DNA of 64,000 nt from contig JACSRS010000223.1 in NCBI GenBank assembly GCA_014879655.1, forward strand, positions 1-64,000, given 5' to 3'. How positions within the stretch are numbered: the stretch's first letter is position 1; each line of letters opens with the position of its first letter. The stretch is from Burkholderiaceae bacterium. Lineage in GTDB: Bacteria; Pseudomonadota; Gammaproteobacteria; Burkholderiales; Burkholderiaceae_C. Of this stretch, positions 1 through 64,000 are shown piece by piece. The translations under genes were made by a program, and so were the position numbers. The notes under the pieces are model-generated. The model saw nothing but the letters and a program-made list of their open reading frames with translations. It was not told the DNA's origin and did not search any database.

Positions 1-350
<350 letters not shown>

Positions 351-570
351 TTGAAATTTATACTCTTTCGAGTTAACTCATAAAAACGGAATTGAAGTGA
401 ACTTCACTTCTATTCTCATGAGCGTTTTAAAGGTCATAAAGACCAGTTCCGAAGAACTTGGCAATCACCTTCAAACGCCCACGCTTATCGGCTGTAAATT
501 TTTAATGATCTTCAGCGTCCGCTCAACTTTCGTCTCGCTTTCACCTTCTGCTCAACCGCGATCAGCTGAG
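351..570 (-). other. rRNA operon leader
   Basis: AT-rich transcribed leader between the rrn promoter and the 16S gene. It holds a perfect palindrome, GAAGTGAA-C-TTCACTTC, at 394-410, possibly part of the pre-16S processing structure, whose other side would lie beyond the 3' end of 16S outside the window. I could not assign a convincing boxA antitermination element. Confidence 0.6.
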
Positions 571-576
571 CCTTGA

Positions 577-606
577 ATTATGACACGTTTTTTAAAGACC
601 TGTCAA
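577..606 (-). promoter_or_regulatory. rrn promoter (sigma-70 type)
   Basis: On the minus strand a consensus -35 TTGACA (601-606) is separated by 18 bp from a CATAAT -10 (577-582), about 230 bp before 16S, as expected for an rRNA promoter. A further extended -10-like TGCTATAGT lies upstream at 711-719 (minus) and could be a second promoter, but it has no clear -35. Confidence 0.8.
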
Positions 607-614
607 TCTTTAGG

Positions 615-914
615 GTTATCCCTGATTTCGATCTGCTTGGCAAACCGGCCGGGGCCCTATCCGCCTTGCGGCGGTCACTGAGAAACTTGTTTTCATCAGC
701 GAAGCCCACGACTATAGCACGCAATTTCCAGGGGTCCTGAACTTTTTGCAAAATTTTTCCGTTGGCTCGATGGCCTGCTGCGCTCTCCCCTGGCTTCTCT
801 CTTAATTCAGCCCCTGGTCATGGCTGCGCAACCCGCCATTCCTCGTGACAGCGACCCTCCTTATGGAGGCTCTCGACCGGCGCATGGGCAGCCCGCCCGG
901 ATAATCCGCCTCAC
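615..914. other. intergenic region between rrn promoter and uup
   Basis: About 300 bp between the divergent rrn promoter and uup. It contains the extended -10-like motif at 711-719 (minus) and an AT-rich patch at 748-770 that may serve uup or act as an upstream element for rrn. No gene was seen. Confidence 0.4.
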
Positions 915-2849
915 ATGGCACTCATCACACTCATTGACGCACAGCTGGCCTTTGGCCACGTACCCCTTCTCGACAACACCGGCTTTTCGCTTGAAACCGG
1001 CGAACGCATCGGCCTGATCGGGCGCAATGGCGCCGGCAAGTCCTCACTGCTGAAGATTCTGGCCGGCATGGAGAAGCCAGACGACGGCACCCTGCAGGTG
1101 CAACAAGGCGTGCGACTGGCTTTTGTTGCACAGGAGCCGGTGCTGAACACCGACGACACCGTCTTCGAGGCCGTCCGCGCCGGTCTGGCCACGCTGATCG
1201 GGCTCATCGACCAGTATTCGCACGGTCAGGGTGACCTGGACACCCTGCAGGACGCCATCGAGGCGCAGGACGGCTGGAACTGGGAACAGCGGGTGCAGGA
1301 AACCCTGCACCGCCTGCATCTGGACCCTGCGGCGTCAGTCGCCTCGCTGTCGGGCGGCACCCGCAAGCGGGTGGCGCTGGCCCAGGCGCTGGTGACGCAG
1401 CCGGACGTGCTGCTGCTGGACGAGCCCACCAACCACCTGGATCTCGACTCGATCCAGTGGCTGGAGCAACTGCTGATCGACTTTCGGGGCAGCGTCGTCG
1501 CCATCACGCACGACCGCGCCTTTCTGGACCGCGTCGCCACCCGCATCGTCGAACTGGACCGCGGCCTGCTGCTGTCCTACCCCGGCAATTTCGCGGCCTA
1601 CCTTGTGCAGAAGGAAGAACAGCTGGCCCAGGAAGCGGTGATCAACGCCCGCGCCGACAAGTTGCTGGCCCAGGAAGAGGTGTGGATCCGAAAGGGTGTC
1701 GAAGCCCGTCGCACCCGAGCGCAGGCGCGCATCGTGCGGTTGACCGAGTTGCGCTCAAAGCGCGCGGCGCGGCGCGAGGTGGTGGGCAGCGTCAACATGG
1801 ACATCGCCAGCGGCGCAGCCAGCGGCAAACTCGTCTCGGAAATGGTCCACGTCAGCAAGTCCTTTGGCGACAGGCTCATCGTGCGCGACTTTTCAACCAC
1901 CGTACTGCGCGGCGACAAGATCGGCCTGCTGGGCCCCAACGGCGCCGGCAAGTCCACCCTGCTGAAACTGATTCTGGGGGAATTGCAACCCGATCCGGCG
2001 CCCGCCGACGCGCCCCGGCCGGAGCCCGGCCACAGCCCCTGGGGCACGGTGCGCCTGGGCGCCAACGTGACCGTCGCCTATTTCGACCAGATGCGCAACG
2101 CGCTGGACCTGGACGCGACGCTGGAGGATTTCATCAGCCCCGGCAGCGAGTGGATCGAGATCGGCGGCAAGCGCCAGCACGTCAAGAGCTACCTGGGCGA
2201 CTTCCTGTTCTCGCCGGCGCGTGCGAACTCGCCGGTGCGATCACTCTCGGGCGGCGAGCGCAACCGCCTGCTGCTGGCCCGGCTGTTTGCCCGGCCGGCC
2301 AATGTGCTCGTGCTGGACGAGCCGACCAACGATCTGGACATCGACACGCTGGAACTGCTCGAAGACCTGCTGCAAAAGTACGACGGCACGGTGTTTCTGG
2401 TCAGCCACGATCGCACCTTTCTGGACAACGTGGTCACCAGCACCATCGCCTTCGAGGGCGATGCTCGTTGGCGTGAATACGAAGGCGGCGTCGAGGACTG
2501 GCTGCTGCAGTCGGCGCGCAGCAAAGCCATCGCCGAAACATCGAAATCAATAGCAGCAAAAGACCAGAAGACGCTGGCTGATGCCCAAAAAACTTCCAAA
2601 AACCCGGTTTCGGGCACCTCGCCCCCCCCTGCCAAGCTGAGCTACAAGGAGCAGCGCGAACTCGACGCCCTGCCAGGGCAGATCGAAGCACTGGAAAAGG
2701 AACAGGCGGCGCTGCGCGCCGAACTCGCCGACGGCACGCTGTACACCCGCGACGCCAGCCGCGCCACTGCTGCCTGCGAGCGCGACGCAGCCATCGACGA
2801 ACTGCTGATGGCCGCATTGGAGCGCTGGGAAGCACTGTCGGGACGTTGA
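915..2849 (+). CDS. uup: ABC-F family ATPase Uup
   Basis: Cytoplasmic ABC-F protein of 644 residues, without membrane segments. Two complete ATPase cassettes are visible: Walker A GRNGAGKS at 36-43 and GPNGAGKS near 340; signatures LSGGTRK near 145 and LSGGERN near 440; Walker B ending LLLDEPTNHLD and LVLDEPTNDLD. A charged coiled-coil tail (about 580-644) is the Uup-type C-terminal domain, linked in E. coli Uup to DNA binding and to ribosome-associated roles. Residues 544-572, the linker between cassette 2 and the tail, are encoded by a copy of the R85 repeat. The ATG at 915 was chosen because the conserved N-terminus starts there. It stands alone, divergent from the rrn operon. Confidence 0.93.
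   Translation: MALITLIDAQLAFGHVPLLDNTGFSLETGERIGLIGRNGAGKSSLLKILAGMEKPDDGTLQVQQGVRLAFVAQEPVLNTDDTVFEAVRAGLATLIGLIDQYSHGQGDLDTLQDAIEAQDGWNWEQRVQETLHRLHLDPAASVASLSGGTRKRVALAQALVTQPDVLLLDEPTNHLDLDSIQWLEQLLIDFRGSVVAITHDRAFLDRVATRIVELDRGLLLSYPGNFAAYLVQKEEQLAQEAVINARADKLLAQEEVWIRKGVEARRTRAQARIVRLTELRSKRAARREVVGSVNMDIASGAASGKLVSEMVHVSKSFGDRLIVRDFSTTVLRGDKIGLLGPNGAGKSTLLKLILGELQPDPAPADAPRPEPGHSPWGTVRLGANVTVAYFDQMRNALDLDATLEDFISPGSEWIEIGGKRQHVKSYLGDFLFSPARANSPVRSLSGGERNRLLLARLFARPANVLVLDEPTNDLDIDTLELLEDLLQKYDGTVFLVSHDRTFLDNVVTSTIAFEGDARWREYEGGVEDWLLQSARSKAIAETSKSIAAKDQKTLADAQKTSKNPVSGTSPPPAKLSYKEQRELDALPGQIEALEKEQAALRAELADGTLYTRDASRATAACERDAAIDELLMAALERWEALSGR
2545..2630 (+). repeat. R85 dispersed repeat, copy 1 (inside uup)
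   Basis: Begins AATCAATAGCAG, carries GACGCTGGCTGATGCCCAAAA and ends in a C-tract. It matches the intergenic copy at 49969-50060 along its whole length. It is translated in frame as the Uup linker (residues 544-572, including KTLADAQK). Confidence 0.7.
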
Positions 2850-2909
2850 CGCACGCGGCCGCCGGCAGTCCACACACCCGAACGCCCCGCCCCTTGCGTC
2901 CCGGCAATC

Positions 2910-4343
2910 TCAGCGCCGCAGTGCCGCCATCTGCGCCTGCAGCACGCGCCAGAACAGCGGCTCCTGCGTGGTCGCGAAATTGATGCGCATCAGCGTGCTG
3001 GGTGTCCGGGTGGCGTGAAACAGCGCGCCGGGGGCCAGCAGGTAGCCCTCGTCCAGCATGCGTTGCGCGAGCTGGTCGGTGTCAACGCCGGTGTCGACCC
3101 AGCCGAACAGGCCGGCCGGTTCGGCGGCAAAGGTGCAGCCGGACTGCAGCGCCAGCTTCATGCTGCGGTCGCGCGCGGTCGCCAGCCGGATGCGGATGCG
3201 CTCGGCGTGCCGCCGCAACTGGCCCTGCTCGATGCAGACGGCCAGCGCTTTTTCCAGCAGCGCCGGCGTGGTCAGCGTTCCCAGCAGCTTGGTGTCCAGC
3301 AGCGGCTCGACCAGATCGGGCGGCGCGGCCAGGTAGCCCACCCGCCAGTTGGGCGCGAGGATCTTGGCAAAGCCGCTGACGTAGATCGTGCGCTGCAGGC
3401 CGTCGAGCGCGCACAGCCGGGTGGCATGTTCAGGCGCCAGGTGGCTGTAGGTGTCGTCCTCGACGATGTGAAACTGGTGCCGGGCGGCCAGTTGCAATAC
3501 GCGGTGCGCGCTGCCCGGCGACAGGCAGGCGCCCGTCGGGTTGTGCAGCACACTGACGCTCACGTACAGCTTGGGCTTGTGCGCCTCGCAGTAACGCGCC
3601 ATCACTTCCAGATCGGGCCCGTCCGGGCCGCGCGGCACCGGCAGGATGCGCATGCCCAGCGCCGCCAGCCGCGCAAATTCCACCGCCCAGCCCGGCTCCT
3701 CGACCATCACCGCGTCGCCGGCGCGCAGCAGCGTCCGGCTTACGATGTCCAGCGCGTGCGTGGCGCCGATGGTGGTGATGACCTGACCGGCCGACGCCTG
3801 CACATTCAGGTCGGCCAGCTTGCGCGACAGCAGCGCGCGCAGCCCGGCGTCGCCTTTCGGCTCGCCGTATTGCAGCGACAGATCCTGCAGCGCCCGCGCG
3901 CCAGTGACCTTGCGCACCGCCGCCGGCAGAAAGGTCGATTCCAGCCATTCGGCCGGCAACACGCCCATGCCCGGCTGCGGCTTGTCGCTGATGCTGTGGA
4001 ACATGCCGCAAATCAGCGCCGTGGCATTCACCGGGCCGGCCGGCCGCAGGTTCGCGCCCGCGGGCGCAGCCTCCGGGCGCACGCCCGGTTGCCGCTCGAC
4101 CGGGCGCGCCAGCGGCGTCTCGCGAACAAAAAACCCGCGGTTCTTGCGGGCCTCCACCAGCCCCTGCGCCAGCAACTGGTCGTAGGCGGCCACCACCGTG
4201 CTGGCGCTCACCCCCTGCAACTGGGCACACTGGCGCACCGACGGCAGGCGCGCACCCGGCGCCAGCAGCCGGTTGCGGATGCGCTCGGCAAATCGTGCGC
4301 TGAGCTGTTCGGTCAGCGACTGGGCTGCGGTTTTCATCAACAT
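2910..4343 (-). CDS. MocR/PdxR-type transcriptional regulator (GntR DNA-binding domain fused to aminotransferase domain)
   Basis: 477 residues. An N-terminal GntR winged helix (about 5-75, with RLPSVRQCAQ and STVVAAYDQL) is joined by a linker to a fold-type I PLP aminotransferase domain. The Schiff-base lysine is probably K327 in SGFAKILAPNWR. Such proteins sense PLP, amino acids or related ligands through the aminotransferase domain. ATG 4343 is chosen over the TTG at 4349 because GGAG lies 8 bp before it. The gene diverges from a LysE-type exporter, and the shared 160-bp region holds repeated CTGTACTGG motifs, so it probably controls that exporter and its own expression. The true effector is unknown. 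Confidence 0.88.
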   Translation of the reverse strand: MLMKTAAQSLTEQLSARFAERIRNRLLAPGARLPSVRQCAQLQGVSASTVVAAYDQLLAQGLVEARKNRGFFVRETPLARPVERQPGVRPEAAPAGANLRPAGPVNATALICGMFHSISDKPQPGMGVLPAEWLESTFLPAAVRKVTGARALQDLSLQYGEPKGDAGLRALLSRKLADLNVQASAGQVITTIGATHALDIVSRTLLRAGDAVMVEEPGWAVEFARLAALGMRILPVPRGPDGPDLEVMARYCEAHKPKLYVSVSVLHNPTGACLSPGSAHRVLQLAARHQFHIVEDDTYSHLAPEHATRLCALDGLQRTIYVSGFAKILAPNWRVGYLAAPPDLVEPLLDTKLLGTLTTPALLEKALAVCIEQGQLRRHAERIRIRLATARDRSMKLALQSGCTFAAEPAGLFGWVDTGVDTDQLAQRMLDEGYLLAPGALFHATRTPSTLMRINFATTQEPLFWRVLQAQMAALRR

Positions 4344-4377
4344 GGTCAAGACTCCGCCATCGCCGGGCGTTCACCTC

Positions 4378-4444
4378 CTGTACTGGCAACCTGACCAGTA
4401 CAGAACTCGAACTGCGCTGCAAAACTGTATTGGGTGTGTACTGG
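4378..4444. promoter_or_regulatory. putative operator array of the MocR regulator
   Basis: A perfect inverted repeat CTGTACTGG-8 nt-CCAGTACAG occupies 4378-4403. Two further half sites in the same direction as the first arm follow: CTGTATTGG at 4425-4433 and TGTACTGG at 4437-4444. The array sits in the divergent mocR-lysE promoter region. MocR regulators are known to bind mixed direct and inverted repeats. Assignment to this regulator is inference. Confidence 0.65.
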
Positions 4445-4503
4445 CATCAAAGCGTACATTGAACCCCTTCCTTTTTCAAGCCCGCCCGCAACCTCGCATC
4501 ACC

Positions 4504-5118
4504 ATGAGCGCCGCCGAACTGACCGCCCTGTTTGCGTTTTGCACGGCCATGAGCTTTTCGCCGGGGCCCAACACCACGCTGTCCACCGCACTGGCGGCCA
4601 ACCTGGGCCTGCGCCGCGCCCTGCGCTTTTGTCTGGCCGTGCCCACCGGCTGGACGCTGCTGATGCTGGCAAGCGGGCTGGGCATGGGCGCGCTGATTCT
4701 GGGGCTGCCCATGCTGCGCCTGGCGGTCAAGCTGGTGGGGGTGGCCTACATGCTGTGGCTGGCCTGGAAGCTGAGCCGGGCTGGCGCCCTCGCGCAGGTC
4801 AGCGCCGCACGGCTGAACGTCACCTTCTGGCAGGGCGTGGCCCTGCAGTTCGTCAACATCAAGGCCTGGATGCTGGCGCTGACCCTCACTGCCGGCTGGG
4901 TGGTCAACGCCGCCGGGCTGCCCGCCACCAATCCCGGCGAGCGCCTGGCCATCATCTGCGCTGTGATGGTCGGCTTTGCCTTCACCAGCAATTTCACCTA
5001 TGCCCTGGTCGGCTCGCTGCTGCGCCAGTGGCTGGCCCAGGGCAGCCGCCTGCTGTGGTTCAACCGTGTGCTGGCCGGTGTGCTGGTGGCCACAGCCCTG
5101 TGGATGCTGACCGTATGA
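4504..5118 (+). CDS. LysE/RhtB-family amino-acid exporter
   Basis: 204-residue inner-membrane protein with about six hydrophobic segments. It starts MSAAELTALFAFCTAMSFSPGPNT; the SPGPNT motif near residues 19-24 is the hallmark of the LysE/RhtB family, which exports amino acids and derivatives. It diverges from the MocR-type regulator, and its TGA overlaps the ATG of the next exporter (ATGA at 5115-5118), so the two are translationally coupled. The substrate cannot be told from the sequence; neighbouring aminotransferases fit an amino acid or analogue. Confidence 0.9.
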   Translation: MSAAELTALFAFCTAMSFSPGPNTTLSTALAANLGLRRALRFCLAVPTGWTLLMLASGLGMGALILGLPMLRLAVKLVGVAYMLWLAWKLSRAGALAQVSAARLNVTFWQGVALQFVNIKAWMLALTLTAGWVVNAAGLPATNPGERLAIICAVMVGFAFTSNFTYALVGSLLRQWLAQGSRLLWFNRVLAGVLVATALWMLTV

Positions 5119-6032
5119 CCCGATCGAATGAAAAAGACGCCCTGCTGTGGGGCCTGGTGGGCGTGACGCTGTTTGCCGCCACCCTGCCGATGACCCGGCT
5201 GGCCGTGGGCCCCACCGATGCGCCGCAACTCTCGCCCTGGTTCGTCACCTTTGGCCGCGCGGCCGTGGCGGGCGTGCTGTCCATCGCCTACCTGCTGTGG
5301 CAGCGCGCGCAGCGCCGGCTGCAGGTGCCCACCCGGGCAGAGTGGCCGCTGCTGGGCATGACGGCCTTTGGCGTGATCGTGGGCTTCCCGCTGTTTCTGG
5401 CGCTGGCGCTGCGCCATGTGCCCAGCACGCACGGCGCGGTGGTCACCGCCCTGCTGCCCTTGTCGACCGCCGTACTGGGCGCGCTGTGGTTCAGGCAGCG
5501 CCCGTCGGTGGGTTTCTGGGCTTGTGCAGTGCTGGGCAGCGCCCTGGTGCTGACCTACATGGTGTGGCGCGCAGGCGGCCTGTACCTGGGCGCGGCCAAC
5601 ATCTACCTGATCATTGCGATGACAACCGGCGCCTTCGGCTACATCGGCGGCGCGCGCCTCACGCCCCGGCTGGGCGCCGAGCAGGTGATCTGCTGGGTGC
5701 TGGTGAGCAGCCTGCCCCTGACCGTGCCGGTGGCCTGGCTGTTTGCACCGGCAGACTGGCGCACCATCGGCGGCATGAGCTGGCTGGGCTTTGGCTACGT
5801 CGCGCTGTTTTCGATGTGGATCGGCTTTTTTGCCTGGTACCGGGCACTGGCGCTGGGCGCCGTGCGGGTCAGCCAGATCCAGCTGGTGCAGCCGTTTCTG
5901 AGCCTGCTGTTCGCCGTGCCGCTGGCCGGTGAGCATGTGGACGGCGTGACCCTGGTCTTTGCCCTCGCGGTGATCGCCACGGTCTACATGGGCAAGAAAA
6001 TGCCGGTGCACGCCGCAGGCGCCCCGGCATGA
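5115..6032 (+). CDS. EamA/DMT-family transporter
   Basis: 305 residues with ten predicted hydrophobic segments in two EamA-like halves, the drug/metabolite transporter architecture (RhaT/YdcZ/RarD-like exporters). The second half contains the family-typical FAWYRALALGAVRVSQIQLV stretch. Its start overlaps the LysE-type gene by 4 bp (ATGA), making a two-exporter operon under the mocR-lysE promoter. The substrate is unknown, but two exporters under one MocR regulator suggests relief of amino-acid or amine stress. Confidence 0.88.
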   Translation: MTRSNEKDALLWGLVGVTLFAATLPMTRLAVGPTDAPQLSPWFVTFGRAAVAGVLSIAYLLWQRAQRRLQVPTRAEWPLLGMTAFGVIVGFPLFLALALRHVPSTHGAVVTALLPLSTAVLGALWFRQRPSVGFWACAVLGSALVLTYMVWRAGGLYLGAANIYLIIAMTTGAFGYIGGARLTPRLGAEQVICWVLVSSLPLTVPVAWLFAPADWRTIGGMSWLGFGYVALFSMWIGFFAWYRALALGAVRVSQIQLVQPFLSLLFAVPLAGEHVDGVTLVFALAVIATVYMGKKMPVHAAGAPA

Positions 6033-6158
6033 AAATGGGCGACCCTGTTGCCAACCTGGCCGATCCGACCGAGTCCCGTGTTCCTCCTCCCACCTGACTG
6101 CCAGCCACCACCCTTTTCCTGAACGTTGACCCCGCCCCTCCCGATTTCGGAGAACCCC

Positions 6159-7364
6159 ATGAAACCCAACGACCTGCAACCCACCGCCTGGACCCTGGCG
6201 CGCCGCGCCGCCAAGATGAACCCTTCGGTCATCCGCGAGATCCTCAAGGTCACCGAGCGCCCCGGCATCATCAGTTTTGCCGGCGGCCTGCCCTCGCCCC
6301 GGACCTTCCCGATCGCCGAGTTTGCCGAGGCCTGCGCCAAGGTGCTGAAAGAAGACGGCCAGGCCGCCCTGCAATACGCCGCCAGCGAAGGCTATGCGCC
6401 GCTGCGTGAAGCGGTGGCCGCGATGCTGCCCTGGGCGGTGGACCCCGACCAGATCCTGATCACCACCGGCTCCCAGCAGGGCCTGGACCTGGTCGCCAAG
6501 GTGCTGATCGACGCCGGCAGCCGCGTGCTGGTCGAAACCCCCACCTACCTGGGCGCGCTGCAGGCCTTCACGCCGATGGAGCCCGACGTGGTGGCCGTGG
6601 GCAGCGACGCTGAGGGTGTGGATGTGGACGATCTCGGTCAAAAAATCGGCGCCGGCGCCGACCGCGCCCGCTTTCTTTACGTGCTGCCGAACTTCCAGAA
6701 CCCCACCGGCCGCACCATGTCCGAATCCCGCCGCGCCGCCCTGTCGGCCCGCGCGGCCGAGCTGGGCCTGCCGCTGATCGAGGACAACCCCTACGGCGAC
6801 CTGTGGTTCGACGCCCCGCCGCCGCCGCCACTGACCGCGCGCAACCCCGAGGGCTGCATCTATCTGGGGTCGTTCTCCAAGGTGCTGGCGCCGGGGCTGC
6901 GTCTGGGCTTTTGCGTGGCGCCCAAGGCCATTGCGCCCAAACTGCTGCAAGCCAAGCAGGCGGCCGACCTGCACAGCCCCGGCTTCAACCAGCGCATGGT
7001 GGCCGAAGTGATGAAGGGCGGCTTTCTGGACCGCCACGTGCCCACCATCCGCGCGCTGTACAAGGCGCAGCGCGACGCCATGCTGGCCGCGCTGGCGCGG
7101 GAAATGCAGGGCCTGGACCTGCAATGGAACACGCCCGATGGCGGCATGTTCCTGTGGGCGCGGCTGCCCGCCGGCATGAACGCGGTGGAGCTGCTGCCCC
7201 GGGCGGTGGACAAGGGCGTGGCCTTTGTGCCCGGCGCGGCTTTCTACGCCGGGGCCGGTGATCCGCGCACGCTGCGGCTGTCGTTCGTCACCGCCAGCGA
7301 GGCGCAGATCAACACCGGCATCGCCGCGCTGGCGCAGGCGATCCGCGAACAGCTGCCGGCCTGA
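6159..7364 (+). CDS. PLP-dependent aminotransferase, fold type I (LysN/AvtA-like)
   Basis: 401 residues. Features of the class I/II aminotransferase subfamily that includes 2-aminoadipate aminotransferase (LysN) and the MocR C-terminal domains: ISFAGGLPSP near the N-terminus, PNFQNPTGRT, and the PLP lysine K241 in GSFSKVLAPGLRLGF. The ATG at 6159 is preceded by GGAGA at good spacing; an earlier in-frame start at 6126 would add 11 residues without homology value. It lies 126 bp after the EamA gene and 4 bp before the PhzF-like gene. The amino-donor specificity is not visible. Confidence 0.88.
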   Translation: MKPNDLQPTAWTLARRAAKMNPSVIREILKVTERPGIISFAGGLPSPRTFPIAEFAEACAKVLKEDGQAALQYAASEGYAPLREAVAAMLPWAVDPDQILITTGSQQGLDLVAKVLIDAGSRVLVETPTYLGALQAFTPMEPDVVAVGSDAEGVDVDDLGQKIGAGADRARFLYVLPNFQNPTGRTMSESRRAALSARAAELGLPLIEDNPYGDLWFDAPPPPPLTARNPEGCIYLGSFSKVLAPGLRLGFCVAPKAIAPKLLQAKQAADLHSPGFNQRMVAEVMKGGFLDRHVPTIRALYKAQRDAMLAALAREMQGLDLQWNTPDGGMFLWARLPAGMNAVELLPRAVDKGVAFVPGAAFYAGAGDPRTLRLSFVTASEAQINTGIAALAQAIREQLPA

Positions 7365-7368
7365 TCCC

Positions 7369-8304
7369 ATGCGTGCACGCCCCTTCCAGCAAGTCGACGT
7401 TTTTACCGCCGTGCCCTGCTACGGCAACCCGCTGGCCGTGGTGCTGGACGGCAGCGGCCTGACCGACGCGGCGATGCAACGCTTCGCCCACTGGACCAAC
7501 CTGAGCGAAACCACTTTCATCCTGCCGCCGACCGAAGCCGGCCGTGCAGCGGGCGCCGACTACCGCGTGCGCATCTTCACGCCCGGCGAGGAGCTGCCCT
7601 TTGCCGGCCACCCGACGCTGGGCAGCTGCCACGCCTGGCTGCAGACGGGCGGACAGCCGCGCTCGGGCGACACGATTCTTCAGGAATGCGGCGTCGGGCT
7701 GGTGCGCGTCCGCCGGGACGGCGCCCGGCTGGCCTTTGCCGCACCGCCGTTGACCCGCAGCGAACCCGACGCCGACCTGCTGGCTGCGGTGATGGCCGCA
7801 CTCGGCCTGCAGGCAACGCAGGTTGTGGCCGCCCAGATGCTTGACAACGGCCCGCGCTGGCTCGGCCTGCTGCTGGGCGATCCGGACGCGCTGGCCCGCA
7901 TCGACCCTGACCATGCCGAATTGAAGGATTTGGGGCAAAAAGTGGGTGTAGCCAGCGTCAAACGGTCGGACTCAGCTATGCAATTGATATCAAGATCGAG
8001 CCGGGAAGCGCGCGCGTTCGACGGCAGCAAGGCGGTGGCCGGAGACCCGTCGAAAGACGCCGACCTGCTGGTGCGCGCCTTTGCCGCCCCGGTGGGCATA
8101 CCGGAAGACCCGGTCACCGGCAGCCTGAACGCCAGCCTGGCCCAGTGGCTGATCGCCGACGGCCATCTGGCCGCGCCGTACATCGCGTCGCAAGGCGAAA
8201 ACCTGGGCCGCGACGGCGTGGTGCACATCACCACCGATGCCGGTGGCCAGGTCTGGGTGGGCGGCGAATCGGTGACCTGCATCTCGGGCGAGGTCACGCT
8301 GTGA
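7369..8304 (+). CDS. PhzF-family isomerase/epimerase
   Basis: 311 residues. The PhzF/diaminopimelate-epimerase fold is recognised by QVDVFTAVPCYGNPLAVV at the N-terminus, the catalytic glutamate E47 in NLSETTF, GEELPFAGHPTLG, and the second-half motif EDPVTGSLNASLA. Members isomerise small metabolites; most are uncharacterised. Residues about 186-208 are encoded by an R85 repeat copy read antisense and have no counterpart that I recognise in the family. The start lies 4 bp after the aminotransferase stop and its TGA overlaps the GTG of the next gene. Confidence 0.88.
   Translation: MRARPFQQVDVFTAVPCYGNPLAVVLDGSGLTDAAMQRFAHWTNLSETTFILPPTEAGRAAGADYRVRIFTPGEELPFAGHPTLGSCHAWLQTGGQPRSGDTILQECGVGLVRVRRDGARLAFAAPPLTRSEPDADLLAAVMAALGLQATQVVAAQMLDNGPRWLGLLLGDPDALARIDPDHAELKDLGQKVGVASVKRSDSAMQLISRSSREARAFDGSKAVAGDPSKDADLLVRAFAAPVGIPEDPVTGSLNASLAQWLIADGHLAAPYIASQGENLGRDGVVHITTDAGGQVWVGGESVTCISGEVTL
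7924..7990 (-). repeat. R85 dispersed repeat, copy 2 (inside the phzF-like gene, antisense)
   Basis: On the minus strand it reads ATTGCATAGCTGAGTCCGAC, then CGTTTGACGCTGGCT, then a GCCCCAAATCC end. It is translated on the plus strand as VASVKRSDSAMQL within the PhzF-like protein. Confidence 0.62.
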
Positions 8305-9029
8305 GCGCGGCGTCAAACCCGGCGAACCGCATGGCGCTGGCGAGCGGCCTCGATCACCTGGTGGTGCTGGCCGCGAGCCTGGAGCAGGGCGTGGCCTGGT
8401 GCGAAGCCACGCTGGGCGTCACGCCCGGCCCCGGCGGCGAGCACCCGCTGATGGGCACGCACAACCGGCTGCTGCGCATCGCCACGCCAGCCTTTCCCGA
8501 CGTCTATCTGGAAATCATCGCCTTCAACCCCGCCGCGCAGAAAGCGGCCACCCGCACCGGCGCGCGCTGGTTCGACATGGACGACCCGCGCCTGCTCGCA
8601 CAGGTTGCCACCGACGGCCCCAGACTGATCCACTGGGTGGCGCGGGTGTCCGACGTGCGAGCTGCCGTCGCCGCCTTGGCGTCGCAGAGCCTGGCGCGCG
8701 GCGAGATCATCGAAGCCAGCCGCCCCACGCCGGCCGGGCTGCTGCAGTGGCAGATCACCGTGCGCGATGACGGCCAGCGGCTGATGGACGGCTGCCTGCC
8801 CACGCTGATCCAGTGGGGCGACACGCACCCGGCCCGCGCCATGCCCGACAGCGGCGTCACGCTGCTGTCGCTGGCGCTGCAGCACCCGGAAGCAGGCGCG
8901 CTCGCCACTGCCTGCGCCAGTGCGGGCTTGCCGCCGCCGGTGGTCAGAACAGGGCCAGCAAGCCTGATCGCCCGCCTGCAAACGCCCAACGGCGTGGTTG
9001 AGCTCCGATCCGCAATCACGTCTTTCTGA
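8301..9029 (+). CDS. VOC/glyoxalase-like domain protein
   Basis: 242 residues from GTG 8301, which overlaps the previous TGA (GTGA) and has GAGG 8 bp upstream; ATG 8331 is the alternative (232 residues). The start LDHLVVLAASLEQGVAWCEATLGV and the paired beta-alpha-beta-beta halves are typical of the glyoxalase_3/VOC group often annotated only as glyoxalase-like. Metal ligands cannot be assigned with confidence. Coupling to the PhzF-like gene suggests a shared small-molecule pathway, not identified. Confidence 0.75.
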   Translation: MSAASNPANRMALASGLDHLVVLAASLEQGVAWCEATLGVTPGPGGEHPLMGTHNRLLRIATPAFPDVYLEIIAFNPAAQKAATRTGARWFDMDDPRLLAQVATDGPRLIHWVARVSDVRAAVAALASQSLARGEIIEASRPTPAGLLQWQITVRDDGQRLMDGCLPTLIQWGDTHPARAMPDSGVTLLSLALQHPEAGALATACASAGLPPPVVRTGPASLIARLQTPNGVVELRSAITSF

Positions 9030-9036
9030 CGCCGCG

Positions 9037-10425
9037 CTACCGCCGTGGCCGGTCCCGCGCCAGCCGCAGGCCAGTGAACTGCCAGCACGCGCCGGTCGGG
9101 AAGAAGTTGCGGTAGCTGGCGCGGATGTGGTCGGCCGGCGTGGCGCACGAGCCGCCGCGCAGCACGTATTGGTCGCACATGAACTTGCCGTTGTATTCAC
9201 CCACCGCGCCCGCCCAGGGCCGGTAGCCGGGGTACGGCGCGTAGGCGCTGGACGTCCATTCCCAGACGTCGCCGAACAGCTGCTGCAAGCCGCTCACAGG
9301 CTCTGCAGCCGCCGGCAGCGGGTGAAAAACGCCGCGATCCGCCAGATTGACCCGATTGACCCGATTGGCCGATGCCGAGCCGTCGTCCGTCGCGCAAGTG
9401 GCCGCATGTTCCCACTCGGCTTCGGTCGGCAGGCGCGCGCCGGCCCAGCGTGCATAAGCGTCGGCCTCGAAATGGCTCAGGTGCGCCACCGGCGTTGCGT
9501 CGGCCAGTGGCACCTGACCGTGCAGTGTGAACACCTGCCAGCCGTCCTTGCCGTTGGCGTCACCGGCACCCCGCCGCCAGTAGAGCGGCGCCAGCCTGCC
9601 TTGCGATTGCACCCAGTCCCAGCCGGCGGACAGCCACCAGCGCGGGTCGCGGTAGCCGCCATCGGCAATGAAGGCTGCAAACTCGCCCTGCGTCACCGGC
9701 CGGCTGGCCAGTTCGAAGGGTTCGAGCCAGACCTTGTGACGCGGGCTTTCGTTGTCAAACGCGAACCCTTCACCGGCATGGCCGATCTCGACCAGCCCGC
9801 CGTCAAACCCCTGCCAGACCCACGGCGGCCGGGCTGCCGTCTCGGCCAGCGGTGGCGGCGCTGCCTGATAGGCCGGCGCCAGCGGGTTGCACGAGAGCAG
9901 GTGCTTGATGTCGGTGAGCAACAGCTCCTGGTGCTGCTGTTCGTGCTGCAGCCCCAGTGCCACCAGCGTCTTCAATTCTTCGTGGATCGGCTGCGCGAGC
10001 ATGTGCGCCATGCGCGCGTTCACCTGCGCCCGCCAGGCCAGCACGGCAGCCAGCGACGGGCGGGTCACCAGCCCGCGCTGCCCACGCGGATGCTGCTCGC
10101 CCACCGCCTGGTAGTAGCTGTTGAATAACACCCGGTACGCGGGGTCGAACGGCTGGAAATCCGGCTCGAAGCGCTCCAGCACGAAGGTCTCGAAAAACCA
10201 GGTGACGTGCGCCAGGTGCCACTTGACCGGACTGGCGTCGGGCATGGACTGCACCTGGCAGTCCTCGGGGCTCAGCGGCGCCGCCAGCGCCTCGGTCCGC
10301 GCCCGCACCTGCGCGAAGCGGGCGCGAAGGTCCGGAAAACGGTGTGAATTCGGCGATGTTGCGGTTGATGGCGTGGCCGATTGCGCGTCCGGTCGCGGCG
10401 TCGGCGCGAAGGAAAATGCAGGCAT
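9037..10425 (-). CDS. egtB: EgtB-like iron-dependent sulfoxide synthase
   Basis: 462 residues. An N-terminal DinB-like four-helix domain carries the iron-binding histidine pattern (KWHLAHVTWFFE and HEQQHQELL), followed by a formylglycine-generating-enzyme-like domain (DVWEWTSSAYAPYPGY, VLRGGSCATP, RASYRNFFP). This architecture is that of EgtB, which joins a thiol to hercynine in ergothioneine synthesis. ATG 10425 is used; a TTG lies 12 bp upstream. The partner methyltransferase EgtD is not next to it, so the pathway is either split or the protein has another thiol/imidazole substrate. A short tandem ATTGACCCG repeat at 9345-9370 encodes VNRVNL. Confidence 0.85.
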   Translation of the reverse strand: MPAFSFAPTPRPDAQSATPSTATSPNSHRFPDLRARFAQVRARTEALAAPLSPEDCQVQSMPDASPVKWHLAHVTWFFETFVLERFEPDFQPFDPAYRVLFNSYYQAVGEQHPRGQRGLVTRPSLAAVLAWRAQVNARMAHMLAQPIHEELKTLVALGLQHEQQHQELLLTDIKHLLSCNPLAPAYQAAPPPLAETAARPPWVWQGFDGGLVEIGHAGEGFAFDNESPRHKVWLEPFELASRPVTQGEFAAFIADGGYRDPRWWLSAGWDWVQSQGRLAPLYWRRGAGDANGKDGWQVFTLHGQVPLADATPVAHLSHFEADAYARWAGARLPTEAEWEHAATCATDDGSASANRVNRVNLADRGVFHPLPAAAEPVSGLQQLFGDVWEWTSSAYAPYPGYRPWAGAVGEYNGKFMCDQYVLRGGSCATPADHIRASYRNFFPTGACWQFTGLRLARDRPRR

Positions 10426-10543
10426 GGTCGCATTCAAACACAGGCGGCACCGCGTTGTCCGGCGCCCCGGACAAACCCTGAAACGGCCGCCTGCCGTCGC
10501 GCCGGGGACAAATCCCGCCGCGCCGCGGGTTCAACATCGGTGC

Positions 10544-11215
10544 ATGGGAACCCTCTACCTCGTGCGCCACGGCCAGGCCTCGTTTGGCGCCGACGACTAT
10601 GACCAACTCAGCGACCTCGGCCAGCGCCAGAGCGTGCGCCTGGGCGAATACCTGGCGTCGCGGGGCGTCACCTTCGATGCGGTCTACACGGGCACCCTGC
10701 GCCGGCAGGTGCAGACATGGGCCGGCATTGCCGAAGGAGCAGGAGGCCTGGCGCTGGAGCCCGTGCTTTGGCCGGGGCTGAACGAATACGACAGCCATGC
10801 AGTGATCGGTGCCATTTACCCGTTGCCGCTGAAGAAACCTGACACGCCCGAGCTGTACCGCCATCACTTCCGCTTGCTGCGCGACGGGCTGGCGCAGTGG
10901 ATGGCCGGCGTGGTCAGCCCCAAAGGCATGCCGACCTACGAAGAATTCGTGCACGGCGTGACCAGCGCGCTGGACCACATCCGCAAGTCGCACACCGGCA
11001 ACGTGCTGCTGGTCTCCAGCGGCGGCCCGATCGCCACGGCGGTGGGCCGCGTTCTGGGCACGCCGCCGGAAAAGACCATCGAGCTGAACATGCGAATCCG
11101 CAACAGCGCCCTGACCGAATTTGCCTTCACCCCCAAGCGCCACATGCTGCTGACCTACAACACGCTGCCGCACCTGGATCATGCGGATTACCGGGACTGG
11201 GTGACTTACGCCTGA
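10544..11215 (+). CDS. histidine phosphatase family protein (phosphoglycerate-mutase-like)
   Basis: 223 residues. It opens MGTLYLVRHGQASFG, whose RHG motif carries the phosphoacceptor histidine; a second conserved patch, LLVSSGGPIATAVG, replaces the usual SHGG-type motif with SSGG, so the distal catalytic histidine looks substituted. The substrate is unknown (SixA/phosphoglycerate-mutase superfamily). It is transcribed convergently with the RlmN-family gene; an R85 repeat fills the space between them. Confidence 0.82.
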   Translation: MGTLYLVRHGQASFGADDYDQLSDLGQRQSVRLGEYLASRGVTFDAVYTGTLRRQVQTWAGIAEGAGGLALEPVLWPGLNEYDSHAVIGAIYPLPLKKPDTPELYRHHFRLLRDGLAQWMAGVVSPKGMPTYEEFVHGVTSALDHIRKSHTGNVLLVSSGGPIATAVGRVLGTPPEKTIELNMRIRNSALTEFAFTPKRHMLLTYNTLPHLDHADYRDWVTYA

Positions 11216-11242
11216 GTGGCGGGCGATTCGGCCACCAGAAAA

Positions 11243-11330
11243 GGGCGACCCCCAGGGGCAGAAAACCCCGTTTTCCCGGCTTTTTTGGCACTCAGCCAGC
11301 GTCGAATGGACGTTTTCAGCTATTGAAAAA
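11243..11330 (-). repeat. R85 dispersed repeat, copy 3 (intergenic)
   Basis: On the minus strand: TTTCAATAGCTG, then TCCATTCGACGCTGGCTGAG, TGCCAAAAAAG, GAAAACGGGGTTTTC and CCCCTGGGGGTCGC. It fills the gap between the convergent phosphatase and rlmN-like genes. Its GAAAAC-GTTTTC inner palindrome could form a hairpin and perhaps terminates both. Confidence 0.75.
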
Positions 11331-11336
11331 TGACTT

Positions 11337-12470
11337 TCAGGCCGCCGAGCCGGCGACCGGCTGCGTGCGCGGCGCCCAGTAAAGCGGCGCCCCAGCGGCA
11401 TGGCGGGCGCGCAGCTGACCGCACCCGCCCTCCACATCCTGCGCGGCCGACTGGCGCAGCTTGGTCAGGACGCCGCGCTGGTGCAGGGTGCGCGCCATCT
11501 GCGCCGAGCGCTCGGCCGGCGGCCGACGGAAAGGCAGGCCGTCGACGTTGTTGTACGGAATCAGGTTCAGCACCGCGTACTTGCCGCGCAACAGCCGCAC
11601 CAGGCCGTCGATCTCGTCCGGCCCGTCGTTCACACCGTCCAGCAGCGCCCACTGCACCTGCACCGGGTAACCGGTGGCGCGGGCGTAGACCTCGCCCAGC
11701 TCCAGCAGCTCGGCCGGGTCGATGCGGGGCGCGCGCGGCAGCAGCGCGGCACGCCGCTCCGCAGACACACTGTGCAGCGACAGCGCGAGCGCCGGCCTGA
11801 CGACGCCCTGCGCCAGACGCTCGAAGGCGCGGCGGTCACCCACCGTGGAAAACACCAGGTTCTTGTGGCCCACATTGCCGGCCGTGCCCAGCAGTTCGAT
11901 GGCGTCGAACACGTTGTCCAGGTTGTGCGCCGGCTCGCCCATGCCCATGAAAACCACCTTGTGCACCGGCCGCAGCGTGCGCGCCAGTGCCACCTGCGCA
12001 ACGATTTCGGCGCTGCCCAGCTGGCGCAGCAGGCCGCCCTGCCCGGTCATGCAAAAGCCGCAGCCCACCGCGCAGCCGACCTGGCTGGACACGCACAGCC
12101 CGCCGCGCGGCAGCAGCACGCTCTCGACCGTCTGGCCGTCGAACAGGTTCAGCAGCAGCCGCTCGCCGCCATCCTGCGACGGGTGGCGCGAATGCAGCCG
12201 GGCCAGCGACGCCAGCGTGGCCGTGATCTGCGGCAGCGCCGAGCGCAGCCGGGCCGGCATGAAGTCTTCCAGACGGCGCCGGCCACTGTCTTGCGGCAGG
12301 GCCTGGCTCCACAGCCGCAGCACCCGGTGTTCGTGCGCCGGCCGTGCGCCCAGTTCGCGCAGCTGCCGGCGCAGCCATTGCAGCTGCGTCGGCGCGCCAT
12401 CGCCCGCCGGCGCCGCAGCGTCCGGGGTCATCCCGGCGTTGCCGGTATCAGCGGGCGTGTCAGTGTTCAC
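11337..12470 (-). CDS. rlmN: radical SAM RlmN/Cfr-family rRNA methyltransferase
   Basis: 377 residues. The radical-SAM cluster is C133-x3-C137-x2-C140 (CAVGCGFC). The family-specific cysteines are also present: C126 in LCVSSQVGC (E. coli RlmN C118) and C350 in GGCGQL (E. coli C355), so the two-step methyl transfer chemistry is intact. RlmN methylates C2 of A2503 in 23S rRNA and A37 in some tRNAs; this could be the main RlmN or a second paralogue, since the N-terminal region is divergent. The start is GTG overlapping the TGA of the upstream Bug receptor gene (GTGA at 12467-12470), an unusual partner. Confidence 0.85.
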   Translation of the reverse strand: MNTDTPADTGNAGMTPDAAAPAGDGAPTQLQWLRRQLRELGARPAHEHRVLRLWSQALPQDSGRRRLEDFMPARLRSALPQITATLASLARLHSRHPSQDGGERLLLNLFDGQTVESVLLPRGGLCVSSQVGCAVGCGFCMTGQGGLLRQLGSAEIVAQVALARTLRPVHKVVFMGMGEPAHNLDNVFDAIELLGTAGNVGHKNLVFSTVGDRRAFERLAQGVVRPALALSLHSVSAERRAALLPRAPRIDPAELLELGEVYARATGYPVQVQWALLDGVNDGPDEIDGLVRLLRGKYAVLNLIPYNNVDGLPFRRPPAERSAQMARTLHQRGVLTKLRQSAAQDVEGGCGQLRARHAAGAPLYWAPRTQPVAGSAA

Positions 12471-13456
12471 TGGGGCACGAAGCCGCTGTCCTTGATGATG
12501 CGCGCCCAGACCTTGGCATAGGCGCGTTCACGCGCTGCCAGCTGGGCCTGCGGCATGTAGCCGACCGTCAGCCCCATCGCGGTCAGGCGATCGCGCACCT
12601 CGGGCACGGCCAGCGTCTTGTTCAGCGCCTGCGAAAAATGGTCGACCGCCGCCTTGGACGTCCCGGCGGGCGCGAAGACACCATAGAACGGCACGTCTTC
12701 AAACCCGGCCAGCCCCAGTTCGGTGAAGGTCGGCACGTCGGGCAGCGCGCTCTGGCGCTTGTCGCCCAGCACCGCGACGATGCGCAGCTTGCCGGCCTTG
12801 TGGTTTTCAATGAAGTCGGGCACCGACGCCACGCCGGCGGCAATCTGGTTGCCCAGCATGTCGGCAATCAGCGGCGCACTGCCGCGGTACGGCGCGGCGA
12901 CCAGGTCGAGCTTGAACTTTTCGCCGACGACCTTGACCAGAAACTCCGGCACCGATGCCGGCGCGGGAACGCCCACCGCACCCTTGCCACCGCCTGCGCC
13001 CTTGACCCAGGCCACGTAGTCGGCGAACGACTTCGCCGGCGTGCCGCCCGAGACCGCAAACGAGTTGACAAAGGTGGCAAAACCGGCCACCGGCACGAAA
13101 TCGGTCACCGGATCAAAGCCGGGGTTCTTCGTGACCAGCGGCAGGATGGTGATGGTGTGGTCGTGCGAGATGAAAAAGGTGGTGCCATCGGCCGGCGCGG
13201 CCTTCAGCGCCTGCGCGGCGATCTGGCCACCGGCGCCGGGCTTGTTCTCGACCACCACCGGCACGCCGAGCTCGTCCTTCAGCCGTTCGGCCAGGATGCG
13301 GGCAATGGCATCGGTGCCGCCACCGGGCGGGAAGCCCACCAGCAGCTTGACGGTCTTGCCGCCTTGCGCGCTGGCCAGGCCGACGGTGGCCACGGTGGCG
13401 AGCACCAGCGCCGTGCGGGCGACGCGGGAAATGAGACTTCTGCGCGAAAACGCCAT
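12467..13456 (-). CDS. Bug-family tripartite tricarboxylate transporter substrate-binding protein
   Basis: 329 residues. MAFSRRSLISRVARTALVLA followed by cleavage near GLASAQ is an export signal with a twin-arginine-like start. KLLVGFPPGGGTDAIARIL and VVVENKPGAGGQIAA are the two ligand-loop motifs of Bug (TctC-like) periplasmic receptors, hugely expanded in Burkholderiales. An AGGAG-like site precedes ATG 13456. No TctA/TctB membrane genes are adjacent, so it is an orphan receptor. Its stop overlaps the start of the rlmN-family gene. Confidence 0.92.
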   Translation of the reverse strand: MAFSRRSLISRVARTALVLATVATVGLASAQGGKTVKLLVGFPPGGGTDAIARILAERLKDELGVPVVVENKPGAGGQIAAQALKAAPADGTTFFISHDHTITILPLVTKNPGFDPVTDFVPVAGFATFVNSFAVSGGTPAKSFADYVAWVKGAGGGKGAVGVPAPASVPEFLVKVVGEKFKLDLVAAPYRGSAPLIADMLGNQIAAGVASVPDFIENHKAGKLRIVAVLGDKRQSALPDVPTFTELGLAGFEDVPFYGVFAPAGTSKAAVDHFSQALNKTLAVPEVRDRLTAMGLTVGYMPQAQLAARERAYAKVWARIIKDSGFVPQ

Positions 13457-13615
13457 GAAAAACTCCTGATCAGTCGAGAAGATGGATTGTTGAATGCGGA
13501 ACCGGCGGATTATCCGGGCCCGCGCGCACCTTGCCGCGCTGTGGCGCCGGCACAGGCCCGGCTGTCTCTCGCCGGCTTGAGCAGGATCAAGCCCGCACAC
13601 CGGCCACACCGGCGT

Positions 13616-15469
13616 TCAGCCGTTTTTTTCGTCGGCGGCGGCCAGCACCGGGCGACTCGACGCGCCGGAGCCGCCGGAGGACCGGCTGGATCGATTGCTG
13701 TCGGGCAATTCCGACTCGGTTGAAACGCTGCCCGGCCGGTCCGCAGCCGCGCCCGAGCGGTCGGGCTCCAGAAACCGGATCGGCCGGCGTGTGCGCGACG
13801 ACATGCTGGAGAGCAGCCGGTCCAGATCACGCAGGATCAGTACATGGGTGCGAAGCCGCTCGCCGAGCAGCACGGCAGCGATGTGGAATTGCAGCGGAAT
13901 CGAGAACTTCGCCCCGCGCGACGGCGCCAGCCCGGATGCCAGCAGTTGCACCAGCTTTTCCTGCAGCGGCTCGCGTGCGCGAACGCCTTCCATGATCAGG
14001 CCGAAGCGCCCGGTTTCGATGCGGCCCACCGGGTCCCCATCGCGCGCCACGCGGTACAGCTTGACCACGGCGCGCAACAGACATTGTTCGGCCATCGCGT
14101 CACCATAGGCCTGGCGGATCTCGGCCAGGTTGGCCACCTCGATCATCACCACCGCAGCGGCTTCCTTGCGCATCATCGCCCCGGACACGGTGGCCTTGAG
14201 CTGCCGCTCGAAAGCGGCGGGCGAGAGCAGCCCGGTCAGCGCGTCCTGCTCGGTCAGCTTGTTGACCCGGGTCATCGCCCCGTGCCGGTCACGGGAGCGC
14301 CGGTTCACCGCAATCAGCAACAGCGGCACCGCCAGCGCCGCCGCCACCGAGGAGCCGTCAAAGTTCAGCCACGATGCGGTCAGCCAACCGTACAGGCGCA
14401 ACACGGCCACGGCAATCGTCACCGCCAGCGGCAGGTAGGCGAACAGCACCCAGCCACCCACGGTGTCGCCGCGCCGCCAGGCCAGCGAGGCCAGCAGCAG
14501 CGTCATCGCCACGCTCGACAGCAGCGCGAACGCGACGATGGCGTTCTCCACCTTCCCTGTTACATGAGGAAAGGCCATGGCCAACAGCAGCACCAGCATG
14601 CCGTTGGCCAGCGCCAGTCGGTCGATCCAGGGATGGCGCGGCGCGATGGCGCACAGGTTGCGCACGAACAGGATGTTCACCCCGGCGATGACCATCGGCA
14701 TCAGGCCCATGGCCCGGTCGTTCCATTCGGGCAACCGGGGCCACAGCAGGTGGCCGCCGATGCCGGTGACCGCCACCACCGTCAGCGTCATCGTCGCGCC
14801 ATAGAACGCGTACCAGGCGTAAGTGCGATCCCGGTAGATGACGCTCTCGATCAGGCAGAACATCACCAGCAGCAGCAGCGTTCCCAGCACCGCGCCCATG
14901 GCCAGGTACTCGAACTGGTGGACTTGCTCCATCTGCGGACTGGCGCCCATGCGCAGCGGGAAGCCGATCGCATCACGATGCCGCACCTGCAGCACCACCT
15001 CACGTGCCGCGCCGTGGGGCAGCGCCATCAGAAAGCTGGGGTAGCGCCCTGGCCGGCTCCAGCTGGCCACGTCGAGCCGGTCACCAGCGATCTGGCTCTC
15101 CCAATGTCCGTCGGCACTGCGCTGGTAAAGCGTGGCCGAGTCCAGCAGGGGCACCGGAATGTCCAGCCCCCAGTCGTCGCTGACCACCGATGTGCCTTGC
15201 AACCGCAGCTTGATCCACAGCGTCTTGCCCGGCCCGAGCGGGTAGACGGTGCCGGGCGCATCGGGCTTGAACCGGCTGGCCAGCCGGGTGCTGACGTCTT
15301 CGACGGAGGCCTTTTCGCCGTCTTCGACCCAGGCAGTCTGCGACAGCACCCTGGGCGCTTCCAGGCTCCACGCCGATGCTCCCGCCAGCAGCAGCGCGGC
15401 CATCAGCAGCATCCTGGCGACCAGCGCCCCTCCCGGCCACCTCGCATGCGGGGTGGCGCCGGACCTCAC
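13616..15469 (-). CDS. 7TMR-DISM sensor with degenerate GGDEF domain
   Basis: 617 residues from a GTG that overlaps the upstream TGA. A signal peptide (cleavage near ASAWS) is followed by an extracytoplasmic 7TMR-DISMED2-like domain (about 40-190), about seven membrane segments (about 195-400) and a diguanylate-cyclase-like domain (about 410-560) in which the GG(D/E)EF site reads ETGRF (485-489), so cyclase activity is not expected. EQDALTGLLSPAAFERQL is the normal GGDEF-domain entry. The tail is Ser-rich and disordered. It may act as a c-di-GMP or GTP sensor or purely as a scaffold. Confidence 0.82.
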   Translation of the reverse strand: MRSGATPHARWPGGALVARMLLMAALLLAGASAWSLEAPRVLSQTAWVEDGEKASVEDVSTRLASRFKPDAPGTVYPLGPGKTLWIKLRLQGTSVVSDDWGLDIPVPLLDSATLYQRSADGHWESQIAGDRLDVASWSRPGRYPSFLMALPHGAAREVVLQVRHRDAIGFPLRMGASPQMEQVHQFEYLAMGAVLGTLLLLVMFCLIESVIYRDRTYAWYAFYGATMTLTVVAVTGIGGHLLWPRLPEWNDRAMGLMPMVIAGVNILFVRNLCAIAPRHPWIDRLALANGMLVLLLAMAFPHVTGKVENAIVAFALLSSVAMTLLLASLAWRRGDTVGGWVLFAYLPLAVTIAVAVLRLYGWLTASWLNFDGSSVAAALAVPLLLIAVNRRSRDRHGAMTRVNKLTEQDALTGLLSPAAFERQLKATVSGAMMRKEAAAVVMIEVANLAEIRQAYGDAMAEQCLLRAVVKLYRVARDGDPVGRIETGRFGLIMEGVRAREPLQEKLVQLLASGLAPSRGAKFSIPLQFHIAAVLLGERLRTHVLILRDLDRLLSSMSSRTRRPIRFLEPDRSGAAADRPGSVSTESELPDSNRSSRSSGGSGASSRPVLAAADEKNG

Positions 15470-16314
15470 TGAGCGGCTCCGGCGGCGGGCTGTGCCCGTT
15501 CGCGAAGTGTGTCGGCGGGCAAGCGGTGAATTTCCTGCAGCAGCCGTGCCAGTTGCCAGCCGGCAGCGCCGACGACCGCCCGCCCCTTGTCGGCGGTGGC
15601 GGCAGCGGCATCACCGACGGCACCGGCCGGGTTGTAGTCCTGCATCTGCCAGGCCAGTTTGGCGCTCTTGCCGTTGCCCAGCAGTTCAAACGCCGCGGCA
15701 CGGTCTTGCGACGTCGAATGAAAGGCGCGCGCCTTGCTCATGCGCACGGCCTGCGGCCGCAGCGCCAGCATCATCGAGGTTTCGATGTCACCGGCATGCA
15801 CGCCAAAGCGGTGCTCGTCGGCGCCAAACAGCGCGGCGGCGTCCTGCCCCTGGCCGTTCACCAGCGGCAGGTTGAACCAGCTCAGGCTGTAGACCAGCAT
15901 CGACAACCGGCTGCGCAGGTCGCGCGCCACCACATCGAGCAGCCCGACCTGGCCGCCGTGCGCGTTGAAGATCACCAGTTTTTTCACGCCGCTGGCGGCG
16001 ACCGACTCGCCGATCTCGGTCCACAGACGGATCACGGTTTCGGCCTTCAGCGTCAGCGTACCGGGAAAACGCGCGTGCTCCGGGCTGAAGCCGACCGCCT
16101 GTGTCGGCAGGAAAAAGGCCGGCAAGTCCGCCGGCAGATGCGGCAGCGCGGCAGCGATCACGCCGTCGACCAGGTCGGTGTCCACCGACAGCGGCAGATG
16201 CGGGCCGTGCTGCTCGGTCGCGGCGACCGGCAGGACGGCGATGACGCGATCCAGCGCCAGCCGACCGAAGTCGGCGGTGGTCAGGTCCGACCAGAAGCGC
16301 TCCGTGTGTGACAT
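15466..16314 (-). CDS. creatininase-family amidohydrolase
   Basis: 282 residues. VAATEQHGPHLPLSVDTDL, NAHGGQVGLLDVVARDL and GVHAGDIETSMML are the metal-binding and catalytic motifs of the creatininase superfamily (creatinine amidohydrolase, MftE, FAPy deformylase). The exact substrate cannot be assigned. It heads a two-gene unit with the 7TM sensor (GTGA overlap) and diverges from the alaX-like gene. Confidence 0.87.
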   Translation of the reverse strand: MSHTERFWSDLTTADFGRLALDRVIAVLPVAATEQHGPHLPLSVDTDLVDGVIAAALPHLPADLPAFFLPTQAVGFSPEHARFPGTLTLKAETVIRLWTEIGESVAASGVKKLVIFNAHGGQVGLLDVVARDLRSRLSMLVYSLSWFNLPLVNGQGQDAAALFGADEHRFGVHAGDIETSMMLALRPQAVRMSKARAFHSTSQDRAAAFELLGNGKSAKLAWQMQDYNPAGAVGDAAAATADKGRAVVGAAGWQLARLLQEIHRLPADTLRERAQPAAGAAQ

Positions 16315-16420
16315 GCCTGCATCTTAATTCGACCGGACGGGGTGGGCGTGGCAACAACTCGCGGTTTTCGCCCCGGCCACACCCGCACTTTCCCCTACAG
16401 CCACCGCTATCATTCGCCCG

Positions 16421-17218
16421 ATGACCCACGACCTCTTCCGCACCGACGCCTACCGCACCACCTGCAACGCCACCGTCACCGCCATCACGCCGCAGGGCAT
16501 CGTGCTGGACCAGACGGTTTTTTACCCGCTGGGCGGCGGTCAGGCCGGCGACACCGGCGTGCTGGTGCTGGCCGACGGCAGCGAACTGCCCATTGCCGAC
16601 ACCCGCAAGGGCAAAGATGCTGACGGGCAATTTACCAACGATATCTGCCACATCCCAGCGTCAAAAGGACCTGAACCGCTATCGATTGAGGACTTGTGCG
16701 CGCAAGCCGGCCTGGCCGTTGGCGACACAGTGACGGCGCGCATCGACTGGGCACGGCGCCACCGGCTGATGCGCTTTCACACCACCACGCACCTGCTGTG
16801 CCACCTGGTGCCGCAGCTGGTCAACGGCTGCTCGATCACGACCGACTACGCGCGGCTGGACTTCAACATGACCGATGCGCTGGACAAGGAGCAGCTCACC
16901 GCCGGCATCGCCGCGCTGGTGGCCGCCGCCCACCCGGTGACCGTGGGCAGCATCACTGACGCCGAGCTCGACGCCAACCCGGCGCTGGTGAAAAGCATGA
17001 GCGTGCAGCCGCCGCGCGGCAGCGGCAGCGTGCGCACCATCAGGATCGGCACCGCGACCGCGGATGCCGGGCGCGTCGGCACCCCGGCCATGATCGACTA
17101 CCAGCCCTGCGGCGGCACCCACGTGGCCAACACGTCGGAAATCGGCGCGGTGGTGGTGACGAAGATCGAGAAGAAGTCCGCCACCACACGCCGGGTGGTG
17201 CTCGGGTTCGCCGGGTAA
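16421..17218 (+). CDS. alanyl-tRNA editing protein, AlaX type
   Basis: 265 residues. A short AlaRS-like beta-barrel N-terminus (TVFYPLGGGQAGDTG) leads into the editing domain with zinc ligands H120 and H124 (HTTTHLL) and C230 and H234 (CGGTH). Stand-alone AlaX proteins hydrolyse Ser- or Gly-mischarged tRNA-Ala. Residues about 62-90 are encoded by an antisense R85 repeat copy inserted between the barrel and the editing domain, lengthening the linker. It diverges from the creatininase-family gene and is followed after 31 bp by a DUF167 gene. Confidence 0.87.
   Translation: MTHDLFRTDAYRTTCNATVTAITPQGIVLDQTVFYPLGGGQAGDTGVLVLADGSELPIADTRKGKDADGQFTNDICHIPASKGPEPLSIEDLCAQAGLAVGDTVTARIDWARRHRLMRFHTTTHLLCHLVPQLVNGCSITTDYARLDFNMTDALDKEQLTAGIAALVAAAHPVTVGSITDAELDANPALVKSMSVQPPRGSGSVRTIRIGTATADAGRVGTPAMIDYQPCGGTHVANTSEIGAVVVTKIEKKSATTRRVVLGFAG
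16605..16690 (-). repeat. R85 dispersed repeat, copy 4 (inside the alaX-like gene, antisense)
   Basis: On the minus strand: AATCGATAGCGG, TCCTTTTGACGCTGGGAT, then a degenerate 3' part. The plus-strand frame reads IPASKGPEPLSIED in the AlaX linker. Confidence 0.6.
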
Positions 17219-17249
17219 GCCTTTCCCGCCCCGCGCCCATCCGGCCTCC

Positions 17250-17561
17250 ATGCAGCCGCGCAACATCACCGGTGAGTCTTTTTTCTGCTGGGACGGCGAC
17301 GTGCTGGTGGTCAACATCCTGGGCAAGCCGTCGGCCCGGCGCGACGCCATCGGCACGCCTTACGGCAACCAGTTGCGCGTGAGTGTGAAAGCCGCGCCGG
17401 AAAACGGCAAGGCGACCGACTACATGGTGAAGTTCCTGGCGCCGCTGTTCGGCGTGCGCGTGGCCGACATCGAGGTGGTCTTCGGCCGGGAGAACGTCAA
17501 CAAGCAGTTGCGCATCCGCTCGCCGCAGCAGCTGCCACCGGTGTTCGGGCCGCCGCCCTGA
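17250..17561 (+). CDS. DUF167 (YggU-type) family protein
   Basis: 103 residues. LRVSVKAAPENGKATDYMVKFLA followed by the VVFGRENVNKQLRI strand matches the DUF167/UPF0235 family of small cytoplasmic proteins of unknown role. It follows the alaX-like gene in the same direction and ends 42 bp before the convergent CFA-synthase remnant. Confidence 0.85.
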   Translation: MQPRNITGESFFCWDGDVLVVNILGKPSARRDAIGTPYGNQLRVSVKAAPENGKATDYMVKFLAPLFGVRVADIEVVFGRENVNKQLRIRSPQQLPPVFGPPP

Positions 17562-17603
17562 AGCGCTGCCGGCAGCGCCGACAGGTCATCCAGATAGTCC
17601 CGA

Positions 17604-18248
17604 TCACCCGTTTCCCGCGCCCAGCATCCAGTTGCGCGACCACGGCTGCCCGCCGGCCGATCGCCCGGCGCGCCGGGCCAGCACCTGGTACAGCGAGATC
17701 TGGTCGCGCTCGAACGCCCAGTGGCTGCCGATCAGGTACATGCGCCAGATGCGCCAGCGTTTCTCGCCCCGCGCAAAGTAGGCACACGAATAGACCATCG
17801 CCGGATCCAGCCAGGCAGCGTAAAAATCGTTGGAGACGTCGTAGTGGTACTGGATGGCGTCGCGGTCGCCGTCGCGGCTGTGCAGCGTGGCATGGGCCAC
17901 CCGCTGCATCCAGCGGGCCATGCGGCCGTCGGCGGGGTTGGTCAGCGCGGCGGCGTTTTCCGCCAGCTGCCATGCCACCGCGATCAGGTCGGACGGGCTG
18001 CCCTCCAGATCGATGCGGCCTTCGACGTAGGCCTCACCCAGCCGGTCCAGCGAGGGAGACAGCAGCGCCGAAACCGCTGCCGGATGGCGCAGATGCAAGG
18101 TCACGCGCGGCGGGCGGGTGTCGCCAAGCGGCAGTGCGGCGCCGGGCTCCGGCCCCCAGCGCAACAGCAGCGGCAGGTTGGCGCGCTGGCGCATCCGCCC
18201 GGCCCAGGGCGTCAGCACCGATGTCACAGCCGCATCCAGTGTGTGCAT
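17604..18248 (-). pseudogene. cfa: cyclopropane-fatty-acid synthase with internal deletion of the catalytic core
   Basis: 214-residue open frame. Residues 1-163 are the N-terminal part of a cyclopropane-fatty-acid synthase (GEAYVEGRIDLEGS, IQYHYDVSNDFYAAWLDPAMVYSCAYFARGE). At residue 163/164 (about 17,759) the sequence jumps directly to the family's C-terminus (WRMYLIGSHWAFERDQISLYQ, PWSRNWM). The intervening SAM-binding methyltransferase domain, about 190 residues including the LDIGCGWGG motif, is absent, and the reading frame is kept. Full-length members have about 400 residues. The product cannot be an active methyltransferase as known; whether it is expressed is unknown. Confidence 0.8.
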
Positions 18249-18460
18249 GGCAGTGTCCTCCTCGTTCCCCGAATGACCGGGTCCAAAACGTGTTGGCGCA
18301 AAAACATTATTCTCAAAAACCCCTGCCAGTAAAAGCCCCGAGGCAACCCGGCGCGCAGCTGCGGGCTATATTTGCAGGGAACCCGGCGCGCCGGCGCAGA
18401 CTCCCACACCCACTTCGCCGGCTTTGCGAGCCCCTGTTGCCACCCTTTTGCCCTTCGACC

Positions 18461-20680
18461 ATGAACCTGCGATTCCTGTCCGGCGCCTTTGCCGCCTCCA
18501 CCCTCGCACTGGCCGCGTTCGCATGGCCGGGGGCGGCGACGGCGCAAGGCGCGAGCCGTACCGTGGTGACCACGCCCCAGGTGCGCGCCGAGCTGATGGC
18601 CTGGGCGCCGCAGGGTGTGGTGGCCGAGCCAGCGCTCGCCGCCGCGGCCGGCGCGGGCGCATCCAGCGCAGCGCCGGTCTGGGTGGGCTTGCAGATCGCG
18701 CACAAACCCGAATGGCACACCTACTGGAAGAACTCCGGCGATTCGGGCCTGCCGACCACGCTGGAATGGTCATTACCGCCCGGCGTGATCGCCGGCGATA
18801 TCGACTGGCCGATTCCCAAAAAGATCCCGATTGGAAGTCTGGCCAACTACGGCTATGAAGGCACGGTGCTGCTGCCGGTGCCGCTGACCATCACCCCGGA
18901 TTTCAAGCCCCCGATCGGCAGCAATGCGCTGCAGGTCAAGCTCAAGGCTGCCTGGCTGGTCTGCCGGCTCGAATGCATTCCCGAAGAAGGTGAATTTGCG
19001 CTGTCCATCCCGATCCGGGGCTCCACCGCACTCAACGGTGCGGCGTTTGAAGCGGCCTTCAAGGCCACGCCCAAACCGGTATTGAGCTACGAGGGGGTGC
19101 GCCCTGACAGCACGATCCGGATCGACGGCCAGCGGTTGCAGGTCAGCGTGCAGGGCTTGCCGGTGGAGTTGCGCGGCAAGGCGCTTGGCTTCTTCCCCGA
19201 AACACCAGAGGTCATTGAAACGGCTGCGCCTTACGAGCAGGCGTGGAAGGGCGCCGTCTGGACGGCCAGCGTGCCCATTGCCGCGCAGCGCGCCAACGGC
19301 CCGTCGGTAATGCCGGTGGTGCTGACCGAAGGTGGCCAGGGCTGGCGCGCCGAACTGAAGGTGCTGGGCGAATGGCCCAAGGTCGCGGCAGCAGCCACCG
19401 TCTCGCCGGCACTGGAGGCTGCCTTGCAGGCCAACGCCAGCGCCAACCCGGCGGGCGGCGCGCCGCAGGGCCCGTCGTTGACGCTGCTGGCTGCGCTGGT
19501 GGGCGCGCTGATCGGTGGCCTGATCCTGAACCTGATGCCCTGCGTGTTTCCGGTGCTCGCGATCAAGGTGATGGGGTTCACCCGCCACGCCGACAACCAC
19601 CGCGCCCACCGCATCAGCGGGCTGGCGTACACCGCCGGCGTGATCGTTTCATTCATGGCGCTGGGCGCGCTGCTTTTGGCGCTGCGTGCCGCGGGCGAAA
19701 GCCTGGGCTGGGGCTTTCAGCTGCAAAACCCGTGGGTGGTGGCGACATTGGCCGCGCTGTTCACCGTGATCGGGCTGAACCTGGCGGGCCTGTTCGAGTT
19801 CGGATCCTTCCTACCGTCATCGGTGGCCAGCCTGCAGGCACGGCATCCGGTGGTCGATTCGTTCCTGACCGGGGTGCTGGCCGTAGCCGTCGCGTCGCCC
19901 TGCACGGCGCCGTTCATGGGCGCCTCGCTGGGTTTCGCGGTCGGCTTGCCGGCCGCGCAGGCGCTGGCCGTTTTTGCTGCGATCGGCCTGGGGCTGGCGC
20001 TGCCGTATCTGGCGGCCAGTTTCGTCCCGGCGGTGGCCAACCTGTTGCCGCGCCCGGGCCCGTGGATGGAAACCTTCCGCCGGCTGATGGCGTTCCCAAT
20101 GTTTGCCACCGTGGTCTGGCTGGTCTGGGTGCTGGGCCAGCAAAGCGGCATCGACGGCGCCGGCGCACTGCTGATGCTGCTGGTAGCCGGCGCCTTTGTG
20201 CTGTGGTCGCTGACGCTGAACGGTCGTGCGCGCAACACTTTCACCCTCATTTCAATAGCAGGGTTGGTCCTTTTGACACTGGGAATTGGCCGAAATGTCG
20301 GGAAATTGACCGAAAACTCCCCGGTGGGGGTCGCGACGACGGAACGCTGGCAGCCCTGGGCTCCCGGCAAGGTCGAGGCCCTGCTGGCTGGCGGCCACCC
20401 GGTGTTTGTCGACTTCACCGCCGCCTGGTGCGTGACCTGCCAGTACAACAAGAAAACCACGCTGGCCGACCCTGCGGTGCTGGCCGATCTGGACGCGAAA
20501 AAGGTGCAGTTGCTGCGCGCCGACTGGACGCGCCGCGATCCGGCCATCACCGCCGCGCTGGCGCAGCTGGGGCGAAACGGCGTGCCGGTCTACGTGCTCT
20601 ACCAGTCCGGCCGCGCGCCGCAGGTGCTGTCCGAGGTGCTGAGCGTGCAGGAAGTGCGCGACGCCGTCGGCCGCCTCTGA
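18461..20680 (+). CDS. dsbD: DsbD/ScsB-like transmembrane thiol-disulfide reductase
   Basis: 739 residues. Signal peptide (to about 29), periplasmic alpha domain with C168 and C172 (CRLEC) but of the ScsB/DsbD-C type rather than classical DsbD-N, an eight-helix membrane domain with the paired cysteines in LMPCVFPVLA and ASPCTAPFMG, and a C-terminal thioredoxin domain with C657-V-T-C660 (AAWCVTC). It passes electrons from cytoplasmic thioredoxin to periplasmic thiols. Residues 597-625, between the last helix and the thioredoxin domain, are encoded by an R85 repeat. The start is ATG 18461. The thioredoxin-fold protein that follows after 55 bp is a likely partner. Confidence 0.9.
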   Translation: MNLRFLSGAFAASTLALAAFAWPGAATAQGASRTVVTTPQVRAELMAWAPQGVVAEPALAAAAGAGASSAAPVWVGLQIAHKPEWHTYWKNSGDSGLPTTLEWSLPPGVIAGDIDWPIPKKIPIGSLANYGYEGTVLLPVPLTITPDFKPPIGSNALQVKLKAAWLVCRLECIPEEGEFALSIPIRGSTALNGAAFEAAFKATPKPVLSYEGVRPDSTIRIDGQRLQVSVQGLPVELRGKALGFFPETPEVIETAAPYEQAWKGAVWTASVPIAAQRANGPSVMPVVLTEGGQGWRAELKVLGEWPKVAAAATVSPALEAALQANASANPAGGAPQGPSLTLLAALVGALIGGLILNLMPCVFPVLAIKVMGFTRHADNHRAHRISGLAYTAGVIVSFMALGALLLALRAAGESLGWGFQLQNPWVVATLAALFTVIGLNLAGLFEFGSFLPSSVASLQARHPVVDSFLTGVLAVAVASPCTAPFMGASLGFAVGLPAAQALAVFAAIGLGLALPYLAASFVPAVANLLPRPGPWMETFRRLMAFPMFATVVWLVWVLGQQSGIDGAGALLMLLVAGAFVLWSLTLNGRARNTFTLISIAGLVLLTLGIGRNVGKLTENSPVGVATTERWQPWAPGKVEALLAGGHPVFVDFTAAWCVTCQYNKKTTLADPAVLADLDAKKVQLLRADWTRRDPAITAALAQLGRNGVPVYVLYQSGRAPQVLSEVLSVQEVRDAVGRL
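20249..20334 (+). repeat. R85 dispersed repeat, copy 5 (inside dsbD)
   Basis: TTTCAATAGCAG, GTCCTTTTGACACTGGGAATT, GGCCGAAAT, then CCCCGGTGGGGGTCGC. It is translated in frame as SIAGLVLLTLGIG, adjoining the thioredoxin domain. Confidence 0.7.
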
Positions 20681-20735
20681 TGCCAATCTGCCGCAAAGTT
20701 CGCTTTCCACCGCTTGATAGCAAGGAGTCACCGCC

Positions 20736-21353
20736 ATGGATCGACGTTCGCTTCTGATCACCGCCGGCGCCAGCGCGCTGACCGGTTTGCCCGCGCTGGC
20801 CCGCGCGGCCACGGCCACCGTGGGCCAGGGCGCGCCCGCGTTCACGCTGTCCGACACCGACGGCAAGCCGGTCAAGCTGGCCGACTTCCTGGGACGCACC
20901 GTGGTGCTGGAATGGAACAACCCGGGCTGCCCGTTCGTGCGCAAGCACTACCAGGGCAACATGCAGGCGCTGCAGAAGGAAGCCACCGCAGAAGGCGTGG
21001 TCTGGCTGGCGATCAACTCGACGGAAACCGCCAGCAGCGACTACCTGAGCCCAGCACAACTGGCACGCTGGATGCAGGAAAAGCAGGCCGCGCCCACCGC
21101 AACCCTGATGGACGAAGACGGCGCGGTCGGCCGCGCCTACGGTGCCCGCGTCACGCCGCACATGTACATCATCGACGGCAAGGGCGTGCTGGTCTATGCC
21201 GGCGGCATCGACAGCATTCCGTCCGCGCGGGTCGACGACATCGCTCGCGCCACGCCCTACATCCGCCAGTCGCTGGCCGAAATCAAGGCCGGCAAGCCGC
21301 TGAGCACCACGAACACGCAGGCCTACGGCTGCACGATCAAGTACAAGAGCTGA
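20736..21353 (+). CDS. exported thioredoxin-fold (AhpC/TSA-type) protein
   Basis: 205 residues. MDRRSLLITAGASALTGLPALARA is an export signal with a twin-arginine-like start. The mature part is a TlpA/peroxiredoxin-like fold (APAFTLSDTDGKPVKLADFLG) with a single active-site cysteine C65 in NNPGCPFVRKHYQ; no second Cys lies near it. Such NPxCPFV proteins are common next to DsbD/ScsB-like reductases and may be the periplasmic client. A C-terminal YGCTIKYKS cysteine could be the resolving one. Confidence 0.85.
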   Translation: MDRRSLLITAGASALTGLPALARAATATVGQGAPAFTLSDTDGKPVKLADFLGRTVVLEWNNPGCPFVRKHYQGNMQALQKEATAEGVVWLAINSTETASSDYLSPAQLARWMQEKQAAPTATLMDEDGAVGRAYGARVTPHMYIIDGKGVLVYAGGIDSIPSARVDDIARATPYIRQSLAEIKAGKPLSTTNTQAYGCTIKYKS

Positions 21354-21410
21354 CCCGGGGCGTCGCCGCAGGGCTCGTGCAAGCGCGGATGTCTGCTTAC
21401 ACTGGCAGCC

Positions 21411-21926
21411 ATGAGCCGCACCCCTGACACCATCAGCACCCTGCGGGGCATTCTGGGCCGCTGCCGCACCATCGCGGTGGTGGGCCTGTCGCCGCAATGG
21501 CACCGCCCCAGCTACTTCGCCGCCAAGTACATGCAGTCGCACGGCTACCGCATCGTGCCCGTGAATCCGCTGGTCGCGGCCGACGGCGGCCAGATTCTGG
21601 GCGAGCGCTGCTTTGCCAGCATCAGCGAGGCGGCGCGGGCCGTCGCGGCCGAAGGCGGGCGCATCGACATGGTGGATTGTTTTCGAAAGAGCGCCGACAT
21701 CCCGCCGCTGGCCGACGAGGCCATTGCCATCGGCGCAAGCTGCCTGTGGCTGCAGCTCGGCGTGGAGAACGAAGCCGCCGCGCAGCGGGCCGAAGCCGCC
21801 GGCCTGCCGGTGGTGCAGAACCGCTGCGTGAAGATCGAGCATGCCCGCCTGTTCGGCGGTCTGGGGTGGGCGGGTGTGAACACGCGGGTGATCACCGCCC
21901 ACCGGCCGCACCAGTTGCCGTATTGA
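21411..21926 (+). CDS. CoA-binding domain protein (YccU-like), paralogue 1
   Basis: 171 residues. A Rossmann fold of the succinyl-CoA-synthetase-alpha-like CoA_binding_2 family: [41 protein letters not shown], and the C-terminal RCVKIEHARL patch. The family function is unknown (YccU in E. coli). It lies 44 bp before metY; a second copy of the same family follows metY. Confidence 0.85.
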   Translation: MSRTPDTISTLRGILGRCRTIAVVGLSPQWHRPSYFAAKYMQSHGYRIVPVNPLVAADGGQILGERCFASISEAARAVAAEGGRIDMVDCFRKSADIPPLADEAIAIGASCLWLQLGVENEAAAQRAEAAGLPVVQNRCVKIEHARLFGGLGWAGVNTRVITAHRPHQLPY

Positions 21927-21970
21927 TTGAAGTCCACGCGCCGGATCCGGCGCCCTTCAGGAACCCCGTC

Positions 21971-23320
21971 ATGAGTGAGAAAACTCCCACGCCACCAGGC
22001 AAGGACCGTGAATTCGGTTTTGGCACCCGCGCCATCCACGCCGGCGCCGTGCCCGACCCGGTGACCGGCGCCCGCGCCACGCCCATCCACCAGACCACCA
22101 GTTTTGTCTTTGACAGCGCCGAGCACGCGGCCAGCCTGTTCAACCTGCAGACCTTCGGCAACGTCTACAGCCGCATCAGCAACCCGACGGTGGCGGTGCT
22201 GGAAGAACGCGTCGCATCGCTGGAGAACGGCCGCGCGGCGCTGGCCTGCGCCAGCGGCATGGCGGCGCAGATGACGGCGCTGCTGGCCATCCTGAAGGCG
22301 GGCGACCACATCGTCGCAGCCAGCACCTTGTACGGCGGCACCGTGGGGCAGCTGGGCCTGGGCTTTGCGCGGCTGGGCATCCAAACCACCTTTGTCGACC
22401 CGTCCGACCCCGACAACTTCACCCGCGCGATGCGGCCCAACACCCGCGCGGTGTATGGCGAGACCATCGGCAACCCGCTGGTCAACGTGCTCGACATTGC
22501 CGCCTTGGCCGAGGTGGCGCATGCGCACGGGGTGCCGCTGGTGATCGACAACACGGTAGCCAGCCCCTGGCTGTGCAACCCCTGCGTTCTGGGCGCCGAC
22601 ATCGTGGTGCACAGCGCCACCAAGTACCTGGGCGGCCACGGCACGACGATGGGCGGCGTGGTGGTCGAAGGCGGCAAATTCCCCTGGGACAACGGCAAGT
22701 TCCCCGACATGGTCGAGCCCAGCCGTGCCTATCACGGCGTGAAGTTCTACGAGACCTTCGGCGACTTCGGCTACACCATGAAGGCGCGCCTGGAAGTCAA
22801 CCGCACCTTCGGCGGCGTGCTGGCGCCGCTGTCGGCCTGGCTGCTGCTGCAGGGCATCGAAACGCTGCACCTGCGCATGCGCGAACACTGCCGCAATGCA
22901 CTCGCCGTTGCGCGGCACCTGCAGCAGCATCCCAAGGTGAGCTGGGTCAACTACCCCGGCCTGCCCGAATCGCCGTATTTCGAGCTGGCAAAAAAGCAGT
23001 TCCGCAGCGTGACCGGGCTGGCCGCAGACGGCGGCGCGCTGCCGGGCGCGTCGGGCATCCTGACCTTTGGCATCAAGGGCGGCGCGGCGGCGGGCGAAAA
23101 GTTCATCGACGCCTGCGAATTCCTCAGCCACCTGGCCAACATCGGCGATGCCAAGACGCTGGTGATCCACCCTGCTTCGACCACCCACCGCCAGCTCAAT
23201 GACGAAGAACTGCAGCAGGCCGGCGTGGGCGCCGACATGATCCGCCTGTCGGTCGGTATTGAAGACATCGACGACATTATTTGGGACATCGACCAGGCGC
23301 TGGACCGCGCAACACGCTGA
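21971..23320 (+). CDS. metY: O-acetylhomoserine aminocarboxypropyltransferase (sulfhydrylase)
   Basis: 449 residues. A Cys/Met metabolism PLP enzyme: GFGTRAIHAGAVPDPVTGARATPI at the start, ENGRAALACASGMAA, the PLP lysine K218 in HSATKYLGGHGTTMGG, and the C-terminal ANIGDAKTLVIHPASTTH typical of O-acetylhomoserine/O-succinylhomoserine sulfhydrylases. It makes homocysteine from O-acetylhomoserine and sulfide. It is flanked on both sides by CoA-binding paralogues in the same direction, with short gaps, so the three are probably one operon. Confidence 0.93.
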   Translation: MSEKTPTPPGKDREFGFGTRAIHAGAVPDPVTGARATPIHQTTSFVFDSAEHAASLFNLQTFGNVYSRISNPTVAVLEERVASLENGRAALACASGMAAQMTALLAILKAGDHIVAASTLYGGTVGQLGLGFARLGIQTTFVDPSDPDNFTRAMRPNTRAVYGETIGNPLVNVLDIAALAEVAHAHGVPLVIDNTVASPWLCNPCVLGADIVVHSATKYLGGHGTTMGGVVVEGGKFPWDNGKFPDMVEPSRAYHGVKFYETFGDFGYTMKARLEVNRTFGGVLAPLSAWLLLQGIETLHLRMREHCRNALAVARHLQQHPKVSWVNYPGLPESPYFELAKKQFRSVTGLAADGGALPGASGILTFGIKGGAAAGEKFIDACEFLSHLANIGDAKTLVIHPASTTHRQLNDEELQQAGVGADMIRLSVGIEDIDDIIWDIDQALDRATR

Positions 23321-23335
23321 TTGACGGCAAACATC

Positions 23336-23782
23336 ATGAGCACCTCCGAATCCGAAACCATTCGCCGCATCCTGGCCACCAGCCGGACCATTGCCGTTGT
23401 CGGCCTGTCGCCCAAGCCCTGGCGCGAAAGCTTTGACGTCGCCCGAGCGATGCAGGCCGCCGGCTGGCGCATCGTGCCCATCAACCCGGTGGCAGCCGCC
23501 AAAGGCGAAACGATCCTGGGCGAGCGGGTCTACGCCAGCCTCGCCGAAGCCGCGCGCGACCAGCCCATCGACCTGGTCAACGTGTTTCGCAACAGTGATG
23601 ACGTGCCACCGGTGGCCGATGAAGCCATCGCCATCAACGCGTCCGCGCTGTGGCTGCAGCAGGGCATTCGCAACGAAACGGCCGCGGCGAAAGCGCGGGC
23701 GGCCGGTCTGCGGGTGGTGCAGGACCGCTGCATCAAGACCGAACGCGCACGCGCTGGCGCGACGGCGCCCGCCCCGGACTGA
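23336..23782 (+). CDS. CoA-binding domain protein (YccU-like), paralogue 2
   Basis: 148 residues from ATG 23336 (a TTG at 23321 is possible). [42 protein letters not shown] and RCIKTERAR mirror the protein at 21411 throughout, at roughly half identity by eye. It lies 15 bp after metY. Two diverged copies of one CoA-binding family around the sulfhydrylase suggest a role for acyl-CoA or CoA sensing in the pathway, which is inference. Confidence 0.85.
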
Positions 23783-23847
23783 AGCATTACCATCCGCGTA
23801 GCGGGCGGTGCAGCCAGACGGCGGCCATGCCCTGCGACAATCGCAGC

Positions 23848-24978
23848 ATGAGCCCCGACCGTACCCCCACCACCTTCGCCCCGCTGCAAAACGACAGCTT
23901 CCTGCGCGCCTGCCTGCGCCAGGCGACCGACCACACACCGGTGTGGCTGATGCGCCAGGCCGGCCGCTACCTGCCCGAGTACTGCGCCACCCGCGCCAGG
24001 GCGGGCAGCTTCATGGGTCTGGCCACCAACGTGGACTACGCCACCGAGGTCACGCTGCAGCCGCTGGCGCGCTATCCGCTGGACGCGGCCATTCTTTTCA
24101 GTGACATCCTGACCGTGCCCGACGCGATGGGCCTGGGCCTGTCGTTCGCACAGGGCGAAGGCCCGCGTTTTGCCACCCCGGTGCGCGACGAAGCCGCGGT
24201 GGCAAAGCTCGCCGTGCCCGACATGGACAAGCTGCGCTACGTCACCGACGCGGTAACCTCGATCCGCAAGGCCCTGAACGGCCGGGTGCCGCTGATCGGG
24301 TTTTCCGGCAGCCCGTGGACACTGGCGTGTTACATGGTCGAAGGCAAGGGCAGCGACGACTACCGACTGGTCAAATCGATGCTGTACAGCCGCCCGGACC
24401 TGATGCACCGCATGCTGCATGTCAATGCCGACGCCGTGGCCACTTACCTGAACGCCCAGATCGATGCCGGCGCGCAGGCCGTGATGATTTTCGACAGCTG
24501 GGGCGGCGTTCTGGCCGATGGCGCCTTCCAGGCCTTCAGCCTGGCCTACACCGCCCGTGTGCTGACCAAACTCAAGCGCACCGGCGTGGACGGGCAGATC
24601 GTGCCGCGCATCGTATTCACCAAAGGCGGTGGCCTGTGGCTGAAAGACATGAACACGCTGGAGTGCGAGGTGCTGGGTCTGGACTGGACCATGAACCTGG
24701 GCACCGCGCGCAGCCTGGTCGGCGGCGAGGTCGGCGGCCCCGGCAAGGCGCTGCAGGGCAACATCGATCCCAACGTGCTGTTTGCGCCGCCGGCGGCAAT
24801 CCGCGCCGAAGTGATCCGGGTGCTCGAAAGCTTCGGCAAACCGCACACCGACACGGCCACCGCAGGCCCCACGCAGATCTTCAACCTGGGCCACGGCATC
24901 AGCCAGTACACCCCGCCCGAACACGTGGCCGACCTGGTCGCGGCTGTGCATGAGCACTCGCGCCAGCAGCGCGCCTGA
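23848..24978 (+). CDS. hemE: uroporphyrinogen decarboxylase
   Basis: 376 residues. [23 protein letters not shown] is the substrate-binding signature of Hem[15 protein letters not shown] and [16 protein letters not shown] also fit. It converts uroporphyrinogen III to coproporphyrinogen III in haem synthesis. ATG 23848 gives the usual start (an in-frame ATG at 23827 would add seven residues). Confidence 0.95.
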
Positions 24979-25389
24979 CGGCCCCGCCGGACGCCGGGCG
25001 AAAGTGGCCAAGCCGGCGTCGCCTACGACAGCGGCCGTCGTCCGTCAAGGGTTTTGCGGGATTTTCCGGACCGGAAAACTGCAACGCAGGCTTCACTTAT
25101 GCACAAATTTCATTGATGCACTGCATCATTTGTTATTGCCGAGCGCTCGCTTGCTATAAATCGCATAGTACACGCAAGTTGTTGATTTGTAATGGATTTG
25201 CCAACTTGCCCGATTTGCGTGCAATCTAGCCAAGCCCTTGAAAATCAAGGCTTCGCGTCAGGGGCCGGGCAGTTTTCAACAAAGTTATCCACAGAAACTC
25301 TGGATGACTCCCAAAAGGGTTACAGATCAACAACTTATGGCCGGCTTCAACAGTTTCAGTGAAGTAAGACGCGCAAACGCGACCCGCCA
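24979..25389. other. hemE-priA intergenic region with DnaA boxes
   Basis: 411 bp, markedly AT-rich in the centre compared with its surroundings. It holds a perfect DnaA box TTATCCACA at 25285-25293 and a one-mismatch box TTATGCACA at 25097-25105, both on the plus strand. A TATAAA at 25155-25160 lacks a -35 at proper spacing. No coding capacity was seen. Confidence 0.6.
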
Positions 25390-27573
25390 ATGAATCACTG
25401 GTTTTCGGTCGCGGTTCAGACGCCGGCCCACAGTTCGCTGGGTGGCCTGCTGACCTATCGCAGCGATCAGCCGCTCGCGCCGGGCACGCTGGTGCGCGCG
25501 CCGCTGGGCACGCGCGAAGTGCTGGGCGTGATCTGGGCCGCCACGCCCGGGCCGGGCACCGACATGGCGCCCGAATCGGTCCGCCCGCTCGCCGGGGCGC
25601 TGGAAGGTCTGTCGCCTTTGTCCGACGGCTGGCGCCAGCTGGTGGACTTTGCCGCCGCGTACTACCAGCGGGCCATCGGCGAAGTGGCCCTGGCCGCGCT
25701 GCCGCCACAGCTGCGCGAACTGGGCGCCGCGCAACTCGCACGCCGGCTCAGGCGCACGGCGGCGCCGGCCGGCGACACCGCGGCCGATGTCGGAGCAGGC
25801 CCTGAAAATCATCCTGATTTCGTAGCACTGACTGACGAACAGACGATGGCTCTGGCCGAAATTGAGTCCAAGTCTGGGCCTTTTCTGCTGTACGGGTCCA
25901 CCGGCAGCGGCAAGACCGAGGTGTACCTGCAGGCGGTGGCCCGGGTGCTGGACGCCGACCCCTGCGCGCAGGCGCTGGTGATGGTGCCCGAGATCAACCT
26001 GACGCCGCAGCTCGAAGCGCGCTTTCGCGCCCGCTTTGCCGGCCGCTGGGGCGACGGCGCGGTGGTCTCGCTGCACAGCGGCATGACGAATCCGCAGCGG
26101 CTCAGGAGCTGGCTGGCCGCGCACAGCGGCGCCGCGCGCATCGTGCTGGGCACGCGCATGGCAGTTTTTGCGTCGATGCCGGGCCTGAAGCTGATCGTCG
26201 TCGACGAAGAGCACGACCCCAGCTACAAGCAGCAGGAAGGTGCGCGCTATTCGGCACGGGATCTGGCGGTGTACCGCGGCCGGCTCGAAGCTGCGCGTGT
26301 GGTGCTCGGCTCGGCCACGCCGTCGCTGGAAAGCTGGCACCGCAGCCAGCCGCCACCTTCTGCCGGCGACCCGGCCCCGGCGCTGCCCCTGCCGCCACCC
26401 GCCGGCGCCGGGCGCTACCAGCGCCTGACCATGGCCGGGCGCATCGGCGCCGGCGCATTTGCACAGGTGCGGCGCGTCGACATGAACCACCAGCCGGCAA
26501 AAACCGTCTTTTCGCCGCCGCTGCTGGACGCCATCCGCACCCGCATTGCGCGTGGCGAGCAGGCCATGGTGTTTCTGAACCGGCGCGGCTATGCGCCGGT
26601 GCTGCACTGCGCCGACTGCGGCTGGAAAAGCGAATGTCCGCATTGCAGCGCGTTTCGGGTGTTTCACAAGATCGACCGCACGCTGCGCTGCCACCACTGC
26701 GGCTTCACTGAACGCGTGCCACGCGCCTGCCCCGCCTGCGGCAACCTGGACATCGCACCGCTGGGCCGGGGCACCGAGCGCCTTGAAGAACACCTGGCCG
26801 AACTGCTGGAAGGCACGACGCGCCCCGACGGTTCGCCGGTGCGGCTGCTGCGCATCGACGCTGACACCACGCGGCTGAAGGGCGCGCTGGCGCAACAGTT
26901 GGCGCAGGTGCACAGCGGCGATGTCGACGTGCTGGTGGGCACGCAGATGATTGCCAAGGGCCACGACTTCCGGCGCATCACGCTGGTGGCGGCGGTGAAC
27001 CCCGACGGCGCGCTGTTCTCGGCCGATTTCCGCGCGCCCGAACGACTGTTTTCACTGCTGATGCAGGCTGCCGGGCGCGCCGGGCGCGACGCTGCCTACG
27101 TGGCCGCCGGCGCCAGCGAGCCGGAGATGTGGATACAGACTTTTCACCCTGCCCACCCGCTGTTTGTCGCGCTCAAGGCCCACGACTACCCGGCCTTCGC
27201 TGCGCGCGCCCTGCACGAACGCGCACAGGCGGCCATGCCGCCTTTCAGCTTTCAGGCGCTGGTGCGGGCCGAAGCGCGCACCCAGCAGGCCGCACAGGAT
27301 TTCCTGAACGCCGTGCGCGATGCCGCTGTGGCAACCGACGACTGCGAACTGGCGGCATGGGCGCCGCGCGTCACGTTGTACGGCGCCGTACCGATGTCGG
27401 TGCAGCGCGTCGCCAACGTCGAACGCGCGCAGATGCTGGTGGAGAGCGAATCGCGCACCGCCTTGCAACGTTTTCTGGCGGCCTGGCAGCCGGCGCTGCG
27501 CGACATCCGCAGCCGAGGCGCCCACAAGGGCCTGATCCGCTGGGCGATTGACGTCGATCCGCTGACGATCTGA
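25390..27573 (+). CDS. priA: primosomal protein N' (replication restart helicase PriA)
   Basis: 727 residues. N-terminal 3' DNA-binding domain (about 1-140), helicase core with Walker A GSTGSGKTE (170-178) and Walker B DEEH in VVDEEHDPSYKQQEG, two zinc-binding clusters (CADCGWKSECPHC and CHHCGFTERVPRACPACG), and the helicase C domain (GTQMIAKGHDF). PriA reloads the replisome at stalled forks. The linker at residues about 142-164 resembles a degenerate R85 copy. Its promoter region carries DnaA boxes. Confidence 0.94.
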   Translation: MNHWFSVAVQTPAHSSLGGLLTYRSDQPLAPGTLVRAPLGTREVLGVIWAATPGPGTDMAPESVRPLAGALEGLSPLSDGWRQLVDFAAAYYQRAIGEVALAALPPQLRELGAAQLARRLRRTAAPAGDTAADVGAGPENHPDFVALTDEQTMALAEIESKSGPFLLYGSTGSGKTEVYLQAVARVLDADPCAQALVMVPEINLTPQLEARFRARFAGRWGDGAVVSLHSGMTNPQRLRSWLAAHSGAARIVLGTRMAVFASMPGLKLIVVDEEHDPSYKQQEGARYSARDLAVYRGRLEAARVVLGSATPSLESWHRSQPPPSAGDPAPALPLPPPAGAGRYQRLTMAGRIGAGAFAQVRRVDMNHQPAKTVFSPPLLDAIRTRIARGEQAMVFLNRRGYAPVLHCADCGWKSECPHCSAFRVFHKIDRTLRCHHCGFTERVPRACPACGNLDIAPLGRGTERLEEHLAELLEGTTRPDGSPVRLLRIDADTTRLKGALAQQLAQVHSGDVDVLVGTQMIAKGHDFRRITLVAAVNPDGALFSADFRAPERLFSLLMQAAGRAGRDAAYVAAGASEPEMWIQTFHPAHPLFVALKAHDYPAFAARALHERAQAAMPPFSFQALVRAEARTQQAAQDFLNAVRDAAVATDDCELAAWAPRVTLYGAVPMSVQRVANVERAQMLVESESRTALQRFLAAWQPALRDIRSRGAHKGLIRWAIDVDPLTI
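25815..25880 (+). repeat. possible degenerate R85 repeat, copy 6 (inside priA)
   Basis: GATTTCGTAGCACTGACTGA, then ACAGACGATGGCTCTGGCCG, then AAATTGAGTCC resembles the R85 pattern (TTTCAATAGC, GACGCTGGCT, GGCCAAAAT) in the same reading frame as the other sense copies, but with several mismatches and indels. It may be a chance resemblance. Confidence 0.3.
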
Positions 27574-27672
27574 GCGGCCGCGTGCGCGCGAACGACTGCG
27601 GGAAATCACGCAGAGGCGAATACGCAAAGAACTCTCTATACTCTGGCGAGTTCATACCCCATGGAGTTATCA

Positions 27673-28194
27673 ATGACCGCCTCCGCAACGGATCATCCCC
27701 GCCCGTTCTGGCCCCCGCTCGCCGCCGGCGTCGCGCTCGGACTGGTGCTGCTGCTGACCTTCGTGCTGACCGGGCATGGCCTGGGCGCCACCGGGGCCAC
27801 CACCCGCGTCAGCGCCTGGCTGGGCGAACTGGTGGCACCCGCCGCAACGCATGCCAACGCCTACCTGGGGCCGATGGTCGAAGGCGGCAACCCGCTGTCA
27901 TCCTGGATCAGCTGGCAGGTAGTCGGCGTCGCGCTGGGCGCGCTGGTGGCGGCATTCTGGGGTGGGCGCTTTCGGGTGCAGCTGGACGGCGCCCACAGCG
28001 TCGGCACGCCACGCCGCATCGCCACCGCGCTGATCGGCGGCCTGCTGGCCGGCTTTGGCGCGCGGGTCGCCGCAGGCTGCACCAGCGGACTGGGCCTGTC
28101 GGGTGCGGCCACGCTGGGCATCGCGGCTTTTGTCTTTCTGGGCACCTTCTTCGCGTCGGGCCTGATCGTGCACCGCCTGGTGAAAGGACTCTGA
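27673..28194 (+). CDS. YeeE/YedE-family sulfur transporter, N-terminal half protein
   Basis: 173-residue membrane protein with about four to five hydrophobic segments. RVAAGCTSGLGLSGAATLG carries the conserved cysteine motif of YeeE/YedE proteins (thiosulfate transporter TsuA and the PmpA/PmpB pairs). GGAG lies 6 bp before ATG 27673; ATG 27661 is the alternative. It is only half the length of full YeeE; the next gene supplies the complementary half, one base after this stop. Confidence 0.87.
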   Translation: MTASATDHPRPFWPPLAAGVALGLVLLLTFVLTGHGLGATGATTRVSAWLGELVAPAATHANAYLGPMVEGGNPLSSWISWQVVGVALGALVAAFWGGRFRVQLDGAHSVGTPRRIATALIGGLLAGFGARVAAGCTSGLGLSGAATLGIAAFVFLGTFFASGLIVHRLVKGL

Positions 28195-28195
28195 G

Positions 28196-28807
28196 ATGTT
28201 TCCCCTCAATGACGGCGGCATGGTCACGGGCCTGCTCTGCGGCTTTCTGTTCGGCTTCGTGCTGGAAAACGCCGGTTTCGGCAGTCCCTGCAAGCTCACG
28301 GCGCAGTTCAGCCTGCGCGACTGGTCGGTGTTCAAGGTGATGTTCACGGCCATCGTCGTCGCGGCTGCGGGCCTGTGGCTGCTGCAGCTGGCCGGCGTGA
28401 TGAAGGCCGATTCGGTCTTTGTGCCGACCGCGCTGCTGGCGGCCGCTGCCATCGGCGGTGTGATGGTGGGTGCCGGTTTTGCCGTTGGCGGCTACTGCCC
28501 CGGCACCTCGGTGGTCGGTCTGTTTTCAGGCCGTATCGACGCGATGTTTTTCCTGGTGGGGCTGCTGCTGGGCACCTTTGCCTTTGCCGGCCTGTATGGC
28601 CCGGCCATCGAGGCCGTCATGGCCGCGTGGGAAGTGCAGGGTGGCGACACTTTTACCGACGCCTGGGGTGTGGCGCCGGCCGTGATGATCGCCATCCTGG
28701 TGGCGGCGCTGGTCGGCGTGTTCTACGCGGGCTCCTGGTTTGAACGGCGCTCGCGCGGCCCGGTCACTGCCGAGCAGGCTGTCGCCGGTGCATCGGCCGA
28801 AACCTGA
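28196..28807 (+). CDS. YeeE/YedE-family sulfur transporter, C-terminal half protein
   Basis: 203-residue membrane protein with about five to six hydrophobic segments. GFGSPCKLTAQF and FAVGGYCPGTSVVGL are the two remaining cysteine motifs of the YeeE/YedE family, absent from the preceding half protein. ATG starts one base after the upstream stop, so both halves are made together and probably assemble into one channel for thiosulfate or a related sulfur compound. The C-terminal tail is soluble and cytoplasmic or periplasmic. Confidence 0.87.
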   Translation: MFPLNDGGMVTGLLCGFLFGFVLENAGFGSPCKLTAQFSLRDWSVFKVMFTAIVVAAAGLWLLQLAGVMKADSVFVPTALLAAAAIGGVMVGAGFAVGGYCPGTSVVGLFSGRIDAMFFLVGLLLGTFAFAGLYGPAIEAVMAAWEVQGGDTFTDAWGVAPAVMIAILVAALVGVFYAGSWFERRSRGPVTAEQAVAGASAET

Positions 28808-28862
28808 CGCCGCCCTGTCCGATTTTTTCAACCCCGTCCTGAACCTGAAGATGGAGAAGACC

Positions 28863-29138
28863 ATGTCCTCACGCAACCCGACCCGGCGCAAACTCGCCGA
28901 GACCCTTTCAGCCCTGATGGTGGCAACGGCCCTGGTGGCGCCGGCGCCTGCCGTGCTGGCCGCCGACACACCGGCGAAGAGCGACGCCAAGGCCGATGCG
29001 AAGGCCGGCGACAGCAAGAAGGCTGAAAACCCCTGTGGTCCGTCCAACCCCTGCGGACCGGCGAAGAAGAAAAAGAAGAAGTCCGACGCCGGCAACCCCT
29101 GCGCCCCGGCCAACCCGTGCGCGCCGAAGAAGAACTGA
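28863..29138 (+). CDS. small exported NPC(G/A)P-repeat protein
   Basis: 91 residues from ATG 28863 (GGAG 7 bp upstream; ATG 28851 is possible). A signal peptide with cleavage near AVLA-AD is followed by a Lys/Ala/Asp-rich low-complexity stretch and four identical NPC-x-P units with C58, C64, C80 and C86, two before and two after a six-lysine run. No fold is predicted. The cysteine pairs in a secreted, lysine-rich peptide next to sulfur-transport genes suggest a periplasmic persulfide or metal carrier; this is inference. I do not recognise a named family. Confidence 0.75.
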   Translation: MSSRNPTRRKLAETLSALMVATALVAPAPAVLAADTPAKSDAKADAKAGDSKKAENPCGPSNPCGPAKKKKKKSDAGNPCAPANPCAPKKN

Positions 29139-29800
29139 GATCCGAAAGCCTGCTTGATGCCGCCCAGCGCGTGGCCGGCATCCAGTTGCGCTATGCCCGT
29201 GCCGGCACCAGCCTGGCCCGCGCGGCGATGGCCGGCGCGGACGCGCTTGAAAGCTTGCGCCATTACCCGGCGGGCGATGTCGTCGACACCGCCGCCGGCA
29301 CACGTTTCTATTACCACGCCCATCCGTCGCGCCGCCATCCGCCCGACGAACACGGGCACTTTCATCTGTTCGTCTACCCCGGCGGTTCGCCATCGGGGCC
29401 GGATTTCTTTCACCTCGCTGCGTTGTCGCTGGACGCCCGCGGCCAGGCGCTGCGCTGGTTCACCACCAACCGCTGGGTCACCGGTGAGCGCTGGCGCGAA
29501 GCGCCTGCCCTGCTGGAGGCGCTGGCGCGCTTCGAAGTGCGCACGCGGGGACGGCTGGCACCTGTTGCCGACTGGCTCACCGCGATGGTCCGGCTGTTCG
29601 AACCCCAGATCGCCGCGCTGGTGCGCCGACGTGACGCCGTGATGGCCCGGCAATTTGCGCGCAAGGGGCGCGAAGGCGCCCTTGAAGACCGCCGGCTGGA
29701 TGTGGTCAGCGAGTCCGGCCTTTCGCTGCCACAGCGCCTGCACCAGCTCAGCCACCCCGAATCCGATCACCCCCGTTTCAAACCAAGGAGAAACCCATGA
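29117..29800 (+). CDS. conserved protein of unknown function (DUF6969-like)
   Basis: 227 residues from GTG 29117, overlapping the NPC-repeat gene by 22 bp; no ATG exists before the conserved part. The central FYYHAHPSRRHPPDEHGHFHLFVYPGG patch is unusually His-rich and invites metal or haem binding. No signal peptide or membrane segment is visible. I recall similar proteins only as a domain of unknown function, so the label is tentative. It overlaps the rhodanese start by 4 bp (ATGA at 29797), which ties it tightly to the sulfur cassette. Confidence 0.7.
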   Translation: MRAEEELRSESLLDAAQRVAGIQLRYARAGTSLARAAMAGADALESLRHYPAGDVVDTAAGTRFYYHAHPSRRHPPDEHGHFHLFVYPGGSPSGPDFFHLAALSLDARGQALRWFTTNRWVTGERWREAPALLEALARFEVRTRGRLAPVADWLTAMVRLFEPQIAALVRRRDAVMARQFARKGREGALEDRRLDVVSESGLSLPQRLHQLSHPESDHPRFKPRRNP

Positions 29801-30786
29801 GACTTTTATTTGCAAAATGCACCGCTGCCGCCGCACTGGCCTGGGGTGTGGTCGCCGCGCAGGCGGGCGTGCTGCCCGGCCCCGTGGTCGATACGGCGTG
29901 GCTGGCCGCCAACCTGGACAAGGTGCAGGTGGTCGAAGTCCGCGGCAACGTCAAGTCGTTCACCGGCAAGCCGGAGTTCGAAACCGATGCCAAGTCGGGC
30001 AAGAAGACGCTCTCGGAAGTGGGCGGGCACATTGCCGGTTCGCGCCTGATCGACATGAAGACCATGCGAACCGAGCGCAAGTTCGGCGAGCTCAAGGTCA
30101 AGTACATGATTCCCGAGATGAACGCGTTCGAGAAAGTCGTTCAGGCCGCTGGCGTTGACGCCGACAAGCCCATCGTGCTGGTGCCGGTGGGCACCGAAAC
30201 CACCGACGTGGACGACGCGCTGCGCGTGTACTGGCAGCTCAAAGTCTATGGTGAAGACGATGTCGCGGTGCTGGACGGCGGCATGGCCAGCTGGCTGATT
30301 GAAAACCGCCCCTACAGCTCGGACGCTGCCCCAGCCAAAACGGGCACCTGGAAAGCCAAGGCCGATCGTTCGGCCCGGTACTTTGCCGATTCGGATGATG
30401 TGGCCAAGACCATCGCCGCGAAGAACGCCACCCTGGTCGACGCGCGCGACATGAAGCAGTACTACGGCCTGACCAAACGCGACTACGTCGGGGCGTATGG
30501 CCACCTGGAAGGCGCTCGCCTCTACCCGCCGGAGCTGCTGCTCAAGACGGCCAGCGGCGCGGGGAAGTTCATGAGTGCCGACACCTACCGCGCCCTGATG
30601 ACGGCCCAGGGCATCGATCCGGCAGCGCCCAGCATTGCCTACTGCAACAGCGGCCACCTGTCGTCGGGCCCCTGGTTCGTGCTCTCCGAAGTGCTGGGTA
30701 ACCCGTCGGCCAAGGTATATGACGGATCGCTGCACCAGTGGACCCTGGAAAACCGGCAGCTCGTCGGCGCCGTCCCGCTCAAGTAA
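29797..30786 (+). CDS. periplasmic tandem rhodanese (sulfurtransferase)
   Basis: 329 residues. Signal peptide (cleavage near AAQAG), then two rhodanese domains. The first has no active cysteine (IVLVPVGTETTDVDD, Val at the expected place); the second carries C283 in IAYCNSGHLSSGPW, the persulfide-forming residue. The order inactive-active is that of thiosulfate/3-mercaptopyruvate sulfurtransferases. As last gene of the cassette, before a strong terminator, it probably moves sulfur in the periplasm between an imported or exported sulfur species and an acceptor, perhaps the NPC-repeat peptide. Confidence 0.88.
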   Translation: MRLLFAKCTAAAALAWGVVAAQAGVLPGPVVDTAWLAANLDKVQVVEVRGNVKSFTGKPEFETDAKSGKKTLSEVGGHIAGSRLIDMKTMRTERKFGELKVKYMIPEMNAFEKVVQAAGVDADKPIVLVPVGTETTDVDDALRVYWQLKVYGEDDVAVLDGGMASWLIENRPYSSDAAPAKTGTWKAKADRSARYFADSDDVAKTIAAKNATLVDARDMKQYYGLTKRDYVGAYGHLEGARLYPPELLLKTASGAGKFMSADTYRALMTAQGIDPAAPSIAYCNSGHLSSGPWFVLSEVLGNPSAKVYDGSLHQWTLENRQLVGAVPLK

Positions 30787-30808
30787 ACGGCCAGGCTGAC
30801 TCCAATAC

Positions 30809-30840
30809 AAAGGGGGTGTCGGCCGACACCCCCTTTCTTT
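30809..30840 (+). terminator. rho-independent terminator of the sulfur cassette
   Basis: A perfect 28-nt palindrome (AAAGGGGGTGTCGG and its complement, 30809-30836) is followed by CTTTTG, 22 bp after the rhodanese stop. Being symmetric, it could also terminate katG from the other side. Confidence 0.85.
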
Positions 30841-30870
30841 TGTGGCGTTGCCCTTGCCGGGGCCACCCTT

Positions 30871-34307
<3,437 letters not shown>

Positions 34308-34494
34308 GGACGCTATTGTCCCCGCAAGCACGATCGGCTGCCCGGCACCTGCCGAGCATCTGCCCGGCGATCCGTCGGCCGGTATGATGCAAAGCCCTGC
34401 CGGCCCGCGCCGACACCCGTTGCCGGCCCGGCGGCCCGATCGCCAGCCGCGCAAGGCCTCCGCTCCACGTTTCCCGATTTCCGCACCACCCCCC

Positions 34495-36633
34495 ATGTCT
34501 GCCACCTTGAACCTGGCCCAGCAACAGGCCGTCAATCACCTGCACGGCCCCTGCCTGGTGCTGGCCGGAGCGGGTTCGGGCAAGACGCGGGTGATCACGC
34601 ACAAGATTGCGCGGCTGATCCAGGCCGGGCTGGCGCCCGAGCGCATTGCCGCCATCACCTTCACCAACAAGGCCGCCGCGGAGATGCGCGAACGCGCCAG
34701 GGGGCTGATCGGGCGCGACGCGCAGAAAGTACTGATCTGCACTTTTCACGCGCTCGGCGTGCGGCTGATGCGACAGGACGGCGCGGTGCTGGGCCTCAAG
34801 CCCCAGTTCAGCATTCTGGACAGCGACGACGTCACCGGCATCCTGAAAGACTGCGGCGGCACCACCGACGCCGCCACCGCACGCCAGTGGCAGTGGACCA
34901 TCAGCCTGTGGAAAAACAGCGGCCTGAACGCGCAGCAGGCGCTGGCAGCCGCGAAAAGTGAAGACGAACGCCTGATCGCAACCATCATGGCCCGCTATGA
35001 GGAGCGCCTGTCGGCCTACCAGGGCGTGGATTTCGACGACCTGATCGGCCTGCCGCTGAAGATCCTGGCCGAACACCCCGAAGTGCGCGAGAAATGGCAG
35101 GCGGCGCTGGGCCACGTGCTGGTGGATGAATACCAGGACACCAACGCCACCCAGTACGAAGTGCTGAAGCACCTGGTGGGTTCGCGCGCCCGCCTGACCG
35201 CCGTGGGTGACGACGACCAGTCGATCTACGGCTGGCGCGGCGCCACGCTGGACAATCTCAAAAAACTGCCGCAGGACTTTCCGCAGCTGCAGGTGATCAA
35301 GCTGGAGCAGAACTACCGCTCCACCAGCGCCATCTTGCGCGCGGCCAACAACGTGATCGGCCCCAACCCCAAGCTCTACCCCAAGACACTGTTCTCCGAA
35401 CTCGGCGAAGGCGAGCCGGTGCGCGTGACCGACGCCGACAACGAGGAGCACGAGGCCGAACGGCTGGTGGCCCGCATCCAGAGCCTGCGCGAGACCTCAC
35501 CCCACAAGGCCTGGCGTGATTTTGCCGTGCTGTACCGCGCCAACCACATGGCCAAACCGCTCGAAAAGGCGCTGCGGCGCGCGCAGATTCCGTACAAGGT
35601 CTCGGGCGGGCAGAGCTTTTTTGACCGCGCCGAAATCAAGGACCTGTGCGCCTGGTTTCGACTCTGGGTCAATCCGGACGACGACCCGGCCTTTCTGCGC
35701 GCCGTCACCAGCCCCAAGCGCGGCATCGGCCACCAGACACTGCAAAGCCTGGGCACCTTCGCCGGCAAATACCGGCTCAGCCTGTTTGGTGCGCTGTTCT
35801 CGCACAGCCTGCCGTCGGCGCTGAACGCGCGAGCCGTGGGCGGCCTGCATGAGTTCGGCCGCTTCGTGAACGACCAGCAATACCGCGCCCGCCACACCCA
35901 CGGCGCCGAAGCCGCGCGCGCCTTCATGACCGACTGGCTGAAGGACATCGGCTACGAGCAGCACCTGCGCGACGGCGAGGACAACGACAAGGTGGCCGCC
36001 GCCCGCTGGAACAACGTGATCGAGTTCTGCGACTGGATGGCCGGACGCGCCGGTGGCGAGATCGAAGACATGAGCGGCGCCAGCGAGATGAGCACCACGC
36101 AAACCTCACCCGGCATCGCCAGTCCCCGCAAGAGCCTTCTGGAGGTGGCGCAGACCATCTCGCTGCTGTCCACGCTGAACGAGCGCGACACCGATCCCGA
36201 CATGGTGACGCTGTCCACCCTGCACGCGGCCAAGGGTCTGGAGTGGCCGCACGTGATGATGGTCGGCGTCAACGAAGGGCTGCTGCCGTTCCGGCTTGAC
36301 GAAGCCGAAAATCCGGATGCTGAAGATGCTGGCGAAGTGCCCGCCGGCGGCCCGGCGATGAGCGATGCCACGCTGCAGCGCCTGCAGGAAGAGCGCCGCC
36401 TGATGTACGTGGGCATCACCCGCGCCCAGCGAACGCTGGCCGTGAGCTGGACCCGGCGGCGCAAGAAGGGCCGCCAGACACTGGCCGCGCTGCCCAGCCG
36501 CTTCATTGCCGAGATGGCGCTGGACACCGCCACGGTGCGCGAAGATCCGCGCGAAAAGTTGCGGGCGCTGCGTGCAGAATTCGCGAAGAAAGCACAGGCG
36601 GCCGGCGCGGCGGCAGCCGGAGTCGAACCATGA
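34495..36633 (+). CDS. rep: UvrD/Rep-family ATP-dependent DNA helicase Rep
   Basis: 712 residues. Superfamily 1A helicase: Q motif LNLAQQQAV, Walker A AGAGSGKT (24-31), TFTNKAAAEMRERA, DEYQDTN (Walker B), GDDDQSIYGWRGA, QNYRST, TLHAAKGLEW and YVGITRAQ. The overall length and RARLTAVGDDDQSIYGW fit Rep rather than UvrD. A 3'-5' helicase that clears replication-fork blocks. Its TGA overlaps the ATG of the next small exported protein. Confidence 0.93.
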   Translation: MSATLNLAQQQAVNHLHGPCLVLAGAGSGKTRVITHKIARLIQAGLAPERIAAITFTNKAAAEMRERARGLIGRDAQKVLICTFHALGVRLMRQDGAVLGLKPQFSILDSDDVTGILKDCGGTTDAATARQWQWTISLWKNSGLNAQQALAAAKSEDERLIATIMARYEERLSAYQGVDFDDLIGLPLKILAEHPEVREKWQAALGHVLVDEYQDTNATQYEVLKHLVGSRARLTAVGDDDQSIYGWRGATLDNLKKLPQDFPQLQVIKLEQNYRSTSAILRAANNVIGPNPKLYPKTLFSELGEGEPVRVTDADNEEHEAERLVARIQSLRETSPHKAWRDFAVLYRANHMAKPLEKALRRAQIPYKVSGGQSFFDRAEIKDLCAWFRLWVNPDDDPAFLRAVTSPKRGIGHQTLQSLGTFAGKYRLSLFGALFSHSLPSALNARAVGGLHEFGRFVNDQQYRARHTHGAEAARAFMTDWLKDIGYEQHLRDGEDNDKVAAARWNNVIEFCDWMAGRAGGEIEDMSGASEMSTTQTSPGIASPRKSLLEVAQTISLLSTLNERDTDPDMVTLSTLHAAKGLEWPHVMMVGVNEGLLPFRLDEAENPDAEDAGEVPAGGPAMSDATLQRLQEERRLMYVGITRAQRTLAVSWTRRRKKGRQTLAALPSRFIAEMALDTATVREDPREKLRALRAEFAKKAQAAGAAAAGVEP

Positions 36634-37106
36634 AATGGCTGAACCGAACCTTTTTTGCTACTGTAACAATAGCTTCATTCGTCCATTTGACGCTGGCTTA
36701 TGGCCAAAATGAAGCAAAAACAGCCTCGGAGACGGCCGGGGGGTCCTGCCCGGCGCCGGCCGAGATGACGGCGTTGCACCTGTACGGCGAGTGGCAGGCC
36801 TCCTGGGACGGGCTGACCGGCAGCGCCATCGTCGACTTCGGCCGCAACCCGAATCACCCCGACGGCGTGCGCGGCACCGTCCGGCGCGAGGGCGGTCTGA
36901 TGCCCGCCGAGGCGCTGGTGGCCGGCGACGTCGACAACGGCGTTTTCATGCTGGACGAGTCCACCGACGGCAAGGCCATCACGGCGGTCTGGTCGGGCGA
37001 GGTGGTGGCGGGCAGCTGCGGGCGTGAAATCAGCGGTCTTTGGATTCGCTCCGCCGACCGCAGCGAGCACCGCTTCGTGCTGCGCAAGCGCCCGGGCTGG
37101 AAATAA
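36630..37106 (+). CDS. small exported protein of unknown function
   Basis: 158 residues, ATG overlapping the rep stop (ATGA). A signal peptide (about 1-25, ending VHLTLAYGQ) precedes a mature beta-rich domain with GEWQASWDGLTGSAIVDFGRNP and two cysteines (C40 in GGSCPAP and one in AGSCGREI) that may pair. No family is recognised. Residues 12-40, most of the signal peptide plus the mature N-terminus, are encoded by an R85 repeat copy. Confidence 0.7.
   Translation: MKWLNRTFFATVTIASFVHLTLAYGQNEAKTASETAGGSCPAPAEMTALHLYGEWQASWDGLTGSAIVDFGRNPNHPDGVRGTVRREGGLMPAEALVAGDVDNGVFMLDESTDGKAITAVWSGEVVAGSCGREISGLWIRSADRSEHRFVLRKRPGWK
36665..36748 (+). repeat. R85 dispersed repeat, copy 7 (encodes a signal peptide)
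   Basis: AACAATAGCTTC, GTCCATTTGACGCTGGCTTA, TGGCCAAAAT, then GGCCGGGGGGTCC: one of the best-kept copies. It is read as IASFVHLTLAYGQNEAK in the small exported protein. Confidence 0.75.
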
Positions 37107-37139
37107 CCGGCGCCTCCGGGCAAGCCTGCAGGCCTTGCC

Positions 37140-38234
37140 TCAGCCGCTTTTCGGCGATTTCCAGGTGTAGACAGCGGTCACCGCGTAGTTCCAGACCGCA
37201 CCGACCAGCACGCCGGCAATCGCCGACGACAGCCAGAAGCTGTCCTTGTGGAACAGGTAGTCGGCGATGCCGACGTTGGCCAGCGCCCCCACGCTGCAGG
37301 CCAGCACGAAGGACAGCCAGCCGCGCACAAACCCCCAGCCGCGCAGCCGCAGGTCGCGGTAGGTCAGCACGTTGTTCATCACGTAGTTGGTGGTCATCGC
37401 CACCAGCGTGGCGGCGCTCTGCGCCCACAGGAAGGTGCTGCCCATGCCCTTGAACATCACGCTCAGAACCAGCAGGTGCACCAGCAGGCCGAAGCCGCCG
37501 ACCAGCGAGAACGCGATAAAGCGGATCGGCACCACGCCGCCGGTCAGCTTGTCCAGCAGCATGATGAAGTATTCCCAGGCCACATTGGTGTCGAGCTTGC
37601 TCTCGCCGGCCACGCGGTTGCGAAATTCGTAGGGCAGCTCGCGGTAGCGCAGCGGCTTGGGCGCGGTGGCAAACAGGTCGAGCAGGATCTTGAAGCCCAC
37701 GCCGGAAACGCCGGCCTTCACACAATCGACGAACGTCTGGCGGTGGATCATGAAAAAGCCGCTCATCGGGTCGCGCAGGTCGGCTTTGAGCACCAGCCGG
37801 CTCAGCTTCGTGGCAAAGCGGCTGAAGGCGGCGCGCGACTCGTCCCAGTTGCCGATGCCGCCGCTGTCCACGTAGCGGCTGCCGACCACCACGTCCAGGT
37901 TGCCCTCTGCCAGCAGCGCATACATCTTCGGCAGCAATTGTTCGTCGTGCTGCAGGTCGGCGTCGATCACGGCCACCACCGGCGCCGACGAGGCCATCAC
38001 GCCTTCGATGCAGGCGGTCGACAGGCCGCGCCGGCCGACGCGCTGGATGCAGCGCACCCGCAGGTCCTGCTGCGCCATCTCGCGCACGGCGTCGGCCGTG
38101 CCGTCAGGCGAATCGTCGTCGACATAGATCATCTCCCAGTCGATACCGGCCAGCGCCAGGGCCACACGGTCGCGCAGCTCGCGCACGTTGCCGACTTCCT
38201 TGAACGTGGGAACGATGACGGAAAGCTGGGGCAT
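37140..38234 (-). CDS. polyprenol-phosphate mannosyl/glucosyltransferase (DPM1-like GT2) fused to GtrA domain
   Basis: 364 residues. GT2 domain (LSVIVPTFKEVGNVREL, YVDDDSPDGTADAV, VIDADLQHDEQLLP, DPMSGFFMI) followed by four GtrA membrane helices (about 240-355, FIAFSLVGGFGLLVHLL). It makes a polyprenyl-phosphate sugar and may flip it. The donor feeds GT39-type enzymes such as the neighbouring gene at 38294, also on the minus strand. Confidence 0.88.
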   Translation of the reverse strand: MPQLSVIVPTFKEVGNVRELRDRVALALAGIDWEMIYVDDDSPDGTADAVREMAQQDLRVRCIQRVGRRGLSTACIEGVMASSAPVVAVIDADLQHDEQLLPKMYALLAEGNLDVVVGSRYVDSGGIGNWDESRAAFSRFATKLSRLVLKADLRDPMSGFFMIHRQTFVDCVKAGVSGVGFKILLDLFATAPKPLRYRELPYEFRNRVAGESKLDTNVAWEYFIMLLDKLTGGVVPIRFIAFSLVGGFGLLVHLLVLSVMFKGMGSTFLWAQSAATLVAMTTNYVMNNVLTYRDLRLRGWGFVRGWLSFVLACSVGALANVGIADYLFHKDSFWLSSAIAGVLVGAVWNYAVTAVYTWKSPKSG

Positions 38235-38293
38235 GAAGGTCCTTGTCGGCGGGCCGGGCCCGCGCTAGTGTCTGGCGGCCGGGCGGGCCGGCA

Positions 38294-39793
38294 TCAGGGG
38301 TGGCCCCTGTAGTTCGTGCAGCGGTAGATCTCGATGCGGCGCGTCACCTTGCCCAGCGCCTTGACCTCCACCACATCGACCAGTTCCACCGAATCAAAAT
38401 AGCGCTTGAGCACGGCGGTGTCCAGATCGCCCTGGTCCTGGTTCGACAGCACCAGGAATCCGGTGGCGCCACGCAGGTCGCGGTCCTTGGGGAAATAGTC
38501 GTACTGCAGGGCGCGTTCGCCGTAAATGTCCTGCGCCCAGGTGCGCGGCTGACCGGGCATGTGAAAACGGATCAGCGAACTGATCTTGTAGTTCGGGCCG
38601 AATACGAACGTCTTCTCGCCCCGGGCCTGCGCGGCGGACTCCAGCCTGGCCACCTGCCGCCCGGCCTCGGCCCAGCCGCTCCAGCTGTTCATGTCGCCCG
38701 CCACCGGCAGGTTCGGCAGCAGGAACACACCGCCGGCCACCAGCAGGATGGCCACCGACGACGCCAGCCCGCGCAGCAGCCGCCGCGTGCCACCGGCCTG
38801 CGCCAGCACATGGCGCACGCCCAGGATCACCAGCGTGGCATAGGCGGGCGCCAGCCAGTTGATCTTGACGATCGAGCGAAAGCTGACCAGCGTGAAGAGA
38901 AGCACCGGAATGGCGCCGCTGAGCAGCAGCAATCGGGTGCGGTCGTCCACCGCGGCACCCAGCCCCTGGCGTACGTGGCGCACCATCGCGCCGATCGCCA
39001 GCCAGAAGCCGTAGGGCGTGAGCAGCGCAAACTGCGTGGCCACCATCATCGCGAAATACTTCGGCTTGAAGCCCGTCATGCCGCCCACACGCCGGCTGCT
39101 CTGAAAGGCCAGCGACACCCATTCGTTCTGTGCGTTCCAGATCAGCACCGGCGCAAACACCAGCACCGCGACCAGCGCCGCCAGATAGGGCTGGGGCTTG
39201 AGCAGCCAGTGGCGCATTCGCGGCGACGTCAGCAGGTACAGCAGGATCACCGGCCCAAGCAGCACGCCGGAATATTTTCCGAGCATGGCCAGCCCGACAA
39301 AAAAGCCGGTCAGCCACCACCAGCGGCCGTTGCCGCTGGCGCTCAGACGCCAGACGGCCCAGATCGCGCCGCTCCAGGCAAAGATCAGCGGGCCGTCGGG
39401 CGTCGGCCCCAGCGCCAGCGCTTCGAACAGGATGGTCAGGTTCAGCGCCGCCAGCGACCAGAAAGCGAGTCGCCGGTCGCCATACATGTCCAGCACCAGC
39501 CGTGCCCACAGCAGGTTCCAGCCCAGCGACCACAGCACCGCCGCCGACTTGATGCCAAACACCGTCTGCCCGAACACCGCCGTGGTCAGCATCATGCTGT
39601 AACTGGCCAGCGGCGGGTGATCGAAATACGACCAGTCGGGGTGCAGGCTCCAGGTCCAGTAATACGCTTCCTGCGGCAGCAGCGGCGCAAACGCCGCCAG
39701 CACCAGCCGCAGCGCGACAAAGCCGGCAATCAGACCAGCAATGGCATGGGGCCGGTCTGGGAGGGTGTGCCAGCGGCTTTCCGTGGAGGTCAA
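38294..39793 (-). CDS. GT39/ArnT-like lipid-linked sugar transferase
   Basis: 499 residues from TTG 39793. No ATG or GTG occurs in frame before the first membrane segment, so TTG is the best start; this is the least certain point. Many membrane helices; PLLPQEAYYWTWS and HPDWSYFDHPPLASY are the catalytic loop of the PMT_2/ArnT family, including the E-A-Y-Y acidic motif. It transfers a sugar from polyprenyl phosphate to an extracytoplasmic acceptor such as lipid A or a glycan. Its sugar donor is probably made by the adjacent DPM1-like protein. Confidence 0.82.
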   Translation of the reverse strand: MTSTESRWHTLPDRPHAIAGLIAGFVALRLVLAAFAPLLPQEAYYWTWSLHPDWSYFDHPPLASYSMMLTTAVFGQTVFGIKSAAVLWSLGWNLLWARLVLDMYGDRRLAFWSLAALNLTILFEALALGPTPDGPLIFAWSGAIWAVWRLSASGNGRWWWLTGFFVGLAMLGKYSGVLLGPVILLYLLTSPRMRHWLLKPQPYLAALVAVLVFAPVLIWNAQNEWVSLAFQSSRRVGGMTGFKPKYFAMMVATQFALLTPYGFWLAIGAMVRHVRQGLGAAVDDRTRLLLLSGAIPVLLFTLVSFRSIVKINWLAPAYATLVILGVRHVLAQAGGTRRLLRGLASSVAILLVAGGVFLLPNLPVAGDMNSWSGWAEAGRQVARLESAAQARGEKTFVFGPNYKISSLIRFHMPGQPRTWAQDIYGERALQYDYFPKDRDLRGATGFLVLSNQDQGDLDTAVLKRYFDSVELVDVVEVKALGKVTRRIEIYRCTNYRGHP

Positions 39794-40049
39794 GGGGAGG
39801 GAGTCTGGAAAGTAGGGTGAAAAAATGAGAGTGACCGCCGGGATCGGGGGGCCGCAGTCACTCGGACAACACCCGCGAGTCGCGGTACGCCGGATGGTAC
39901 CGGAAGCGGATGAAGATTCGCTGATCTGTTGCCAAGCGCCGTCTTGCCCCGACCGGCCCGGGCGCCGGGGATAATCGCCCCACCCGCCCGAACAACCCTG
40001 GCCGCCGCAGCCGACGCGGAATCCGCCCTGTCCACCGCCCCGCCCTGCC

Positions 40050-40901
40050 GTGACCGAGAACTGCCAGCCCGCCCTGATCGAACAAGCCGAAACCGCGCTG
40101 GCCGCCAGCACCGACCGCGTGGTGTTTGTGCCGTTCGAAGGCCGGCGCTACGTGGCCAAGCGTTTTGCCGACCACCGCCCGCGCCCACGCCTGCAGTCGC
40201 TGGCGCTGCGCTGGCTGGTGAAGCGCATCACCGGGCAGGCGCTGCCGATGGACACGCTGCGGCTGGCCGACACCGGCTTTCAGGCCGGCGGCGAAGCGCG
40301 CCGGCTGCGGTCGCTGGCGCAGGTGGGGGTGCGGGTGCCGCCGCTGGTGCATGTGGGCACCCACTACCTGTTGATGCCGCATTGCGGCAAGCCCTTGGCC
40401 GACCTGCTGGCCGACTGGTCGATCGACACGATTCGCACTGAACTGATCGCGCAGGCCGCCGATCTGGGGCGTTTTCACCGCGACGGCCAGTGGCACGGCG
40501 CGGCGCAGATCAAGAACCTGACCTGGCAGGACGGCCAGACCTGGCGCATCGATTTTGAAGAGAGCTTTGGCGAGCAGGTGCCGCTGCCGGTCGCGCAGGC
40601 GCTGGATGTGGTGCTGTTCCTGGACTCGATTGCGCTGGCCGGTCCGCTGGACGAGACCGAATCGCGCCGCCTGCTGCCGCGGCTGCTCGAAGCCTGGGCC
40701 GCGCAGCAGCCCGGCGACGCGGTGATCGACGTGCTGCGCCGGGGCGAGCGCTGGCTGGCGCGCCTGGCCTGGCTCAGCCTGCCGTTTCGCCGCCGCACGC
40801 GCAAGGGCCGTCCGCGCAAGGGCGCGCTGCGCCTGGCCATCGTTTCGGATGCCATGACGCAATTTCTGAAGGCTTCCGGCGACGGGCGTGGCCATGCATG
40901 A
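40050..40901 (+). CDS. kinase-like protein (BUD32/RIO/LPS-kinase type)
   Basis: 283 residues from GTG 40050. A small kinase fold can be read: VPFEGRRYVAKRF (ATP lysine), WHGAAQIKNLTW in place of the catalytic loop HGDxxxxN, and IDFEES for the DFG-like metal site. The HG-A-Q loop lacks the usual aspartate, as in some LPS-core or BUD32-like kinases. It is 7 bp short of overlapping the next glycosyltransferase start and probably acts in the same surface-glycan work. Confidence 0.7.
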   Translation: MTENCQPALIEQAETALAASTDRVVFVPFEGRRYVAKRFADHRPRPRLQSLALRWLVKRITGQALPMDTLRLADTGFQAGGEARRLRSLAQVGVRVPPLVHVGTHYLLMPHCGKPLADLLADWSIDTIRTELIAQAADLGRFHRDGQWHGAAQIKNLTWQDGQTWRIDFEESFGEQVPLPVAQALDVVLFLDSIALAGPLDETESRRLLPRLLEAWAAQQPGDAVIDVLRRGERWLARLAWLSLPFRRRTRKGRPRKGALRLAIVSDAMTQFLKASGDGRGHA

Positions 40902-42051
40902 TCCGTCTGGCCAGCCGGACAGCGGCACGCAGACCGGCCTGGCATCGCAAGGGCTGCTGGTCAACCTGATTGGAATCATCGAAGGCAACCCAACAGGTTA
41001 CGGCGTCCACACGCGCGGCTTCTTGCGTGCGCTCGAACGCGCCCGAACCCCTGATCTTCACTGCCTCTTCACCGAATTTCGCAAGCCGGGCGAGATCGAG
41101 CGCAACGTCGAAAGTTGCCGGGCCTTCACCGGCCGCGTCGTCAACATCTGGCTGCAGGTCGGACCGGGCGACGCGGTGCTGGCGCGCTTTCCCGGCGAAA
41201 AGATCGCCTACACCATGTTCGAGACCGACGTCCTGCCGGACGGCTGGGTCGCAGGACTGGCGCGGGCCGATGGCGTGTTCACCCCCAGCGCCTGGGGCCG
41301 AGAGATGATGATCGACAACGGGGTCGAGGCCCGGCGCATCCACGTCGTGCCCGGTGGCGTCGAGCGGGCCTGGTTCACGCCCTGGGGCCCGAAGCTTCGC
41401 CAGCTCGAAAGCCCAGCGTTCAAGTTCCTGATGATTGGCGCCTACCAGACCCGCAAGGGCTATGCCGAGCTTTTCACCGCGTTCCGCCAGGCATTCGGGG
41501 ATCGCCGCGACGTGGAACTCGTCGTCAAGGCCGAGGCGTTTGCGACCCCCTCGGCCAGAGAGAAACACCGCGCGGCGATCCTGGCCGACGCCCCGCCGCA
41601 GGTGCGCGTCGTCGAAGGCCGGCTTGGCGACGCCGCCGTCGCCGCGCTGTACCGGAGTTGTGACTGTTTCGTGTTTCCCAGCCGCGGTGAAGGCGGCGGC
41701 CTGCCGTTGTTCGAGGCCATGGCCTGCGGCTTGCCGGTGATCGCCACCCGGTGCAGCGGCCATTCGCAGCTGCTGGACCCGTTTGCGGGCCGCTTCCTCG
41801 AAGTCAGCACGCTTCGCAAACCCGTCACGGCGCCCGATTTCCTCAACTGGTACCGCTGGAAACATGGGGCCGGCTGCTGGCACGAACCCGACGTGGACTC
41901 GCTGGCGGCGGCGATGCAGCGCGTGGCGGAAGGCGGCCTGCCTTGGGATCCGGTCGCGACGGCCCTGGAAGTGCGCCAGCGGTTTTCCTGGGACGCCAGC
42001 GTGGACGCCGCCTTGCGGGCGCTGCTGCGCCCCGGGGTTCTGCAGCCCTGA
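40894..42051 (+). CDS. glycosyltransferase family 4 protein
   Basis: 385 residues from ATG 40894, overlapping the kinase-like stop by 8 bp (GTG 40888 is possible). GNPTGYGVHTRGFLRAL at the N-terminus, VFTPSAWGREMM, and the donor-site motif FPSRGEGGGLPLFEAMACGLPVIATR are typical of GT-B fold GT4 enzymes. It acts on an unknown surface glycan. The coupling to the kinase-like gene is as seen in LPS-core loci. Confidence 0.87.
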   Translation: MHDPSGQPDSGTQTGLASQGLLVNLIGIIEGNPTGYGVHTRGFLRALERARTPDLHCLFTEFRKPGEIERNVESCRAFTGRVVNIWLQVGPGDAVLARFPGEKIAYTMFETDVLPDGWVAGLARADGVFTPSAWGREMMIDNGVEARRIHVVPGGVERAWFTPWGPKLRQLESPAFKFLMIGAYQTRKGYAELFTAFRQAFGDRRDVELVVKAEAFATPSAREKHRAAILADAPPQVRVVEGRLGDAAVAALYRSCDCFVFPSRGEGGGLPLFEAMACGLPVIATRCSGHSQLLDPFAGRFLEVSTLRKPVTAPDFLNWYRWKHGAGCWHEPDVDSLAAAMQRVAEGGLPWDPVATALEVRQRFSWDASVDAALRALLRPGVLQP

Positions 42052-42058
42052 ACGCCTT

Positions 42059-43543
42059 TCAGCGCCGGATCGCATTGGGAAAGTAGGTGGCCGTCAGGCT
42101 GCGGCTGTGCACCGGCGAAAAGCCGTCCGCATAAGCCGCGCGTGCGTCGCGGGCGTAACGGCGCCAGTCGCGCACCCAGTGGATGTGGTCGCACACCTCC
42201 AGCAGGCCGATGGTTTCGCGGTCGGCAATCAGGATGCCGTGAACCTGCAGCCCCAGCTGCGCCTTGCACGCGCGCAGCGCCGCCAGCGTGGCCGGCGTGA
42301 CGCCGAATTCACCGTCGCTGACGATCAGGATGTCGGCCAGCGCCCAAGCCTGCGTCTGCACCCGCGAAATGGCCCGTTCCAGCGGCGTCTGCAGGTCGGT
42401 GCCGCCGTCGAAGCTCTGGCCCATCACGGCCAGCAGTTCGTCCAGCCCGTGCGGCGTCATCGCCAGTTCGCGCTCCAGTACTTCGCCCGGCCCGCCAAAC
42501 GCCACCAGCTGGCAGGTGCGCCCTGCCGGGTGCGCGGTGCGCAGCGCCTGCAGCACGCAGGCTTTGGCCACCTGCTCGGGCGCACCCTGCATCGAGCCGG
42601 AGGTATCCAGGCAGATGATCATCGGCCCCGTCGCGCGTGGAGCAGGTTCGGGCGCGACCGGCAAGGTGCGCGTCGCGTCCGGCACCGGCACCCAGTGCGG
42701 CAGCACCGCTTCGTGTTCGTAGGACAGCAACTGCGACTCGGCCAGACGGGCGCGCCACAGCCGGTGCAGCACCGGGTGGCGCATCAAGGCGGCTTCACTG
42801 GCCAGCATGCGCGCGATCTGGCCCGAGCGCTTGACGCCGCGCACTTCGCCAGGCTGATCGGCCAGACGGATCTCAATGGCTTTCACCGCCTGCAACCGCG
42901 GCGGCGCGGGCCGGGGTGCATCCTGGCATCGTGGCGGCGCCTGCAGCTGCCGCTCGGCGCGTCCGACCTGATCGATGAAGGCAACCAGTTGCGGCAAGGA
43001 CCGCAGCAGTTCACCGATGCGCTCGGCCTCGCGCCATTCGCGGCTGGACAACCGCCCTTTCAGTTCGTCGTGCCGCAGGTGGGCCAGGTCGCCCAAGGTC
43101 AGCAGCAGCGCCAGCACCGCGTCCCAGCCGTGGCGCTCCACCTGCCATTCGTCGCGAAATGCCTGTGCCATGTCTTCGATGGCCTGTGCGCGCGGCTGGC
43201 CCGGCGGGCGGTCCACCAGCGTGTCCAGGTGCCACAAGGCCGTGCGCAGCACCTGCACCACCATGGTGGACCTGCCGCGTGTCAGAGCGGTGAGTTGCAG
43301 ATCGCCGATGACCTGGCGTATCGCGCTGCTGGCGGGTGCGTCGCCCAAGTCTTCAACGTCATCGGGAAGTACACCCTTCAGCAGCGCATCGCGCCAGGCG
43401 GCCAGCCCGGCCAGACGTGCCGACGTGGCGCCGCAGCTGCAGATCAGGGAAGGGAGCCACAATTCGCGTGGCAGCCCGGCCAGCCCGTCAAACGGGCGGT
43501 CAAGCCTTTCGGGGTTGGTAGCGGCAGCCGCTTGCGCCGGCAT
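42059..43543 (-). CDS. VWA-domain protein (ViaA-like)
   Basis: 494 residues. A mostly helical N-terminal part (about 1-300) precedes a C-terminal von Willebrand A domain with the metal site DTSGSM in MIICLDTSGSMQGAP, and SFDGGTDLQTPL. It matches the ViaA partner of RavA in architecture. It begins 4 bp after the MoxR AAA gene stop, so the two are co-translated. Such pairs act as an AAA chaperone and its adaptor. Confidence 0.85.
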   Translation of the reverse strand: MPAQAAAATNPERLDRPFDGLAGLPRELWLPSLICSCGATSARLAGLAAWRDALLKGVLPDDVEDLGDAPASSAIRQVIGDLQLTALTRGRSTMVVQVLRTALWHLDTLVDRPPGQPRAQAIEDMAQAFRDEWQVERHGWDAVLALLLTLGDLAHLRHDELKGRLSSREWREAERIGELLRSLPQLVAFIDQVGRAERQLQAPPRCQDAPRPAPPRLQAVKAIEIRLADQPGEVRGVKRSGQIARMLASEAALMRHPVLHRLWRARLAESQLLSYEHEAVLPHWVPVPDATRTLPVAPEPAPRATGPMIICLDTSGSMQGAPEQVAKACVLQALRTAHPAGRTCQLVAFGGPGEVLERELAMTPHGLDELLAVMGQSFDGGTDLQTPLERAISRVQTQAWALADILIVSDGEFGVTPATLAALRACKAQLGLQVHGILIADRETIGLLEVCDHIHWVRDWRRYARDARAAYADGFSPVHSRSLTATYFPNAIRR

Positions 43544-43547
43544 GGTT

Positions 43548-44927
43548 TCAGTCCGTCAGCACGACGGCGGGTGGGGCGCCGCCTTCCATGGCTGCATCCA
43601 TCGGCAGCGCAGCAAATGCCTCATGCACCGCATCCGCCCGCGCAACGAGCTGCGCAACAGCGGACACGTTGGCGGCATGCACTGCGCTGATGGCGTCGCG
43701 CCATTGGGGGGGCAGCCACAGATGCGCCGCCGCTTGCGCGGTCACCATGTTCGACGTGGCCTTTACTGTCTGCAGCGCGGCTGCGGCGCGTTCGCGGACT
43801 TCGTCAAGCTGCGCCAGCCGGGCTTGCACGTGCAACAGGCTGTAGCGTTTGCGCGCCTGCTCGGCCAATCTGCGCACCAGCACCTGTTCGCTGCCAGGCG
43901 CAGCCATCGAACGCGCCAGCGCCAGCTTGCCGGCGCTGTCATCCGTCGCAGTGGCCGGGGCCGATTCTTCGATTTCCACCTGCTTCTCAAACGCCTCCAC
44001 TGCACGCTGCAGCCAGACCACATCCACCGGCAGCGCCTGCGCCACCCGCGCCATGAACCAGTCCTTCAGGCCGGGCCCCTGCGCCGGGCGGGCAGCCAGC
44101 ACAAAGGGCAGCAACCACAGGTCCCAAGCATCGACCTGCGTTGGCGCACTTGCCGTTGCCGCGCCCGCCCGACTGGCCGCCTGCACCTGCAGCAGCCCTA
44201 CCAGCTTGCGCCAGCGCCGGTCCGACACAGCCACCGACTGCGCCTCGCAAAAAGCGCGCGCCTTTACCAGCAGGTCGATGACTGGCGGTGGCAACACCAC
44301 AGCCTGCGCGCGCTGGCGCAGCGCGTCCAGATCCGACTGCCGCAGTCGGGGCTGCGGCTGGCTCAGCTGCGCTGGCAACTGCAGCAGCGCCGTGAAGCGA
44401 TCCTGTGCCAGCGGTCCGACCGGCACGCGCAGAGCAAAACGGTCATGAAAGGCCTGCAGCGCGTCGTCGTCCGGCACGTCGTTGGTGGCGCCGACGACGC
44501 TGATCAGCGGCACGGCGACGCGGCCGCTGCCGTTGTCGAACTCGCGCTCATTGAGCAGCGTCAGGAGCGCATTGAGAATGGCTGAATTGGCCTTGAACAC
44601 CTCGTCCAGAAACGCCACCTGCGCCGTCGGCAGAAAACCATCCGTCAGGCGCTCGTAGCGGTCTTCTTCCAGCGCCTTCAGCGACAACGGTCCGAACAGC
44701 TCTTCGGGCACGGAAAAGCGCGTCAGCAAGCGCTCGAAGTAGCGCGCACCGCCAAACACCCGGTGCAGCCGCCGCGCCAGCTCGCTCTTGGCGGTGCCGG
44801 GCGGGCCGATCAGCAGCACGTGCTCGCCCGCCAGCGCGCCCAGCAGCAGCAGGCGCACCGCTTCGTCGCGCTGCAACAGGTCACGGTCAAGATCGGCGAG
44901 GCAGTCCTGAAGGGTCTGGGTATCCAT
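43548..44927 (-). CDS. MoxR-family AAA+ ATPase (RavA-like)
   Basis: 459 residues from ATG 44927. Walker A LLIGPPGTAKSE (about 37-46), Walker B VAFLDEVFKANSAIL, sensor and arginine-finger region GATNDVPDDDALQAFHDRFALR. The C-terminal half with TDDSAGKLALAR and a coiled-coil stretch resembles RavA. It works with the VWA protein that follows. In E. coli RavA-ViaA is linked to respiratory complexes and sensitivity to aminoglycosides. Confidence 0.87.
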   Translation of the reverse strand: MDTQTLQDCLADLDRDLLQRDEAVRLLLLGALAGEHVLLIGPPGTAKSELARRLHRVFGGARYFERLLTRFSVPEELFGPLSLKALEEDRYERLTDGFLPTAQVAFLDEVFKANSAILNALLTLLNEREFDNGSGRVAVPLISVVGATNDVPDDDALQAFHDRFALRVPVGPLAQDRFTALLQLPAQLSQPQPRLRQSDLDALRQRAQAVVLPPPVIDLLVKARAFCEAQSVAVSDRRWRKLVGLLQVQAASRAGAATASAPTQVDAWDLWLLPFVLAARPAQGPGLKDWFMARVAQALPVDVVWLQRAVEAFEKQVEIEESAPATATDDSAGKLALARSMAAPGSEQVLVRRLAEQARKRYSLLHVQARLAQLDEVRERAAAALQTVKATSNMVTAQAAAHLWLPPQWRDAISAVHAANVSAVAQLVARADAVHEAFAALPMDAAMEGGAPPAVVLTD

Positions 44928-45222
44928 GGTGTGATGGTAAAGCGCGCCGACCGGGCAGAGAAGGCCCTGAATCCGCGCGCTATGTACGCCAGCCCACAGA
45001 CGGCTGACAGCGGGCAACGAAGAATGGCGGTTCACCCACTTCGGCAGAACGAGCGCCCATGATTTCATCCCTTTCCGAAGGTCGCCTTGCCAGCACAGGA
45101 AGCCGCTCGCCGGCAATCAAGCCAGCGGGCTGCGCGACCTGCCTCAACGGCAATGCGGCACTTGCTGCAACGGTTGCTTCCCGGGTCAGCCTGCAATTAC
45201 TCGCGGCAGGTCGCGGGTGGTC

Positions 45223-46311
45223 ATGAAGCGTCCCCGTACCGCCCTTGCACTTCTCGCCGTATGGGCCGCCGTTGCGGCGCCAGCGACGGCCGCCGATGAG
45301 TCCGCGGCTTGCCGCAACCTCGACGATGATGGCTCCCGCCTGGCCTGCTATGACCGGGCCGCTGGCCGTGTGGCACCGTTGAGCGTGGCACCCACGCCCG
45401 TCACCGGGTCCGCAACGCCGGCAGCGGGCGCAAGTGCATCCGCTGTTCCTGCGGCGGCCAAGCGCGACTGGTGGACGCCCGGCACCTATGTGCCGCAGAC
45501 CTTCGCCGAACGCTGGGAGCTGGAGCCGGCCACCAAGGATGGCGTGTTCAAGATCAAGGCTTACCAGCCGACCTACGTGCTGATCGGAAACTGGCGCAAG
45601 AACACCAACCCGAACCCCTGCTCCCCCAATCCGCTCAATTGCGCCTCGGGTCAGGGTGACTACATGCATGGCGACGCCAAGTTCCAGATCAGCGCAAAAA
45701 CCAAACTCTGGGAGGACATCTTTGGTACCCCGATCGATCTGTGGGCGGCGTACACCCAGCAGTCCTACTGGCAGGTCTACGATGGAAAAACTTCACGCCC
45801 CTTCCGCGAGACCGACTTCCAGCCTGAAGCCTGGGTAACCGTGCCCCTCAGCGTCGGACCCGAGTGGCTGCGCTGGCGCATGCTCAACCTCGGCCTTTCG
45901 CATCAGTCGAACGGACAGAGCGACCCGCTCTCGCGTTCATGGAACCGGGTCTACGCCACCTTCGGGCTGACTTCCGGCGACCTGAGCGTGCTCATCAAGC
46001 CGTGGTGGCGTGTTCCGGAGACCGGCAATACCGACAACAATGCGGACGTCGGCGACTACGCGGGACGGCTCGAAGTGCAGGCGGTTCTGCCGTATGGTGC
46101 CAATGTCTTCTCTGCCACGGTGCGAAGCAACCTGAAGAACAGTTCAAGCACGCCCAACCGCACATCGCTGCAGGCGGACTGGGCGTTCCCGCTCTATGGC
46201 CAGCTGCATGGCTATGTTCAAGGCTTCAGCGGCTGGAACGACTCGCTGCAGAACTACAACTTCCGCAACTCAGGCATCGGCATCGGCATTTCATTGACCG
46301 GGTGGCGTTGA
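45223..46311 (+). CDS. pldA: outer-membrane phospholipase A
   Basis: 362 residues. Signal peptide (cleavage near ATAADE), a Pro/Ala-rich linker, then a beta-barrel with the OMPLA catalytic pattern: H227 and S229 in GLSHQSNGQSD and N241 in SRSWNR, matching E. coli H142/S144/N156 exactly in spacing. It hydrolyses membrane phospholipids after barrel damage. ATG 45223 is used; GTG 45217 is a possible alternative. It has a separate promoter, divergent from the MoxR gene. Confidence 0.93.
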   Translation: MKRPRTALALLAVWAAVAAPATAADESAACRNLDDDGSRLACYDRAAGRVAPLSVAPTPVTGSATPAAGASASAVPAAAKRDWWTPGTYVPQTFAERWELEPATKDGVFKIKAYQPTYVLIGNWRKNTNPNPCSPNPLNCASGQGDYMHGDAKFQISAKTKLWEDIFGTPIDLWAAYTQQSYWQVYDGKTSRPFRETDFQPEAWVTVPLSVGPEWLRWRMLNLGLSHQSNGQSDPLSRSWNRVYATFGLTSGDLSVLIKPWWRVPETGNTDNNADVGDYAGRLEVQAVLPYGANVFSATVRSNLKNSSSTPNRTSLQADWAFPLYGQLHGYVQGFSGWNDSLQNYNFRNSGIGIGISLTGWR

Positions 46312-46394
46312 GTCTGATCACGCGTCTTTGAGCCAGTTCGACAGATCGCTGCCCCGACAGGCCGCAGTGTCTTTCGGACGTTTCTCCCGGCCGA

Positions 46395-48656
46395 TCAATA
46401 TGCCTCCAAATGCAGATGAATCGCGCCTGCTCGCTCAAGAATCGACTGGCAGTCGGCAACCATCGCAGCAGAGCCGCAAAGGTAGAAATCGGTCGTCTGA
46501 GGGTCAAACTGCAGCAGCGCTGCAGCCTCGGTGACTCGCCCCTTGAATCCGCTCGCGCCAGGCTCCTCGCGGCTGATGCAGCAAGTCGTCATCGGCAGGC
46601 AATCCGCGAAATTTGCAGTGATGTCCTCCGCCTGCGTTCGGCAGCCGAAGTAAAGCTCGGCACTTCCCGCCGCCCCCTCACGTTTGAGCTGCTGAAACAT
46701 CGGCAGATAGGGCGCCAGCCCTGTCCCGGTCGCGATGAAGACCTTCCGGTGCGTGTTCCTGACCAAGGCATAGCTCCCCAAAGGCAGTTCGATCTCGGTC
46801 TGCTCTCCGGGGCGCACGGAATCGACGAACGCCGACCCGTGCCCACCCGTGCGATTGCTGATCAGGAAGGTCACTCCACACCCATCGACAGCTGCAATCG
46901 AGTAGTCCCGCCACTCCCACTCCCCGACACGTATGCGGGCAAATTGACCCGGAACGAAGTCAACGGGCTGCTCCAACCGGAATTGAAGGCTCCAGATGGA
47001 AGGTGTCAGTGCCTTTTTGCTGATCAGCACAGCACGTCTCTTCTCCAGGGGCAGATTCGACCGGCTCGGCGCGGTTGCTCCGCTTCTGAGCGCAGCCTGG
47101 AAGAGCGGAAAACCCCGCGACCCAAGCGCCTGGGTGGCGGCGCCAACGCCGCCCATCATCGCTCCGGCGATGCCCAGACATCCGGCGTCGCTGCCCGAAA
47201 GGAACAGCCCCCTGATCGGTGTGCGCGGCCCCAGCGGCGCTGCCTTGTAACGGGCCGGCGTGGCTGGTATCCCGTAGAAACGCCCCCGGGGATGAGAGGT
47301 GTAGTGCTCCATCGTCAGAGGGGTGGCGAGTTCCATGTAAGCCACCATTGCCGACAGGCCCGGTAAGGCCGTCTCGGCAAGATCGAGCAGGCCCTTGCCG
47401 ATGCGATCCTTGAGGTCCGAATAGTCCTTGCCGCGATTGCCCTTGGGGCGTTCTTTCCAGCGGGCGAACGCCTGGTCACCCAGAAATCCGACGATTTCTG
47501 CCGTGTGGAACCGCTCATCGCCCGACTTCGCGGACGGGAAGGACAGATAGATGTGAGACGGATGGCCGTCAAACATGTCCGCGTTCTGCTGCGCCAAATC
47601 GTCGTGGTCGGTGGTGGTATTGATCCAGTAATTCTCACCTTTGACGCCCAGCGCCGCCGCCGATGCCTTGAGACGGATGTAGAGCGTGACGCACGACACG
47701 CCGCCGTCGAGTTGCTTGATCAAGGTGCGCATTGCTTGCGTCCTGTCCCCGATCTCGCCCTCCGTAGGGAGCAGCCTCTCGTAGGTGTTCCAGGCACCCG
47801 CGTTCGAAATGATCACGGGCGCGTGGACCGTGAGCTCCCGCGGCTCGGTGCCGCGTCGATCGATCACCTTCACGCCGGTTGCAGCGCCGTCGCGCGTCAG
47901 GATCGAGGTGACTTCCTGGCACACCCGCACGGTTCCGCCCCGGCTTTCAATTCCCCTCTCGAACGTCCTGGCAATGCGACTGCTCCCCCCTTCGGGAAAC
48001 CACGCGCCATGCAGGTAGTGCCCGACGATCTGCGCATGAATGGCAAAGGCGCTTTGCGATGGCGGCACGCCGTAGTCGCCCCACTGGCTGGCCAGCAACG
48101 CACGCAGCAACGGGGAGCGAAAATGGCGGTTCAGGTAACTGGCCGTCGTCTGTGTTGCCATGGAGCCTGTGAGTTTCTGATACTGCCGGACCATGAAACC
48201 CAGAAACGGCGGCATGAACCCCTGTGCGAAGCCCAGGACCGACCAACGCTGAGCCGACCTGATGTCCCGGAAGTACTGGCGAAGGGCCTTTGCTTCATCA
48301 GGAAACCGTTCAATCAGACGCTCGAGGTACTTGTGCGGATCGGAGGGGACGGAGAAACTGAGGCCGGGGTAGATGAACCGCTCGAACTCATCGGTCATGC
48401 GGTTCCAGTGGAGCTGACCGCCCGACAGGAAGTCGAAGCAGGACCGGATCATCGATCCCTCTTCCAACTCGCCGACGTAATGAACGCCCACATCCCACGA
48501 CGCCCCGTCCCGGCGGAACACGTGCGTGAGCCCTCCGGGTTCCGAGTGCTTTTCCAGCACCAGCACCCGCTTACCGCCCACGGCGGCCAGCAAACCGGCA
48601 GCGCTGAGACCGCCGATCCCCGAGCCGATGACGATTGCATCCCAGTTTTCTTCCAT
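46395..48656 (-). CDS. fused CrtISO-like flavin oxidoreductase with ferredoxin-reductase domain
   Basis: 753 residues in one frame. Residues 1-520 are a phytoene-dehydrogenase/carotenoid-isomerase/retinol-saturase-like FAD protein: VIGSGIGGLSAAGLLA (11-26), HYVGEL, SNAGAWNTYERLL, and the closing GLFLSGSDAGCLGIAGAMMGG. Residues about 545-753 form an FNR-type reductase: flavin motif R583-D-Y-S, IATGTGLAPYLP (641-652), and the NAD(P)-domain end FYLCGSAAMVADC. I do not know this fusion from described enzymes; it suggests a flavin-to-flavin self-sufficient reductase/saturase using NAD(P)H. No carotenoid genes are nearby. Neighbouring DNA looks accessory. Confidence 0.85.
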   Translation of the reverse strand: MEENWDAIVIGSGIGGLSAAGLLAAVGGKRVLVLEKHSEPGGLTHVFRRDGASWDVGVHYVGELEEGSMIRSCFDFLSGGQLHWNRMTDEFERFIYPGLSFSVPSDPHKYLERLIERFPDEAKALRQYFRDIRSAQRWSVLGFAQGFMPPFLGFMVRQYQKLTGSMATQTTASYLNRHFRSPLLRALLASQWGDYGVPPSQSAFAIHAQIVGHYLHGAWFPEGGSSRIARTFERGIESRGGTVRVCQEVTSILTRDGAATGVKVIDRRGTEPRELTVHAPVIISNAGAWNTYERLLPTEGEIGDRTQAMRTLIKQLDGGVSCVTLYIRLKASAAALGVKGENYWINTTTDHDDLAQQNADMFDGHPSHIYLSFPSAKSGDERFHTAEIVGFLGDQAFARWKERPKGNRGKDYSDLKDRIGKGLLDLAETALPGLSAMVAYMELATPLTMEHYTSHPRGRFYGIPATPARYKAAPLGPRTPIRGLFLSGSDAGCLGIAGAMMGGVGAATQALGSRGFPLFQAALRSGATAPSRSNLPLEKRRAVLISKKALTPSIWSLQFRLEQPVDFVPGQFARIRVGEWEWRDYSIAAVDGCGVTFLISNRTGGHGSAFVDSVRPGEQTEIELPLGSYALVRNTHRKVFIATGTGLAPYLPMFQQLKREGAAGSAELYFGCRTQAEDITANFADCLPMTTCCISREEPGASGFKGRVTEAAALLQFDPQTTDFYLCGSAAMVADCQSILERAGAIHLHLEAY

Positions 48657-49115
48657 GGGCTCCCCCCGTCAGTTTGAAACGTGCCCCCGCGCAACATTGT
48701 GCATACCCTCCCGGTCGCCCGGCAACAAACACGACTTTCCAAGTCTGCTGGCCTTTGGTGCAGGTTGCGGGCTGTTCCGCCGCTGCTTTCGAGGCCTGTC
48801 AGATTCCCGATGCGGTTGCGATACCGGCGCAGCCGGCCAGCCGATAGTCAGAGGCAGTCCGAGCACGCCTCCATATTTCCGCTCCGAAACAGAAACTCAC
48901 GAACGCGATATCGCCGAAAGCTGGACGTTCGGATCAAGCACCCGGTGCGCACCCAGTCATCGGAGATCGTCAGCATCCAAGCTCTTACCCGTGAGAAAAA
49001 CTGATGTTGGTTGCCGGAGCGCGTTGGTTCATACGCCCGGTTGTCCGCTTCCATACCCAACCCCTGCTGAGCCAGTTTGGCCCCCCGCAAGCGGCCAGCA
49101 CCTGCGCCTCAAAAT
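48657..49115. other. intergenic region without recognised gene
   Basis: 459 bp between the fused oxidoreductase and the SDR, both on the minus strand. It has lower GC than its neighbours and only short, unlikely open frames. It may hold the oxidoreductase promoter or decayed sequence. Confidence 0.4.
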
Positions 49116-49859
49116 TCAGGTGAGGTTGAGTCCGCCGTCAGAAAGCAGAATTTCGCCCGTCAAATAGCGGGATTCAATGAGCATTGACACCGCTTGTGCA
49201 ATGTCTTCAGGGCTGGCGGCCCGCCGCATGGGAGCGCGCTCTTTCCACAACTGCTGCGCTTGCGTCCAGTCAGCGGTCAACGGCGTATCCACAAGCCCGG
49301 GCGCAACCGCGTTCACGCGGATATCTAGAGCCAGTGAAACCGCCAACAGTCGCGTGACGTGGTTCAGCGCCGCTTTCGTCGCGGCATAAGGGATCGAAGC
49401 TCCTTTGGGCCGAACACCCGCGTGCGAACTCACATTGACCACGCAGACGGGCTCTCCAGCCGCTGCAGACGCCCGCAGCGCAGCCTCTGCTTCTGCAACG
49501 ATCCGAAACGGCGCAATGACATTGACCTCATACAGTTCCCGCCAGATGTCGGGGCGTGCCGCTGCCATATCGGCATGGGGAACAACGCGGCTGATTCCTG
49601 CGTTGTTCACCACCACATCCAGACGCCCCCATCGCGCGACCGCTTCCTGCACCAGCCGGATCCGGTCTGCATCGTCGGCCAGATCTGCCTGCACATAGGC
49701 CGCCAGGCCAAGCTCACGAACCATGGCGATTCCTGCATTCACCGATCTGCGGGAATGCAAAACGACTGCGTAGCCATCCCTGGAAAGCCGACGCGCGATC
49801 GCCGCCCCAATGCCTGAAGTGGAACCGGTGACAAGAGCAACACGATGGGGATGGTGCAT
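49116..49859 (-). CDS. short-chain dehydrogenase/reductase
   Basis: 247 residues from ATG 49859 (ATG 49889 would add ten). Classical SDR: cofactor motif TGSTSGIGAAIA, VVNNAGIS, NVSSHAG with catalytic Ser, active site YAATK (Tyr and Lys), and the C-terminal GEILLSDGGLNLT of the FabG-like group. It acts as an NAD(P)-dependent oxidoreductase, substrate unknown. Confidence 0.88.
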   Translation of the reverse strand: MHHPHRVALVTGSTSGIGAAIARRLSRDGYAVVLHSRRSVNAGIAMVRELGLAAYVQADLADDADRIRLVQEAVARWGRLDVVVNNAGISRVVPHADMAAARPDIWRELYEVNVIAPFRIVAEAEAALRASAAAGEPVCVVNVSSHAGVRPKGASIPYAATKAALNHVTRLLAVSLALDIRVNAVAPGLVDTPLTADWTQAQQLWKERAPMRRAASPEDIAQAVSMLIESRYLTGEILLSDGGLNLT

Positions 49860-49968
49860 GGAGCGTTCGAATGGAGCCGATGGGGCCATGCACTGTACAC
49901 ACAGCGAATCAGGCCGCGTCTCACCACAACCAAGCCCCGGCTGCGGATGCAGATGGAACCCTCAAGTT

Positions 49969-50060
49969 ACTCACCAATCAATAGCTGGAACTGACCATTT
50001 GACGCTGGCTCAGTGCCAAATTGGTTCAGAAAACGGCTTTTCAGGCACCGGGGGGGTCCG
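49969..50060 (+). repeat. R85 dispersed repeat, copy 8 (intergenic)
   Basis: ACTCACCAATCAATAGCTGG, CTGACCATTTGACGCTGGCT, CAGTGCCAAATTGG, then AAAACGGC and a GGGGGGGTCCG end. With the copy at 60428 it shares a 5' extension (ACTCACC). Confidence 0.8.
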
Positions 50061-50120
50061 ATTCTGCGCAGTCGCGTTGCGCGGGGTCCAATCGTCGCGC
50101 TCAGCCTGCGCGGGCGAATA

Positions 50121-50201
50121 GGGGGTCAGAGCCCGCATTCGTCGTTTAGACCGGTGCGCGATCAAGGTCTGGCTGACTGACGAGATCAGGATCTGACCCC
50201 C
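50121..50201. repeat. 81-bp element bounded by GGGGGTCAGA inverted repeats
   Basis: GGGGGTCAGA at 50121-50130 and its exact complement TCTGACCCCC at 50192-50201 bound an 81-bp stretch without a coding frame. GGGGTCAGA-type ends are often seen at small mobile elements and REP-like repeats of Proteobacteria, so this may be a non-autonomous remnant. Confidence 0.5.
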
Positions 50202-50324
50202 ATGGGACATTCGGCTGGACGACGAAGTCGAAAACGGACTCCTGGAGTGCTTTGCCGGGTGACGAACTGGCAATCTGCCTGGACAGTGCGGTTCCACGAG
50301 GTTTGCGAATTCGGGTCGCTCTCA

Positions 50325-50580
50325 TCAAGCGGCGGGTTTTTTAACCCCCTTGCCAACCGCCCGCAACACCACCAGCAACTCCTTCGCCTGCACCCGATCC
50401 CCTGCCGCCCCATACACCGCCTCCACCTCGGCATCACGGTCAGCAGCCACGCGGGTTTCCATCTTCATGGCTTCCAGTGAAAGCAGCGTGCTGCCGGCGT
50501 TCACGCGCTGGCCCACGGTGACGACCACGTTGACGATGGCGCCTGGCATGGGCGCGGCCACATTGTGAATACGGTCTATG
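50325..50580 (-). pseudogene. biotin carboxyl carrier domain remnant of an acyl-CoA/pyruvate carboxylase
   Basis: An open 78-residue frame from GTG 50561: APMPGAIVNVVVTVGQRVNAG and LEAMKMETRVAADRDAEV carry the biotinyl-lysine in EAMKMET. Upstream the similarity continues for only a few codons (IHNVAAPMPG), then stops abruptly in unrelated sequence near 50580, where the carboxylase body should be. It is most likely the detached 3' end of a pyruvate or acyl-CoA carboxylase alpha gene; a stand-alone carrier protein is less likely. Confidence 0.65.
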
Positions 50581-50648
50581 GGGGCAGGTCACAGCCACAG
50601 CAGCATCCCGGTCGCGCCACCTTAAAACCCAGGTAGCCAAGATACATC

Positions 50649-50840
50649 TCAGTGTCCGCACTGCGCGTTCAACATGCCAATCAGCGCCTTGCCGGGCCAG
50701 CAGGCGATTCCGAGGGCGATCAGGGCGATGCCGGTCAACCGGGCCATCGTTAGCCCGCCCTGTTCACCTGCGCACCCAACAGCCATCGCCCGATCAGCGC
50801 AGGCACGAGCAACAGGGTCACTCCTGTCGAGGTCTCGCCG
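50649..50840 (-). pseudogene. frameshifted small membrane protein
   Basis: Two overlapping minus-strand frames join into one membrane-protein sequence: GETSTGVTLLLVPALIG (ending at a stop after VNRAG) and then, shifted, MARLTGIALIALGIACWPG with a stop at 50649. Together they look like a small membrane-protein family with LALLLVPSLV...RIAGIALIALGLACWPG, as I remember it. A one-base shift near 50745 separates them. Confidence 0.45.
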
Positions 50841-51072
50841 ATTGAAGTCAAACCAACCACGTCTTTCCCCGACCGCCCTTCAAGGGGCCTGAAAACACGG
50901 GTCGGTATCAATCGCGAGCGTCGGCCACCGTCTTGCGCATCTGTTTGCGCTCATCTGCCGACACCCCGAATCAAGCCAAAACAGGCCGGAAATTCAACAC
51001 CGGATCGCCATGCGGGTACTCATGCATCCAATCGATCTGTGGCGGGGGGTTAAGCAGAAATTCCTTCGCTTT
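50841..51072. other. intergenic region without recognised gene
   Basis: About 230 bp between the frameshifted membrane gene and the AraC-type gene. No convincing coding frame or regulatory site was seen; it probably belongs to the decayed stretch starting at about 49.9 kb. Confidence 0.35.
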
Positions 51073-52068
51073 CTACACGGCTGGCACCTTGGATTGCGCT
51101 CGCAGAGTATCAGACGGGAGTTCACCAAAACACTCCTTGTAGGCGCGGGCAAATTCTCCGAAATGCCAGAACCCCCACTTCAGCGACTCAGCTGAAACGG
51201 TGGTCGATCCGTGTGTTGCCGTCAAGAGCGCCTGACGTACCCGATGAAGCCTGAGCCGAATCAGATAGGCGATCGGGGTGAGCCCCATGATTTCCTTGAA
51301 CGCGATTTCCAACGTGCGCTCGCTTACACCCGCCGCCCTGCACAAGTCAGTTACATAGATTTTGGAGTTTGACTGAGAAACGGCATAAGCCTCTGCCGTC
51401 TTGACAATGAGGCTGCGGCTCAGCCCCGTGCGGTCGCTGCGACTAGGCTTCAAATCCCTGGCTTCGTCCAGTGTGGTCAGCAGAGTTTCGATCAACTCAA
51501 ACTGCGCTGCGTCCCGCATGTTCTTGCTTTCGTTGAACATTGCAGGGTCTAACTCGGCGGCGTCCACCAAGCGCTTTCCCCAGTCGAAAAGATTCTGCGC
51601 CTTTCTTTCGCTCACCAGCAGCGTCTCTACGCCCTTCGGCAGGTGAAATTCCCGGTCGGGTAGCCGAATCGCCAGATGCTCTCCGATCAAGCTTGGGGGT
51701 ATCAAGAACGCGAGATTCTCCCAGCCAGCCTCGACGACAAATGCCACCTCCGAGTCGGGTGTTGCAGCCAGCAACATGCCCGGCCGAACTTTCAAGCCAT
51801 TGACAGTGCCTCGTGCCCTCTGGCCAAACACGACGTAGGCAAGCAGGCCCTCATGGACACTGGTACGGGTTCTCACGCGTAGATTGCTCGCATGGAAAAC
51901 GACAGTTGCAGTCCCGAGACGAACGGTCACACGCCGTGCCTGCAACGATTGCTGCTGCAGCTTCAAAGCTTCTTGGTCGATCAGCTCGATGCCTGCATTG
52001 ACCATCGCCGGGTCGTTGATGGCGTCAACCGTTACGGCAGGATGGGAGAGCATGGCGGAGCGTTCCAT
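51073..52068 (-). CDS. AraC-family transcriptional regulator
   Basis: 331 residues from ATG 52068 (TTG 52077 or ATG 52053 possible). The N-terminal part (about 40-190) is a cupin-like/AraC_binding_2 sensor (VHEGLLAYVVFGQRARG, GMLLAATPDSEVAF). The C-terminal part has the two helix-turn-helix motifs (IYVTDLCRAAGVSERTLEIAF and SLKWGFWHFGEFARAYKECFG, with the FARAYKECFGELPSD family end). It diverges from the arylsulfatase gene and is probably its regulator. Confidence 0.87.
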   Translation of the reverse strand: MERSAMLSHPAVTVDAINDPAMVNAGIELIDQEALKLQQQSLQARRVTVRLGTATVVFHASNLRVRTRTSVHEGLLAYVVFGQRARGTVNGLKVRPGMLLAATPDSEVAFVVEAGWENLAFLIPPSLIGEHLAIRLPDREFHLPKGVETLLVSERKAQNLFDWGKRLVDAAELDPAMFNESKNMRDAAQFELIETLLTTLDEARDLKPSRSDRTGLSRSLIVKTAEAYAVSQSNSKIYVTDLCRAAGVSERTLEIAFKEIMGLTPIAYLIRLRLHRVRQALLTATHGSTTVSAESLKWGFWHFGEFARAYKECFGELPSDTLRAQSKVPAV

Positions 52069-52372
52069 ATATTTCAAAACCTGCGGATTTCCGATAGACG
52101 CTGATGCCCACCGGCCACAAAATAAAAATGTGCTTTCCCAGATTGACCAACAGGATCCGAAAGACCTATCCCTATAAGCTCAAGTTTTGCCATTTTCAGC
52201 ATCATCGACACGAGAAACCAGCGGAATCAAAATGACAGACAGACTTTGCGGTCTTTTTTGAGGAAACGCACAGCGAACGTCAAAACCCCAACAGGTCCTG
52301 CTCCGAACCCAGGCTCGCGCGATCCGCTTCTGGTTGCCGGGCAGGGCCTGTTCCTTCTTCACTTGCTTGCCA
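52069..52372. promoter_or_regulatory. divergent promoter region araC-type / arylsulfatase
   Basis: 304 bp, AT-rich compared with flanking genes, containing no coding frame. It should hold the promoter and operator of both genes. I did not find an unambiguous repeated operator by eye. Confidence 0.5.
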
Positions 52373-54160
52373 ATGAAAAGACATCCCTTCATCTTAGGCG
52401 CTGCCGTGCTGGTCATGCTTTCGGCCCTGGTTACCCCCGCGCCCGCCCAGACGAAGCGCCCGAACATCGTCGTCATCCTCGCCGACGACATGGGCTACGC
52501 CGACATGGGCTCGTTCGGCGGCGAGATCAGGACACCCAACCTCGACTCGCTGGCCAAGCAAGGCGTGCGCTTCACCAATTTCTACACGCACGCCAGTTGC
52601 TCGCCCACCCGCTCGATGCTGCTCAGTGGTGTTGATACCCACCTGAATGGCCTGGGCAACATGAACGAGTGGACCGCGCCCAACCAGATGGGCATCGACG
52701 GCTACGAGGGCTACCTCAACAACCGTGTCGTCACGCTGCCGCAGCTACTCAAGGACGCCGGCTACCACACCTACATGGTCGGCAAGTGGCACATGGGCAA
52801 GCAGCCTGACCAGATACCGCGCGCACGCGGCTTCGAGCGTGACTTCTCGCTGCTCGACGGGATGGGCAGCTACTGGGACGACTGGAACTTCTCGGCCGCC
52901 AACCCCAAGTCGCTCTACACCGAGGACGGGCGCTACCTGAAGAGCCTGCCGAAAGACTTCTATGCGACGAAGACCTACACCGACAAGCTGATCGGCTATA
53001 TCGACGCCCACCGGGGCGACGGCAAGCCGTTCTTCGCGTACGTCTCCCACCAGGCGCCGCACGAGCCGTACCACCTGCCGAAGGAGTGGCGCAACCGCCA
53101 CGTCGGCGAGTACGACAAGGGCTGGGACGCGGTACGGCAGGCACGGCTCAAACGCCAGATTGAGCTCGGCATCACGCCTGCGGGCACGCAGCTCGCCGAG
53201 CGGATGTGGTTCGTGCCCGACTCCACCCTGCTGGCCCCGGCCGCCCGCGCGCTCATGGGGAAGAAGATGGAGATCTACGCCGGCCTGGTCGAGAACCTGG
53301 ACCACCACGTCGGGCGGCTCATCGACCACCTCAAGGAGATCGGCGAATACGACAACACGATCTTCATCGTCTTCGGCGACAACGGCGCCGAGGGCAACGA
53401 CCTCCACGCCATGATCGCGGGCGCGCCCGGCACCCGTGACTTCCTCTTCGCCGCCATGCACTGGTCGCAGAACCATCCCAACGCGTGGGGCGACCCGGGC
53501 TCCTGGCTCGCTTACGGCCCCCCCTGGGCCCAGGTCTCCATGACGCCCTTCAGCCAGTACAAGGCCTGGCTCGCGGAAGGCGGTATCCGCAACGCGCTCA
53601 TCGTGAGCGGACCCGGGGTCAAGCGTCCCGCGGGGAGCATCAACACGCAGGGGACCATGCACGTGGCCGACATCATGCCGACGCTGCTCGAGGTGGCCGG
53701 TACGAGCTACCCGAAAACGTACATGGGGAAGGACGTGCCGCCGGCCCTGGGCAAGTCCTGGGTCCCGGTGCTGGAGGGCCGGGCCGAGTCGCCGCGAACG
53801 GACCAGGACGTCCTTGCCTGGGAACTTTTCGGCAACCGCGCCGTCCGGCAGGGAAGCTGGAAACTGCGCTGGGAGTGGAGGCCCTTCGGGATGGGTGACT
53901 GGGAACTCTTCGACCTCTCGGCGGATCCCGGCGAGCTGAAGAACCTGGCCGCGGAGCGACCCGACAAGGTGAAAGAGATGGTGGCGCTCTGGGACGACTA
54001 CGTCCGGAGGAACAACGTGGTCCTGCCCAACCGCTCGCCTTACGAGGCAATCGAGAAGGAGCTCCCGCAGCGCGTCCCGGTCCAGGCCGGTTACCCACCG
54101 CTCAGCCTGAAGCGCCAGTACGTGCCGCCACCGGGCATGCTGGCGGAGCCCAAGCCCTGA
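52373..54160 (+). CDS. exported arylsulfatase (type I sulfatase)
   Basis: 595 residues. Signal peptide (cleavage near APAQT). The sulfatase signature C76-S-P-T-R80 in HASCSPTRSMLLSG has the cysteine that is converted to formylglycine; metal ligands NIVVILADDMGYAD and GDNGAEGND, and VGKWHMGK, are in place. It hydrolyses aryl sulfate esters. It needs a formylglycine-generating enzyme, not seen here as a dedicated gene. It begins a probable operon with the channel (gap 46 bp) and the DUF2252 gene, under the divergent AraC-type regulator. Confidence 0.93.
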   Translation: MKRHPFILGAAVLVMLSALVTPAPAQTKRPNIVVILADDMGYADMGSFGGEIRTPNLDSLAKQGVRFTNFYTHASCSPTRSMLLSGVDTHLNGLGNMNEWTAPNQMGIDGYEGYLNNRVVTLPQLLKDAGYHTYMVGKWHMGKQPDQIPRARGFERDFSLLDGMGSYWDDWNFSAANPKSLYTEDGRYLKSLPKDFYATKTYTDKLIGYIDAHRGDGKPFFAYVSHQAPHEPYHLPKEWRNRHVGEYDKGWDAVRQARLKRQIELGITPAGTQLAERMWFVPDSTLLAPAARALMGKKMEIYAGLVENLDHHVGRLIDHLKEIGEYDNTIFIVFGDNGAEGNDLHAMIAGAPGTRDFLFAAMHWSQNHPNAWGDPGSWLAYGPPWAQVSMTPFSQYKAWLAEGGIRNALIVSGPGVKRPAGSINTQGTMHVADIMPTLLEVAGTSYPKTYMGKDVPPALGKSWVPVLEGRAESPRTDQDVLAWELFGNRAVRQGSWKLRWEWRPFGMGDWELFDLSADPGELKNLAAERPDKVKEMVALWDDYVRRNNVVLPNRSPYEAIEKELPQRVPVQAGYPPLSLKRQYVPPPGMLAEPKP

Positions 54161-54206
54161 ACACGATTGCACCGGGATGAATCACCTCTCTACAAGGAAG
54201 TCTCAG

Positions 54207-55211
54207 ATGAAAAGCGACAAGACACCGAAGCAGCCGGGCACGCCGCTGCGCCTGATCGCCGCCGCAGCGCTCGCCCTCAGCGCGCTTTGTGCGCCGCAGG
54301 CCCAGGCCCAGGTCCCAGGGCGCTTCTACTGGAAGACGCTGTCGGACTCGAACGCGGTGCCGCTCATCTATCAATCCATCAGCGGAAACTCGAACCCGTT
54401 CGACCCCGCGAATACCGTGACGCCGGGCGCGAAGATCGATGCCACGATGGCCCTGACGGGGTATGCACACACGTTCACCCTGGCGGATCGCTCGGCCATG
54501 GCCGCCATCATCCTGCCCATGGGCCGTGTTTCCGGCCAGGTCACCGCAGCGGGCAAGGCTTTCAACGAGTCCACCAACGGCTTTGGCGACCCGATGCTTG
54601 AGTTCACCTACAACCTGATCGGCCCAAAGGCGCAGAAAGCCCTTTCCGACGTGCTGCGCTACGAGCCGGGGTTCTCGGTTGATTTCCTCGCCGATCTGGC
54701 GCTGCCGATCGGCAACTACAACAGCAGCCAGCCCCTGAACCTGGGGCAGAACCGCTGGTACGGGCGCCTGGGTGCGCCCGTCGTCTGGCAGCTCGGCCAG
54801 TGGGTGCCGGGCCGACGCACGACGCTGGAATTCCTGCCCGCCGTCTGGCTGTTCGGGCCCAACAACGACTATGTCGGCCAGACTCTGACGACCGATCCGC
54901 TGTTCCAGCTCGACGCGCACCTGACGCGCGACTTCACCGAGTCCTTCTGGGGGTCGCTCGACGCCTCCTGGTACAACGGCGGCAAGGCCAGCATCAACGG
55001 AGTCGCCGGGACGAGCCTCAACAACGTCGGCGTGGGACTCACGCTGGGCTACCAGGTCAACGACAACATCGGGCTCACCTTCGGCTACAAGTCAACCTTG
55101 AACAGCGGTAGCGACCCGACGGCCCTGCGCATGGACAACTTCATGCTCACGCTGGTGTTCGGCTGGAACCCGATTCTCGAAGGCGCACGACGGCTGAAAA
55201 GCGAGAAATAA
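54207..55211 (+). CDS. outer-membrane transporter (MetA-pathway phenol-degradation channel type)
   Basis: 334 residues from ATG 54207; AAGGAA lies about 8 bp before it (ATG 54177 possible). Signal peptide ending AQAQ, then alternating beta-strand pattern with terminal aromatic (FMLTLVFGW), as in the Phenol_MetA_deg/SphB barrel family, which carries hydrophobic substrates across the outer membrane. Its place after the arylsulfatase suggests uptake of the desulfated or sulfated aryl compound. Confidence 0.8.
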   Translation: MKSDKTPKQPGTPLRLIAAAALALSALCAPQAQAQVPGRFYWKTLSDSNAVPLIYQSISGNSNPFDPANTVTPGAKIDATMALTGYAHTFTLADRSAMAAIILPMGRVSGQVTAAGKAFNESTNGFGDPMLEFTYNLIGPKAQKALSDVLRYEPGFSVDFLADLALPIGNYNSSQPLNLGQNRWYGRLGAPVVWQLGQWVPGRRTTLEFLPAVWLFGPNNDYVGQTLTTDPLFQLDAHLTRDFTESFWGSLDASWYNGGKASINGVAGTSLNNVGVGLTLGYQVNDNIGLTFGYKSTLNSGSDPTALRMDNFMLTLVFGWNPILEGARRLKSEK

Positions 55212-55267
55212 GCACCCTCTGACCAGTCTGATCATGGTGCATTGCAAAAGTCGAAGGAGGCAACAGG

Positions 55268-56689
55268 ATGGCCAAGACCAAAAAACGCCTCAATAGCCAA
55301 GGCGCCCCTCATCCCGATACTCCATACCTCTCCGCCGATGAGCGCGCCGCCAAAGGAAAGGCGCTGCGCAAAATTGTGCCGCGGGGATCACAGGCAGGGT
55401 GGAAGCCGTTCGAAGGCCGCCGTGATCCGGTGGACCTACTGAACGAATCCAATCAAGGCCGGATTCCGGAGTTGATCCCGATCCGTTTCGGGCGCATGTC
55501 GGCGTCGCCCTTCGCGTTCTACCGGGGGTCAGCCGTGCTGATGGCGGCTGACCTGGCCCACACCCCGACCAGCGGCATCAGCGTGCAGGCCTGCGGCGAC
55601 GCGCACATGATGAATTTTGGCGGCTTCGCAACCCCGGAGCGCAACGTGGTCTTCGACATCAACGACCTGGACGAGACCCTGCCCGCCCCGTTCGAGTGGG
55701 ACCTCAAGCGTCTGGCGGCCAGCGTGGTGATCGCGGCGAACTACCTGCAGTTGCCCAACAGCGACGCCGCGCGCGTGGCCACCGATCTGGTGCGTGGCTA
55801 TCGCGAGCGCATGAGCAATTACGCCTCGATGCGGGCCCTGGATATCTGGTACGACAAGATCGACCTGCGCAAGTACGAAGACCGGTCGGCTGATCCGGCG
55901 GTCTTGAAGGAGGCCCGAAGACGATTTGCCGCCCGCCTCGAGCGGGAGCAGCGCAAGTCTGTGCCCGACTTCCTGTATCCGAAGCTGGTTTCGCACGAAG
56001 GGGGGAAACCCCGGATCAAGGACGAACCTCCCCTGATCTTCCATCCGTCGGCAGAACTGACGCCCGATCTCGCTTCGGGGTATGCAGAGGGCATTGGCTC
56101 GTATCGGAAGACCTTGCCCGAGCACGTCCGAACCCTGTTCGACCGCTTCCACTTCTTCGATCTGGCGGCAAAGGTTGTTGGCGTGGGCAGTGTCGGGACC
56201 TTCTGCACGATCGGGCTTTTCATGGCAGCCGACGACGACCCGCTGTTCCTGCAGATCAAGGAAGCGCGCGCTTCGGTGCTCGAACCCTACGCGGGCAAAT
56301 CCCGTTATGCAAATAATGGCCAGCGGGTGGTCGTCGGCCAGCGGCTCATGCAGACTGCGAGCGACGTGTTCCTGGGCTGGGCTCGCGGCAAGAATGGCCG
56401 CGACGTCTATGTGCGCCAGCTGCGTGACATGAAGATGTCCGCAGTCATCGAGGACTGGGATATCCCCATGCTGCGGCATTACGCCCGGATGTGCGCGCAT
56501 GCGCTGGCCCGCGCGCACGCCCGCACCGGAGACCCGGCCATGTTGGCCGGCTACATGGGCAGTGGGCAGACCTTCGATGACGCAATCGGCGAGTTCGCGG
56601 TGGAATACGCGGCCCAGAACCGCGCCGACTACCGGGCGTTCATCAAGGCGATCCGCGAGGGACGGATTCCAGCAGCACAAGAGGGCTAA
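55268..56689 (+). CDS. DUF2252 family protein
   Basis: 473 residues. The DUF2252 signature is clear: MSASPFAFYRGSAVLMAADL, VQACGDAHMMNFGGFATPERNVVFDINDLDETLPAPFEWDLKRLAAS (kinase-like ATP and metal motifs HxxN and DxND). The fold resembles aminoglycoside-phosphotransferase-type kinases; the substrate is unknown. AGGAGG lies at 55256-55261, 6 bp before ATG 55268. It follows the channel gene by 56 bp in the same operon. Confidence 0.9.
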   Translation: MAKTKKRLNSQGAPHPDTPYLSADERAAKGKALRKIVPRGSQAGWKPFEGRRDPVDLLNESNQGRIPELIPIRFGRMSASPFAFYRGSAVLMAADLAHTPTSGISVQACGDAHMMNFGGFATPERNVVFDINDLDETLPAPFEWDLKRLAASVVIAANYLQLPNSDAARVATDLVRGYRERMSNYASMRALDIWYDKIDLRKYEDRSADPAVLKEARRRFAARLEREQRKSVPDFLYPKLVSHEGGKPRIKDEPPLIFHPSAELTPDLASGYAEGIGSYRKTLPEHVRTLFDRFHFFDLAAKVVGVGSVGTFCTIGLFMAADDDPLFLQIKEARASVLEPYAGKSRYANNGQRVVVGQRLMQTASDVFLGWARGKNGRDVYVRQLRDMKMSAVIEDWDIPMLRHYARMCAHALARAHARTGDPAMLAGYMGSGQTFDDAIGEFAVEYAAQNRADYRAFIKAIREGRIPAAQEG

Positions 56690-56776
56690 AAGTGGCGCCC
56701 CCCGTATTCCGCCCGCCTGCAACAGTTCGTCGTGGTCAATGGCCAGCGATGCTTGAAACGTACCAAGGCAGATGAA

Positions 56777-57067
56777 ATGCGTCAATATTTGGCACTCATG
56801 GCCCTCGGATCCACCCTGTTGGCCGGTCCGGCCTGCGCAGTGGTCTATTGCAAGTCGGTCGGCGTGCCCAAGGGCTGCGTGGCGCGACCGACAGCGGCCG
56901 CCGCGGCGGTTGCCACTCCGGGCGTGGGTGCGCCAGGGGTGGGCGCTGCCCCTGGCGTGGGCGTAGGCGCGCCCGGCGTGGGCGTTGCGCCCGACGTGGG
57001 GGCTCCCGGGCCGGGAGCGGCTCCCGCGAATCGCGGCGGCCCCGTCAATCGGCCCGGTGTGCGTTGA
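56777..57067 (+). CDS. small exported GVG-repeat protein
   Basis: 96 residues. Signal peptide (ending GPACAV), a conserved VVYCKSVGVPKGCVARP segment with two cysteines, then tandem GVGAPGVGAAPG-type repeats ending GAAPANRGGPVNRPGVR. The elastin-like repeats are low-complexity and probably disordered. The VVYC-xxxx-PxGCVARP head is common in small Burkholderiales exported proteins of unknown function. Unrelated to its neighbours. Confidence 0.72.
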   Translation: MRQYLALMALGSTLLAGPACAVVYCKSVGVPKGCVARPTAAAAAVATPGVGAPGVGAAPGVGVGAPGVGVAPDVGAPGPGAAPANRGGPVNRPGVR

Positions 57068-57460
57068 GCGCCAGACCCGGCAAGCTGCGCCGGGAGAACG
57101 TGCACCCACTGCGAATTCAGGCCACGCCTCCCATTCGCCACTCGCTCCATGGCGATCGATGAGCAAGTTGCGCTGAGTCGTGGCAGATTTTTTTCAAATT
57201 TCCGGCTAACCGGGTTTCCTGCAGCCCCGCCCGGCTGAAAGTGCGGCCAGCAAACGCGCTCACCCGGTTGACATTCGCTGGCGTACTTTTGTCTGGTCAA
57301 CTTCTGCGGCTTGCGCTTGGTCCAAGCGGATGGATGCCGCACGATCGGGTCCGCTTGCCGGACGGCGGCCGATGACTGGGTTCAAGATTGGGGCATTTGT
57401 TGGCGGCTTGTTTCTTCTGAAGGTGTTAATCTGAATTTCCTTCAGCAGCCCCGCACCACC
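57068..57460. other. intergenic region without recognised gene
   Basis: 393 bp between the GVG-repeat gene and the transglutaminase-like gene. Mixed composition; only antisense and short open frames. TTGACA lies at 57268-57273 (TTGACATTCGC), without a clear -10; a promoter for the next gene is likely here. Confidence 0.4.
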
Positions 57461-58321
57461 GTGACCCGAATCCAGATCAGCCATGCAACGGTCTATCACT
57501 ACCGCAGCGCGGTCAGCCTGAGCCCGCATCGGCTGATGCTGCGCCCCCGGGAAAGCCGTGAGCTGCAACTCATCTCGCACACCCTGGATGTGTCGCCCGA
57601 CGCAACGATTGCGTGGGCGCACGATGTCTCGGGCAATGCGGTCGCGACCGCGTCATTCACCGGCCGGACCGACGCCTTGCGGATTGAGAGCAAGCTCGAA
57701 CTGGAACTTACCGGCAACGCCTGGCCGATCTTCAATATTGCGGCGGCAGCCCTCACGTATCCCTTCTTCTATTCGAACGACGATCGCGCGGATCTGGGGG
57801 CACTGGCCATCCAGCAGTACCTGGACCCGATGGGGCGCCTGCAGAAATGGGCCCGATCGTTCGTGCGGGGCCCCGCAACCGACACGCTGGAACTGCTGAA
57901 GGCGATCAGCCATGGGGTGTCCGAATCCCTGCAGTACGAGGTGCGCGAAAGCGAGGGTACCCAGACGCCGATCGAATCGCTGGATCGCGGCAAAGGTTCA
58001 TGCCGCGACTTCGCCATCCTGTTCGCCGAGGCGGTTCGCAGTCTGGACATGGGCGCCCGGATCGTGTCGGGCTATCTGTACGACCCGCAAAGCACGGCGA
58101 CGGGTTCCTCGGGCGCCGGCTCCACCCACGCATGGTCCGAGGTCTATGTACCCGGGGCTGGCTGGATCAACTTCGACCCGACCAATCGCAGCATCGGCGG
58201 CTTCAACCTGGTTCCGGTTGCTGTGGCCCGCGACATCACGCTGTTGATGCCGGTGTCGGGCAGCTACCTGGGCGCGGCAGATGCGTTCGCGGGGATGGAG
58301 GTTGAAGTCCGGGTGACTTGA
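57461..58321 (+). CDS. transglutaminase-like cysteine protease family protein
   Basis: 286 residues from GTG 57461. The bacterial transglutaminase-like N-terminal region (TRIQISHATVYHYRSAVSLSPHRLMLRPRES) leads into the core domain with the triad C181 (GKGSCRDFA), H223 (STHAWSEVY) and D239 (NFDPTN). Usually cytoplasmic or membrane-near, it is found with amide-bond-forming or -cleaving systems. No obvious partner here; TauE follows after 52 bp. Confidence 0.88.
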   Translation: MTRIQISHATVYHYRSAVSLSPHRLMLRPRESRELQLISHTLDVSPDATIAWAHDVSGNAVATASFTGRTDALRIESKLELELTGNAWPIFNIAAAALTYPFFYSNDDRADLGALAIQQYLDPMGRLQKWARSFVRGPATDTLELLKAISHGVSESLQYEVRESEGTQTPIESLDRGKGSCRDFAILFAEAVRSLDMGARIVSGYLYDPQSTATGSSGAGSTHAWSEVYVPGAGWINFDPTNRSIGGFNLVPVAVARDITLLMPVSGSYLGAADAFAGMEVEVRVT

Positions 58322-58373
58322 TCGCCCGGGCCGCGGCGTCACGGAAGCCCCGGCTTTGCGTGAAACTCAAACG

Positions 58374-59138
58374 ATGTTCTTGCTGGAATCATTCTCCCCC
58401 ACCCAACTCGCCACCATCGCCGCGGCGTATTTCATCGCTGCACTGGTCAAGGGTGTGACCGGGCTGGGCTATTCCTCGACCTGCCTGCCGATCCTCACAC
58501 TGGCCTTCGGCCTGAAGGAGGCGTTGCCACTGGTGCTGATCCCGTCGGTCGCGTCGAACCTGGTGGTGATGGTCAGCACGCCCGGTTTCCGCGCCAGCGT
58601 GTGGCGCTTCTGGCCAATGATTTTGTCTGCCGCCGCATCGGTTTTTGCGGGTCTGTGGGTACTGACGCAGATACGGAGCGAAAGTGCCGCTGCGGTGCTG
58701 GGTGCGGTGCTGATGATCTACGTCGCCTTCGCATTGGCGAACGCGCGCTTCCGATTGACCGAGGCGCGAACGCGCAAGTTTGAACCGGCCATTGGCGCCG
58801 CCACGGGTTTCGTCAACGGCTTGACCGGGTCGCAAGTCATGCCGGTGATCCCTTACCTGTTGTCGCTCGATCTGCCACGCGAGCGCTTTGTTCAGGCCAG
58901 CAACCAGTCTTTCACACTTTCCAGCGCCGCCATGTTTGTCGGCCTCGGCGCGGCCGGCCTGATGACGGTGCAGGTGGTGGCCATATCGGCCCTCGGACTG
59001 GTACTGGTTGCGCTCGGGGTCAACATCGGACAACGCATCAGCCGCCGTCTGGCGCCGCAGGCGTTCCGCACGGCGGTGCTGATCGTGCTGGCAGCGCTGG
59101 GGCTGGGGCTGATCTTGCGGGCAGCAGGCTGGCTCTGA
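58374..59138 (+). CDS. TauE/SafE-family membrane transporter
   Basis: 254 residues, about eight hydrophobic segments. AALVKGVTGLGYSSTCLPIL and the repeated second half GAATGFVNGLTGSQVMPVIPYL are the paired TauE/SafE motifs. Members export sulfite, sulfoacetate or related organosulfur anions. In this arylsulfatase region, sulfite or sulfate release is a possible substrate; this is inference. Confidence 0.87.
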   Translation: MFLLESFSPTQLATIAAAYFIAALVKGVTGLGYSSTCLPILTLAFGLKEALPLVLIPSVASNLVVMVSTPGFRASVWRFWPMILSAAASVFAGLWVLTQIRSESAAAVLGAVLMIYVAFALANARFRLTEARTRKFEPAIGAATGFVNGLTGSQVMPVIPYLLSLDLPRERFVQASNQSFTLSSAAMFVGLGAAGLMTVQVVAISALGLVLVALGVNIGQRISRRLAPQAFRTAVLIVLAALGLGLILRAAGWL

Positions 59139-59158
59139 CGCTGCGGGCGCGACAAACG

Positions 59159-59187
59159 AAAACAGGGCCGCTGGGCGGCCCTGTTTT
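59159..59187. terminator. bidirectional terminator between tauE-like and phasin-like genes
   Basis: A perfect 12-bp stem AAAACAGGGCCG/CGGCCCTGTTTT with a 5-nt loop; it ends in TTTT on both strands, as expected for convergent genes. Confidence 0.88.
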
Positions 59188-59224
59188 CCTGAATGTGCAG
59201 CGCAGCTTTCGCTGCATCGACCCG

Positions 59225-59962
59225 TCAGGCGGCGTTGGCGGTCGCCTTGGCTTTGCGTGCGACGCGGCGCGCAGTGTTCGACGCTTCGGTCGCGGTACCG
59301 GCGATGGCCGTCTCGACCCGCTTGGAGGTTGCCCTGGCTTTGCGTGCAACCCGGCGTGCGGCGTTCGAGGTTTCGGTGGCCGAGTCGGCAACCGCCTGGC
59401 TGACGCGCTGGGTCGCTGCCTTGGTCACGCGCTTGCGCGTGGCCGCAGCCTTGCGCGTCGACGCGTTCAGCTTGCGCGTGGCAACCGCCTTGGCCGGCAT
59501 CGCCTTGCCCGAAACCCGCTTGACCAGCAGGTTGCTGCCTTCTTCGATGCGTTCAGCCACGGTGCTGACGACGATGGCGGCTGGCATGACGACGCTGTTG
59601 ATCGTTTTCAGCGCATTCAGGTTCAAGGCGTGATCGATGCGCTCGGCATTGGCAGCGACAAAGCTCACACCTTTGGTGGCGAGGTCCACGGCAAAGCCGA
59701 CGACGCGCTGCGCACCGTCGGTGCCGAAATGCACGCCCGTGACGGAATAGCCGCTGAGGCGTCGCTGGTTGCCGATCAGGTTCGACCGGATGTCCTTGTT
59801 CAACGCCGACGCGCCGCGATTCACCGCATTTTCAAAGCGCTCGTCGACAAAGCTGATGAGGCGCTCGCCACCGAAGCGGTAGCTGTTGATGACGTTGGTG
59901 GCGGTGATGCCGTAGGTCGCGATGACATCGGTGGCGATGCTGGACAGATTTTTGCTGGACAT
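59225..59962 (-). CDS. phasin-like/histone-H1-like protein
   Basis: 245 residues. A helical N-terminal domain (about 1-150) is followed by a Lys/Arg/Ala-rich C-terminal tail with two near-identical segments, ETSNAARRVARKARATSKRV and EASNTARRVARKAKATANA. The layout resembles PhaF-type phasins (PHA-granule binding head, DNA-binding tail) or histone-H1-like proteins. The head has no family motif that I can name with certainty. A dyad, CTAGAGCG-AG-CGCTCTAG, lies upstream at 60091-60108. Confidence 0.6.
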   Translation of the reverse strand: MSSKNLSSIATDVIATYGITATNVINSYRFGGERLISFVDERFENAVNRGASALNKDIRSNLIGNQRRLSGYSVTGVHFGTDGAQRVVGFAVDLATKGVSFVAANAERIDHALNLNALKTINSVVMPAAIVVSTVAERIEEGSNLLVKRVSGKAMPAKAVATRKLNASTRKAAATRKRVTKAATQRVSQAVADSATETSNAARRVARKARATSKRVETAIAGTATEASNTARRVARKAKATANAA

Positions 59963-60090
59963 GAATTACTCCGGTTTTATGAAAATGGTCTGCTGACCTC
60001 AGGGCCTGCGTTTCGCGGACCGTTTGAATCAGACACAACCGGACTGTGCCCGCGCTTCGTAGAGCGCGCACCTCAATTTCAGGGTTTTCC

Positions 60091-60108
60091 CTAGAGCGAG
60101 CGCTCTAG
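60091..60108. promoter_or_regulatory. dyad upstream of the phasin-like gene
   Basis: Perfect inverted repeat CTAGAGCG-AG-CGCTCTAG, about 130 bp before the phasin-like start and 53 bp beyond the DUF4287 stop (both genes read on the minus strand). It is a candidate operator or attenuator. Confidence 0.4.
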
Positions 60109-60161
60109 TGCCCGGTGAGGCGCACGCGGATGGGCGACCGCCATCGTCCGGTCGACCGTTT

Positions 60162-60380
60162 CTATTCCGGTCGGGACCTGGCCAGGTACGACGCGACCAA
60201 CGCATTCGCATGGCCATGGCCGAGACCGTGCGCTGACTTGAGCAAAGCCACCAGTTCCATGTGCTTGCCGTCACCGGCTACGCGCAAGACCTTGAACCAG
60301 TGCTCCACCGGCTGACCGTAGGTCTTCTCGATCGACGGGAAGTAGGAAGCGGGACCTTTGACTTTCTCGGGACTTGCCAT
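60162..60380 (-). CDS. DUF4287 family protein
   Basis: 72 residues from ATG 60380. ASYFPSIEKTYGQPVEHWFKVL and AHGLGHGHANALVASYLA are the DUF4287 signature. Small cytoplasmic protein of unknown role, frequent in actinobacteria and proteobacteria. Isolated between the phasin-like gene and htpG; an R85 copy lies just upstream. Confidence 0.85.
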   Translation of the reverse strand: MASPEKVKGPASYFPSIEKTYGQPVEHWFKVLRVAGDGKHMELVALLKSAHGLGHGHANALVASYLARSRPE

Positions 60381-60427
60381 GTTGGACCTCAAAACACAGG
60401 CTGCGTGAGCAAGTGAGGAGCCAGCAC

Positions 60428-60520
60428 ACTCACCTATCCATAGCTGCAAAACACCATTTGACGCTGGTTACATCGCAAAAATGGCAAAAAAAGTGGCTCT
60501 CAGGCCCCAAGGGGGTCCCT
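60428..60520 (+). repeat. R85 dispersed repeat, copy 9 (intergenic)
   Basis: ACTCACCTATCCATAGCTGC, CACCATTTGACGCTGGTTAC, CGCAAAAATGG, then AGGCCCCAAGGGGGTCCCT. It lies between DUF4287 and htpG. Confidence 0.8.
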
Positions 60521-60549
60521 TGCGCCGCGGAGGGTTGCGGCGCAAGGGA
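60516..60549. terminator. hairpin downstream of htpG
   Basis: Perfect 13-bp stem TCCCTTGCGCCGC/GCGGCGCAAGGGA with an 8-nt loop, 13 bp beyond the htpG stop. The T-run is missing, so termination may be rho-assisted. It directly adjoins the 3' end of the R85 copy. Confidence 0.6.
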
Positions 60550-60561
60550 AAGCGGTCAGCC

Positions 60562-62538
60562 TCAGACCAGCAGCGCGTTCACCCGCTTGACGTAGGCCGC
60601 AGGGTCTTCGGGCATGCCGCCTTCGGCCAGCAGCGCCTGGTCGAACAGGATGTGCGCCAGGTCGTTGAAGTGCACCGAGCCGTCGAGTTTTTTCACCAGC
60701 GCATGATCGGCGTTGACTTCGAGCACGGGCTTGACCTCGGGCGCAGCCTGACCGGCCTGCTTGAGCATGCGCGCCAGCTGCATGCTCATGCCGCTGTCCT
60801 GCACCACCAGACACGCCGGGCTGTCGACCAGGCGGGTGGTCAGGCGCACGTCTTCAACCTTGTCCTTGAGCGCTTCTTTCAGCTTGGCCAGCAGCGGCTT
60901 AAGGGTTTCGGCGGCGGCTTCTGCGGCTTTTTTCTCGTCTTCGTCCTGCAGCTTGCCCAGATCCACCGCGCCTTTGGCGACCGACTGCATGGGCGTGCCG
61001 TCGAACTCGTGCAGGAAGTTCAGCGCCCACTCGTCGACGCGGTCGGTCATCAGAAGCACTTCGATGCCTTTTTTCTTGAACACTTCCAGCTGCGGGCTGT
61101 TGCGCGCGGCGGCCAGGGTGTCGGCGGTGACGTAATAGATCGCGTCCTGGCCTTCCTTCATGCGGGCCTTGTAGTCGGCCAGGCTGACGGTCACGGTGTC
61201 GCTGGTGGTTGAGGCAAAGCGCAGCAGCTTGGCCAGCCGGTCCTTGTTGGCGAAGTCTTCGCCCAGGCCCTCTTTGAGCACCGCGCCGAACTCGGCGTAG
61301 AACTGCGTGTACTTGCCAGCCTTGGCCTTGTCTTCGTCGCTCACCACGTCGGTCACGCCTTCGGCATCGGCCGTGGCTTCGGGCAGCTTGTCGTGCTTGG
61401 CCAGGTCTTCCAGCATCGACAGCACACGCTTGGTGCAGCCGTCGCGGATGGCTTTGACGTCGCGGCTTTCCTGCAGCAGTTCGCGGCTTACGTTGAGCGG
61501 CAGGTCGGCCGAATCGACCACGCCCTTGACGAAGCGCAGGTAGGTGGGCAGCAGCGCCTCGGCGTCGTCCATGATGAAGACGCGCTTCACGTAGAGCTTG
61601 ATGCCGGCCTTTTTCTCGCGGTTCCACAGGTCGTGCGGCGCCTTGCCCGGGATGTACAGCAGCTGCGTGTATTCGGTGCTGCCTTCGACGCGGTTGTGCG
61701 TCCAGGTCAGCGGGTTCTCGAAGTCGTGGCTGATGGCCTTGTAGAACTCGGTGTACTGCTCGTCGCTGATGTCTTTCTTGGGGCGGGTCCACAGCGCGGT
61801 GGCCTGGTTCACGGTTTCCCATTCGCCGGTCTTGACCATGCCGCCGGGCTGACGGCCGCCTTCTTCGTCGCCGGGGGTGATCAGCTCGCCGTCTTTCCAC
61901 TCTTCCTTTTCCATCAGGATGGGCAGGCTGATGTGGTCGGAGTACTTGTTGATGATGTCCTTGAGCTTCCAGGCACTGGCGTAATCCAGCGCGTCTTCGC
62001 GCAGGTGCAGGATCACGCTGGTGCCGCGCTCGGCGCGGGTGATGGTCTCGACCTCGAAGTCGCCGGCGCCGCCGCTGACCCAGCGCACGCCCTCCGTCTC
62101 TTTCATGCCCGCACGGCGTGATTCCACGGTGATCTTGTCAGCCACGATGAAGCCTGAATAGAAACCCACGCCGAACTGGCCGATGAGCTGCGAGTCAGCC
62201 TTCTGGTCGCCGCTGAGTTTGCTGACGAAGTCCTTCGTTCCACTCTTGGCGATGGTGCCCAGATGGTCGATGGCCTCTTGCGCGCTCATGCCGATGCCGT
62301 TGTCGGTGATGGTCAGCGTCCTCGCGTCCTTGTCAAAGGTGAGCTTGACCTTGAGTTCAGGGTCGTTTTCATACAGACCGGTGTCGTTGATGGCTTCGAA
62401 ACGCAGCTTGTCGCAGGCGTCGGAAGCGTTGGAAACCAGTTCGCGCAGGAAGATTTCCTTGTTGGAGTACAGCGAATGCGTGACCAGGTGCAGCAGCTGG
62501 GCGACTTCGGCCTGGAAGGAAAGGGTTTGTTTGCTCAT
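60562..62538 (-). CDS. htpG: Hsp90-family chaperone HtpG
   Basis: 658 residues from ATG 62538. GHKL ATPase head: [38 protein letters not shown] and GTSVILHL. Middle domain with [20 protein letters not shown] and the C-terminal dimerisation domain ([15 protein letters not shown]). ATP-dependent chaperone. Confidence 0.97.
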
Positions 62539-62591
62539 GGACGTATAAGTGGCTGAATAGGAAAAAGGCACGCCGCCTTTCCAGACGGCGA

Positions 62592-62614
62592 AACGCCCCT
62601 AGGGTGGGGGCGTT
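62592..62614. terminator. hairpin between the ABC receptor gene and htpG
   Basis: AACGCCCC and GGGGCGTT arms around a 7-nt loop, 21 bp beyond the receptor stop (minus). No T-run; weak terminator candidate. Confidence 0.45.
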
Positions 62615-62635
62615 CGGAGGGTTTTCAAGAAGCTG

Positions 62636-63673
62636 TCAGCGCGGCTGCGACTCGACTTCTTTCACCCAGCGCTCGATCAGGCGCTTGCGCTCGGCCGATT
62701 TGCCGTATTTCTCGAAGTCGTACTTGATCAGGCGCACGTTGTCGATCGAGGGGATGCGCGGGTCGGGCTTGAAGGTCTTGTTGGCCGGCACCTGCAGGCT
62801 GTTGGCTTGGGCGCCGATCTGCTGGCCGGCCGGACTCATGAGCCAGTCGTAATAACGTTTGGCGGCTTCCTTGTTGCGCGCACCCTTGATCAGCGCAATG
62901 CCGCCCACTTCGTAACTCGTGCCTTCACAGGGCGCAGCTGACTGCACCGGGAACTTGTTGGTGATGCGTTCGTTATCAAAGCCGAAGATGAAACTCACGC
63001 CAATGCCCACTTCGCCTTTGGCCACGCTGCGCGCCTGCGCCTGGCCGCTGCGTGTGTACTGCGTGATGTTGCGGTTGAGCTGCCTGAGGTAAGCATAGGC
63101 CTGGTCCTCGCCCATCAGCTGCACCAGCCCGGCCAGAATGGTGTAACCGGTGCCGCTGGAGCCGGGGTTGGACGTCTCGATCTCGCCTTTGTAGCGAGGG
63201 TCGAGCAGGTCTTTCCAGCACTTGGGCGGCGGCAGGTTTTTCTTCTTCAGCACCTCCTCGTTCCAGCCAAAGCCGATGGCGCTGGTGTAAAAGCCCCCCA
63301 CATAGTTCTGGCTCATCGCGTACTGGCGCACCGACCAGCTGTGCAGGTCTTTCAGGTAGTCGGGCCGGTAGGCGTCGAGCAGGCCCATTTCGGCCGCCTG
63401 GTAGTAGGGGTCGCCGGTGCCGCCCCACCAGATGTCGGTTTTCGGATTCGCGGCCTCGGCGCGGATCTGCGCCTGCGCCTCGCCGGTGGGCTTGTGCGCC
63501 TGCAGCACCTTGATGCCGGTCTGGCGCGTGAACTCCTTGGCCGCCAGCTCGCACCAGGGGCCGTCGGTGCTGCAGATCGCGTTGACGGTGCCGCTTTGCG
63601 CGTGCACCGGAGCACTGAAGGTGGCCAGCACGGCGCTGGCGCCCAGCAAGGCAGAAAAAAGGCGGTGTTTCAT
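62636..63673 (-). CDS. ABC transporter periplasmic substrate-binding protein (iron type, AfuA/FbpA-like)
   Basis: 345 residues. Signal peptide (cleavage near PVHAQS), mature start GTVNAICSTDGPWCELAAKEFTRQTGIKV, and TDIWWGGTGDPYYQAAEMGLLDAY, NPGSSGTGYTIL typical of the class II iron-type receptors (SBP_bac_6/11); some transport phosphonate or polyols. No permease or ATPase gene is visible downstream, so it may be orphaned, or the transport genes lie outside. Confidence 0.87.
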   Translation of the reverse strand: MKHRLFSALLGASAVLATFSAPVHAQSGTVNAICSTDGPWCELAAKEFTRQTGIKVLQAHKPTGEAQAQIRAEAANPKTDIWWGGTGDPYYQAAEMGLLDAYRPDYLKDLHSWSVRQYAMSQNYVGGFYTSAIGFGWNEEVLKKKNLPPPKCWKDLLDPRYKGEIETSNPGSSGTGYTILAGLVQLMGEDQAYAYLRQLNRNITQYTRSGQAQARSVAKGEVGIGVSFIFGFDNERITNKFPVQSAAPCEGTSYEVGGIALIKGARNKEAAKRYYDWLMSPAGQQIGAQANSLQVPANKTFKPDPRIPSIDNVRLIKYDFEKYGKSAERKRLIERWVKEVESQPR

Positions 63674-63803
63674 GGCGAAATGCGGGCCCTGCAGCGCCGG
63701 GGAGTGGTTCAAGCCTGCCATTGTGCCGGGGAACATCTGCCCGGCAAGCCACTTTTTGCCGGGGCCTGAGCGGGATCGATCCGCGCCCCGCCCCGGCGCG
63801 CGA

Positions 63804-64000
63804 TCAGGCGCCGTCTACGTCCGTGGCCGGGGCCGGCCGCAGCCACTGCAGAACCTTCTCCGTCACCGCCGGGCTGCTCAGCAGCGCCATGTGGCCGGTG
63901 TTGTAGGCCACCCATTGCGACTCTTTGGCAAACACCAGCGAGCGCCCCGGCTCGTCGTGTTTGCCCAGCGCGCTGTTCAGTGGCACCAGGCCGTCGCCGG
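63804..64000 (-). CDS. alpha/beta hydrolase, C-terminal part (runs off the window end)
   Basis: At least 65 residues at the 3' end of the gene. GDGLVPLNSALG carries the catalytic aspartate, and YNTGHMALLSSPAVTEKVLQWL the catalytic histidine, of lipase/esterase-like alpha/beta hydrolases. The nucleophile serine lies beyond the window end. Confidence 0.75.
   Translation of the reverse strand, partial: GDGLVPLNSALGKHDEPGRSLVFAKESQWVAYNTGHMALLSSPAVTEKVLQWLRPAPATDVDGA

Follow-up and report, generated by a model that had tools for sequence, protein, structure and literature searches.

The transporters of the YeeE/YedE type (Sulf_transp; PF04143), represented by TsuA/YeeE and by the short forms PmpA and PmpB, carry one invariant cysteine residue in each half (PMC11582611). 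PmpAB of Hyphomicrobium does not respond to thiosulfate, and the YeeE-like protein SoxT1B plays a signalling role, instead of performing bulk import (PMC11582611). Another group of systems, the bufferins and oxazolins, comprises Sec-exported, Cys-rich precursor peptides paired with a cytosolic metal enzyme (MNIO, i.e. DUF692; PF05114); the exported peptides of the MNIO systems bind copper, and the DUF2063-type partners of bufferins have been proposed to mask signal peptides (PMC12452194). The locus described here shares features with both groups. It differs from the TsuA/YeeE and PmpA/PmpB systems in that the gene for the C-terminal half of the transporter comes first, and in that the transporter genes are embedded in a cassette with genes for a Cys-repeat peptide, a protein of the DUF6969 family and a rhodanese. 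We consider the chances to be even that this operon constitutes a periplasmic sulfane-sulfur handling unit, built on a DUF6969-dependent Cys-repeat peptide.

The stretch of DNA analysed in this study (64,000 nucleotides; referred to as the window) contains five co-directional genes on the forward strand (positions 27,673–30,786), which encode, in order, (i) the C-terminal half (S1) and (ii) the N-terminal half (S2) of a YeeE protein, (iii) the Cys-repeat peptide, (iv) the DUF6969 protein and (v) a tandem rhodanese (RHO). S1 and S2 are separated by 1 bp (28,194 to 28,196), the peptide and DUF6969 genes overlap by 22 bp (29,117–29,138), and the DUF6969 and rhodanese genes overlap by 4 bp (ATGA; 29,797–29,800). 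The gap between S2 and the peptide gene (55 bp) is larger than the other spacings of the operon. The last gene is followed by a predicted intrinsic terminator (30,809–30,836, forward strand), which consists of a 12-bp stem and a subsequent CTTTT sequence, with a folding energy of -23.1 kcal/mol (z -4.7). Both the tight five-gene array and the terminator behind the rhodanese gene, as described in an earlier note on this DNA, are borne out by these data. The flank of the operon opposite the terminator carries priA (PriA domains), while a catalase-peroxidase-like ORF, identified by eye, is located past the operon on the opposite strand.

S1 (27,673–28,194, forward strand, with an alternative in-frame start at 27,661) is PmpA-like and matches positions 176–308 of the PF04143 profile (E 4e-20). 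S2 (28,196–28,807, forward strand) is PmpB-like and matches positions 3–154 (E 7e-15). Since the two proteins correspond to the C- and N-terminal parts of the profile, respectively, they constitute one YeeE-type transporter in two pieces, arranged in inverted order. The two complementary halves recognized previously are therefore best regarded as a single split transporter, and in one distant genome (L070) a single, fused, full-length YeeE gene replaces the halves within the same cassette. Cys136 of S1 and Cys101 of S2 (in the motif GGYCPGTS) are each identical in all 32 other homologous loci. Judging from the motif context and from published data (PMC11582611), these would be residues of the TsuA Cys293 and Cys91 type, respectively.

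The third gene (28,863–29,138, forward strand) encodes a putatively exported Cys-repeat peptide of 91 aa. Its signal-like N-terminal segment, as judged by reading the sequence and by a simple hydrophobic-stretch test, ends with AVLA/ADTP and precedes the repeats NPCGPSNPCGP-KKKKKK-NPCAPANPCAP. The four NPC(G/A)P copies are real features of this gene: the corresponding DNA motif occurs four times in the 64 kb, always within the peptide gene, versus 0.16 occurrences expected. As a multi-Cys carrier with small residues at its flanks, it would be a functional parallel to the periplasmic sulfur-carrier chemistry of SoxY/SoxA (SoxY, GGCGG). However, a Pfam search with the window peptide gave no match, the SoxY/SoxZ domain being absent, and the cassette contains no Sox enzymes.

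The product of the fourth gene (29,117–29,800, forward strand), regarded earlier as a His-rich protein of no known function, was identified as a member of DUF6969 (PF22308; E 3e-60). It contains the conserved His core of this family and its score (203.6 bits) exceeds the gathering cut-off of 27. DUF6969 has no named function, and a search of one literature library for DUF6969, PF22308 and the repeat strings found no paper. The His patch is not a low-complexity sequence, but the invariant H/E/H core of the family (HYP..D..D / YYHAH / EHGHFH / FTTNRWV / RD), with residues H67, H69, E78, G80, H81, H83, H99, N118, R172 and D173 invariant in the alignment (A1). The AlphaFold model of the protein (pLDDT 93, pTM 0.89) is a five-strand meander with flanking helices, in which most of the invariant residues are placed on or next to neighbouring strands; as judged from the strand register, they would form one metal site. 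The predicted fold had no match in the PDB or in a viral fold library, the sequence matched no other Pfam family, and the best hit of a PDB sequence search (the helices of AHSP, E 0.16) was not credible. The protein has no N-terminal hydrophobic segment, so it most likely meets its precursor peptide in the cytosol.

The last gene (29,797–30,786, forward strand) encodes RHO, an ExtH/MST-like tandem rhodanese with two PF00581 domains. Its N-terminus is signal-like when inspected by eye, in agreement with the previous description of a periplasmic rhodanese. The putative active-site residue, Cys283 (YCNSGHLS), is located in the C-terminal domain and is identical in 33 of 33 homologous loci. RHO resembles ExtH and other tandem periplasmic rhodaneses (MST-like) in having two rhodanese domains with the active cysteine in the second. 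However, although ExtH (NF040901) is the nearest NCBIfam model, RHO scores only 80.7 bits against it, far below the curated cut-off of 200.

The earlier note had suggested a search for conserved co-occurrence of these genes. We performed this analysis on the family to which the window belongs, using 251 whole genomes, and the association proved strong. A tandem NPC[GA]PxNPC[GA] DNA pattern gave 22 matches in 16 of the genomes, all 22 being located just upstream of a DUF6969 gene, whereas the reversed pattern, used as a control in the same 251 genomes, gave none. DUF6969 is present in 28 genomes, the N-terminal half S2 in 23 and a strong RHO orthologue (E<1e-50) in 22, of which 21 have one adjoining DUF6969. 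All three genes occur together, at adjacent positions, in 21 genomes. Co-occurrence of DUF6969 with the rhodanese (p=1e-23) and with S2 (p=1e-22; Fisher test, 251 genomes) is highly significant, although these values overstate independence, because the genomes are related; the tally still spans many genera. SoxY is only mildly enriched in the cassette genomes (20 of 21 versus 167 of the 230 others, p=0.02), which indicates no tight tie of the cassette to Sox oxidation, and the idea that it is a module of the Sox pathway was rejected on this basis.

A scan of bacterial genomes for DUF6969 yielded 29 loci, to which phylum and family surveys added more. The resulting set covers Pseudomonadota and contains 69 loci after the removal of near-duplicates. 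The full gene order (C-half, N-half, peptide, DUF6969, rhodanese) was found in 33 of these, including the window, and the cassette is conserved in 34 non-redundant loci if L070, with its fused YeeE, is counted. These 34 loci include more distant Burkholderiales (L067–L069), in which homologues of S1, S2 and the rhodanese were found, the rhodanese of L067 being read directly. No further gene family recurs in the flanks of the cassette. It might be argued that chance alone has placed a housekeeping sulfur transporter next to a small unrelated ORF and an uncharacterized gene: GC-rich DNA abounds in small ORFs of low complexity, and a loose Cys-density filter did yield many false ORFs, a strict repeat filter being used instead. 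Against this stand the near-exclusive co-occurrence across genera and the overlapping starts, which are conserved in L002 and L005. Chance is thus extremely improbable, and was ruled out by the family survey, while it is nearly certain, in our judgement, that the peptide and DUF6969 work together.

This pairing extends beyond the sulfur cassette. Among the 69 non-redundant DUF6969 loci, which come from alpha-, beta- and gammaproteobacteria, 64 have a nearby Cys-repeat ORF. This count combines matches of the repeat filter with peptides missed by the filter and read in other frames, and it includes some ORFs on the opposite strand (L053, L054, L056 and L020). As the first strict form of the filter overlooked the window peptide, its criteria were relaxed on one occasion to admit longer gaps as well as R and L, so the thresholds were not preset; the filter gave 1 weak match in 410 kb of flanking DNA. 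The loci with no nearby Cys-repeat ORF are L017, L018, L051, L058 and L061; of these, L018 comes from a contig of 3 kb, and L058 begins at the edge of its contig. The NPCxP repeats (type A) accompany YeeE and rhodanese genes in Burkholderiales, the repeat linked with DUF6969 in Rhizobiales is CGACGACGA (CGACGA type), and further repeats are CAAGC, KCGACAAK and NPCAAK. Some of the repeats are carried by proteins with a SoxA/TsdA-like haem (cytochrome c) domain, a further link to the Sox carriers, while others show a weak, below-cut-off match to cytochrome P460. None of four other DUF6969-linked peptides was named by NCBIfam. A phylogeny groups the repeat types (12 changes versus 33 in shuffles), the root and some long branches being unsure.

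In many lineages the peptide/DUF6969 pair occurs with neither YeeE nor a RHO-type rhodanese. For this reason, the His-rich protein is better read as the partner of the peptide than as a sulfur protein, and DUF6969, judged by its genomic context, is tied to Cys-repeat ORFs and not to sulfur genes. The proposal of the earlier note that the cassette imports or exports thiosulfate-like sulfur and handles persulfides was therefore upheld in part: the family membership of the transporter and rhodanese genes, with the invariant cysteines across 33 loci, lends good support to a sulfur role of the whole cassette, but the peptide/DUF6969 pair is not sulfur-specific. It is nevertheless rather likely that the cassette as a whole handles sulfane sulfur or thiosulfate.

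Most likely, DUF6969 works in the cytosol as the metal-dependent partner or maturase of Cys-repeat peptides that are exported by Sec. It would act on the newly made precursor via a metal site composed of invariant His and Glu residues, and would modify the cysteines of the NPCxP repeats, or hold and metallate them, ahead of Sec export. Whether it is a modifying enzyme or a chaperone appears to us evenly balanced; a role as a chaperone, metal loader or escort also fits the data. As a non-enzymatic escort, it would bind the reduced Cys repeats via a Zn/Fe site, block disulfide formation and pass the unmodified peptide to Sec. DUF6969 is paired with many unrelated repeats (NPCGP, CGACGA, CAAGC, CGAK), which suggests recognition of cysteines rather than of one sequence, and the signal-peptide masking proposed for DUF2063-type partners (PMC12452194) offers a precedent. 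However, the polar, active-site-like cluster that H67, H69, E78, H81, H83, H99, N118, R172 and D173 would form exceeds the needs of a passive binder, and we regard this purely escorting role as rather unlikely.

The cytosolic role envisaged for DUF6969 invites comparison with the MNIO systems. In bufferins and oxazolins, a Cys-rich, low-complexity precursor with a Sec signal is encoded beside a cytosolic metal-dependent protein; the Cys-repeat peptide, with its putative signal, and the presumably cytosolic and metal-dependent DUF6969 would match this arrangement, but DUF6969 has no other Pfam family match and no PDB fold match, and the repeats of type A are NPCxP. From this comparison of sequence and context, DUF6969 shares the MNIO/bufferin niche but not the family, and it is most likely an analogue, and not a member, of these systems. 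No PF05114 gene lies beside the type A cassettes in the cassette genomes of the family other than G553 and G620, or in the outgroup loci, and dependence of the type A cassette on MNIO was ruled out for those tested; in the genome of the window, MNIO is on contig C207 and the cassette is on contig C82. PF05114 was likewise not found beside most of the other peptide/DUF6969 pairs tested.

The exceptions bear on another explanation, namely that the peptide chelates copper or other soft metals in the periplasm, in the manner of a bufferin or oxazolin. DUF6969 would be its maturase, and YeeE and the rhodanese would supply or remove sulfur so that thiols are protected or metal sulfide is formed under metal stress. 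In three genomes with CGAK-type repeats (G366, G591 and G598) MNIO is encoded approximately 2 kb upstream of the pair, the full order in G366 (L065) being MNIO-DUF2063-DoxX-peptide-DUF6969, and in G369 it lies approximately 7 kb from the DUF6969 pair. A sulfur context is missing both from the CGAK type found near MNIO/DoxX and from the CGACGA type of Rhizobiales, so the peptide itself may serve in metal binding. The copper binding of the MNIO-system peptides (PMC12452194) agrees with this, and genes for an ECF sigma factor and zf-HC2 near some loci hint at stress regulation. However, the surroundings of the type A cassette show no recurrent metal pump or metal regulator, and the partners of the type A peptide are sulfur-transfer proteins with an invariant catalytic cysteine. 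For the cassette of the window, metal buffering thus seems to us unlikely.

In the sulfane-sulfur handling unit that we propose, the exported multi-thiol peptide would accept sulfane sulfur (persulfide) from, or donate it to, the periplasmic rhodanese, and the two-piece YeeE would then carry sulfur across the inner membrane, so that the peptide may either feed or drain the transporter. The probable role of the peptide in this operon is to shuttle sulfane sulfur between the rhodanese and the transporter. The lack of a thiosulfate response in PmpAB of Hyphomicrobium (PMC11582611) speaks against this model. Alternatively, the split YeeE, rhodanese and peptide could sense or expel excess persulfide, e.g. 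in protection against sulfide, rather than feed sulfur inwards. The example of SoxT1B (PMC11582611) speaks for such signalling or efflux, as does the lack of a dedicated oxidation enzyme in the cassette, but no regulator gene lies inside the cassette or recurs beside it, and we consider this explanation rather improbable.

Our analysis suggests that DUF6969 and the Cys-repeat peptides form a previously unrecognized two-part system, which may ready peptides for the handling of sulfur or metals outside the membrane. DUF6969 thereby gains a testable partner, the adjoining Cys-repeat peptide. More speculatively, and with doubt prevailing, DUF6969 might be the founder of a new class of metal-dependent maturases, related to known RiPP enzymes neither in sequence nor in modelled fold, which would modify the cysteines of many diverse Sec-exported Cys-repeat peptides and cytochrome tails, with the modified peptide of this locus acting as a new periplasmic sulfur carrier for a split YeeE. 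If DUF6969 does modify peptides, it would open a RiPP-like class that is missed by MNIO-based mining. The sulfur donor of YeeE transporters is poorly understood, and the gap between these transporters and the periplasmic sulfurtransferases would be filled by the type A peptide, should it prove to carry sulfane sulfur.

The complete cassette is made up of split YeeE halves, an NPC(G/A)P-repeat peptide, DUF6969 (PF22308) and an exported tandem rhodanese. A Halomonas locus (L017:5436-8588) combines full-length YeeE, a divergent rhodanese and DUF6969, and no Cys-repeat ORF was found within 12.5 kb. Among the 251 surveyed genomes of the family, only G479 (locus L133) encodes a strong orthologue (E<1e-50; 58% identity) of the operon rhodanese without DUF6969, and two others (G446 and G554) contain the YeeE N-half with neither DUF6969 nor a strong rhodanese orthologue.

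In the window, the ORF list places a KatG-like catalase-peroxidase ORF, identified by eye (30871-33300, reverse strand), next to the operon, in convergent orientation. Elsewhere, genes for an ECF sigma factor and a zf-HC2 protein lie immediately 3′ of DUF6969 (L058:1031-1842); by eye, a comparable pair is present on the upstream side at locus L022.

One DUF6969/Cys-peptide pair adjoins a region (L132:6163-8527) that encodes a radical SAM protein of the ArsS type (TIGR04167) as well as an FAD oxidoreductase, and a radical SAM ORF resembling that of L132, judged by eye only, occurs in the vicinity of L065. In three genomes (L065, L127 and L128), a peptide with CGAK repeats and DUF6969 are accompanied by MNIO (PF05114), located approximately 2 kb upstream; DUF2063 and DoxX were confirmed at L065 and L128.

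A protein with multiple NPCAP/NPCAA repeats (L052:3244-4338, reverse strand), encoded immediately 3′ of DUF6969, matches cytochrome P460 weakly, under the cut-off. At five loci, NPCAA(K) Cys-repeat domains, N- or C-terminal, are carried by cytochrome c proteins adjoining DUF6969; Pfam confirms a SoxA/TsdA domain in three of them (L022, L057 and L059), and the remaining pair (L055 and L060) were assigned by resemblance.
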